From: Candidatus Staskawiczbacteria bacterium
Lineage (GTDB): Bacteria > Patescibacteriota > Minisyncoccia > Minisyncoccales > Staskawiczbacteraceae
Assembly: GCA_023245145.1 (NCBI GenBank)
Contig: JAHFKW010000003.1
Coordinates: 5,857 to 49,558, forward strand
Direction: 5' to 3'
Length of the DNA stretch: 43,702 nt
The notes beneath the pieces are model-generated. The model was not told the DNA's origin. It saw only the letters and a program-made list of their open reading frames with translations, and ran no database searches. Each line of letters opens with the position of its first letter. Position 1 is the first letter of the stretch. Shown piece by piece: positions 1 to 43,702 of the stretch. The translations under genes were made by a program, and so were the position numbers.

Positions 1-164
1 AAAGAATATACTCAGAATATACAAAAAATAAGTGGTCACTATATCGCATTCTAGTTTTTAAAACTTAAAACCTTAAACGGTTAATTTTGAATGCAAACCG
101 ATTTTTTTAGTTTATAAATCGCCAAATTTCAATACCCTTTAACCAATGGGTATTTTGTGTTTAT

Positions 165-3100
165 ATGGCAGAAAAAATTCAAAAAGTAAAAAATTTCTCA
201 AAATCCACACTGTCTTTTGTAACCCCTCATCTATTGCAAATGCAAAGAGAGACATGGGAAGATTTTGCAGATATAAGAATCAAAGAGTTGTTTTCTGAAA
301 TCTCTCCGATTTTAGATTATACCGGTAAAGAATTTGAACTTTGGTTTTTGGATTATAAACTAAGTAAGCCTAATTATAAGAGCGGGTTGGATGCGCGTAA
401 AAATAACGATTCGTTGGAAGTTTCGCTCCGATGCAAAATTCGTTTGGTTAACAAAAAAACTAAAGAGGTAAAAGAACAAGAAGTCTTTCTTTGCGATTTT
501 CCATTAATGACAGAGCGGGGAACATTTGTGGTTAACGGAGTTGAGCGCGTTGTGGTTAGTCAACTCATTCGCAGTCCGGGTGCATTTTTTACTTCACGCA
601 GTTTTAGAGGTAAAAATTACTTTGGGGCAAAAATTATTCCGAATCGAGGCGCTTGGTTGGAATTTGAAACAGAAGAAAGTGGATTCATTGGAGTAAAAAT
701 TAATCGAAAAAGAAAAGTGCCGGCTACGACACTGCTGTTGGCTTTGGGATTAGATACGGTAGAAAAAATTCAAAAAGAATTTAATGATATTGATACCGGA
801 GAAATAAAATATATTTATGAAACATTAAAGCGTGATACCTGCAAGGACCAAAAAGAAGCTTTGGTGGAAATTTATAGGAGATTACGACCGGGAGATTTGG
901 TGACTCCAGACACAGCGCAGGATTTGATTTTTAACATGTTTTTTAATTTTGACCGATATGATTTGTCAAAGGTGGGTCGTTGGAAAACTTGGCAGAGGTT
1001 ACCACAATTGGCTCCTAAAAAACAAGGTGCAACCAAAGATATTGAAAAAGAAGAGAGAATTTTAAAAATTGAGGATTTAGTACAAGTTGTCAAGGAAGTG
1101 ATTAGATTGAATAATACGCCCGGAGCTAAGGCTGACCAAGTGGATCACTTGGGAAATAGAAGGGTTAGGACATTGTCCGAGCTTTTGCAAAACAGATTGC
1201 GAGTTGGTTTGATGCGCATGGAAAGAATTATTAAGGACAAAATGTCCACCCTGGACCCGGCCACCATCACTTCTATTCAATTAATTAATCCACGTCCACT
1301 CATGGCGGTGGTTAAAGAATTCTTTACCTCTTCACAGTTTTCGCAGTTTATGGATAACGAAAATCCGCTGGCTGAATTGGAGCATAAAAGAAGGCTAACA
1401 ACAACGGGACCGGGTGGGCTGACAAGGGAACGAGCAGGTTTTGAAGTAAGAGACGTGCAACCTAGTCATTATGGGAGAATTTGTCCGATTGAAACACCCG
1501 AAGGTCCGAATGTGGGATTGGTGGGACATTTGGCGTCTTTTGCCAAAGTCAACCCATATGGATTTATTGAAGCCCCTTATTTTAAAGTAAAAAATGGTAA
1601 AATTACCGATGAAGTACATTATTTATCAGCTCAAGAAGAAGAGCGGTATGTGATTGTACCGGCCTCTGTACCTATTGATAAAAATGGTAAAATTTTACCC
1701 GAAATTCCACCAGATAAGGTTGAGGCTCGTGTTAAAGGCGAACCGGCTGAGATTGAAATTTCTAAAGTGGATTATTCCGATGTGTCCAGTAAGCAGTTTA
1801 TTTCCGCTGCGGCTTCTTTGATTCCTTTTTTGCAAAATGATGACGCTTCTCGAGCTTTGATGGGTTCGAACATGCAACGCCAAGCCGTGCCATTGGTAAG
1901 ACCAGAGGCTCCTTTGGTTGGAACGGGTGTGGAAAGAAATGTGGCGCGTGATTCGGGCCAGGTGGTTTTGGCGGAAGCTAATGGCGTGGTCAAGGAGGTG
2001 GACGCTTCTCGTATTTTAATGCAATACGATATGGGTGGTAAAAAAGTGGAACAAGAGTATGAACTGCAGACGTTTGTTAAGACTAATCAATATTCTTGTT
2101 TTCACCAAAAACCGATTGTAACTAAGGGGGAGCATGTAAAAAAGAATGATGTATTGGCTGATGGAGCGGCCATTGACCAGGGCAGACTAGCATTGGGCAG
2201 AAATATTTTAGTGTGTTTCTTGCCATTGCGAGGAGGAGGATTTGAGGATTCCATTACTATTTCAGAAAAATTGGTGAAAGAAATGGAGTTTACTTCTATT
2301 CATATTGAGGATTTTACCTCTGATGTGCGGGAAACCAAATTGGGAGATGAAGTTACCACTTCTGACATTCCGAATGTGGGAGAAGAAAAATTAAAAGATT
2401 TGGACGAAGAGGGAATTGTTCGTGTGGGTGCCAGTGTGGGACCGAACGACATTTTAGTCGGAAAAATTTCTCCTAAAGGAGAAGCGGAATTAACGCCGGA
2501 AGAAAGATTGCTTCGCGCTATTTTCGGAGAAAAAGCTAAGGATGTAAAGGATACTTCATTGAGAATGGAGCACGGCAAGCACGGAAAGGTGACGAATGTG
2601 AAAATTTTCTCACGAGATTTGGGACATAAGCTAGAACCAGGTGTCATCAAAAAAATCCAAGTGGAAATTTCGGAATTACGACACGTTAAAGTGGGGGATA
2701 AATTGGTTGGACGACACGGAAATAAGGGAGTGGTTTCTAGGATTTTACCGGAAGGAGAAATGCCATTTTTGGCCGACGGAACACCGATTGATTTGGTGCT
2801 TTCACCGCTTTCGGTTCCCTCACGTATGAACTTGGGACAAATTTTGGAAACACATTTGGGCTGGGCGGCACACAAATTAAATTATTTGGCGATTACACCG
2901 GCGCTACTGGGAGCCACCAAAGAAGATATTAAAAAAGAACTGAAAGAAGCGGGTTTACCTGAATCCGGACAAGAAATATTGTTTGACGGTAGGACAGGTT
3001 TGTCATTTCCAACACCAATCACCGTGGGATATATGTACATCATGAAATTGATTCACATGGTGGATGACAAAGTGCACGCCCGAAGCATTGGTCCATATTC

Positions 3101-3386
3101 ATTAATTACTCAACAACCATTGGGAGGGAAGGCGCAGTTTGGAGGTCAAAGATTTGGAGAAATGGAAGTCTGGGCATTGCAAGGATACGGTGCGGCTTAT
3201 ACTTTGCAGGAAATGTTGACCATTAAATCCGACGACGTGGTAGGAAGAGCCACAACTTACGAAGCCATTTTAAAAGGCGAGCCGATTAAAAACCCAAATA
3301 TTCCAGCTTCGTTTAACTTGCTGGTGGCCGAATTAAAGTCGCTTGGCATGGGAGTGGAGGTGAAAGAAAAAAAGGAATCAAAATAA
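165..3386 (+). CDS. rpoB: DNA-directed RNA polymerase subunit beta
   Basis: 1073 aa ORF with RpoB motifs (GPGGLTRERAGFEVRDVQPSHYGRICPIETPEGPNVGLVGHLA; GDKLVGRHGNKGVVSRILPEGEMPFLADGTPIDLVLSPLSVPSRMNLGQ); directly upstream of rpoC. Confidence 0.99.
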   Translation: MAEKIQKVKNFSKSTLSFVTPHLLQMQRETWEDFADIRIKELFSEISPILDYTGKEFELWFLDYKLSKPNYKSGLDARKNNDSLEVSLRCKIRLVNKKTKEVKEQEVFLCDFPLMTERGTFVVNGVERVVVSQLIRSPGAFFTSRSFRGKNYFGAKIIPNRGAWLEFETEESGFIGVKINRKRKVPATTLLLALGLDTVEKIQKEFNDIDTGEIKYIYETLKRDTCKDQKEALVEIYRRLRPGDLVTPDTAQDLIFNMFFNFDRYDLSKVGRWKTWQRLPQLAPKKQGATKDIEKEERILKIEDLVQVVKEVIRLNNTPGAKADQVDHLGNRRVRTLSELLQNRLRVGLMRMERIIKDKMSTLDPATITSIQLINPRPLMAVVKEFFTSSQFSQFMDNENPLAELEHKRRLTTTGPGGLTRERAGFEVRDVQPSHYGRICPIETPEGPNVGLVGHLASFAKVNPYGFIEAPYFKVKNGKITDEVHYLSAQEEERYVIVPASVPIDKNGKILPEIPPDKVEARVKGEPAEIEISKVDYSDVSSKQFISAAASLIPFLQNDDASRALMGSNMQRQAVPLVRPEAPLVGTGVERNVARDSGQVVLAEANGVVKEVDASRILMQYDMGGKKVEQEYELQTFVKTNQYSCFHQKPIVTKGEHVKKNDVLADGAAIDQGRLALGRNILVCFLPLRGGGFEDSITISEKLVKEMEFTSIHIEDFTSDVRETKLGDEVTTSDIPNVGEEKLKDLDEEGIVRVGASVGPNDILVGKISPKGEAELTPEERLLRAIFGEKAKDVKDTSLRMEHGKHGKVTNVKIFSRDLGHKLEPGVIKKIQVEISELRHVKVGDKLVGRHGNKGVVSRILPEGEMPFLADGTPIDLVLSPLSVPSRMNLGQILETHLGWAAHKLNYLAITPALLGATKEDIKKELKEAGLPESGQEILFDGRTGLSFPTPITVGYMYIMKLIHMVDDKVHARSIGPYSLITQQPLGGKAQFGGQRFGEMEVWALQGYGAAYTLQEMLTIKSDDVVGRATTYEAILKGEPIKNPNIPASFNLLVAELKSLGMGVEVKEKKESK

Positions 3387-3404
3387 ATTTAATTATTCAA
3401 ACCA

Positions 3405-6400
3405 ATGCGAGTACTTGACCTAGAATCCATTAGAATCAAATTGGCCTCTCCCGAGGAGATTTTGAGTTGGTCGCACGGCGAAATTATTCGGCCGGAAACG
3501 ATTAACTATAGGACTCAAAAACCGGAAAAAGATGGCCTGTTTGACGAACGAATTTTTGGTCCGGAAAAGGACTACGAATGTGCTTGCGGAAAGTATAAAC
3601 GAATCAGATATAAAGGCATTACCTGTGATCGTTGCCAAGTGGAGGTGACCAAAAGTCAGGTGCGAAGAGAGCGAATGGGACATATTAAATTGTCCACGCC
3701 GGTTTCGCACATCTGGTTTTTAAGAGGAGTGCCAAGCAGGATGGGGTTGGTGTTAAATAGATCCAGTCAACAGTTGGAAAAAGTAATTTATTTTTCTTCT
3801 TACATTATTACCAAAGTGGATAATGAAGCTCGTCAAAGACTGCTGGATCAAGTGGAGGAAGAATTTAAATCCAAGTCCAAACAAGAAACCACCGAAGTCA
3901 AGAAAAACGAATTAAAAGCCGCCAAAGAAAAAGTTAACGAAGAAATTTTAAGCATTAAAGAATTACAGATTTTGTCTGAAGTAGTTTACCATGATTTGTC
4001 ACTTAAATACGGCGAAATGTTTGAGGCGGGCACCGGAGCCGAAGTGGTTCGTGATTTATTTAAAAAAATTGATTTGCAAATTACGGTGGATGAATTGGTC
4101 CGCGAAAGCAACGAAGCTCCGCCTTTAACAAAAAAGAAGATTTTGCGTCGTTTGAAATTATTTCAGGGAATGCTGAAAGCCAAAATTCGTCCCGAGTGGA
4201 TGTTTATTGATGTGTTACCCGTTTTGCCACCGGATTTACGCCCTATGGTTCAGTTGGATGGAGGTAGGTATGCTTCCAGTGATTTAAATGATTTATACCG
4301 ACGGGTTATCAATCGAAACAATCGATTAAAATATTTGAAAGAGATTTCGGCGCCTTCAGTTATTGTGCGAAACGAAAAACGTATGTTGCAAGAAGCAGTG
4401 GATGCTTTAATTGATAATGAAATGAGAAAGGGTGTGACGACAACCGCGACCACAGGAGGTAAACGTCTTTTAAAATCTTTAGCGGCTATGCTGTCTAGAA
4501 AACAAGGCAGATTTAGGCAAAACTTGTTGGGTAAGCGCGTAGATTATTCCGGCCGATCAGTTATTACCGTGGGTCCCGAATTACATTTTTCACAGTGTGG
4601 TTTGCCCAAAAATATGGCATTGGAAATTTTCAAGCCGTTTGTTATCAGAAGAATCTTAGAAAAAGAGTTGGCGTACAATATTCGAGGAGCCGCCAGGTTA
4701 ATTGAGGAAAAAGTTTCAGAGGTGTGGGCGATCTTGGAAGAAATTGTAAAAGATAAAGTGGTATTACTTAACCGAGCTCCAACCTTACACCGACTTGGTA
4801 TTCAGGCTTTTCATCCGGTTTTGACGGAAGGAGAGACTATTCGTTTGCATCCTTTGGCCTGCGAGGCGTTTAACGCTGATTTTGATGGCGACCAAATGGC
4901 CGTTTATTTACCATTGTCTGATGAAGCCCAAAAAGAAGCCAAAGAGTTGATGCTTTCTTCTCTGAATTTGTTAAGACCGGCCACCGGATTGCCGGTTATT
5001 GGACCATTCCGCGACATTGCCTTGGGGTCATATTACTTAACCAAAATGAAAGAACCCTTTGACTCGGTTCAGGGCAAGCCCGCAGAACTGAAAGTATATT
5101 CAAGTATGTCGGAAGCTTTGATGGCTTTTGAATATGGATACTTGGCAAAAGATGCCAAAATTAAAGTGCCAAATCCGAAATCTGGGGCCGGTGAATTGCT
5201 AGAAACTTCGGTTGGCCGATTAATTTTTAACAACTCCCTGCCCTCTGACTATCCGTATATTTCAAAGTTAATTGACGCCAAAGCTTTAAAAGCTATTGTT
5301 AGGGATTTGATTGAAAAATATCCAGGTCAAGAATCCATGGATGCAATTGATCGGATAAAAACCATGGGTTTTGAGCATTGTACTTTATCCGGAGTTTCTT
5401 GGGGAATGGACGATTTGATTGTGCCGAAAGAAAAGAAACAAATGATTATTGACGCAGAGGCAGAAGTCGAAAAAATTGATTCTCATTTTGAAAAGGGACT
5501 TTTGAGTCACGAAGAAAAAACTTCTCAAAAAATTATGGTTTGGCAAGGGGTTAAAACTCGACTGGAAGCATTGTTAAAAACCTCTTTACCGCCAGATGGT
5601 CCGGTTATTTCCATTATTACCGCCGGCGCTAGGGCCACTTGGTCTCAGCCGGTGCAAATGGCGGGCATGAAGGGGTTGGTGAATAATCCCGCCGGAGATA
5701 TTATTGAGTTACCTGTAAAATCTTCATTTGCGGAAGGTTTTAATGTGTTGGAATATTTTATTTCCACTCACGGTGCCAGAAAAGGAACTGCCGATACGGC
5801 CTTAAGAACTTCTTCAGCTGGATACTTAACGCGTCGATTAGTGGATGTAGCTCATGATGTTATTACCATGGAGGAAGATTGTGGTGATAAAAAGGGCATA
5901 GAACCTTTAAGGAAAGAAGCCGATGATATTGAACAAGACTTTTCATTTAAGTTGGTGGGGAGAGTTTGTTTGGAAGATGTTGTCTCAATAGTTGATAAAA
6001 AAATCACCATTGTCAAAAAAGGTGAAGTTATAACCTGGCCTCAGGCAAAACAAATTACAGCTGAAGGCGTAGCCAAGGTGAGAATAAGATCGGCGTTAAC
6101 TTGTAAAAGTATTCGTGGTATGTGTCTAAGGTGTTATGGCTGGGATTTAAGTAGAAATACGATGGTGCGCATGGGTGAAGCCGTGGGTATTGTGGCCGCT
6201 CAAGCTATTGGAGAACCGGGAACCCAGCTTACTTTAAGAACTCATCACTTGGGGGGAGTAGTGGGCGCTGGTGATATTACGCAAGGTTTGCCTAGAATTG
6301 AAGAAATCTTTGAAGCTAGAGCACCAAAGGGTGAAGCAGTCATGTCTTTAAGTGATGGAAAAGTGATTAAGATTGATGAAGAAACGCGTATTGTGACTAT

Positions 6401-7022
6401 TCAACCTTCAGCGGATGCCTTAGACAAAAAAGGTAAAAAATCTGAAGCTGGCAAGAAGCCATTACCTATTGAGTATAAAATTCCAAATAGGATTGCTATG
6501 TTGGTGGTTGTCGGTCAGGAAGTGAAAGAAAATCAGCCTCTCTGTGCCGGGAATTTGGATTTAAAGAAGTTATATAAATCGGCCGGTCTTGAAGAAACTC
6601 AAAAATATATCCTCAAAGAAGTACAAAGAATTTACGCTTCTCAGGGCGTGGATATTCATGATAAGCACGTGGAGGTGATTATCCAAAAAATGTTTTCAAG
6701 GATTCGGGTGAAAGAAGAGGGGGATTCAACATGGGTACGTGGAGAAATTGTAGAGTGGTCTATTTTTCAGGAAGAGGTAGAGAGATTAAAAGACCTAAAG
6801 AAAACACCTCCAATGGGAGTGCAAATTTTGCTGGGAATTTCTGAAGTGGCGTTGGCGTCAGAATCGTTCTTGTCCGCCGCTTCTTTCCAACAAACTTCAC
6901 GCGTTTTAATTAAAGCTTCTTTGGAGGGTAAAGAAGATAAATTAAGAGGCTTGAAAGAAAACGTTATCATCGGAAAACTCATTCCGGTGGGGACGGGGTT
7001 TAGGGAGAAGGCTAAAAAATAG
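3405..7022 (+). CDS. rpoC: DNA-directed RNA polymerase subunit beta'
   Basis: 1205 aa; contains NADFDGDQMAVYLPLS, zinc-binding CACGKYKRIRYKGITCDRC and GEPGTQLTLRTHH. Confidence 0.99.
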   Translation: MRVLDLESIRIKLASPEEILSWSHGEIIRPETINYRTQKPEKDGLFDERIFGPEKDYECACGKYKRIRYKGITCDRCQVEVTKSQVRRERMGHIKLSTPVSHIWFLRGVPSRMGLVLNRSSQQLEKVIYFSSYIITKVDNEARQRLLDQVEEEFKSKSKQETTEVKKNELKAAKEKVNEEILSIKELQILSEVVYHDLSLKYGEMFEAGTGAEVVRDLFKKIDLQITVDELVRESNEAPPLTKKKILRRLKLFQGMLKAKIRPEWMFIDVLPVLPPDLRPMVQLDGGRYASSDLNDLYRRVINRNNRLKYLKEISAPSVIVRNEKRMLQEAVDALIDNEMRKGVTTTATTGGKRLLKSLAAMLSRKQGRFRQNLLGKRVDYSGRSVITVGPELHFSQCGLPKNMALEIFKPFVIRRILEKELAYNIRGAARLIEEKVSEVWAILEEIVKDKVVLLNRAPTLHRLGIQAFHPVLTEGETIRLHPLACEAFNADFDGDQMAVYLPLSDEAQKEAKELMLSSLNLLRPATGLPVIGPFRDIALGSYYLTKMKEPFDSVQGKPAELKVYSSMSEALMAFEYGYLAKDAKIKVPNPKSGAGELLETSVGRLIFNNSLPSDYPYISKLIDAKALKAIVRDLIEKYPGQESMDAIDRIKTMGFEHCTLSGVSWGMDDLIVPKEKKQMIIDAEAEVEKIDSHFEKGLLSHEEKTSQKIMVWQGVKTRLEALLKTSLPPDGPVISIITAGARATWSQPVQMAGMKGLVNNPAGDIIELPVKSSFAEGFNVLEYFISTHGARKGTADTALRTSSAGYLTRRLVDVAHDVITMEEDCGDKKGIEPLRKEADDIEQDFSFKLVGRVCLEDVVSIVDKKITIVKKGEVITWPQAKQITAEGVAKVRIRSALTCKSIRGMCLRCYGWDLSRNTMVRMGEAVGIVAAQAIGEPGTQLTLRTHHLGGVVGAGDITQGLPRIEEIFEARAPKGEAVMSLSDGKVIKIDEETRIVTIQPSADALDKKGKKSEAGKKPLPIEYKIPNRIAMLVVVGQEVKENQPLCAGNLDLKKLYKSAGLEETQKYILKEVQRIYASQGVDIHDKHVEVIIQKMFSRIRVKEEGDSTWVRGEIVEWSIFQEEVERLKDLKKTPPMGVQILLGISEVALASESFLSAASFQQTSRVLIKASLEGKEDKLRGLKENVIIGKLIPVGTGFREKAKK

Positions 7023-7056
7023 AAGCTAGAAGCTAGAAGCTAGTATCTAGAAGTTA
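7020..7056. repeat. intergenic AGCTAGA-type heptamer repeat
   Basis: agaagctagaagctagaagctagtatctagaag. Confidence 0.6.
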
Positions 7057-7060
7057 TAAT

Positions 7061-7088
7061 ACAAAAACCGGTTTACGCCGGTTTTTGT
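7061..7088. terminator. bidirectional intrinsic terminator after rpoC
   Basis: perfect 11-bp arms acaaaaaccgg / ccggtttttgt. Confidence 0.75.
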
Positions 7089-7171
7089 GTTGAAGTGTTT
7101 TTTAATTGTGATATAAAAAAGGTAGCATTAGTGTTCTTTTGTGTTCTGAAACTTTTTTCAAGGAGACAACC

Positions 7172-7433
7172 TATGCCAGAACCAAAGGAAATGGGAAACT
7201 TGCTTTCGTGCGCGAAGGCAGTGAAAGAACACCTGGTTTGGCTAAACTTTGTCCATGGGCCAAATCTTCCAGATCAACATGCAAAAGATCGTTTGCATAC
7301 TGTCTGCAGTGGTCACGAAAGGATTTCTGAAAAACTCAAGGAAATCGAGGCCTTCGCTACGAAAACCAACAATTACCAGCTTCTTGCCATGCTCCATGAA
7401 GAGTTTGGCTACGGGATTCTGGTTAATTGGTAA
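7172..7433 (+). CDS. small solo-cassette hypothetical protein
   Basis: ATG at 7172 preceded by aaggagac RBS; MPEPKEMGNLLSCAKAVKEHLVWLNF...; possible promoter TTGAAG-16-TATAAA at 7090-7117; hairpin terminator follows. Confidence 0.55.
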
Positions 7434-7440
7434 GGTCCAT

Positions 7441-7464
7441 GGGAGCAACGGATGCTCCTTTTTT
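7441..7464 (+). terminator. intrinsic terminator
   Basis: GGAGCA-ACGGA-TGCTCC followed by T6. Confidence 0.65.
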
Positions 7465-7514
7465 ATTGCGTTTTTCCCCTTGCACAGGCAAATTAAAAGG
7501 TGATACAATAAACT

Positions 7515-7551
7515 AATATTCTAGCTTCTAGGTACTAGATTCTAGCTACTG
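7515..7551. repeat. intergenic CTAGATTCTAG-type heptamer repeat
   Basis: taatattctagcttctaggtactagattctagctact. Confidence 0.55.
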
Positions 7552-7555
7552 TGCT

Positions 7556-9808
7556 ATGGCAAAAAACGGGAGAAATCAAAAAGATAACCCAGCCTCCGCT
7601 AAAGCTACGGCGGGCAAGGGGAAGAAGGAGTCGCTTTTGCATGTTCGGACCAAAAAGTGGATTAAGGCCATTTTATTCTTTTTGGTTGGGACAATAATTG
7701 CACTCTCATTTTTTAAAAAAGCTGGAATATTAGGAAATGCTTTGGTGATGGTTTTAAATTATGTATTCGGTGACGCACGTTTGACGGTGGTGACCATTAT
7801 TGCATCCTTGTTTGTCGCCGGTTTGGTATTTTTAAAATCTAATAAAAAAGTAAAACTGCTGGCCATTTTGTTGGCTATAGTCTTAACGGTTATCGGAATT
7901 TCAGGTTTGGCTAGTAATCAGGGTTTAAATGTTGAATATGTTAGCATGTTTGGTTTGCTTGCTAAGCTTTTAGTAGGCGGATTTGGATTACTAGTTTCTA
8001 ATATTATTTTTAGCACGATTATTTTAATCGGTTTGTTTATTTTCTTGCAATTTATCTGGGAATATCATCCGGAGGTTAAAGAAGAGAAAAAGTTGTCACT
8101 AGAAAAAACGCTCAAAAGCACGGATTCACCTAACTTAAAAATTAGTGGTGTTCAACCCGAAAGTGTTAAAGAAGTGCCCAAGTCTTCTTTATTTTCCGCC
8201 AAAGGCGGATCCGCCTTTGGCGGAAAAAACGCTGATAAAGCCGAAGTGGTGCCGGTGGCCGTCAATCAATCATTGCCCAAGCAGAAGGGTAAATATGCTT
8301 TACCGCCCATTGATTTATTAAGTAAAAATGAAACAGTGCCGACCAGCGGTAATATCAAAGAAAATTCGCTTATCATCAAAAAAACCTTTGAAAATTTTGG
8401 CATTCCGGTGGAAATGACCGAAGTGAACGTGGGGCCGGCGGTGACACAGTACGCATTTAAGCCAGCCGAAGGCGTTAAACTTTCTAAAATTACCACACTG
8501 GGAAATAATTTAGCTTTGGCTCTGGCGGCTCACCCCATTAGAATTGAAGCGCCCATTCCCGGAAAATCCTTAGTGGGAATTGAGGTGCCTAATAAGGTAC
8601 GAGCGATGGTGACATTAAGAAATTTAGTGGCTGACCAAAAATACCAAACTTCGCCCGATTATTTAATGCTGGCGCTGGGGAAGGATGTTTCCGGTCAACC
8701 GATGTACACGGATTTAGCCGATCAACCTCACATGTTGGTGGCTGGAGCCACGGGCACCGGAAAAACCATCTTTTTAAATTCCCTGATTTTAAGTTTACTG
8801 TACAAATCTACACCGGAACATTTACGATTAATTATGGTTGACCCCAAACGCGTGGAATTCCAAAACTACAACAATATTCCGCATTTGCTTTGTCCCGTTA
8901 TTAACGATGCGACGCGAACCATCAATGCTTTGCAATGGCTCGCCAAAGAAATGGAACGGCGCTTTGAAGTTTTTGCAGAAGTAAATGCCCGTAACATTAA
9001 AAGTTATAACACCAACAAAAAAGTTATTGAAACCAATGCTATTTTGCCTTACATTGTGCTGATTGTGGATGAGCTGGCGGATTTGATGGCCGCCAAAGGT
9101 AAAGAATTGGAAGCCGGCATTGTGCGTCTGGCGCAAATGGCGCGAGCCACGGGAATTCACTTGGTGTTGGCAACACAGAGGCCATCGGTGGAAGTTATTA
9201 CCGGTTTAATTAAGGCTAACATTTCCAGCCGAATTAGTTTTCAGGTGGCCAGCCAAATTGATTCGCGCACGGTTATTGATACTTCTGGCGCGGAAAAGTT
9301 ATTGGGTCTTGGCGACATGTTGTTTTTGTCGTCCAAATCTTCCAAAATTACGCGCGTGCAGGGGCCGTATGTGTCTGAAAAAGAGGTGAAAAAAGTCACC
9401 GATTGGTTGGATGAGCAAGCCAAGGTGGTGGATGAAGGCCAGCCCGGATTAATCGCGGGATTGAAGGACGCACTGGATAGACAAGAAGAATCGACCGAAA
9501 AAGGCGGTGGGTCTGATGTGTTTTTTGGCGATGATGATCCATTATTTGATGATGTCAAAAGAATTGTCATTGAAACCCAAAAAGCTTCGGCATCGTTTTT
9601 GCAGAGGCGTTTGAGGATTGGTTATTCTCGCGCCGCCCGATTAATTGATATGCTTGAAGAAAAGGGCATTGTGGGTGCGGCTGATGGCGCCAAGCCTCGT
9701 GAGGTCTTTGGCGAACAACCACAGGGCAAACTGGCTGAAATTGAAGGCGGAGGGTTGGATGAAAGCGAGGAAGCGCCCAAGCAGGATGAAAACTGGGAGA
9801 AGGTGTAA
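7556..9808 (+). CDS. ftsK: FtsK/SpoIIIE DNA translocase
   Basis: N-terminal TM segments; Walker A AGATGTGKT; VLIVDELADLM; LATQRPSVEVITGLIKANISSRISFQVASQIDSRTVID; C-terminal gamma winged helix. Confidence 0.97.
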   Translation: MAKNGRNQKDNPASAKATAGKGKKESLLHVRTKKWIKAILFFLVGTIIALSFFKKAGILGNALVMVLNYVFGDARLTVVTIIASLFVAGLVFLKSNKKVKLLAILLAIVLTVIGISGLASNQGLNVEYVSMFGLLAKLLVGGFGLLVSNIIFSTIILIGLFIFLQFIWEYHPEVKEEKKLSLEKTLKSTDSPNLKISGVQPESVKEVPKSSLFSAKGGSAFGGKNADKAEVVPVAVNQSLPKQKGKYALPPIDLLSKNETVPTSGNIKENSLIIKKTFENFGIPVEMTEVNVGPAVTQYAFKPAEGVKLSKITTLGNNLALALAAHPIRIEAPIPGKSLVGIEVPNKVRAMVTLRNLVADQKYQTSPDYLMLALGKDVSGQPMYTDLADQPHMLVAGATGTGKTIFLNSLILSLLYKSTPEHLRLIMVDPKRVEFQNYNNIPHLLCPVINDATRTINALQWLAKEMERRFEVFAEVNARNIKSYNTNKKVIETNAILPYIVLIVDELADLMAAKGKELEAGIVRLAQMARATGIHLVLATQRPSVEVITGLIKANISSRISFQVASQIDSRTVIDTSGAEKLLGLGDMLFLSSKSSKITRVQGPYVSEKEVKKVTDWLDEQAKVVDEGQPGLIAGLKDALDRQEESTEKGGGSDVFFGDDDPLFDDVKRIVIETQKASASFLQRRLRIGYSRAARLIDMLEEKGIVGAADGAKPREVFGEQPQGKLAEIEGGGLDESEEAPKQDENWEKV
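7593..7620. repeat. peptide-coding palindromic repeat (ASAKATAGK type)
   Basis: cctccgctaaagctacggcgggcaaggg, translated as ASAKATAGKG inside the FtsK N-terminus. Confidence 0.6.
8192..8227. repeat. perfect 36-bp palindrome inside ftsK
   Basis: ttttccgccaaaggcgga|tccgcctttggcggaaaa, translated in frame (SAKGGSAFGGK). Confidence 0.85.
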
Positions 9809-9835
9809 ATTTAAAATAATATTAAAAGTAATTTT

Positions 9836-10888
9836 ATGGCAAAAGAAAAAGAGGACAAAAAGGGAGCCGCCTCCGATAAATCTTCGGCGAGTCAAAGCAA
9901 AAAAGCCGAGGCGGAAAAGCATGACAAGAATTTGATGGATGCGTTGGCTGAAATTAGGGAAAAGTTTGGGGAAGGCTCTATCATGAAGTTATCCGAAAGT
10001 AATGCAGTGGATGTGGATGTGATTCCAACTGGGTCAATTGCCGTGGATTTGGCATTGGGCGTAGGTGGTATGCCGCGTGGCAGGATTATTGAAATTTACG
10101 GCGCCGAGTCAAGCGGAAAAACCACTTTAACTTTGCACATCATTGCCGAAGCCCAAAAAAAGGGCGGTATCTGCGCATTTGTGGACGCTGAACATGCTAT
10201 GGATCCTGATTACGCCAAGCGCCTTGGGGTGGATGTGGATGAACTTTTAATTTCTCAGCCGAATTCAGGCGAGCAGGCTTTGCAAATTGTGGAAACATTA
10301 GTGAAGTCAGAAAAAATGGCGGTGATTGTGGTGGATTCGGTGGCGGCTTTAACTCCTCAAAGAGAAATTGAGGGAGAAATTGGCGACCAGCATATGGGCC
10401 TGCAAGCCAGGATGATGAGCCAAGCGTGCCGGAAATTGGGTAGCATCGCCGCCAAAACCAACACGATGATTATTTTTATCAACCAAACTCGTATGAAAAT
10501 TGGAATGGTGTTTGGCAATCCGGAAACGACTACCGGCGGAATGGCATTGAAATTTTACGCTTCGGTTAGACTTAATTTAGCCAGAACCGCGCAGATAAAA
10601 AGTGGAGATGAAATTATTGGCAATCGGGTGAAAGCCAAAGTGGTTAAAAACAAAGTAGCCGCTCCCTTTAAAGTAGCCGAATTTGATATTTATTACAACG
10701 AAGGAATTTCCAAAGCTGGGGATGCTCTGCGTGCGGGATTAGCCAGCGGTATGATTAAACAAACTGGAAATACCTTCACCTTTGAAGGTGAAAAAATAGG
10801 CGTGGGGACGGAAGTTGCCAAGCAGTGGCTGAAAGAGCACGCCGATGCGATTAAGAAAATAAAAACCGCCGCATTTGCGGCAGTCTAG
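9836..10888 (+). CDS. recA: recombinase RecA
   Basis: [64 protein letters not shown]. Confidence 0.99.
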
Positions 10889-10922
10889 CTCCTAGATTCT
10901 AGATTCTGAATTCTAGCTTCTA
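10886..10922. repeat. intergenic TAGATTC/CTAG-type heptamer repeat
   Basis: tctagctcctagattctagattctgaattctagcttct. Confidence 0.55.
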
Positions 10923-11117
10923 CTTCGGCGTATACGGCATCATGCTCATTTGGCGTGCGCGTTTGATGGCCGTGGCAATCATGCGCTGGTGGTGCGTGCA
11001 AAGCCCAGTTTTTTTGTGTGGCTTAATTTTAAAGAAGCCAGAAATAAAACGCGACAGTAATTCTGTATTTTTGTAATCCACTTCGTTAATGTTTTTTTGG
11101 CAGAAGTAACAAACCAT
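10920..11117 (-). CDS. rpsR: 30S ribosomal protein S18
   Basis: 65 aa; YKNTELLSRFISGFFKIKPHKKTGLCTHHQRMIATAIKRARQMSMMPY; followed by ssb and rpsF on the same strand. Confidence 0.96.
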   Translation of the reverse strand: MVCYFCQKNINEVDYKNTELLSRFISGFFKIKPHKKTGLCTHHQRMIATAIKRARQMSMMPYTPK

Positions 11118-11199
11118 AGTTGTGAATTTCTAATTAATAATTTCTACTAAATTTCTAATCATTGAAAATTTAATGAAAATTAGAAATTGAAAATTAATT

Positions 11200-11703
11200 T
11201 TAAAAGGGGATTTCTTTCACATCAATCTCATCCGCGCTTGGCTCTTCTTGACTTACAAAATTTCCTGGTGAAGCATTTTCTTGGATAACCGGAATGTCAT
11301 CCGTTGCCACATTTGAGCTTTTAGTGGCGGTCGGTGTTGATGCAGGTTTTTGATATTGTCCGCCTCCCGCTCCCGTTGGCCTTGGACCTAATTGCAAACT
11401 ATCGGCGATAATTTCTGTTTTGTACTGTTTGACTCCGGCTGAATTATTCCAATTTCTGGTTTTAATTCTGCCTTCCACCATGACCAGTGCACCTTTGGTT
11501 AAATATCTGGCGGCAATATCGGCTAGTTTTCCAAACGCGACAATATTATGAAATTCGGTATCTTGTTTTTTTACTCCGGCTTGGTCGGTATAAAATCGGT
11601 TGGTGGCAATTCCAAAATTGACTACTTGTTGGCCCGACGGCATGGCCCGCACTTCTGGGTCTCGCGTTACATTTCCTAAAATAAAAGCTTTATTTAAATT
11701 CAT
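11200..11703 (-). CDS. ssb: single-stranded DNA-binding protein
   Basis: MNLNKAFILGNVTRDPEVRAMPSGQQVVNFGIATNR; OB-fold plus acidic tip DEIDVKEIPF. Confidence 0.97.
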   Translation of the reverse strand: MNLNKAFILGNVTRDPEVRAMPSGQQVVNFGIATNRFYTDQAGVKKQDTEFHNIVAFGKLADIAARYLTKGALVMVEGRIKTRNWNNSAGVKQYKTEIIADSLQLGPRPTGAGGGQYQKPASTPTATKSSNVATDDIPVIQENASPGNFVSQEEPSADEIDVKEIPF

Positions 11704-11713
11704 GCGTGCGTTA

Positions 11714-12145
11714 TTATGCTAAAATCTCGTCTAATTTTTTATCTAAATCTTCTGGGTTGAGCTTTTCTTGCTTGTCCGCCGAAGCCTTGGCGAAGGCGGA
11801 TCCTTCTTTTGCGGCTACCATCAACGGTTTTCTGGTCCTTCTTTCTTTCATAACTTTTACTGGTCGTTTTACCAATATAACACTTCGTAATATTTCTTTT
11901 TCCAAGTCCAGCTTACTTTTCACTTCTTTAATTACTTTTTCATCGGTTTGGAAAACGGTGGTGACAAAATATCCCGAGGAATTCTTTTTAATGGGGTAGG
12001 CTAACGTTTGAGCCGTTGAGTGATTTGAACTTAAAATCACCCCTTCTTTACTTTGGATAAAGGTTTCAATATCTTTAACACGACTGGTTACTTCTTCAGA
12101 GCTAATAGCTGACGTGATAATATAGGTTAATTCGTAGGATTTCAT
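11714..12145 (-). CDS. rpsF: 30S ribosomal protein S6
   Basis: MKSYELTYII...; rpsF-ssb-rpsR order; carries an in-frame GSAFAKASADKQ repeat insertion near the C-terminus. Confidence 0.92.
   Translation of the reverse strand: MKSYELTYIITSAISSEEVTSRVKDIETFIQSKEGVILSSNHSTAQTLAYPIKKNSSGYFVTTVFQTDEKVIKEVKSKLDLEKEILRSVILVKRPVKVMKERRTRKPLMVAAKEGSAFAKASADKQEKLNPEDLDKKLDEILA
11774..11803. repeat. peptide-coding palindromic repeat (SAFAKASADK type)
   Basis: gtccgccgaagccttggcgaaggcggatcc in rpsF. Confidence 0.75.
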
Positions 12146-12203
12146 GGGGTTATATTACCAAATTAGCCTTGAAAATGCAAGTCTTCCATGCCAGAATAGT
12201 AAT

Positions 12204-13538
12204 ATGGTTAACAAATCTATTTTTAAGGCTTACGATGTGAGGGGCATTTATCCGGCTGATTTAAATAAAGAGGCGGCAACTAAGATTGGTCGGGCTTTTG
12301 TGCGTTATACTGGCGCCAAAAACATAGTGGTGTGCCAAGATGCTCGTCTATCCAGCCCAGAGCTATTTCGAGCCTTGTGCAAGGGTCTTTTGGCTGAAGG
12401 GGCAAAAGTGACCAGTATCGGCCAAATGCCCACCGAATGCCTTTATTTTGCGGTTGGCAATTATGATTTTGATGGGGGAATTATGATTACGGCTAGCCAT
12501 AATCCCAAGGAGTATAACGGGTTTAAGATGATGAAACTAGGTAAAGAGCAAATTGAATGGATTCGGGGCGTTGATTTGTTGCCCATTGTTGAAGTGGGAG
12601 ACTTTCCAAAAAAAGAAGTTGATGAAAAAATTATAAAAAATAATATCGTAGATGATTATATAAACTACATCTTTAATTTATTTGATTTTTCTGAAATAAA
12701 AAAGTTAAAAGTTATAGTGGATGCATCCAACGGAGTAGTGGGCAATACGCTTTCAAAAATAAAAATGCCGGTGGAAATTATCCCCCTTAATTTTAAACCG
12801 GATGGAAACTTCCCCAATCACTCGCCAAATCCATTAGAGCCGGGTGCGTCAGACCAAATTTCAGCTGAAATTAAAAAACAAAAAGCGGATTTTGGATTTA
12901 TGTTTGATGGGGACGCTGACCGAATATTTTTAGTGGATGAAAAAGGCGATTTAGTTTCGGCCGATGTCGCCAGATTGGTCTTGGCAAAACATTTTTTAAA
13001 GAAAAATTCCAAAGCTGTGATTGTTCATGATGCCATTTGTTCACGTGCGGTGCCGGAATTAATTAAAAAATGGGATGGGGTGCCGGTGCGCTCGGAAGTT
13101 GGCTTTGTGAATATCCGGGAGGCTTTAATTAAAAATAAGGGCATTATGGGTGGGGAATTATCCAGCCATTATTGTTTTCGTGATTATTTTTACATGGATT
13201 CCGGCTTAGTGGCGTTTTTATTGATGTTGCAAGAAATTTCTTTGGACGGCCGGAAGGTTTCAGAAATAGTCAAAGAGTTGACGTTGTATGCCAAATCTCC
13301 AACGATTAATTTTGAAGTGAAAGATAAGGATGCCGTGCTTTCAAAGATCAAAGAAAAGTATAAAGATGGCAATCAGGACTTTTTGGACGGCGTGACGGTG
13401 GAGTATGAAGATTGGTGGTTTAATGTCCGGGCTTCAAATACGGAGCCGTTGTTAAGACTAACTATTGAAGCTAATACACAAGAATTGTTGGAGGAAAAGA
13501 AAAGTGAGTTGAGCGAGGTTATAAAAAATGAGGCTTAG
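12204..13538 (+). CDS. manB: phosphomannomutase/phosphoglucomutase
   Basis: ATASHNPKEYNGFKMM phosphoserine loop; FDGDADRIFLVDEKG; RASNTEPLLRLTIEA. Start placed at the internal ATG 12204 (MVNKSIFKAYDVRGIYP). Confidence 0.92.
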   Translation: MVNKSIFKAYDVRGIYPADLNKEAATKIGRAFVRYTGAKNIVVCQDARLSSPELFRALCKGLLAEGAKVTSIGQMPTECLYFAVGNYDFDGGIMITASHNPKEYNGFKMMKLGKEQIEWIRGVDLLPIVEVGDFPKKEVDEKIIKNNIVDDYINYIFNLFDFSEIKKLKVIVDASNGVVGNTLSKIKMPVEIIPLNFKPDGNFPNHSPNPLEPGASDQISAEIKKQKADFGFMFDGDADRIFLVDEKGDLVSADVARLVLAKHFLKKNSKAVIVHDAICSRAVPELIKKWDGVPVRSEVGFVNIREALIKNKGIMGGELSSHYCFRDYFYMDSGLVAFLLMLQEISLDGRKVSEIVKELTLYAKSPTINFEVKDKDAVLSKIKEKYKDGNQDFLDGVTVEYEDWWFNVRASNTEPLLRLTIEANTQELLEEKKSELSEVIKNEA

Positions 13539-14512
13539 ATAAGCCCCATTTTTTGTTTGACTTCGCGCATGGTGGTTTCAGCAATTTTTTGGGCTTTGGT
13601 GGCACCCTGTTTTAAAATTTCTTGCACGTACACATCGCGCGCGGCAAATTCGGTTTGTTTTTTACGGAATGGTTCAAGATAATTTACCAGCACTTCTGCG
13701 AGTGACTTTTTAAATTCGCCATAATTTTTTCCGGCAAATTCTTTTTCTAATTCCTGTGTGGTTTTGCCAGTCAGTAAGCTGTAAATCATGAGCAAATTGG
13801 AAATACCCGGTTTTTTGGTGAGATTGTATTTAATATCTTTACCTGAATCTGTCGCCGCCGCCATAATTTTCTTGGTAATAGCTTCTGGCGCGTCAAACAG
13901 GAAAATGCAGGATTTTGCGTCATCCGATTTGGACATTTTCTTTTTGGGGTCCATCAGCGACATAATTTTTGCGCCTTCTTGTAAAATTAAAGACTTGGGT
14001 TCATCAAATACTTTACCGAATTTTTGGTTAAACTTACGCGCCAAGGTTCTGGTTAATTCAACGTGCTGTTCTTGGTCTTTGCCCACTGGTACACCACCAG
14101 CTTTGTACAGTAAAATATCGCCGGCCATCAGCACCGGGTAATCCAAAAGACCCACGTTAATATTGTCTTTAAACTTCTTAGACTTATCTTTATACTGCGT
14201 CATTCTCTCCAACTCTCCCAGGGGGCAAATGGTGTTTAAAAGCCAAGCCAATTCGGCGTGTTCTTTGATTTGAGATTGCGCAAAGATGATGCACTTTTCA
14301 GGATCTAAACCAGCGGCAATTAAAGCTACTACAGTTTCCCTGATTTTTGCCGGCAGTTGCTTTGGGTCGTAGGGAATGGTTAAAGCATGCAAATCAACGA
14401 TGCAATAAATGCACTCGTTATTTTCTTGTAGGGCAACCCATTGTTTTATGGCTCCCAAATAATTTCCAATGTGAAGCTGATTGGTAGGCTGAACGCCTGA
14501 AAATATTTTCAT
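13535..14512 (-). CDS. trpS: tryptophanyl-tRNA synthetase
   Basis: SGVQPTNQLHIGNYLGAIKQW; KKMSKSD. Confidence 0.97.
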   Translation of the reverse strand: MKIFSGVQPTNQLHIGNYLGAIKQWVALQENNECIYCIVDLHALTIPYDPKQLPAKIRETVVALIAAGLDPEKCIIFAQSQIKEHAELAWLLNTICPLGELERMTQYKDKSKKFKDNINVGLLDYPVLMAGDILLYKAGGVPVGKDQEQHVELTRTLARKFNQKFGKVFDEPKSLILQEGAKIMSLMDPKKKMSKSDDAKSCIFLFDAPEAITKKIMAAATDSGKDIKYNLTKKPGISNLLMIYSLLTGKTTQELEKEFAGKNYGEFKKSLAEVLVNYLEPFRKKQTEFAARDVYVQEILKQGATKAQKIAETTMREVKQKMGLI

Positions 14513-14533
14513 TGCGATACATTATTCTCCTGT

Positions 14534-14554
14534 ATTGTACCAAAAAGCAGGGGA
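14534..14554 (-). promoter_or_regulatory. trpS upstream element, duplicated upstream of hicB
   Basis: attgtaccaaaaagcagggga identical at 15431-15451; minus strand contains GGTACAAT, a -10-like sequence. Confidence 0.5.
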
Positions 14555-14565
14555 TCCCGAAAGAC

Positions 14566-14594
14566 TTGACAAGAGTGCTTGTCCATGCTAACAT
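14566..14594 (+). promoter_or_regulatory. sigma70-type promoter of small cassette
   Basis: TTGACA-17-TAACAT. Confidence 0.65.
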
Positions 14595-14640
14595 TAATTC
14601 ATAGATACCCCCCCCTACCCAAACAAGAAGGAGATGAGCC

Positions 14641-14931
14641 GTGACGACCACATTGAGAGACCTAGTCAACCTGAACACAGAAGTGAAAGCAATGATTTGC
14701 TTCTTCGGGTGTACGGCGAACTTCGAGGCGGAGTTCACTCGCCGTTGCAGGTACGTTGGTGATGCGATTTGTGGCGATTTCAATAGTCCGGGAGTATGGA
14801 TCGGGGCGATGGATGTGAAGGCATTGCCGCCAGAAACCCACCTCGGCCCAAGAGCGGAGGAGGCATTCCTTGAACTGAAAAAATGGCTTGAAACCCAGCA
14901 CCCAGATTTCAAGGCAAAGCCCACCGCCTAA
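14641..14931 (+). CDS. small solo-cassette hypothetical protein
   Basis: GTG start after aaggag RBS; promoter and terminator flank a 96 aa ORF. Confidence 0.55.
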   Translation: MTTTLRDLVNLNTEVKAMICFFGCTANFEAEFTRRCRYVGDAICGDFNSPGVWIGAMDVKALPPETHLGPRAEEAFLELKKWLETQHPDFKAKPTA

Positions 14932-14951
14932 TCGTTCTTTCTTTTCGTCTG

Positions 14952-14979
14952 GCCCCTTGCATCTGCTTGGGGCTTTTTT
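14952..14979 (+). terminator. intrinsic terminator
   Basis: GCCCC...GGGGC followed by T6. Confidence 0.65.
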
Positions 14980-14980
14980 C

Positions 14981-15011
14981 TTTACACCTCAATTACCACC
15001 GGCAAAATCAT
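14981..15011. repeat. 31-bp direct repeat, copy 2 (duplicated rnj 3' end; forms the hicA 3' end)
   Basis: tttacacctcaattaccaccggcaaaatcat identical to 15482-15512. Confidence 0.95.
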
Positions 15012-15213
15012 CTTTTGTCAGTCCTGATTGGCGCAAGATAGATTTGAAAGTTCCAAAAGGGATTTCTTTTTTGTGAGCTGGAACAATAACCGTCAACTTT
15101 TTATTTTCAATATATTTTCTAAATTTCACATGACTGCCTTTCTGCGATACATGCACAAAGCCCTTCTGTTGAAGAACTTTAATTATGTGCGAAAACAAAT
15201 ATAGCTTAGGCAT
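14989..15213 (-). CDS. hicA: HicA-family toxin (mRNA interferase)
   Basis: 74 aa; IIKVLQQKGFVHVSQKGSHVKFRK...TVIVPAHKKEIPFGTFKSILRQSGL, HicA/YcfA dsRBD-like fold with conserved GSH. Confidence 0.88.
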   Translation of the reverse strand: MPKLYLFSHIIKVLQQKGFVHVSQKGSHVKFRKYIENKKLTVIVPAHKKEIPFGTFKSILRQSGLTKDDFAGGN

Positions 15214-15424
15214 GGTTTAGCGACAGGTTAACCAATTCCGGACTTTCAATTTTGGTCAGACCCCCGATCTTCTCATCCTCAAAATATAGTTCTAGCGCTT
15301 CGTTTAATTTAGACAGAGCTTCTTTTTTGGTTACACCAAAACTAGAAACCTCTACATTTAAACACTGGGCAACATAGTACTTACCCTCTTTCCAAATAAT
15401 ATTTTTTAAATTTATTTTTTTCAT
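15206..15424 (-). CDS. hicB: HicB-family antitoxin
   Basis: MKKINLKNIIWKEGKYYVAQCLNVEVSSFGVTKKEALSKLNEALELYFE; start reassigned to ATG 15424; overlaps hicA. Confidence 0.85.
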   Translation of the reverse strand: MKKINLKNIIWKEGKYYVAQCLNVEVSSFGVTKKEALSKLNEALELYFEDEKIGGLTKIESPELVNLSLNHA

Positions 15425-15481
15425 GGTTTTATTGTACCAAAAAGCAGGGGAGTCCGCCATAGTTCTATTCCAAAATGCAAT

Positions 15482-15512
15482 TTTACACCTCAATTACCAC
15501 CGGCAAAATCAT
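15482..15512. repeat. 31-bp direct repeat, copy 1 (native rnj 3' end)
   Basis: encodes ...MILPVVIEV* of RNase J on the minus strand. Confidence 0.95.
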
Positions 15513-17291
15513 GGGTCTTCTCTCCGTTCTTGCGAACAGAAAATCTCCGACTTTGTTGCGAATTTCATCTTTGACATATGACCAGTTGATCGGATTTTCT
15601 TTGCCATGGCCACTGGTTTTTTCCACAATTTCAATGACTTTTTTGCGAGTTTGGGCCAGCAAATCCTTGGATTCTCTTAAATACACAAATCCTCTGGAAA
15701 TAATATCCGGACTGCCTTTGATTTTTCCGGTTTTACTGTCCACAATGGCCACAATCACAAACATGCCATCTTGGCTTAACGCTTGTCGGTCGCGTAAAAC
15801 CACTTCGCCAATGTCGCCCACGCCAAGTCCGTCCACAAACACGTAATTGCTTGGCACTTTTTCTTTGAGAACTTCGGCTTTGCCCTGACTAAATTTTATC
15901 ACAGAACCGTTGTCGGGCACAAATATCTTGTGTTTAAGGATGCCCATCTGTTCTCCAATTCTGGCCGCTTCACGCAACATAAAATGGTTGCCGTAGACCG
16001 GAATAAAGTAATCGGGTTTGATTTCGCTTAAAATTTGCTTAATGCCATCCACGTTGGTGTGACCGGAGGCATGCACGTTCATAATGTCGTTGTGGTAGAC
16101 ATTGTCTGACAGGCGGTAAATATTGTCCTTGACGCGCTGAACGGTACGTTCATTACCGGGAATAACCGAAGACGAGAAAATAATCGTATCCTGTTTTTTG
16201 ATGGAAATATATTTATGGTTGCCGGCGATAATTCTGGGCAAGGCTGCCATTTCTTCACCCTGCGCGCCGGTGCAAATGACAATGACTTTATTATCCGGAT
16301 AATTTTTAATGGAATCCACCGGAATTACCACGCCTTTTGGCACTTTAATGTAGCCCAGTTGGGTGGCCAGCTCAATATTCATCTTCATGCTAAAACCATC
16401 CAAGGCCACTTTTTTATTGGTTTTGGCGGCAAATTCCATGACCTGTTTAATTCTTTCAATCTGACTGGAAAAAGTAGCAATGATGGTACGGCCCGGCGCC
16501 AAGCCAATAATTTTTTGAATGTTGCCCATCATCTCTTGTTCGGTCACCGGAGTTTTGGTGTTAATGGCCCCCAAAGCTTCCAACATTAAAATGGTCGGCT
16601 TGCCTAATTTTTTTAAGTCAGCCAGTTGGTGGTAATGCAACACATCGCGTCCAACGGGGTCTTTTTCAATAGTCCAATCGCCAGGGTGAATAATTGTGGC
16701 CACCGGTGTTTCCAAAATCACCCCCACCGCGTCCATGATGGCGTGGTCAATGGCAAAAAAGGAAATTTTAAACGGCCCCAAATCAACTTTGTCCGAGATG
16801 TCTTTAATATATTGGATTTTCAGTTTTTTGGAAGCGTTTCGTTCCATATCTTCCACTCGGTGTTTGATCATTTCAATGGTTAAGGGCCGGCCCATAATCT
16901 GTGGATTACCCAATTTTTTTAATAAAATAGGGGCAGCGCCAATGTGGTCTAAATGTCCGTGAGAAAAAATCACGGCTTTAATTTGTTTTTCTTTGCCTTT
17001 TAAATATTCCGTGTTGGGGATGACATAATCAATGCCGGGCATGTCTTCTTCGGGAAATTGCAGGCCCATATCAAGGATCACAATATCGCCGGCGTATTCA
17101 AAGACGGTCATGTTGCGGCCCACTTCTTCACATCCGCCCAGGGGGATGATTTTCAGCGCCTGCTCACGAACTATGTTGGCTTGCATAGCAGGTTTTGCTA
17201 TAATACTAGGCTTTGTCCCGCCGAAGCTTTGAGCGGAGGGGGATTTGCTTTGCACAGGGTGCAAAGATTTTTTCAAATCTTGTTTTATCAT
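15483..17291 (-). CDS. rnj: ribonuclease J (metallo-beta-lactamase/beta-CASP)
   Basis: KIIPLGGCEEVGRNMTVFEYAGDIVILDMGLQFPEEDMPGIDYVIPN; SHGHLDHIGA; beta-CASP CTGAQGEEMAALPRI; HASGHTNVDGIKQI. Confidence 0.97.
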   Translation of the reverse strand: MIKQDLKKSLHPVQSKSPSAQSFGGTKPSIIAKPAMQANIVREQALKIIPLGGCEEVGRNMTVFEYAGDIVILDMGLQFPEEDMPGIDYVIPNTEYLKGKEKQIKAVIFSHGHLDHIGAAPILLKKLGNPQIMGRPLTIEMIKHRVEDMERNASKKLKIQYIKDISDKVDLGPFKISFFAIDHAIMDAVGVILETPVATIIHPGDWTIEKDPVGRDVLHYHQLADLKKLGKPTILMLEALGAINTKTPVTEQEMMGNIQKIIGLAPGRTIIATFSSQIERIKQVMEFAAKTNKKVALDGFSMKMNIELATQLGYIKVPKGVVIPVDSIKNYPDNKVIVICTGAQGEEMAALPRIIAGNHKYISIKKQDTIIFSSSVIPGNERTVQRVKDNIYRLSDNVYHNDIMNVHASGHTNVDGIKQILSEIKPDYFIPVYGNHFMLREAARIGEQMGILKHKIFVPDNGSVIKFSQGKAEVLKEKVPSNYVFVDGLGVGDIGEVVLRDRQALSQDGMFVIVAIVDSKTGKIKGSPDIISRGFVYLRESKDLLAQTRKKVIEIVEKTSGHGKENPINWSYVKDEIRNKVGDFLFARTERRPMILPVVIEV

Positions 17292-17321
17292 GTTTTTATT
17301 TTTATCGCTACGTTTTTGAGT

Positions 17322-17768
17322 TCACGTAAGCGAAGTTAATTTTTTATTTTGAGTTTTTTTTAAATAGTTTTTAATAAGGTCAATATCTGATAAATGCTTT
17401 GGTTTATTGTTTTTTGCATACTCAGTTTTAAATTTAATCGTATCTTCCAAAGAAGCAAATGGGATTTCGTTTATCAATTCAGATCTTTGGATTAATTCTT
17501 CTGTAGTTGGATTAAAATCTCGACAATTAACATCCAAATAGAGCTCTATCTGTCCTTGTTTTAAGTAGATTTGGCCAGGTTTTTCGTATGTCCAGGGCAA
17601 TACTTCCCATTGCCCACTATTTTTACATTCGTTAAATATTTTTTCTGAAACTACAATATCTATGTCGTGCGATTCTCTTATATTGTGTGCCGCCATTGGT
17701 CCGCTTCCCACCACAACGTATTCTTTAAGTGGAAAGTTGATTTTTTTAATTTCTTGAAAAATATCCAT
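17322..17768 (-). CDS. putative nucleotidyltransferase-fold protein
   Basis: VVGSGPMAAHNIRESHDIDIVVS resembles the GS...DxD NTase motif; solo gene. Confidence 0.45.
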   Translation of the reverse strand: MDIFQEIKKINFPLKEYVVVGSGPMAAHNIRESHDIDIVVSEKIFNECKNSGQWEVLPWTYEKPGQIYLKQGQIELYLDVNCRDFNPTTEELIQRSELINEIPFASLEDTIKFKTEYAKNNKPKHLSDIDLIKNYLKKTQNKKLTSLT

Positions 17769-17808
17769 ACCTTTTGTTTACACTGAGCGAGTTCAGAGAA
17801 TCGAAGTG

Positions 17809-17890
17809 TGCCCGGGACAGGAGTCGAACCTGCAAGCCTTGCGGCGCGCGCACCTGAAGCGCGTGCGGTTGCCAATTTCGCCACCCGGGC
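17809..17890 (-). tRNA. tRNA-Leu(CAG)
   Basis: minus strand GCCCGGGTGGCGAAATTGGCAACCGCACGCGCTTCAGGTGCGCGC...GGTTCGACTCCTGTCCCGGGCA; long variable arm; loop TTCAGGT; no encoded CCA. Confidence 0.93.
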
Positions 17891-17895
17891 GGGTT

Positions 17896-18504
17896 TTACT
17901 TAGCTTTCAAAAAGTCTAAATCTGCTGGAACTTCTTTCATTGGCTCAACGAAGCGAAGTGCTGGCACATTTTTGTAGTGTTCATTTTTCACCCACGTACC
18001 AGGCGCCAAATAGTAATAACACGCGCCCTGATTTCTTTCAAATAGACTGAAATCTCCTTTGTCGTTTTCGGCCACCCAATTAGCCGTTTTTAATTGCTCG
18101 GCTCGCGAAGGATTAATTGTCACGTGTCCGTATCCGGCAGGAATAATAATAACATCTCCTTTTTTGGCGTGAACCACAAACACATCTTCAATATTTTGTT
18201 CATCTCCCTTTTGAGCAAAATACAGGCCTTCGCCTTCCAGCACCATGTAGACTTCGCCGTAAAAACCGGCGTGTACATGCCCTTTGGTTTTCACAAATTC
18301 TTGCCCCAGCATGCGCGGATGAATAATGGTGATGTCGTATCGCAAGCCATTCTTAATTTCTAGTTTTCGATACATATAATACAAATCCACATTTGGTGCA
18401 GTGCGAACCCACTCTTGATCAAACAAGACCTCTTCCATGTCATTTAAGCGTCGAACATCGGGAGTGTATTTTGCCAAATCAAATTGATGATTATTTATTG
18501 CCAT
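17896..18504 (-). CDS. pgiA: cupin-type glucose-6-phosphate isomerase
   Basis: TKGHVHAGFYGEVYMVLEGEGLYFAQ...GYGHVTINPS; start at ATG 18504. Confidence 0.85.
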   Translation of the reverse strand: MAINNHQFDLAKYTPDVRRLNDMEEVLFDQEWVRTAPNVDLYYMYRKLEIKNGLRYDITIIHPRMLGQEFVKTKGHVHAGFYGEVYMVLEGEGLYFAQKGDEQNIEDVFVVHAKKGDVIIIPAGYGHVTINPSRAEQLKTANWVAENDKGDFSLFERNQGACYYYLAPGTWVKNEHYKNVPALRFVEPMKEVPADLDFLKAK

Positions 18505-20456
18505 ATTCGTTTTGTTTTTAAGAACCAATTAGTAATATTTGAGAATCTTTTAGCCGGGTCAATGATTTTTTGTGTATCAATCCCATTAACGGCGCTTGAA
18601 ACCCAATATATGTAATCGGGATTGTATAGAAAGAGAGCCGGAGCATCGGCCATGATGATGGTTTGTAATTGTTCGTACTTTTGTTGTTTTACCGACGGAT
18701 CGGTGGTTTGCCGGGCTTCTTTTAATAGTTGGTCCGCTTTTTTGTTATCATATTCGGAAAGGTTTAAGCCTGGATCCACTTTTTGAGATGAATGCCAGAA
18801 GGGATATAAATCTGGCAGTGCGCCTAATGCTTCGCCATACAAAAGTGCTTCATAATTTCTGTTTTTTATAATAGGCTTTATATCAGTTGTTGATAATGCG
18901 TTAATGGTAACTTCCACGCCTACCGCTTGCCAGTCTTTTTTCAATCGGTTGGCAATATCTATTAATTGGGGCTTATTTAAGGTGGTCAGAGTGATACTTA
19001 ATGTTTGAGAGTTAGTGGTTGGCGCAGTGCAGAGTGCATTTAATTTAGTTCGCGTACCGGCTCCAGTTTCTCCAGTTGCAGTTACATTCGGTAGATATTT
19101 TTTTTGAAATTCAGTCACTGCGTTTTCAGTTATTTTGGTGTAGTTTCCGAGAGTTTCGGATTCAAGGGTGATTTTAAAGGTATCATCCAGTTTTGCTAGG
19201 CATGTTTGTAATTGAGTAACTTCGTTACCTTTACTGCCTACTTTTAAATAATTGTTAAATTGGAAAGATGGTTTTTTGGTGGTGAATTTTATACGTTGAC
19301 CCTGGGCGTTTTCTTTATATTCTGTTTTGTCTAAGAGTGTTTTTGCTTTTTGAACATCAAATGCATAAGGCATGTTGGGGGCATTGTATCCGAAAAATTC
19401 AGGTAGAATAGGGGAGTCTACTGCTTGTGCTGCATCTTTATTGGTGGCATAGGAAAGAGCTTGGCGAATGTGGATATCAGAAAAAATGGATGTTTTTTGA
19501 TTATTGAAAAATACAGCAAAGTATCTAGGAAGTGAAAATGAGTAAGTTGTAAAATTGGTACTTTTAAACCAATCTTGGTTAATTTCTTTTTTTGCTAGTT
19601 CTTGATTATTTTCCAATGCAGCTAAAGCGAAGCCGTTAATTTGTCCGTTGTTTATGGCTCGAATTAAATCTTCTTTTTTTTCAAAAAACTTGAAAGAGAG
19701 ATTGGCAATAAAACTGGGTTTTAAGTAATATTTTCGGCTGGAAGTTAATTCAATTTTTTCTATAAATCCAGCGGGGTTTTGGGTCAGGTTTAAGAATTGA
19801 AAAGGGCCAGAACCAATGGGTTGTAAATTGTAAGCCGAGGTGGCAAAGTTTTCTGGTAAAACACTCTCCCAAATGTGCTTGGGTAAGATTTTAACAGTGG
19901 CATTTTCCAAGAAAGAATTATAGGGAGTTTTTAGGGTAAATCTTACAGAAGTTAAAGATGTCTTTTCTATGCCCACGTCTATCCAATTAGCGCGGAGTGC
20001 ACTTTTATAGTCTGAATTTTGGATGGTTTTGATGGTAAAAACAATATCATCGGCGGTTAGTGTCTTACCGTCATGCCAGAACAAATTATTTTTTAATTGA
20101 AAATCATAGATCTTACCATCAGGTGAAATGGTGTAACTTTTCGCTAAGTCGTTGCTGATACCACCCTCTTTATCATGGACTTGAAGCCCCGAGAATACTA
20201 GATCAATTAAGGTGCGATCGGTATCGTTAGTTTCCCCGTAAATGGGATTAATGAATCTGGGTTGGCCGACAATACCTTCAATATATGTTCCACCTAGGGT
20301 TGGCACCACTTTGGTGTGGCGATAGTAAAAATTAGCTATTAAAAAAATAAGAGAAATAATGGCTAGGGAAAAAAAGGTCAGCAGTACTAGTTTTTCACTT
20401 TTTTTAAGTACTTTAAAAATTTGTTTCCACTGAGAAAAGCTTGGAAATTGTTTCAT
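18495..20456 (-). CDS. ABC transporter substrate-binding protein (family 5) with internal peptidoglycan-binding domain
   Basis: SBP_bac_5 features (GGTYIEGIVGQPRFINPIY; NNLFWHDGKTLTADDIVFTI; DIHIRQALSYATNKD) plus embedded LKVGSKGNEVTQLQTCLAKL...TENAVTEFQKKYLPNVTATGETGAGTRTKLNAL. Confidence 0.9.
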   Translation of the reverse strand: MKQFPSFSQWKQIFKVLKKSEKLVLLTFFSLAIISLIFLIANFYYRHTKVVPTLGGTYIEGIVGQPRFINPIYGETNDTDRTLIDLVFSGLQVHDKEGGISNDLAKSYTISPDGKIYDFQLKNNLFWHDGKTLTADDIVFTIKTIQNSDYKSALRANWIDVGIEKTSLTSVRFTLKTPYNSFLENATVKILPKHIWESVLPENFATSAYNLQPIGSGPFQFLNLTQNPAGFIEKIELTSSRKYYLKPSFIANLSFKFFEKKEDLIRAINNGQINGFALAALENNQELAKKEINQDWFKSTNFTTYSFSLPRYFAVFFNNQKTSIFSDIHIRQALSYATNKDAAQAVDSPILPEFFGYNAPNMPYAFDVQKAKTLLDKTEYKENAQGQRIKFTTKKPSFQFNNYLKVGSKGNEVTQLQTCLAKLDDTFKITLESETLGNYTKITENAVTEFQKKYLPNVTATGETGAGTRTKLNALCTAPTTNSQTLSITLTTLNKPQLIDIANRLKKDWQAVGVEVTINALSTTDIKPIIKNRNYEALLYGEALGALPDLYPFWHSSQKVDPGLNLSEYDNKKADQLLKEARQTTDPSVKQQKYEQLQTIIMADAPALFLYNPDYIYWVSSAVNGIDTQKIIDPAKRFSNITNWFLKTKRIWQ

Positions 20457-20466
20457 TGGTTACACA

Positions 20467-20688
20467 TTAAAAAACTAACCCTAAAATACTTAATAGAATA
20501 AAAAATACGGCCGTTACTATAGTGGCATAGTGAAGATTTTTTTGTATACCCCTTCTTGAAGAATAGTTTTCTCCGCCTCCGCCAAAAGATGATCCAAGTG
20601 CCGTGCCTCGTTGCTGTAATGCAATGAGTATTATTAATATGACAGAAATGGCAATTTGCGCATAGAATAGTATCTGGTTAGTCGTCAT
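20467..20688 (-). CDS. secG: preprotein translocase subunit SecG
   Basis: 73 aa, two TM segments, LIALQQRGTALGSSFGGGGENYSSRRG. Confidence 0.9.
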   Translation of the reverse strand: MTTNQILFYAQIAISVILIILIALQQRGTALGSSFGGGGENYSSRRGIQKNLHYATIVTAVFFILLSILGLVF

Positions 20689-21028
20689 GTTTTAAGATTG
20701 ATTTACTTAATAAAATATTTAAAATCCAAATGATAATCGTTGTCCAAAAAAATGGGAATAGGAGTGGGGCTGAAAATTCTCGAAAGAGTATGTCAATCAC
20801 CCAAATGAAAGCCAAGTTAATTATTAACTGGAAAGGAAGAAACTGAGTAAAAAATTTTAGCAATCCCAATGTAATTCCCAGCAGTAGATAGATTTGCCAA
20901 ATGGCAGTTAGGTGAAATCCAAAAAAAGTAGAATCAGTTAAAAGTCTAACGTAGACGCCTGGCACAAATAATGTTGCCAGCCAAAGACCTAACGTGGTGG
21001 CGATAATGGAAGATAGAATCTTTCGCAT
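20678..21028 (-). CDS. phage holin family / 4-TM membrane protein
   Basis: 116 aa, multiple TM helices, resembles the mycobacterial-type holin superfamily IV layout. Confidence 0.6.
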   Translation of the reverse strand: MRKILSSIIATTLGLWLATLFVPGVYVRLLTDSTFFGFHLTAIWQIYLLLGITLGLLKFFTQFLPFQLIINLAFIWVIDILFREFSAPLLFPFFWTTIIIWILNILLSKSILKHDD

Positions 21029-21053
21029 TAATTATATGGTAGCAGAAATTACA

Positions 21054-22301
21054 TTAATTATCAAGTAGGGCTCTTTTCCTTAACTTTTTATGATAGGTGA
21101 TAGCGAAACGATGGGCTTCGTCGTCTAAATGTTTTACTAAGTTATAAATTTCTTGGGGTAAATCTTTTAAGGGGATTTTGGGTTTGCCTTCTATTAAAAG
21201 CTCTTGTCGTCCTTTTGCAATTGATATAATTTTAATGCTTTGGGTTTGTTTAGGATTTAGGGTTTTGGATTTAGAGTTTATAGCAACATTAAGTTGCGCC
21301 TTCCCACCATCAATTAGCATGACTTCCGGGTAGCCCCATTCGGAGTGAGCCAGGCGTCTTTCTAAAACTTCTTTCAACATGGCAATGTCATTAGGCTCGT
21401 TTTTCATTCGGATTTTAAACTTTTTGTACTGGCTTTTGGCAGGTGCGCCATCCATAAACACTACCATACTGCCCACCGCGTTTTTGCCTTGAATGTTAGA
21501 AATATCATAGCATTCTATTTTATGGATAGCTTTTTTCATGCCCAGTAACTTTGGTAGTCTTGCAAGGTCGGACCTTACAATACTTTTGGCTTGTTCAATA
21601 ACATGGGTGTGTGCTAAAACTTGTTCCAGCGCCTGAATTTTGTCTCGTACTTTTGAAGCATTCTCATATTCTTGAGAATGTGAGAATGTGGCCATTTCTT
21701 TTTTTAAGACATATAACGCTGTTTTACGTTTGCCTTGTAAAATCTGCGATAGTTTTTTGATATTATTTTTATACTCAATTAAATTTGGAGCTACGCCCGG
21801 ACACAAATTCAAGTGGCACCAGGTGCACGGCCGCGCGCTGTGGCGCGCGGCCGTGTAAAACGGAAACACGCGACGCAAAAACTTCAAAGTCTTTTTTAAA
21901 GCTTGTCCTTCCACAAAAGGTCCGATATATTTTGTATCCGAATTACTTTTCTGATGAGTAATGTAAATAAATGGTCGTTTTCCACCTTCCACCGCTACGT
22001 AAAAATAGTTTTTGTCATCTTTCCAGATCGCATTAAATTTTGGCAGATGCTTTTTAATCAACTGGGCTTCCAAAACCAGCGCTTCAATTTCCGAATTAGT
22101 ATTAATAAAATCAATCTTAGTAATTTTATTAAGATATAAATTATCTTTATAAGAGGGTTGCTGAAAATGATTTTTCACTCGATCACGTAAATTTATCGCC
22201 TTGCCAATGTAAATTATCTGTGATTTTTCATAAAACAAATACACCCCGGATGTTTTGGGTAATTGGTATATATTATTTTTCAATGCAGTTTGTAATATCA
22301 T
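21054..22301 (-). CDS. uvrC: excinuclease ABC subunit C (short form)
   Basis: GIY-YIG (SGVYLFYEKSQIIYIGKAINLRDRVKNHF), UVR motif, RNase H-like ECYDISNIQG...LIDGGKAQLN...HLDDEAHRFAITYHKKLR; no C-terminal HhH. Confidence 0.93.
   Translation of the reverse strand: MILQTALKNNIYQLPKTSGVYLFYEKSQIIYIGKAINLRDRVKNHFQQPSYKDNLYLNKITKIDFINTNSEIEALVLEAQLIKKHLPKFNAIWKDDKNYFYVAVEGGKRPFIYITHQKSNSDTKYIGPFVEGQALKKTLKFLRRVFPFYTAARHSARPCTWCHLNLCPGVAPNLIEYKNNIKKLSQILQGKRKTALYVLKKEMATFSHSQEYENASKVRDKIQALEQVLAHTHVIEQAKSIVRSDLARLPKLLGMKKAIHKIECYDISNIQGKNAVGSMVVFMDGAPAKSQYKKFKIRMKNEPNDIAMLKEVLERRLAHSEWGYPEVMLIDGGKAQLNVAINSKSKTLNPKQTQSIKIISIAKGRQELLIEGKPKIPLKDLPQEIYNLVKHLDDEAHRFAITYHKKLRKRALLDN
21825..21856. repeat. 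GC-only inverted repeat inside uvrC
   Basis: cacggccgcgcgc-tgtg-gcgcgcggccgtg, 13-bp perfect arms. Confidence 0.85.
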
Positions 22302-22385
22302 GCCTGGTATTGATATTTTTAATTATAGGTATAGCATAGTAGTTAATGTAGTTCATTTCAACCCCTATCCTCATGGGAGTCAACC

Positions 22386-22598
22386 ATGGATAAATATTGG
22401 GTAATGGTTTGCCTTGATTTAGAAAGGGGCGACCCAGGTCTGAGGGGCTATGCTCTAAGCATTGAATCTTTGCATTTCACCACTGACCAAAATATGGCGC
22501 CAAAGTTTTCCAAAGAAGAGGCTCTGGAAATTGCTTCGCATTTTCGTAATCAGTGCTTACCATGGAAGGTGTGTATTGTTTTGATTGAGCCAAAATAG
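22386..22598 (+). CDS. small solo-cassette hypothetical protein
   Basis: 70 aa ORF with gggag RBS and downstream terminator. Confidence 0.5.
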   Translation: MDKYWVMVCLDLERGDPGLRGYALSIESLHFTTDQNMAPKFSKEEALEIASHFRNQCLPWKVCIVLIEPK

Positions 22599-22606
22599 TT
22601 TACGAA

Positions 22607-22634
22607 AGCCCTGTTGTCGCGACAGGGCTTTTTC
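22607..22634 (+). terminator. intrinsic terminator
   Basis: AGCCCTGT-tgtcgcg-ACAGGGCT followed by T-tract. Confidence 0.75.
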
Positions 22635-22668
22635 TTTTGTGATTTTTCTTGTATAATAGCGTATTTCC

Positions 22669-25296
22669 ATGAAAAACGATTACATCAAAATTCGGGGGGC
22701 TAAGGTTCATAATTTAAAGAACATAGACCTTGATATTCCCAAAAATAAATTGGTGGTGATTACGGGACTTTCAGGTTCTGGAAAATCTTCATTGGCTTTT
22801 GATACACTGTATGCGGAAGGGCAGAGACGATATGTGGAAAGTTTGTCGCCGTACGCGCGACAGTTTTTAGGGGTGATGGATAAGCCCGAGGTGGATAAGA
22901 TAGAAGGCATTAGCCCGGCCATTGCCATTGACCAGAGAAAAGCGGTGCACAATCCGCGTTCAACCGTGGGAACTATCACTGAAATTTATGATTATCTACG
23001 TCTTTTATATGCGCGTATCGGAAAGCCCCATTGCCCTAACTGCAAAAAATTAATTGCCCGCCAAACCATTGACCAGATTGTGGAGCAGGTTTTAAAAATA
23101 AAACCCAAGACGGAAATTATGATTTTGGGGCCGGTCATTCGTGCTAAAAAAGGTGAGCACACAGCAGTGTTGGAAGAAATTCAAAGGGGCGGATTTGTAC
23201 GCGTACGCATTGATGGCGATATTTATCCTATAGAAGAGGCACTATTTAAACAGCTGGATAAACAAAAAAAACACAGTATTGAAGCGGTAGTAGATAGGTT
23301 GGTGTTGCCTGCCCACCGTGGAGGCGGGGAAAAAGAATTAGACCGTTCACGATTAGTTGATTCTTTGGAAACGGCTTTAAGGCTGGGTAAGGGAATAGTG
23401 ATTATAAGTCAAAATAGTGGGGATTTGATTTTTTCAGAGCATTTTGCCTGTGAAGATTGTGGGATCTCCTTGGCTGAACTTGAACCAAGAACCTTTTCAT
23501 TTAATAATCCTTACGGTGCCTGCCCGGATTGTACGGGACTTGGAGAAAAACTAGAGCTAGATCCTAATTTGCCAGCTTTAGCCCATACCTCTCCGAAAGT
23601 AGCTTTTATTATTTCTCAAATCAACAAAGACAGGTATCCGACTTCTGAATGGATGCAGGAAGAAATGAAAAAATACATGGTTGTTAAAGTTTGTGAAACT
23701 TGCCATGGTAAAAGGTTAAAGCCCGAAGTATTGGCTGTGACGGTCGCCGAAAAATCCATTGATGAAATCGTAGAAATGCCAGTGGAAAAAATGGGGCCGT
23801 TTTTTGCAGGATTAGTAAAAAACATTGGTTTGGCAGATAAAAAAATCAGTCAACCCATTACCAAAGAAATTTCAGAAAGAATTCAGTTTTTGTTTGACGT
23901 GGGATTAAACTATTTAACCTTAGACAGAAAAGCCGGTACGCTTTCGGGTGGAGAAGAACAACGCATACGATTGGCCACCCAAATCGGCTCAAAATTGTCC
24001 GGTGTTTTATATATTCTAGATGAACCATCTATTGGTTTACATGCGCGCGATCAGCATCGGTTAATTGATACATTGTTTCAGTTGCGAGACTTGGGAAATA
24101 CTGTAATCGTAGTTGAGCACGATTCCCAAACCATGCTGGCGGCCGATTGGATAGTGGAAATTGGACCGGGCGCCGGAAAACACGGCGGAAAGGTGGTGTT
24201 TGAAGGAACGCCAATCCAATTATTAAAATCTAAAACCTCAACAGGCGATTATTTGAGCGGTAGAAAGAAAGTGTCCTCTGATTCTCCAAGCTTGGAAAAT
24301 CACGGACAGCAGAAGTATTTAGAAATTATTGGGGCGACGGAACATAATTTAAAAAATGTGGATGTGAAAATTCCACTGGGAAAGTTTGTGTGCTTTACGG
24401 GAGTTTCGGGTTCTGGAAAATCTTCGTTGGTTAGTGATATTTTAGCAACGGCACTATTAAAACAGTTTTATCGGGCAAAAGAAAAGCCGGGTCAGCACAA
24501 AGAAATTCTGGGAACAGAACATATTAATAAAGTGGTATTGGTTGACCAGTCGCCCATTGGGCGGACGCCTCGATCAAATCCCGCCACGTATACCGGCGCT
24601 TTTTCTTTTATCAGGGACATATTTACTCAGACCAAAGAAGCAAGAATCCGTGGTTATTCGGCTGGCCGGTTCAGTTTTAATGTAAAAGGTGGAAGGTGTG
24701 AGGCTTGCGAAGGCCAGGGCGTAAAAAAAGTAGAAATGTATTTTTTGCCTGACATTTATGTTGAATGCGAAGAATGTAAGGGTAAAAGGTATAGCCGCGA
24801 AGTGCTGGAAATTTTATATAAAGACAAAAGTATTTCGGATGTACTGCATATGACCATTGAAGAGGCCGGAGAATTTTTTAAGAATATCCCAGGCATTTCT
24901 GACAAAATGAAAACCTTAAAAGAGGTGGGACTTTCGTATATTGAGCTAGGACAATCGGCTACTTCGTTGTCGGGCGGAGAGGCACAGAGGATAAAACTGG
25001 CAACCGAACTTTCGCGTCGTGATACGGGAAATACCCTTTATATTTTAGACGAGCCAACCACGGGTTTGCATTTTGAAGACATTAAAAAATTGGTGCAGGT
25101 GTTGCGCAACTTGGTGGACAAGGGAAATACAGTCATCACCATTGAGCACAACATAGATTTTATCCGTTGTGTTGATTATATTATTGATCTGGGTCCGGAC
25201 GGGGGCGAAAAAGGTGGGCATATTATTGCAGAAGGAACTCCGGCGGAAATTACCAAGATTAAAGGAAGTTTTACAGGGAGGTACTTGAAGAAGTAA
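22669..25296 (+). CDS. uvrA: excinuclease ABC subunit A
   Basis: [60 protein letters not shown]; two ABC signature motifs; Zn-binding [32 protein letters not shown]. Confidence 0.98.
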
Positions 25297-25302
25297 AAAC
25301 TA

Positions 25303-25331
25303 TTGACAGTTGATTGCTTTTTTCCTAATAT
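25303..25331 (+). promoter_or_regulatory. sigma70-type promoter of groESL
   Basis: TTGACA-17-TAATAT. Confidence 0.75.
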
Positions 25332-25357
25332 TAGCAATCATAATCAATAAGTGCTAA
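25331..25357 (+). promoter_or_regulatory. CIRCE-like operator (HrcA site)
   Basis: TTAGCAATC-N9-AAGTGCTAA vs consensus TTAGCACTC-N9-GAGTGCTAA (one mismatch per half-site), just 3' of the -10 box. Confidence 0.8.
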
Positions 25358-25362
25358 AAAAC

Positions 25363-25653
25363 ATGAATATAAAACCATTATCAGATCACATTTTAATAGA
25401 ACCTATTAAGGCCAAGGAAAAAACAGATACGGGAATTTTATTGCCAGACACAGTTGATAAAGATAAATCAGAACAAGGCATTATCATTGCCGTCGGCAAC
25501 GGCAAAAAAACAGATGATGGAAAAATTGTGCCTGTTTCTGTGATGCCCGGTCAAAAAGTACTGTTTAATAAATATGGGCCAAGTGAAATTAAGGTAGATG
25601 GAAAAGAGTACCTTATTGCAAAGGAGGAAGATATTCTTGCAGTCATTGAATAG
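25363..25653 (+). CDS. groES: co-chaperonin GroES
   Basis: MNIKPLSDHILIEPIKAKEKTDTGILLPDT...GQKVLFNKYGPSEIKVDGKEYLIAKEEDILAVIE; start moved to ATG 25363. Confidence 0.97.
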   Translation: MNIKPLSDHILIEPIKAKEKTDTGILLPDTVDKDKSEQGIIIAVGNGKKTDDGKIVPVSVMPGQKVLFNKYGPSEIKVDGKEYLIAKEEDILAVIE

Positions 25654-25659
25654 TTAAAT

Positions 25660-27407
<1,748 letters not shown>

Positions 27408-27415
27408 AATAAATA

Positions 27416-27442
27416 TCCGCCTTGTCTTGGGGCGGGTTTTTA
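27416..27442 (+). terminator. intrinsic terminator after groEL
   Basis: CCGCC...GGCGG followed by a T-tract. Confidence 0.6.
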
Positions 27443-27456
27443 GTTATAATAAATTA

Positions 27457-27561
27457 ATGTCAGACGAAAAAGGTTCATCTTCAATGTTGTATTTGTTGGC
27501 TCCGGTCGGAGTAGTGGTGATTTTACTGATTGCTGTATTTTTTATTTGGCAAACATATTAA
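27457..27561 (+). CDS. small single-TM protein (34 aa)
   Basis: translation MSDEKGSSSMLYLLAPVGVVVILLIAVFFIWQTY*; absent from ORF track because of size. Confidence 0.4.
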   Translation: MSDEKGSSSMLYLLAPVGVVVILLIAVFFIWQTY

Positions 27562-27581
27562 TAATTCTAACTTCTCAAACT

Positions 27582-28112
27582 ATGGAGTGTCCCAATATAC
27601 ATGGTCAGTTAAAAAAAATGTTATTTCACGATTTGGAGGTGGATTACTGCCCCGATTGTTTGGGTATTTGGTTTGACCAAGATGAATTGATGCATGCAAA
27701 GAATGATAAGGATGAACAGTTGCGCTGGTTGGATTTTGATGTTTGGCGAGATAAAAAAAAGTTTACGGTTGCGCCAGTTAATAAGCGCTGTCCAGTGGAT
27801 AGATTGTCTTTTGTGCAGGTGGGTTATGATAATTCAAATGTGAAAATTGATTTTTGTAAGCATTGCAGGGGAATCTGGCTGGACAGGGGAGAATTCAAGC
27901 AGATTATGGTGTATTTAAAGAAAAAATCAGATTATGAGGCGCTGCACCATTACACTAAAAATTTGGCGGTGCAATTGTGGGAAGTATTTGCCGGGCCCGA
28001 AAAATTCAGGGAAGAATTGGAAGATTTTTTAATGCTGATAAAATTATTTAATTATAAATTTGTAACGCAGCATCCTCATTTGGAAACCTTAATTGAGGAG
28101 TTGCCCAAATAA
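27582..28112 (+). CDS. TFIIB-type zinc-ribbon protein
   Basis: two zinc-ribbon-like units: MECP...DYCPDCLGIWFDQDEL and CPVDRLSF...DFCKHCRGIWLDRGEF. Confidence 0.75.
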   Translation: MECPNIHGQLKKMLFHDLEVDYCPDCLGIWFDQDELMHAKNDKDEQLRWLDFDVWRDKKKFTVAPVNKRCPVDRLSFVQVGYDNSNVKIDFCKHCRGIWLDRGEFKQIMVYLKKKSDYEALHHYTKNLAVQLWEVFAGPEKFREELEDFLMLIKLFNYKFVTQHPHLETLIEELPK

Positions 28113-28115
28113 CCT

Positions 28116-28667
28116 ATGATCGGATATATTATTTTAGTAATCGTTGTGGTTGTGGTCTTGTGGGTGGTGGTAATGTTCAATGGTTTGGTTACCTTAAAAA
28201 ACCGGGCCAAGGAAGCATGGGCTGACATTGATGTGCAGTTGAAAAGAAGATATGACTTAATTCCTAATTTGGTGGAAACGGTCAAGGGTTATGCCACGCA
28301 CGAAAAAGAGCTGTTTGAAAAAGTTACTCAAGCCAGAGCTAATGCCATGAACGCGCAGGGCGTGGAGGGTAAGGCGGTGGCGGAAAATATGTTGTCTGGC
28401 GCTTTGAAAAGCTTGTTTGCGGTTTCAGAGGCTTACCCGGATTTAAAAGCTTCGGTAAACTTTTTGGAATTACAGCGTGAATTAACTGACACTGAAGATA
28501 AAATTCAGGCATCTCGCAGGTTTTACAACACTAATGTTCGCGACCTAAATATTAAAGTAGAAAGCTTTCCAGCTAATTTAATTGCCAACTCTTTTGGCTT
28601 CTCTAAAATGGACTTGTTTCAGACGGCGAGTGAGGCGGAGAGGCAACCGGTGGGGGTGAAGTTTTAA
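28116..28667 (+). CDS. lemA: LemA family protein
   Basis: N-terminal TM; NRAKEAWADIDVQLKRRYDLIPNLVETVKGYATHEKELFEKVTQARA. Confidence 0.95.
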   Translation: MIGYIILVIVVVVVLWVVVMFNGLVTLKNRAKEAWADIDVQLKRRYDLIPNLVETVKGYATHEKELFEKVTQARANAMNAQGVEGKAVAENMLSGALKSLFAVSEAYPDLKASVNFLELQRELTDTEDKIQASRRFYNTNVRDLNIKVESFPANLIANSFGFSKMDLFQTASEAERQPVGVKF

Positions 28668-28678
28668 GGTATAAAAAT

Positions 28679-29458
28679 ATGCCATTTAAGGAAGGGGATG
28701 GTCAAAAGGTTGGTGCAAGTAAAAATGAAGAGCTTGCGCCTGAGCAGATAGTGACAACTTTAGCTAATGAGCTACCTGGTTTTAAGATGAGAGAATTCTC
28801 GCATGTAGAAATACCTCAAGAAATAGATTATCAGGCTTTCGGATATGTCGATATGTCTCAAGGGACAGGAATAAAATTAAAACAATTGCAAGAAAGTTTA
28901 GAAAATCCTGATGGGAAATATACAGCTGCAATTGCAATAGTGGATGCAAATAAGAATATTACTTCAAAAAAATACAAAGAAGCAAAAAGAGTGGTAGATA
29001 AATCTAAGATAGATCGGCAGAAAACAGAAGACGAAATAAAACAATTAGAGGATGGGCAGCACGTCATGGGGGAGCTAAAAGAAGCACTGGAAAGTTTGGC
29101 GCGATTTTGTAGTGAGTTTTCTGATCGTCCGATGATTTTTGATTCACTCAATGATTCAGAGAGAAGTGCTTGGCGAGATGAGAAAGGTAAACAATATGGG
29201 GTGGCCTTTGATAAGTTTTTCAAAAGGAACAAGCTAACAATTAATTCGCTTTTGCCAGTTGTCGAAGGGGTTCATAGTTTACTGAAGCTTACCAAGAATA
29301 TTAAATCTCCGAAAATACAGGAGTTTGTATCGATAGCCAAGGAAATTCCACAAGATTTGAAGTTTTATTACTATGTAACTTTAGAAGAAAAAGTAATATT
29401 TGTAGAAAAAATAGATAATCTCTGTAGAAAGTTTTTACAGCTTATTGGTAAAGAATAA
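28679..29458 (+). CDS. hypothetical protein (259 aa)
   Basis: ORF translationally packed between lemA and the htpX 5' remnant; no recognised family. Confidence 0.6.
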   Translation: MPFKEGDGQKVGASKNEELAPEQIVTTLANELPGFKMREFSHVEIPQEIDYQAFGYVDMSQGTGIKLKQLQESLENPDGKYTAAIAIVDANKNITSKKYKEAKRVVDKSKIDRQKTEDEIKQLEDGQHVMGELKEALESLARFCSEFSDRPMIFDSLNDSERSAWRDEKGKQYGVAFDKFFKRNKLTINSLLPVVEGVHSLLKLTKNIKSPKIQEFVSIAKEIPQDLKFYYYVTLEEKVIFVEKIDNLCRKFLQLIGKE

Positions 29459-29459
29459 T

Positions 29460-29546
29460 ATGGCCTCAATTTACACTCAAGCAGATTCGAATACTCGCAA
29501 AACTTGGTTTTTGATAACCGGGTTTTTGGTGTTTGTGATTGCCTAG
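29460..29546 (+). pseudogene. truncated duplicate of the htpX 5' end
   Basis: MASIYTQADSNTRKTWFLITGFLVFVIA* vs MPSIYTQADSNTRKTWFLITGFLVFVIAVGW at 30064; nearly all differences synonymous. Confidence 0.9.
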
Positions 29547-29556
29547 ACAAAACGTT

Positions 29557-29946
29557 ATGAAAAAAGATTTTGACAAGTGGAATATCAGAAAAAAGGAAAC
29601 CAATTCAGATAATGACTACTTGCCTCTGTATCATAGGCGTCAAATAAGATGGTGTCGTCTGGGTGTTAATGTTGGCTATGAACAAGATGGCACGGGGAAG
29701 GATTTTTCAAGACCAGTTTTAATTTTAAAAGGCTTTAGTAGGCATGTTTGTTTGGTCGTGCCCTTAACTACTTCTGAAAAGAAAAACCCTTACCATGTTT
29801 CAGTTGGAAAAATTGATGGCAAAAACGCATTTACTATTATTTCGCAAATCCGCCTGATAGATACTAAGCGTCTTGACCAACATATTGCAACACTGGATAA
29901 AAAATTATTTGAGTTAATACAAAAAGCCGTCAAAGACATGCTCTGA
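29557..29946 (+). CDS. PemK/MazF-like type II toxin family protein
   Basis: GTGKDFSRPVLILKGFSRHVCLVVPLTTSEKKNPYHVSVG...SQIRLIDTKRLDQHIATLDKKLFELIQKAV. Confidence 0.75.
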   Translation: MKKDFDKWNIRKKETNSDNDYLPLYHRRQIRWCRLGVNVGYEQDGTGKDFSRPVLILKGFSRHVCLVVPLTTSEKKNPYHVSVGKIDGKNAFTIISQIRLIDTKRLDQHIATLDKKLFELIQKAVKDML

Positions 29947-29998
29947 CGACTTCTGTTGTTCTCCCCCGGTAAAGGGGGCCGGCCCGAAGGCATTTATG
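29921..29998 (-). ncRNA. predicted short antisense ncRNA overlapping the toxin 3' end
   Basis: minus-strand promoter, inner CCCCC/GGGGG hairpin, then GTCGTCA-N11-TGACGGC + T5 terminator at 29950-29921. Confidence 0.5.
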
Positions 29999-30003
29999 GT
30001 TCT

Positions 30004-30031
30004 ATTATAGCAAATCATGGGTCTGTGTCAA
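30004..30031 (-). promoter_or_regulatory. near-perfect extended -10 sigma70 promoter
   Basis: minus strand TTGACA-16-TATAAT with TGC immediately upstream of -10. Confidence 0.75.
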
Positions 30032-30063
30032 TAGTAAAAATTTAATCTATAAAATATTAAGAT

Positions 30064-30969
30064 ATGCCCTCTATTTACACTCAAGCAGATTCTAACACCC
30101 GCAAAACATGGTTTTTAATAACCGGGTTTTTGGTGTTTGTGATTGCGGTGGGGTGGATTTTCAGCCAGGCATTGCAATCAAATGTTATTTTATTCGTGGC
30201 GGTGGTTTTGAGTATCTGTATGAGCGTGGGGAGTTATTGGTTTTCAGATAAAATGGTGCTGGCAATGGCGGGCGCGCGAGAAATTCAGAAAAAAGATAAT
30301 CCGGAGCTTTACAGAATAGTTGAAAATTTATGCATTACAGCTGGCCTGCCCGTGCCAAAAATATATATTATTAATGAAGCGCAATTAAACGCTTTTGCCA
30401 CGGGTCGGGATAAAAATCATGCGGTGGTGGCGGTGACCGCGGGCTTGTTAGAGCGCTTAAATAAAACAGAATTGGAAGGCGTTATTGCGCACGAATTAAG
30501 CCACATTGGAAATAAAGATATGTTGATTGGCACTATGGTGGTGGTGTTGGCGGGAATAGTTTCATTGTTGGCAAACTTTTTTTTGAGAATTAGTTTTTGG
30601 GGTGGGGGCAGAAGGAACAATAATGATAATAACAGTGCTGCTGGAATTTTAATGATTGTTGGTATTTTGGCTGCTATTTTGGCACCCATTGCCGCTACGC
30701 TTATCAGGCTAGCTATTTCTCGGAAACGCGAATCATTGGCCGATGCTTCTGGCGCACTTTTAACCCGCTACCCGGAAGGCTTGGCTAGTGCGTTGGAAAA
30801 AATTTCAGCCGATATGACCCCCATGAAAGTGGCCAACACCGCCAGCGCGCATTTGTACATTGATTCGCCATTTAATGAGAAGCAAAGCGAAAACTGGTTT
30901 GTCGGGTTATTTTCCACCCATCCGCCGATTGAAGAACGTATCAAAGCATTACGCGAGACTCAATTATGA
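30064..30969 (+). CDS. htpX: protease HtpX (M48 zinc metalloprotease)
   Basis: GVIAHELSHIGNKDMLIGT; TM segments; FSTHPPIEERIKAL. Confidence 0.96.
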   Translation: MPSIYTQADSNTRKTWFLITGFLVFVIAVGWIFSQALQSNVILFVAVVLSICMSVGSYWFSDKMVLAMAGAREIQKKDNPELYRIVENLCITAGLPVPKIYIINEAQLNAFATGRDKNHAVVAVTAGLLERLNKTELEGVIAHELSHIGNKDMLIGTMVVVLAGIVSLLANFFLRISFWGGGRRNNNDNNSAAGILMIVGILAAILAPIAATLIRLAISRKRESLADASGALLTRYPEGLASALEKISADMTPMKVANTASAHLYIDSPFNEKQSENWFVGLFSTHPPIEERIKALRETQL

Positions 30970-31739
30970 CTATTATTCAAACTATTATTTTAGGAGTTGT
31001 AGAGGGAGTGACAGAATTTTTGCCGATTTCTTCAACCGGGCATTTGATTTTATTTGGAAAATTATTGGGAGTAGTGGATTCTGATTTTACTAAAAGTTTT
31101 GATATTGCCATTCAATTGGGAGCCATTTTGGCAGTAGTTGTCTTGTATTGGAAAAGATTTTTGCAGGGCGCTGACATTTGGAAAAAAGTATTTACTGCTT
31201 TTTTGCCAACAGCGATTATTGGGTTTTTATTATATAAGATACTTAAGCAATATTTGCTATCCAGTCCCATGCTCGTGGTATGGGCGCTGGCGCTTGGGGG
31301 AGTGGTGTTGATTGCGTTTGAATGGTGGCACAAAAAACTGTATGATGTCGGAGGTCATACAACTGAAATAAGCTACAAAAAGTCATTTTTGGTGGGACTT
31401 GCACAATCGCTGGCCATTATTCCGGGTGTTTCGCGCGCGGCGGCAACCATTGTAAGCGGCATGCTTATGGGTGTAAGTCGTGAAGCCATTGTGGAATTTT
31501 CTTTTTTGCTGGCAGTGCCAACCATGGCCGCGGCTACCGCGTATGATTTGTATAAAAGCGCGGGAAGTTTTTCATTTGACCAGTTTGGTTTTTTGGCACT
31601 AGGATTTATTATTTCTTTTATCGTAGCCGTAGTCTCAATCAAATGGCTTCTCTACTTTATCAAAAATCACAGTTTTATTTGGTTTGGGGTGTATAGAATT
31701 GGGGTAGCTTTGTTATTTTTTATATTCGTAGTAAGGTAA
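30966..31739 (+). CDS. uppP: undecaprenyl-diphosphatase
   Basis: GVVEGVTEFLPISSTGHLIL; IPGVSRAAATIVSGMLMGVSREAIVEFSFLLAVPTM. Confidence 0.96.
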   Translation: MTIIQTIILGVVEGVTEFLPISSTGHLILFGKLLGVVDSDFTKSFDIAIQLGAILAVVVLYWKRFLQGADIWKKVFTAFLPTAIIGFLLYKILKQYLLSSPMLVVWALALGGVVLIAFEWWHKKLYDVGGHTTEISYKKSFLVGLAQSLAIIPGVSRAAATIVSGMLMGVSREAIVEFSFLLAVPTMAAATAYDLYKSAGSFSFDQFGFLALGFIISFIVAVVSIKWLLYFIKNHSFIWFGVYRIGVALLFFIFVVR

Positions 31740-31747
31740 TTTTGATG

Positions 31748-31831
31748 GGAGGGGGCGCATAATGGCTGGTGCAATACCCTGGAAAGGTATGACCCGAAAG
31801 GGTCAAGTGAGTTCGACTCTCACTCCCTCCG
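31748..31831 (+). tRNA. tRNA-Ser(GGA)
   Basis: class II fold: GGAGGGG acceptor, ATACC-CTGGAAA-GGTAT anticodon arm, gacccgaaagggtc variable arm, GTGAG-TTCGACT-CTCAC T arm; no encoded CCA. Confidence 0.92.
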
Positions 31832-31871
31832 CTAATCTTGATTTTTTCTAAAAATCATTGTATTATAAGGT

Positions 31872-32576
31872 ATGACCCACAATGATAAGGAAAGATTTTT
31901 ATTGGAACATAATCGATTATCTCTATTTAGTTTACAATCTACCTTGGTTTTACTGACTGAATTTAAAGAAGCTAATCTATCTCTCTTTTTAGATAATGAC
32001 TGGCCCATAGGTACGCTAGAAAAACCTTTCACCAAATGGCTAGCTCCGGTACTGCTGGCACGAAGAGAAAAACAACTTATTGACGCGTATGAAAATTATT
32101 CTGATGCCATATTTCGTTACTGTTACTATCGCAGTTTTGACAAAGAAAGTGCTAACGACTTTGTGCAGGAAACCTATAGTAAAACTTGGAAGTACATTTT
32201 TGCGGGCAACGAAGTAGAAAACATCAGGGCATTTTTGTACAAGATAGTGAAAAATGTGATCATTGACGATTTGAGAAAAAAGAAAATCAGCTCCTTGGAC
32301 TACTTGATGGAAAAAGGATTTACCCCGGGCGTTGACACAAGGCAAAAAACCGAGGACCACTTTGTAAGTCAAGAGATCATGGAGATCATTAAATCATTAA
32401 GTGAGAAGTATCGAGACGTAATGATGCTAAAATACATCAATGATTTTTCCACCAAAGAAATCGCCTTCAGACTTCACGAAACAGAAAATAGTGTGTATAT
32501 CAAAACCAGCAGAGGCATTAAAAAAGTCAGAGAGATTTTAAGGGATCAGGAGAGTAAATTAAATTCTAAAAAATAG
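31872..32576 (+). CDS. RNA polymerase sigma factor, sigma-70/ECF-like
   Basis: region 2: LIDAYENYSDAIFRYCYYRSFDKESANDFVQETYSKTWKY; region 4: LSEKYRDVMMLKYINDFSTKEIAFRLHETENSVYIKTSRGIKKVRE; unusual ~65 aa N-terminal extension. Confidence 0.85.
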   Translation: MTHNDKERFLLEHNRLSLFSLQSTLVLLTEFKEANLSLFLDNDWPIGTLEKPFTKWLAPVLLARREKQLIDAYENYSDAIFRYCYYRSFDKESANDFVQETYSKTWKYIFAGNEVENIRAFLYKIVKNVIIDDLRKKKISSLDYLMEKGFTPGVDTRQKTEDHFVSQEIMEIIKSLSEKYRDVMMLKYINDFSTKEIAFRLHETENSVYIKTSRGIKKVREILRDQESKLNSKK

Positions 32577-32593
32577 GCATTGTAGCAATAAAA

Positions 32594-32622
32594 ACCCGAG
32601 GCAACCGCTTCGGCTTTTTGTT
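32594..32622 (+). terminator. intrinsic terminator after sigma gene
   Basis: CCGAGGCAACCGCTTCGG hairpin followed by CTTTTTG. Confidence 0.5.
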
Positions 32623-32658
32623 TTGACAGAAATATCCTAATGCTGCGTCTTCAATAGT

Positions 32659-33396
32659 ATGATGAAAAATAACAAAAATACAACAAAAGATAGTACGGCC
32701 AATGAGTTGTGGTCTACTTCGTGGACATATATTAGAACCGTAATTGATACCGCCAGAGAGCCATTTTTAATTTTGGATAGAGACTTAAGGATCATCGCGG
32801 TCAACAGCTGTTTTCTAAGGACATTTGAAGTTTCCGATAAAAATACCGAGGGAAGGTTGGTCTATGACCTGGGGAATGGTCAGTGGAATATCCCCAGGTT
32901 AAAGAATTTACTGGAAGACATTTTACCTTGCTTAGAATATCGGAATTATAAGTACTTTTACAATTCCGCCAGTCAAAAGTATGAAGGTGGGGTTCGGTTT
33001 TGTACTCAGGACACAGGTAAGGAAATTATTAATTATCCTAAGCTTCATCTTGAAAATGGAGAAAATAAAAATGCTCAACACCGGACAGATCAAAAATACA
33101 AACATCTCGTTAGGATCCTTAAAAATGCCAAGAGGCAATTAGTAGAAAAACATGGATTTGATTCTAAAATTGCGCCATCCTATTTTATTGAGTCTATTGT
33201 TTATAACGTTCCGGACAACCATTTTGGCACAGATTACCGCACGAGTTTAAATAATATATTGGAGTTTATATTGCGAAAGTGTGCTCCAGCTCAAATGACC
33301 ACTGTAAGTCATCAGCACTTACTTTTTGGCTTAGAACCTTGGCAATGGAATACAGAACACGCAGCTACTTTCTTCCAGGCTGTTGAAAATCTCTAA
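32659..33396 (+). CDS. PAS domain :: CD-NTase (cGAS/DncV-like nucleotidyltransferase) C-terminal half chimera
   Basis: residues ~20-90 PAS (VIDTAREPFLILDRDLRIIAVNSCFLRTFEVSDKNTEGRLVYDLGNGQWNIPRLKNLLEDILP); residues ~87-245 match the CD-NTase C-terminal pattern (DILPCLEYRNY...GKEIINYPKLHLENGENKN...YKHLVRILKNAKRQL...APSYFIESIVYNVPDNHFG); no GS...DxD motif. Confidence 0.7.
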   Translation: MMKNNKNTTKDSTANELWSTSWTYIRTVIDTAREPFLILDRDLRIIAVNSCFLRTFEVSDKNTEGRLVYDLGNGQWNIPRLKNLLEDILPCLEYRNYKYFYNSASQKYEGGVRFCTQDTGKEIINYPKLHLENGENKNAQHRTDQKYKHLVRILKNAKRQLVEKHGFDSKIAPSYFIESIVYNVPDNHFGTDYRTSLNNILEFILRKCAPAQMTTVSHQHLLFGLEPWQWNTEHAATFFQAVENL

Positions 33397-33410
33397 AGTT
33401 AAAATTACGC

Positions 33411-34010
33411 ATGGGTGTAAATTTATTTAAAACTTCCCACATCATCTTTTTTGCTGCCATACTGCCTTTGGGTAGTTTTTTGCTATCCTGGTTGCTTTAT
33501 CAAATATTTCCCAACCCTCCGTTTTGGATGGAAACTATCACGCCCTTGTATGCTTACATTATTCTTTACGGTCTTTTTGATAGGTATGCTTGGAGTTGGT
33601 GGATTTTTAAGGCAACAGGCATATCCTATTTTCCTGATGTGCGGGGACGCTGGAAGGGAGAACAATCTTCAACATTTGAAGAAAATGGCAACAAGGTCAA
33701 AGTCCAAGCTGTGATAGAAGTTGAACAGACCTTTTCTAAAGTGTCGGTGCGCGCTTACTATGAGAAATCAAAATCAGAAAGTACCGTTGCAAATTTCTCA
33801 GAATTTAACGGAAAAAATTATCTATTTTACACATATGACAACGATCCAAGCTCCTTAGAGCGCGGTACAATGCAAATTCATAGAGGCAGTACCAAACTTG
33901 AGTATTTATCAAAGGAAAAACGCCTAATGGGTTCTTATTTCAACGGATTAGGGAATAAGGGCGATATGGATTTTCAGTTTGAACAAAAGGAATTAATAGG
34001 TAGATTTTAA
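33411..34010 (+). CDS. Cap15-like CBASS effector (2TM + beta-barrel cyclic-nucleotide receptor)
   Basis: two N-terminal TM helices, then GRWKGEQSSTFEENGNKVKVQAVIEVEQTFSKVSVRAYYEKSKSES...LFYTYDNDPSS...MQIHRGSTKLEYLSKEKRLMGSYFNG, the S-2TMbeta/Cap15 pattern. Confidence 0.75.
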   Translation: MGVNLFKTSHIIFFAAILPLGSFLLSWLLYQIFPNPPFWMETITPLYAYIILYGLFDRYAWSWWIFKATGISYFPDVRGRWKGEQSSTFEENGNKVKVQAVIEVEQTFSKVSVRAYYEKSKSESTVANFSEFNGKNYLFYTYDNDPSSLERGTMQIHRGSTKLEYLSKEKRLMGSYFNGLGNKGDMDFQFEQKELIGRF

Positions 34011-34067
34011 GTAAAATGCCACCTTTTTATGGGTGGTTTTTGTTTGCAGTAAATCTATTCCAATCTA

Positions 34068-34096
34068 TTGACATATACTTACATAAATGTTAATAT
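34068..34096 (+). promoter_or_regulatory. sigma70-type promoter of GC-rich cassette
   Basis: TTGACA-17-TAATAT. Confidence 0.7.
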
Positions 34097-34171
34097 AAGA
34101 ACATAGGATGAAACAGGCGTTTTGCCCTATAAAACAGCACTTTCCATCACTCTCTCACTAGGAGAACTATC

Positions 34172-34732
34172 ATGCTCGCGACCGCAACGACTCCGCTTCA
34201 CGCCAGTGACTTCGTCGTGTGGAAGACGGTCAAGATTGGGACTCACAAGTCTCTCGCTGACCTTCAGTCCACATTGGAGAAGAAGGGCGTGATCCTGGCC
34301 TCTGGCAGTTCCGTGATCCTCCACGCGCCCGAGTTCGTGCTCAGCGCCGAGGAGAAGGAACTCGACCTCGTTCGGGTAACCCTGGATGAGCTGGGACTCA
34401 AGGGTGACAAGGGCGTTGACCACTGGGATGTCCTCAAGCGAGCGCACGAGATCGGCCTCCGACTCTGTCCGCCGGCTGTGGGTCCCGAACTCGCCCTGAT
34501 CTGCGAGAAAGAAGACCTCACGGATCGCTACGGCCTCGTGATCGGCATGCCACTCATGGCTGACCCTTGGTGTAATCCGCAGACGTTCTTCCTCTGCTAC
34601 GAGGAGGAGTACTCGTCCAGCGGAGAATACATCAATGCTACCAATGTGGTGGTCCTCAGCGGTGCGCACGACGGCCCCGATTATCGGTGGCATCGCACGA
34701 CGACGGGAATCTTCGTCAAGCTCCGGCGGTAG
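34172..34732 (+). CDS. GC-rich solo-cassette hypothetical protein (186 aa)
   Basis: RBS aggag before ATG; GC-ending codons unlike neighbours; promoter upstream, terminator downstream. Confidence 0.6.
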   Translation: MLATATTPLHASDFVVWKTVKIGTHKSLADLQSTLEKKGVILASGSSVILHAPEFVLSAEEKELDLVRVTLDELGLKGDKGVDHWDVLKRAHEIGLRLCPPAVGPELALICEKEDLTDRYGLVIGMPLMADPWCNPQTFFLCYEEEYSSSGEYINATNVVVLSGAHDGPDYRWHRTTTGIFVKLRR

Positions 34733-34771
34733 ATCGGTAAAAAAGAGTGCCAGCTCTACAATTGGCAAACG

Positions 34772-34800
34772 AGCCCACGGATGGTAACTGTGGGCTTTTA
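34772..34800 (+). terminator. intrinsic terminator
   Basis: AGCCCAC-ggatggtaact-GTGGGCT followed by TTT. Confidence 0.6.
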
Positions 34801-34916
34801 ACTTACATGATTTTGTGATAGGGTTTTATTATAAAGATGGGATTTTTTCCTCAAAATAGGTTCTAATGAGGTTTAGTCCCCTCCGCCGCATATTATTAAC
34901 AATTAATAAATATATT

Positions 34917-35117
34917 ATGAAAACACTAACATGCGACTTATGTGATTATGTAGCCCAAGGAGAAACTTTTGAAGAATGGATGAATGCGCTCAAGCCTCAT
35001 TATGTAAAGACCCACGCCGATGTTATGCAAAGCAAAAAAGGTACCCCAGAAGAAATGAAAGCACAAATGATGGAATGGATGGCTGAAAACAAAAAAAGAT
35101 TTGATGAAGCTAAGTAA
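34917..35117 (+). CDS. small conserved protein, DUF1059-like
   Basis: MKTLTCDLCDYVAQGETFEEWMNALKPHYVKTHADVM; start at ATG 34917. Confidence 0.65.
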   Translation: MKTLTCDLCDYVAQGETFEEWMNALKPHYVKTHADVMQSKKGTPEEMKAQMMEWMAENKKRFDEAK

Positions 35118-35343
35118 AATTGTGCACAAAATGCCCGCGGATTTGAAAAAAGCCATAACTTCTTCTGCCACTGCGCTTAAGGCCTGGGAAGATATTACAC
35201 CTTTAGCGAGGAATGGATGGATTTGCTGGGTTGAATCGGTTAAAAAGCAAGAAACAAGGAAAGATCACGTTCGTCGCACGAAAGAGGAATTAATCGGTGG
35301 CAAACGCCGGCCGTGTTGCTGGGTGGGTTGTAGGCATCGGTAA
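35104..35343 (+). CDS. YdeI/OmpD-associated family protein
   Basis: MPADLKKAITSSATALKAWEDITPLARNGWICWVESVKKQETRKDHVRRTKEELIGGKRRPCCW; overlaps the end of the upstream gene. Confidence 0.7.
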   Translation: MKLSKIVHKMPADLKKAITSSATALKAWEDITPLARNGWICWVESVKKQETRKDHVRRTKEELIGGKRRPCCWVGCRHR

Positions 35344-35394
35344 AATGTGCTAGGCTTTTTTTAGTGTCGAAACTCAAACTGGAGGGAGATTAAC

Positions 35395-35754
35395 ATGAGA
35401 TTGTTCTTGACGCTTGCTGCGGTTATCGATTTCGTGGTAACGAAGAACTGCGGTCCGCTCATTTTGACAGATGCAGTGTTCTTCCTTGATTGCTCTCGGG
35501 AGAAGGCGCTTGACAACTCTTGCCCAGTCGCTCAGTTTCTCAAAGAGATAGAGCGACAGCATGGTGCCCAAAAGATTTCTTGGCGTGAGGAGACTATGGC
35601 CGTTCAGCAACATCTTAGCGAGCTTTTGGAAAGGAATGGCTTGGAACCGCTCAATACGAATCTTCCGCCAGTTGTCGAGCCCGGTTTTCTCAAAAGGGCC
35701 GTGGAAAGAACAAACAACACTGATGGCATCGTCCGTGTCCAAGTGTTCATCTGA
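35395..35754 (+). CDS. small solo-cassette hypothetical protein
   Basis: 119 aa; RBS ggaggg; terminator downstream. Confidence 0.5.
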   Translation: MRLFLTLAAVIDFVVTKNCGPLILTDAVFFLDCSREKALDNSCPVAQFLKEIERQHGAQKISWREETMAVQQHLSELLERNGLEPLNTNLPPVVEPGFLKRAVERTNNTDGIVRVQVFI

Positions 35755-35770
35755 CACTTTTTTCAACAGG

Positions 35771-35796
35771 GCCCGGGGCGATTCTCGGGCTTTTTT
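35771..35796 (+). terminator. intrinsic terminator
   Basis: GCCCG...CGGGC followed by T6. Confidence 0.7.
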
Positions 35797-35853
35797 CTTT
35801 GTAAGTTTTATGATATGTTTCATGTATAAAATACAATTAATAAAAATAACCAC

Positions 35854-36261
35854 ATGAAAAACTCAATTGTACACTTTGAAATTCCAGCTGATGATGTTTT
35901 GCGCGCTAAGGATTTTTATACTAAAACGTTTGGCTGGGAGATAAATAAATTCCCGATGCCAGAGGGGGCGGCGGAATACTACGGAGTAAGAACCACGGAA
36001 GTGGACGAAAAGTTTCAGCCCAAAACTCCGGGTGCGATTAACGGAGGCTTAATGAAACGCCAAAACGCTGGCCAGCCGTTTATGAATTACATCAGCGTGG
36101 ATTCCATTGATGAGATGCTCAAAACTATTACTGCTAACGGCGGTATGGTAGCTCTACCAAAAACCGAAATTGGAGCTGGGATGGGTTGGATTGCGGCCTT
36201 CAAGGATACGGAAAACAACTTGATGGGGCTTCACGAAGTGCCGGCGAGTATGAAGAAATAA
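35854..36261 (+). CDS. VOC family (glyoxalase-like) protein
   Basis: VHFEIPADDVLRAKDFYTKTFGWEI...MGWIAAFKDTENNLMGLHE. Confidence 0.9.
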   Translation: MKNSIVHFEIPADDVLRAKDFYTKTFGWEINKFPMPEGAAEYYGVRTTEVDEKFQPKTPGAINGGLMKRQNAGQPFMNYISVDSIDEMLKTITANGGMVALPKTEIGAGMGWIAAFKDTENNLMGLHEVPASMKK

Positions 36262-36346
36262 TCGCACGGGTTGATTTTTATTCAAATTCGTGGTAATAAC
36301 ATTTTAGTACCAGAATCCAAAACTTCCTTTGAAAGGTTGGTGGAGT

Positions 36347-36709
36347 ATGCCAAGTCAGTTGAGCTTTGTGCGTGTCGAGCAGATTGGCGATGTTTGCGTT
36401 GCCCATGTGCTAAGAAAAAGGATCCTTGATGAGCCCACGATTTTCAAAATCGGCGAGGATTTGTTCTCGCTGATCGATGTGTACGGACACCGGAGCATTT
36501 TGCTCAATATGTTTGAGGTTGAATACATGTCCAGCGCTATGCTGGGCAAATTCATTACCCTCCAAAAAAAGTTGCAGGCCAGAGGAGGCAAACTTGTCAT
36601 GTGTTGCTTAGATGAAGATATTTGGGAGCCTCTTCGGGTGACTCGCGTCGACCAGATTTGGAAAATCATAGAGACCCAGGCACAAGGTCTCAACCAGTTT
36701 GCAAGTTGA
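36347..36709 (+). CDS. STAS-domain protein (anti-sigma factor antagonist-like)
   Basis: VCVAHVLRKRILDEPTIFKIGEDLFSLIDVYGHRSILLNMFEVEYMSSAMLGKFITLQKKLQARGGKLVMCCL; start at ATG 36347. Confidence 0.75.
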   Translation: MPSQLSFVRVEQIGDVCVAHVLRKRILDEPTIFKIGEDLFSLIDVYGHRSILLNMFEVEYMSSAMLGKFITLQKKLQARGGKLVMCCLDEDIWEPLRVTRVDQIWKIIETQAQGLNQFAS

Positions 36710-36720
36710 TCAACACGCAG

Positions 36721-36756
36721 AGCCGACTTCTAATCTCAAGGAAGCCGGCTATTTTT
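36721..36756 (+). terminator. intrinsic terminator
   Basis: AGCCGaCTTC...GAAGCCGGCT followed by ATTTTT. Confidence 0.6.
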
Positions 36757-36806
36757 ATGCTACAATATTAGTATATGCATAGCATATAAATAATTGCTCG
36801 GTTGAT

Positions 36807-37601
36807 ATGAAAATCATTTCCTGGAACGTGAATGGGATTCGGGCAGTCCATAATAAGGGGCTGTTTTTGCCGTTTATGGAAAAGTATAAACCTGATGTAC
36901 TGTGTTTGCAGGAAACGAAGGCCCAGCAAGCGCAAAGTGAAGTTGACCTACCTGATTATGAAGAGTATTGGAATTCGGCAGAGCGCCCGGGCTACAGCGG
37001 CACGGCGATTTTTTCTAAAATCAAGCCGTTGTCGGTTGTTTTAGGAGTTCCAGATAAAATTGCTAAAAAATATAATTTGAAGGATAAGCATGGCGATGCC
37101 AATGCTGAAGGTCGGGTGATTATGGCCGAATTTGCCAAATGCTATGTGGTTTCGGTGTACACCCCAAATTCTAAAGATGATTTAAGTAGAATTCCACTGC
37201 GACATAAACAATGGGATCCAGCGTTTTTAGAATACATGAAAACACTAGAAAAGAAAAAGCCCGTGATTTTTTGCGGTGACTTAAATGTGGCGCACACGGC
37301 CGATGATTTGGCAAATCCAAAACCAAATGTTGGAAAAAAAGGATTTACCAATGAAGAGAGGGGAGGAATTGATAATATGATAAAAGCGGGATTTATTGAT
37401 ACTTTTAGAATGTTTAGGCAGGGGAATGGGCATTACACGTGGTGGAGTCACTTTGCCAATTCACGGGCCAGGAACGTTGGCTGGCGCATTGACTACATTT
37501 TTGTTAGTAAAGTTTTGAAATCCAAAATAAAAAAAGCCTTGATTTATGCCAGTGCGATGGGCAGTGACCACTGTCCGGTGGCGGTGGAGATTACGATATA
37601 A
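36807..37601 (+). CDS. xth: exodeoxyribonuclease III
   Basis: MKIISWNVNGIRAVHNKG; LCLQETKAQ; FCGDLNVAHTADDLANPKPN; GSDHCPVAVEI. Confidence 0.97.
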   Translation: MKIISWNVNGIRAVHNKGLFLPFMEKYKPDVLCLQETKAQQAQSEVDLPDYEEYWNSAERPGYSGTAIFSKIKPLSVVLGVPDKIAKKYNLKDKHGDANAEGRVIMAEFAKCYVVSVYTPNSKDDLSRIPLRHKQWDPAFLEYMKTLEKKKPVIFCGDLNVAHTADDLANPKPNVGKKGFTNEERGGIDNMIKAGFIDTFRMFRQGNGHYTWWSHFANSRARNVGWRIDYIFVSKVLKSKIKKALIYASAMGSDHCPVAVEITI

Positions 37602-37658
37602 AAAAATAACCCCCGACTGTGTTTAGTACGGGGGCCTGCAGAGAATAGATTGTGGATT

Positions 37659-38342
37659 TTAGTAATCGGCGGTCAAGAGTTTCCAGTTTTCGCCTTCTTT
37701 TGGTCGGATGGCTTTTGAGCCAAGACTGCAAAGCCCATTTTTCAGACATTCCTCGGGTGTGCACGTGGGCGTGGCGCGATTGATGAGTGCGATAATTTTC
37801 TTTCCATTAACTTCGGTAAGGGTCGAACGGTTGACCAGCACCAAAATGAACGGAAGAACAGTCGCGCCAGCATTCATAGTGGCTGTGCCCGCCATCTCAA
37901 CACTGCCAGCTGTGTTCAGCACATCGTCGCAGAGCAACACTCGCGACCTTGGCAAAAGCCGGTGTTCTTCGGGAGCGAAAACCATGGATTTTACACCTTG
38001 GTTTTCGGTTTTGGCCGGCGAAGCCCAAAAACAGTTGATGTGCGTCTGAGCAAAAAGTCGGATGCTGATGAATTCAGCCAGCTTTGTGGCACCGGTTTTA
38101 GGTCCGACAACGCCATGGACCTTGAGAGGATCTTGGCATTGTTTAAGAAAGATTTCCGTCAGGTCCGCGGTGGCTTCACGCAAAAGTGTTTCGTCGGCAA
38201 TAATGGCCCGGCTGTCAAAAAAATCGTTTGAGTGATTGCCTAATGTCAGGAGCGGGTGCGGACGAAGCGGATTTCCGTCGTGGATGAAGAGTGAGTCCCT
38301 TTTTTCGTACTCTCTTTGCCAACCATGTTGATCGCGAAACAT
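37659..38342 (-). CDS. phosphoribosyltransferase (orotate PRTase-like)
   Basis: PRPP loop VLLCDDVLNTAGSVEMAGTATMNAGATVLPFILVLVNRS; start chosen at ATG 38342. Confidence 0.75.
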   Translation of the reverse strand: MFRDQHGWQREYEKRDSLFIHDGNPLRPHPLLTLGNHSNDFFDSRAIIADETLLREATADLTEIFLKQCQDPLKVHGVVGPKTGATKLAEFISIRLFAQTHINCFWASPAKTENQGVKSMVFAPEEHRLLPRSRVLLCDDVLNTAGSVEMAGTATMNAGATVLPFILVLVNRSTLTEVNGKKIIALINRATPTCTPEECLKNGLCSLGSKAIRPKEGENWKLLTADY

Positions 38343-38452
38343 GAAGTATTCCCCTGTAAAGGTGCGGTGGGGTTGTTTAATGATATATTTGCATAAAAAC
38401 TGGTTATAGTAAAGTACTTGAAATTGAGGTGAAATCAAGGTAGGATGTAAAC

Positions 38453-39943
38453 ATGAAAATTAAACATATTTTTAAAAATAAAAAACTAGTGTGGGGTGGA
38501 ATTGCGGTAATAGTCATTATCGGAGCGTATTTTTTGTTTTTTAATAAAAAAGCAGAGCAGGAAACGTTAACCATAACCAAGGGTGATTTTTTGCAACAGG
38601 TGTCGGTTTCCGGAAAAGTGGCTTCAACTGAAAATTTAGATTTATCATTTGAGCAGTCGGGAATTATTCGGGGCGTGTATGTGAAGACGGGGGACAGAGT
38701 TTTGGCGGGAAAGTTTATTGCCACCCAAGATACGGCTCAATTCAATACCCAATACGCACAAATGGAGGCTGGAATTGAATTGCAAAAAGCCAAATTAGCT
38801 CAATTATTGGCCGGTCAAAGTCCGCAAGACTTACAAATTGCCGTGGATAAAGTCATTTTTGCTAAACAAGATTTAGCTAGTTCTTATCAGAGTGCCTTGG
38901 TCACGTTAAACACTTCTTACAACGCTTTATATAATGCTTCCAGCGTGGCACTGTATATTAGAAACACCTATTTTTCCGATGCGCAGGGATTTTTAGTGCA
39001 AAATACCAAAAATATGATTGATGGGTATTTGGCTGATGCTAAAAAAAATGTGGATGAATTTGCCAGTGCTTCCGATAAAGCCATTACCAATGTGTATTTG
39101 GATACCAAGAATACTTACGAAGCACTTAAAGTCATTAGAGATCAGTGTGACCTGGATGTGTATTATTCGCGAGTGACAGCGGTGGACAAAACTTCTTTGG
39201 ACACGCAAAAAATCAATATTAATACAGCGATGACCAATTTGGCGGCCAGTCAGACCACCATTGCTTCGTATAAAGCAGGATTAATTCAGGCGCAAAATAA
39301 TTTGGATTTGGCTAAGGCGCCGGCTCGAGAAACCGACATCGCTGTTTACCGGGCCCAAATTAAGCAGGCCGAGGCTCAGGCAGAGGAAGTGGAAACCCAA
39401 ATTAGAAAACGTCAAATTTTTTCACCAATTGCCGGCGTGATTACGGCAGTGAATGCCAAATTGGGGACGATTATGGGTGGCGGAGAAACGGCAGTGTCGG
39501 TGATTAGTGATGGTCAATTTCAAATTGAAAGCTATGTTCCCGAAATTTATATTTCATTGGTAAAAGTTGATAATGAAGCGGATGTGACACTGGATTCCTA
39601 TGGCGCCGACAAAGTTTTTAAAGCCAAAGTTATTTCTATTGATCCTTCGGAAACAGTTAAAGACGGAGTTTCAACCTATAAAATAACGCTGGAACTTATG
39701 GCTTTGGGCGAGCAGATTAGAAATGGTATGACAGCCAATGTGGTAATTACTACCAATAAAAAAACCGATGTCATTTCCGTGCCACAGGGGATTATTAAAA
39801 ATCAAAATGGTGAAAAGATAGTGCAGGTAAAAAATGGCGACAAGATTGAGGCGAGGAAGGTGATGGTGGGTGAAATTTCTTCAAATGGAAATGCGGAAAT
39901 TGTGAGCGGGCTTTCGGAAGGGGAGGTGGTAATTATTAAATAA
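38453..39943 (+). CDS. HlyD/MacA-like efflux periplasmic adaptor subunit
   Basis: N-terminal TM; SGKVASTENLDLSFEQSGIIRGVYVKTGDRVLAGKFIATQD; coiled-coil; IFSPIAGVITAVNAKLGTIMGGGE. Confidence 0.92.
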   Translation: MKIKHIFKNKKLVWGGIAVIVIIGAYFLFFNKKAEQETLTITKGDFLQQVSVSGKVASTENLDLSFEQSGIIRGVYVKTGDRVLAGKFIATQDTAQFNTQYAQMEAGIELQKAKLAQLLAGQSPQDLQIAVDKVIFAKQDLASSYQSALVTLNTSYNALYNASSVALYIRNTYFSDAQGFLVQNTKNMIDGYLADAKKNVDEFASASDKAITNVYLDTKNTYEALKVIRDQCDLDVYYSRVTAVDKTSLDTQKININTAMTNLAASQTTIASYKAGLIQAQNNLDLAKAPARETDIAVYRAQIKQAEAQAEEVETQIRKRQIFSPIAGVITAVNAKLGTIMGGGETAVSVISDGQFQIESYVPEIYISLVKVDNEADVTLDSYGADKVFKAKVISIDPSETVKDGVSTYKITLELMALGEQIRNGMTANVVITTNKKTDVISVPQGIIKNQNGEKIVQVKNGDKIEARKVMVGEISSNGNAEIVSGLSEGEVVIIK

Positions 39944-39957
39944 TTTTAAAATTGTAA

Positions 39958-39993
39958 AAAAAGCCCGCGACAACAAGTGCGTCGCAGGGCCTG
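39958..39993 (-). terminator. intrinsic terminator of minus-strand cassette
   Basis: minus strand GCCCTGCGAC...GTCGCGGGC followed by T7. Confidence 0.7.
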
Positions 39994-40004
39994 GGCGAGT
40001 TGCA

Positions 40005-40247
40005 TCAGCTGGCGATGGCAACTTTAATGAATTTGTTTATCACGTCAAGTTCGAGAATCGTGATTTTTCTCAAGAGATCGATGGTGAGAGGTACCGATTT
40101 ACCGCTACGAATAACATATACGTGAGCGATAGCAGTTAACAGGCTTTCGTTTGGTAAATCGAATTCCAACGCATCGTATCCTTGAATTTCGATTGCAAGT
40201 CCTCTCGGGCAGATTGTGGCTTGCAAATCCACATCAGCAAGATTCAT
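40005..40247 (-). CDS. small solo-cassette hypothetical protein
   Basis: 80 aa; RBS aaggag; promoter and terminator flank it. Confidence 0.55.
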   Translation of the reverse strand: MNLADVDLQATICPRGLAIEIQGYDALEFDLPNESLLTAIAHVYVIRSGKSVPLTIDLLRKITILELDVINKFIKVAIAS

Positions 40248-40289
40248 CTAGTTTACTCCTTGAGTGAATTGGGTACCAAAGTTTATTAG

Positions 40290-40317
40290 ATACTAACATT
40301 TGTGCATAATATGTCAA
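40290..40317 (-). promoter_or_regulatory. sigma70-type promoter of minus-strand cassette
   Basis: minus strand TTGACA-16-TAGTAT. Confidence 0.65.
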
Positions 40318-41564
40318 TAATTTTAAACATCAAAATCGGATATTTTTTGGCTTGGCGGCAGATACGCCGGGCTAACATTTGGACCACTGGCCTGATTGTG
40401 TTTATCATGGTGCTGACTTTTTTGAATTTGGTAGTAGTTTCAGGAATTTTAGTGGGGTTAATTGAGGGCTCTATTGCCGCCCATCACGAGCAATTCACGG
40501 GTGATGTTATTTTATCCAATTTGGATAACAAACAATACATTGAAGGTAGCCCCAATATCATTAGCATTATAAAAAATATTCCCGAAGTGGCATTCGTGAC
40601 ATCGCGTTTTTCCACGGGTGCGGTTTTGGAGGCTAATTACGAAACTAAAAAAGATACGGATAAAGCCAACACTGCCAGCGCGCAATTAATCGGCATTAAT
40701 CCTTCTGCGGAAGATGCGGTGACGGGTTTGGCTAGTCACATGCTGGAAGGGCAGTATTTGGTGCCGACGGATTATGATAAAGTGTTGGTGGGAAGTTTTT
40801 TGCTGGCACAGTATTTGTCGTTTGACAGTCCAGATTTAACTTCGCTTAAAGATGTGTACGTGGGGACAAAAATTAGAATAAAAATCAATGGCATCACGCG
40901 CGAAGTAACAGTGAAGGGCATTTTGAAAAGCAAAGTGGACAACATTAGTCGGGGTCTTTACATGGTGGATTCGCAAGCTAAAGATGTAATTGGTCGCCAG
41001 GACGGCAACGTAGCGCAAATTGCCGTGAAATTAAAACCGGGTGCAGATCCCTTGAAAGTAAAACAAACATTACTGTTGGCGGGAGTTGATAAAAGCGCCA
41101 AAGTTCAAACGTACATTGATGCTCAGCCCAAATTTTTAAAAGATATTATTGCCACCTTTGCCATGTTGGGTAATTTTTTAAGCAGTATTGGCTTGGTGGT
41201 TTCGTCTATTACTATTTTTATTGTGATTTTTATTAACGCTTTAACAAGACGCAAATTTATTGGGATTTTAAAGGGGATTGGGATTAACGGCCAAGCGATT
41301 GAAATCAGTTATATTTTTCAGTCAGTGTTTTATGCTATCAGCGGTAGCGCTATTGGTTTAGTGCTGGTGTATTTGGCGTTGGTGCCGTTGTTTAAATCGC
41401 ATCCGATTGATTTTCCGTTTTCCGATGGCATTTTGGTGGCGCCACTTTCGGGCACATTAATTCGCATGGGACTGTTGATTTTTGCCACCATTGTGGCAGG
41501 TTACATCCCCGCGCGCATGATTGTCAGAAAAAATACGTTGGATAGTATTTTGGGAAGGAACTAA
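40311..41564 (+). CDS. ABC transporter permease (FtsX/MacB-like)
   Basis: MacB_PCD-like periplasmic domain with four TMs; start placed at ATG 40311. Confidence 0.88.
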   Translation: MSIILNIKIGYFLAWRQIRRANIWTTGLIVFIMVLTFLNLVVVSGILVGLIEGSIAAHHEQFTGDVILSNLDNKQYIEGSPNIISIIKNIPEVAFVTSRFSTGAVLEANYETKKDTDKANTASAQLIGINPSAEDAVTGLASHMLEGQYLVPTDYDKVLVGSFLLAQYLSFDSPDLTSLKDVYVGTKIRIKINGITREVTVKGILKSKVDNISRGLYMVDSQAKDVIGRQDGNVAQIAVKLKPGADPLKVKQTLLLAGVDKSAKVQTYIDAQPKFLKDIIATFAMLGNFLSSIGLVVSSITIFIVIFINALTRRKFIGILKGIGINGQAIEISYIFQSVFYAISGSAIGLVLVYLALVPLFKSHPIDFPFSDGILVAPLSGTLIRMGLLIFATIVAGYIPARMIVRKNTLDSILGRN

Positions 41565-41565
41565 C

Positions 41566-42270
41566 ATGATTGAAACCAAACAATTAACTAAATCATTTAC
41601 GGATGGAGATAAAACCACCCATGTGCTAAAAGGCATTGATTTTAAGGCCGAGCAGGGGGAATTTATTGCCATTATGGGGCGGTCGGGGGCTGGTAAAAGC
41701 ACTTTGCTTTATCAAATGAGTTTATTGGATGATCCAACCAGCGGAGAAATTATTATTGATGGAAAACATGCACACAATATGCAATCGGAAGAAAAAACCG
41801 AGTTTCGGCTGAAAAAATGCGGTTATGTGTTTCAAGATTATGCTTTACTACCGGAATTAACCACTTTGGAAAATGTAGTGTTACCATTGCTGATGTCTGG
41901 CTCTGCCAGATCTGGCGAAGCCAGAGAACACATGGAAAAAGCTGAAGCTTATACACGCGCTAAAAACGCTTTGGCAAAAGTGAAGCTGGCTCATCGGCTG
42001 AATAATTTGCCCAGTCAGCTTTCTGGCGGAGAACAACAGCGTGTTTCTATTGCCCGAGCGATTGCCAACCACCCCATTATTTTATTTGCCGATGAGCCAA
42101 CGGCCAACTTGGATAACGAATCTTCCGCAATTGTGATGGAAATTTTTCAGGAATTGCATAAAGAAGGCCAAACCATTATTATGGTGACTCACGAAGAGCA
42201 ATACGCCAAACTGGCCCAAAAAATTGTCAAAATTGACGATGGAAAAGTTATTTCAAATATCAAAAACTGA
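41566..42270 (+). CDS. ABC transporter ATP-binding protein (LolD/MacB-like)
   Basis: Walker A GRSGAGKST; signature LSGGEQQRVSIARA; Walker B IILFADEPTANLD; start at ATG 41566. Confidence 0.95.
   Translation: MIETKQLTKSFTDGDKTTHVLKGIDFKAEQGEFIAIMGRSGAGKSTLLYQMSLLDDPTSGEIIIDGKHAHNMQSEEKTEFRLKKCGYVFQDYALLPELTTLENVVLPLLMSGSARSGEAREHMEKAEAYTRAKNALAKVKLAHRLNNLPSQLSGGEQQRVSIARAIANHPIILFADEPTANLDNESSAIVMEIFQELHKEGQTIIMVTHEEQYAKLAQKIVKIDDGKVISNIKN
41896..41925. repeat. peptide-coding imperfect palindrome inside the ABC ATPase
   Basis: tctggctctgccaga|tctggcgaagccaga, encodes SGSARSGEAR. Confidence 0.75.
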
Positions 42271-43702
42271 TTATTTGTTGTTTCGCGAGTGCCAAAAAAA
42301 TGCTTGGCTGAAAATCCATAAGCCGGAAGTTTTTTATGCCTCAAAATTATCCGATTTTGAAAAAGCTATTATTGAAACGGGAAATGAGGTGGAATTGGAG
42401 GCGCGAAAGTTATTTCCAGCCGGAATTTTAATTGAAGGTCGGGGCGAAGAAGCGCAAATTGTGACAGAAAATGAATTGTTGCGAAAAACTGCCATAATTT
42501 TTCAGGGAGCATTTGGCAGGGATGGATTTTTTGCGGCGACGGATATTTTAGAATTTAAGCCAGAAACGGGCGAGTATTTTTTGTATGAAGTCAAAGCCAC
42601 CACGGATGTGGATAAAAAATCGCATTATCACGACTTGGCGTTTCAAATTTTATTGCTCTCAAAATTTGGCATAAAAATAAGTAAAGCGTTTGTCATTCAT
42701 TTAAATTCTGAATATATCCGCCAAGGCGACGTTAATATTCATCAGCTTTTTACCACCACCGATGTAACCGAAGAAGTTGAAAGTGTCAAAGAAGAAGTCA
42801 TGTTGCAAATGCAAGATGCCAAAAAGTATTTGCTGTCTGAAAATGAACCCAATGGCCACTGTGATTGCATTTACAAAGGCCGGTCAAATCATTGTGCCAC
42901 GTTTGCTTATTCAAATTCGGATGTGCCTACATACGGCGTACACGATATTTCACGCATTGGTGCCAGCAAAGCCAAGTTACAAGAATTAGTTGATGTAGGA
43001 ATTTTTGAGTTAAAAGACGTGCCGGAAGAAACGATAAAAAAAATGACGCCGGCCCAGCAAAACCAAATTTTCGCGTATGTTAAAAATCATATTTTAATTG
43101 ATAGAAATAATATTCACAAAGAATTGAGCGCGCTGAACTTTCCACTTTACTTTTTAGATTACGAAACCTATCCATCAGCCATTCCGCGCTTTGATGGGTT
43201 TTCACCATATCAGCAAATTCCGTTTCAGTATTCTTTGTATGTGTTAGATTCGCCCGAAGCGGAGCCACGGCATTTTGAATTTTTGTACGCCCAAAATACT
43301 GATCCGAGTTTGGAATTACTAAAGTCTCTTCAAAAAGATATTGGTACTTCGGGAAGTATTATTGTCTGGAATAAAAAGTTTGAGTGTAAAATAAATGAAG
43401 AATTGGCGGTGCGAAATCCAGATTTTAAAGTTTTTATCGAACAAACCAACGCGCGGGTGTATGATTTAATGGAAATTTTTGGTAATCAATATTATGTGCA
43501 CAGGGATTTTAAGGGGAGAATTTCTATTAAAAATGTGTTGCCAGTGCTAGTGCCTGAACTTTCGTATAAAACTTTAGCTATTCAAGAAGGCGGCACGGCC
43601 AGCCAAAAATGGAATGAAGCGGTGACGGTTGCGAGTCGCGAAGAAAAAGAAAAAATTATTACTGATTTAAAAGAATATTGTAAATTGGATACACTTGCCA
43701 TG
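42239..43702 (+). CDS. DUF2779 domain protein with N-terminal Cas4/RecB-like region (truncated by window end)
   Basis: open frame of 488 codons to window end: MEKLFQISKTDYLLFRECQKNAWLKIHKP...FLYEVKATTDVDKKSHYHDLAFQ...HCDCIYKGRSNHCATF...FPLYFLDYETYPSAIPRFDGFSPYQQIPFQYSLYVL. Confidence 0.85.
   Translation, partial: MEKLFQISKTDYLLFRECQKNAWLKIHKPEVFYASKLSDFEKAIIETGNEVELEARKLFPAGILIEGRGEEAQIVTENELLRKTAIIFQGAFGRDGFFAATDILEFKPETGEYFLYEVKATTDVDKKSHYHDLAFQILLLSKFGIKISKAFVIHLNSEYIRQGDVNIHQLFTTTDVTEEVESVKEEVMLQMQDAKKYLLSENEPNGHCDCIYKGRSNHCATFAYSNSDVPTYGVHDISRIGASKAKLQELVDVGIFELKDVPEETIKKMTPAQQNQIFAYVKNHILIDRNNIHKELSALNFPLYFLDYETYPSAIPRFDGFSPYQQIPFQYSLYVLDSPEAEPRHFEFLYAQNTDPSLELLKSLQKDIGTSGSIIVWNKKFECKINEELAVRNPDFKVFIEQTNARVYDLMEIFGNQYYVHRDFKGRISIKNVLPVLVPELSYKTLAIQEGGTASQKWNEAVTVASREEKEKIITDLKEYCKLDTLAM

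Follow-up and report, generated by a model that had tools for sequence, protein, structure and literature searches.

Genes and repeats at the rnj-trpS junction

The window (the whole stretch of DNA analysed, 43,702 nucleotides) belongs to contig C13 in the 14-contig draft genome (626 kb) of Candidatus Staskawiczbacteria bacterium. Along the minus strand it exhibits the gene order given in a preliminary description of this DNA: rnj, tail A, promoter A, hicB, hicA, tail B, a 96-codon gene on the opposite strand, promoter B and trpS. The features of the junction are as follows.

15483..17291, minus: rnj, RNase J, 602 aa (TIGR00649, 477 bits; PF17770); its last 30 bp lie inside repeat copy A
15482..15512, minus: rnj tail copy A, the native rnj 3' end (MILPVVIEV, stop); 31/31 identity to 14981-15011
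15457..15481, no strand: middle of junction A, 25 bp, with no counterpart in copy B (sequence comparison)
15430..15456, minus: trpS-promoter copy A, preceding hicB; repeat of 14533-14559
15206..15424, minus: hicB-type antitoxin gene, 72 aa (HicB of relatives; weak DUF7387)
14989..15213, minus: hicA toxin gene, 74 aa (PF07927; GSHxKF motif conserved)
15004..15011, minus: ATGATTTT, putative microhomology between the native hicA end (..GATGATTTT..) and the rnj tail (native hicA ends of relatives)
14981..15011, minus: rnj tail copy B, joined to hicA; repeat of copy A
14952..14980, plus: terminator-like hairpin and T-run of the opposite-strand gene, resembling the terminator at the same site in the related genome G008
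14641..14931, plus: opposite-strand ORF ("cassette"), 96 codons, GC 0.53 against 0.41 for the window
14566..14594, plus: promoter-like TTGACA-17-TAACAT of the opposite-strand gene, its -35 box common to the G008 junction
14533..14559, minus: trpS promoter copy B, serving trpS; repeat of copy A
13535..14512, minus: trpS, tryptophan--tRNA ligase (TIGR00233, 365 bits)

In a profile search the HicA sequence scores 64.9 bits against PF07927 (gathering cut-off 27), which places it in this family. Its translation carries KGSHVKF, and homologues keep the same GSHxKF-like motif, the histidine of which we take to be the catalytic residue. The 72-aa hicB ORF overlaps hicA by 8 bp. Its product is 64-74% identical to HicB of four related genomes and matches DUF7387 of Pfam weakly (26.1 bits, below the cut-off). 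A hicA match follows hicB in 78 of 80 loci.

The two ends of this gene pair bear on its origin. In most of 78 related loci (about 10 of them broken by frameshift or early stop) hicA continues for 1-7 residues, mostly lysines, past (E/D)(D/E)F and then stops. The hicA frame of the window passes through the rnj tail to the end DDFAGGN, with AGGN and the stop codon encoded by tail copy B. As the preliminary description had proposed, the HicA C-terminus would then derive from the second rnj tail read in another frame; comparison with the homologous ends supports native hicA sequence as far as the D-F codons and no further. The hicA end and the rnj tail have ATGATTTT in common, likely a microhomology joint. 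It fits the native hicA ends of relatives, from which the incoming end is inferred. At the other end, the copied -10 box TACAAT sits 6 nt upstream of the hicB ATG, in agreement with the earlier claim that a copy of the trpS promoter now stands in front of hicB. Since hicB of relatives such as G011 and G016 has a comparably short gap from its own -10 box, the new trpS-type promoter would preserve a leaderless hicB start.

A joint at ATGATTTT would also suit template switching at microhomologies during replication, in which the fork, after copying the rnj tail and promoter, switched to hicBA as template and then returned into the rnj tail; a possible short match at the -10 box on the hicB side points the same way. 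Template switching would yield identical copies and meets the objections given below for duplication in place, so that we consider it improbable.

Both perfect repeats reported previously are present. The rnj-tail repeat (14981-15011 and 15482-15512) is identical at 31/31 bp, and the 21-bp repeat (14534-14554 and 15431-15451) lies within a 25/27-bp match (14533-14559 and 15430-15456) with a perfect core of 22 bp. With up to 3 mismatches allowed, 0.03 occurrences of an 18-bp promoter core are expected in the window; there are two, which rules out chance. The only exact copies of the core in the whole 626-kb genome are these two, which likewise rules out a common promoter motif in place of a duplication; in G008 it is found once, with 1 mismatch, at the same rnj-trpS junction. 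Because of this distribution, the core is local junction sequence rather than a general motif.

The two junctions are not the same block. Copy A is continuous over 83 bp (15430-15512), whereas copy B consists of the two ends alone (27 and 31 bp). In place of the 25-bp middle of A, 421 bp of different sequence (14560-14980) separate them. The proposed duplication of a block of about 82 bp around hicBA thus stands for both ends of the block but not for its middle. Each junction exhibits different pieces with counterparts in the G008 junction: ATTGCA, which starts the middle of A directly behind the rnj tail as it does in G008, and CGGACTYCCCTGC are retained in A, and AGAAAAAAGCC and TTGTCAAGTCTTTCGG in B. 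Short as these pieces are, they are suggestive of two derivatives of one ancestral junction, and not of one block copied unchanged. The differences between the copies (25/27 bp; distinct middles) also argue against an assembly error at the repeats, conceivable as that is in a draft of 14 contigs; with the same pattern in many independently assembled genomes, such an error is hardly credible.

The opposite-strand ORF at 14641..14931 had no family match in the profile search. Small, often GC-rich genes of this kind, on the opposite strand and with their own promoter and terminator, interrupt co-directional pairs of housekeeping genes elsewhere as well (besides 14560-14980 of the window, G000:C9:39734-39979, the second dnaK-dnaJ gap, L016, L017 and L030). 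The two copies of the dnaK-dnaJ junction contain a different opposite-strand small gene each.

Empty sites and flank copies at other toxin loci

Relatives with an empty rnj-trpS junction, by which the preliminary description proposed to check its reading, were found. Nine of 12 congeners exhibit a plain junction with a single rnj tail, no hicBA and a gene spacing of 20-145 bp; in two others (G005, G006) the region lies at contig ends or is split. These empty junctions support hicBA as a derived insertion at rnj-trpS. The tenth congener, G008, has the shared promoter followed directly by a nucleotidyltransferase-like gene, with a tRNA-Val gene on the opposite strand. Genes therefore do ride that promoter, and G008 indicates that a gene can occupy the spot behind it, as the donor proposed below would require. 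The related hicBA genes (64-74% identity) are located elsewhere in G009, G011, G016 and G025. The G016 pair (L050) has no flank copy. In G011 hicA (L048 / L235) is split by an insertion of about 75 bp and hicB is intact, which makes it a decayed toxin.

Empty sites with one copy of the target in relatives are also what is expected of the main rival interpretation, insertion with a long target duplication, in which entry of hicBA into the resident junction went along with in-place copying of the target block to either side of it, one middle being replaced later. The geometry target-insert-target, the identical 31-bp tails and copy lengths of the order of 100 bp, as for restriction-modification systems (PMC3874152), agree with it. 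On the other hand, the same continuous block was not found on both sides, copy B sharing 31 and 27 bp with A, and the differences between the A and B middles need later loss or gain on both sides.

A second toxin gene of the window is also flanked by copies of a neighbouring gene.

29458..29542, plus: htpX 5' end, truncated copy, 85 bp, 92%; repeat of 30062..30146
29557..29946, plus: MazF/PemK-like toxin gene between the htpX copies (PF02452, 52.8 bits)
30062..30146, plus: htpX 5' end, second copy, the start of intact htpX; repeat of 29458..29542

The htpX duplication noted before is thus real, at 85 bp and 92%, but the constant length of about 83-87 bp suggested along with it is not: over all loci the lengths range from about 31 to more than 400 bp, and a fixed duplication length is ruled out. 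Flank duplications of toxin genes, for which the preliminary description proposed a scan of the genome, were seen in the same genome, in relatives and in other Patescibacteria. A scan of the genome for local direct repeats, with DGR pairs, intergenic low-complexity repeats and repeat proteins set apart, identified the htpX copy around one MazF-like toxin gene and a copy of the dnaK tail and dnaJ head around a second; a third MazF-like gene (C14) is without flank copies. Flank copies accompany 3 of 4 toxin loci and about 4 of 650 other genes (Fisher p = 3e-6, with an estimated gene count and including the two loci that prompted the search). One further direct repeat of the genome (58 bp, 95%; G000:C13:55115-55172 and 56422-56479) surrounds pyridoxamine-oxidase-like and peptidase-E-like genes, named by eye, and is possibly a non-toxin case of the same kind. 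Among the relatives, a MazF-like gene lies between pgk-tail copies in G010 (149 bp, 79%) and, a weaker case, between rpoC-head copies in G016 (35 bp, 83%).

For hicBA, straddling repeats were found at 11 of 80 loci versus 2 of 135 shifted controls. Flank duplication exceeded the 99th percentile of the cross-locus null at 14 of 77 loci, the window included. Random windows yielded 8/300 and 2/300, nearly all within repetitive genes. After integron-like repeats and paralogues had been taken out by eye, the clear cases besides the window are L232 (prmC head), L242 and L246 (map tail; both from Giovannonibacteria and possibly one old event), L215 (promoter region) and L217 (trmD tail, short). The flank copies of L234 (G009) and L235 (G011) are suggestive only.

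Several candidates were rejected as support. Among the 11 straddling-repeat loci of hicBA, three (L267, L233, L244) carry what look like integron-cassette repeats of the attC type; the repeat of L269 resembles a pair of paralogous NUDIX genes and that of L254 a shared antitoxin tail. Of the strongest local repeats in this and related genomes, four exhibit A-specific differences, as do template/variable pairs of diversity-generating retroelements (G000:C8:43450/43942 and G000:C4:3654/4041 in the same genome; G008:C11:69661/70139 and G004:C1:371341/371796 in relatives). Since attC-like repeats (..AACGTT..) adjoin hicBA at several loci of other Patescibacteria (L233, L244, L267, L258, L276, L285), hicBA may also travel as integron cassettes.

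Another reading makes hicBA a mobile element in its own right, with ends of its own and a long staggered target site. The unit is tight, little beyond promoter, hicB and hicA being conserved across loci in many lineages. However, the insert exhibits neither terminal inverted repeats nor a transposase, no recombinase lies nearby, reading of the surroundings revealed no unexplained ORF of transposase size, the duplication lengths vary, and most hicBA loci are without flank copies. Such an element is very improbable.

The MazF/PemK-like loci exhibit a further feature. At 21 of 21 of them (L134-L154) a promoter-like TTGACA-16/17-TATAMT, degenerate in a few, lies on the opposite strand directly behind the toxin stop, followed by a two-hairpin RNA of about 45-50 nt whose stems vary in sequence with the pairing kept. 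The window copy is at 29950-30031 on the minus strand. A comparison of five loci with Rfam gave no relevant family. This RNA could be an RNA antitoxin of solitary toxins.

Copying in place or joining of two alleles

Copies made in place are predicted to be identical initially, the dead copy then decaying at all codon positions. The duplicated gene ends at the other loci diverge by 8-25%, and over eight of them the differences number 24, 11 and 65 at codon positions 1, 2 and 3. The third-position excess is significant against one third (p = 1e-10) and against one half (p = 0.0018), the latter being the expectation for free drift of the dead copy combined with purely silent change in the live one; with htpX left out, p is 3e-9 and 0.006. 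The pgk fragment retains a nearly intact protein sequence at about 80% DNA identity. With G004 as reference, 5 of 7 changes between the htpX copies fall in the intact copy and 2 in the truncated one, opposite to a decay of the truncated copy. Some decay did follow in the dnaJ-head copy, which has stops and an indel. Because the differences fall mainly on third positions, it is suggested, from few cases of which two may be related, that most of the divergence arose while both copies were working genes, before they met.

Such a bias and such divergence are unexpected if the copies start identical and one decays freely. With the differing A and B middles, they speak against the simple in-situ duplication of one block of about 82 bp that the preliminary description had proposed, and we consider insertion with target duplication less likely, if still the strongest of the rivals.

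We favour, at about even chances, acquisition of hicBA from a relative through one homologous and one illegitimate end, with the donor and the resident junction left flanking it. A fragment from a related bacterium, in which hicBA followed the donor rnj 3' end and promoter, would have recombined with the resident rnj at the homologous end and been joined illegitimately at ATGATTTT, common to the hicA end and the rnj tail. Junction A would then be that of the donor and junction B that of the resident, with hicBA in between and both rnj and trpS intact. A trpS-type promoter would yield a leaderless hicB message, and hicA would finish in rnj-tail codons. A donor-derived flank agrees with the differing middles here and with the third-position bias at the other loci. 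The genome encodes ComEC and gave no match to Ku, which fits DNA uptake and speaks against end joining of the Ku type.

Some observations run against joined alleles. The 31-bp rnj tails are identical, so that the codon-position argument is inapplicable at the window locus, and no genome was found in which hicBA follows the trpS promoter (TTTTTGGTACAATA), as it would in the donor. The stops and indel of the dnaJ head are as expected from decay in place. At several other loci the second copy begins 0-8 bp past the hicA stop, a closer spacing than illegitimate ends at random positions would give. This boundary, at L217, L232, L242 and L246, has been counted in favour of target duplication, yet it is explained by neither the joining of alleles nor duplication in place.

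Known systems and a possible route of spread of toxin modules

For restriction-modification genes, insertion with long target duplication was described in 2000 (Nobusato et al. 2000; Furuta et al. 2010; both by way of PMC3874152 and PMC1643837, with further material in PMC3031569), and these papers leave its mechanism unsettled. The resemblance lies in a small addiction-type gene set between target copies of about 100 bp and variable length, and in empty sites of relatives. In contrast, the present genes are toxin-antitoxin genes of Patescibacteria, the copies at other loci resemble two alleles with third-position divergence, and the toxin end is fused to a target copy.

Competent bacteria are documented to undergo homology-facilitated illegitimate recombination (PMC3240628; de Vries and Wackernagel 2002, as cited in PMC5361080). 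Like the joining of alleles proposed here, it combines a homologous with an illegitimate end in bacteria capable of DNA uptake; here it is read from sequence and invoked for conserved-gene flank copies around toxins. Integration by one homologous and one illegitimate end has been proposed for the type VI effector-immunity arrays of Vibrio cholerae (PMC5361080), where a toxin module likewise lies beside a conserved anchor and remnants of the resident allele are left. Those remnants are immunity genes, whereas here they are housekeeping gene ends.

As in type II HicAB systems, the toxin belongs to the HicA family with its conserved histidine motif and overlaps a 72-aa partner. It differs in the order hicB-hicA, in a partner that matches DUF7387 only, and weakly, and in a HicA C-terminus supplied by the neighbouring gene. 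No report of the flank-copy pattern at toxin-antitoxin genes in Patescibacteria was found in a literature search confined largely to papers outside subscription journals, which is no proof of novelty.

How toxin-antitoxin genes enter chromosomes without a visible mobile element is an old question. The flank copies look like a scar of toxin gene acquisition. This footprint is seen at toxin genes in several Patescibacteria lineages, and coding divergence can separate copying in place from joined alleles. If the joining of alleles is correct, donor and recipient can be read from the flank copies, and the mechanism could be tested by transformation. We tentatively extend this, at rather less than even chances, to a common route by which Patescibacteria toxin modules (HicBA; MazF with its convergent structured RNA) would spread, leaving donor and resident copies of essential-gene ends on either side. 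If so, these compact genomes would accept insertions into essential operons with the operons unbroken, and a single step could provide a toxin with both a new promoter and a new C-terminus.
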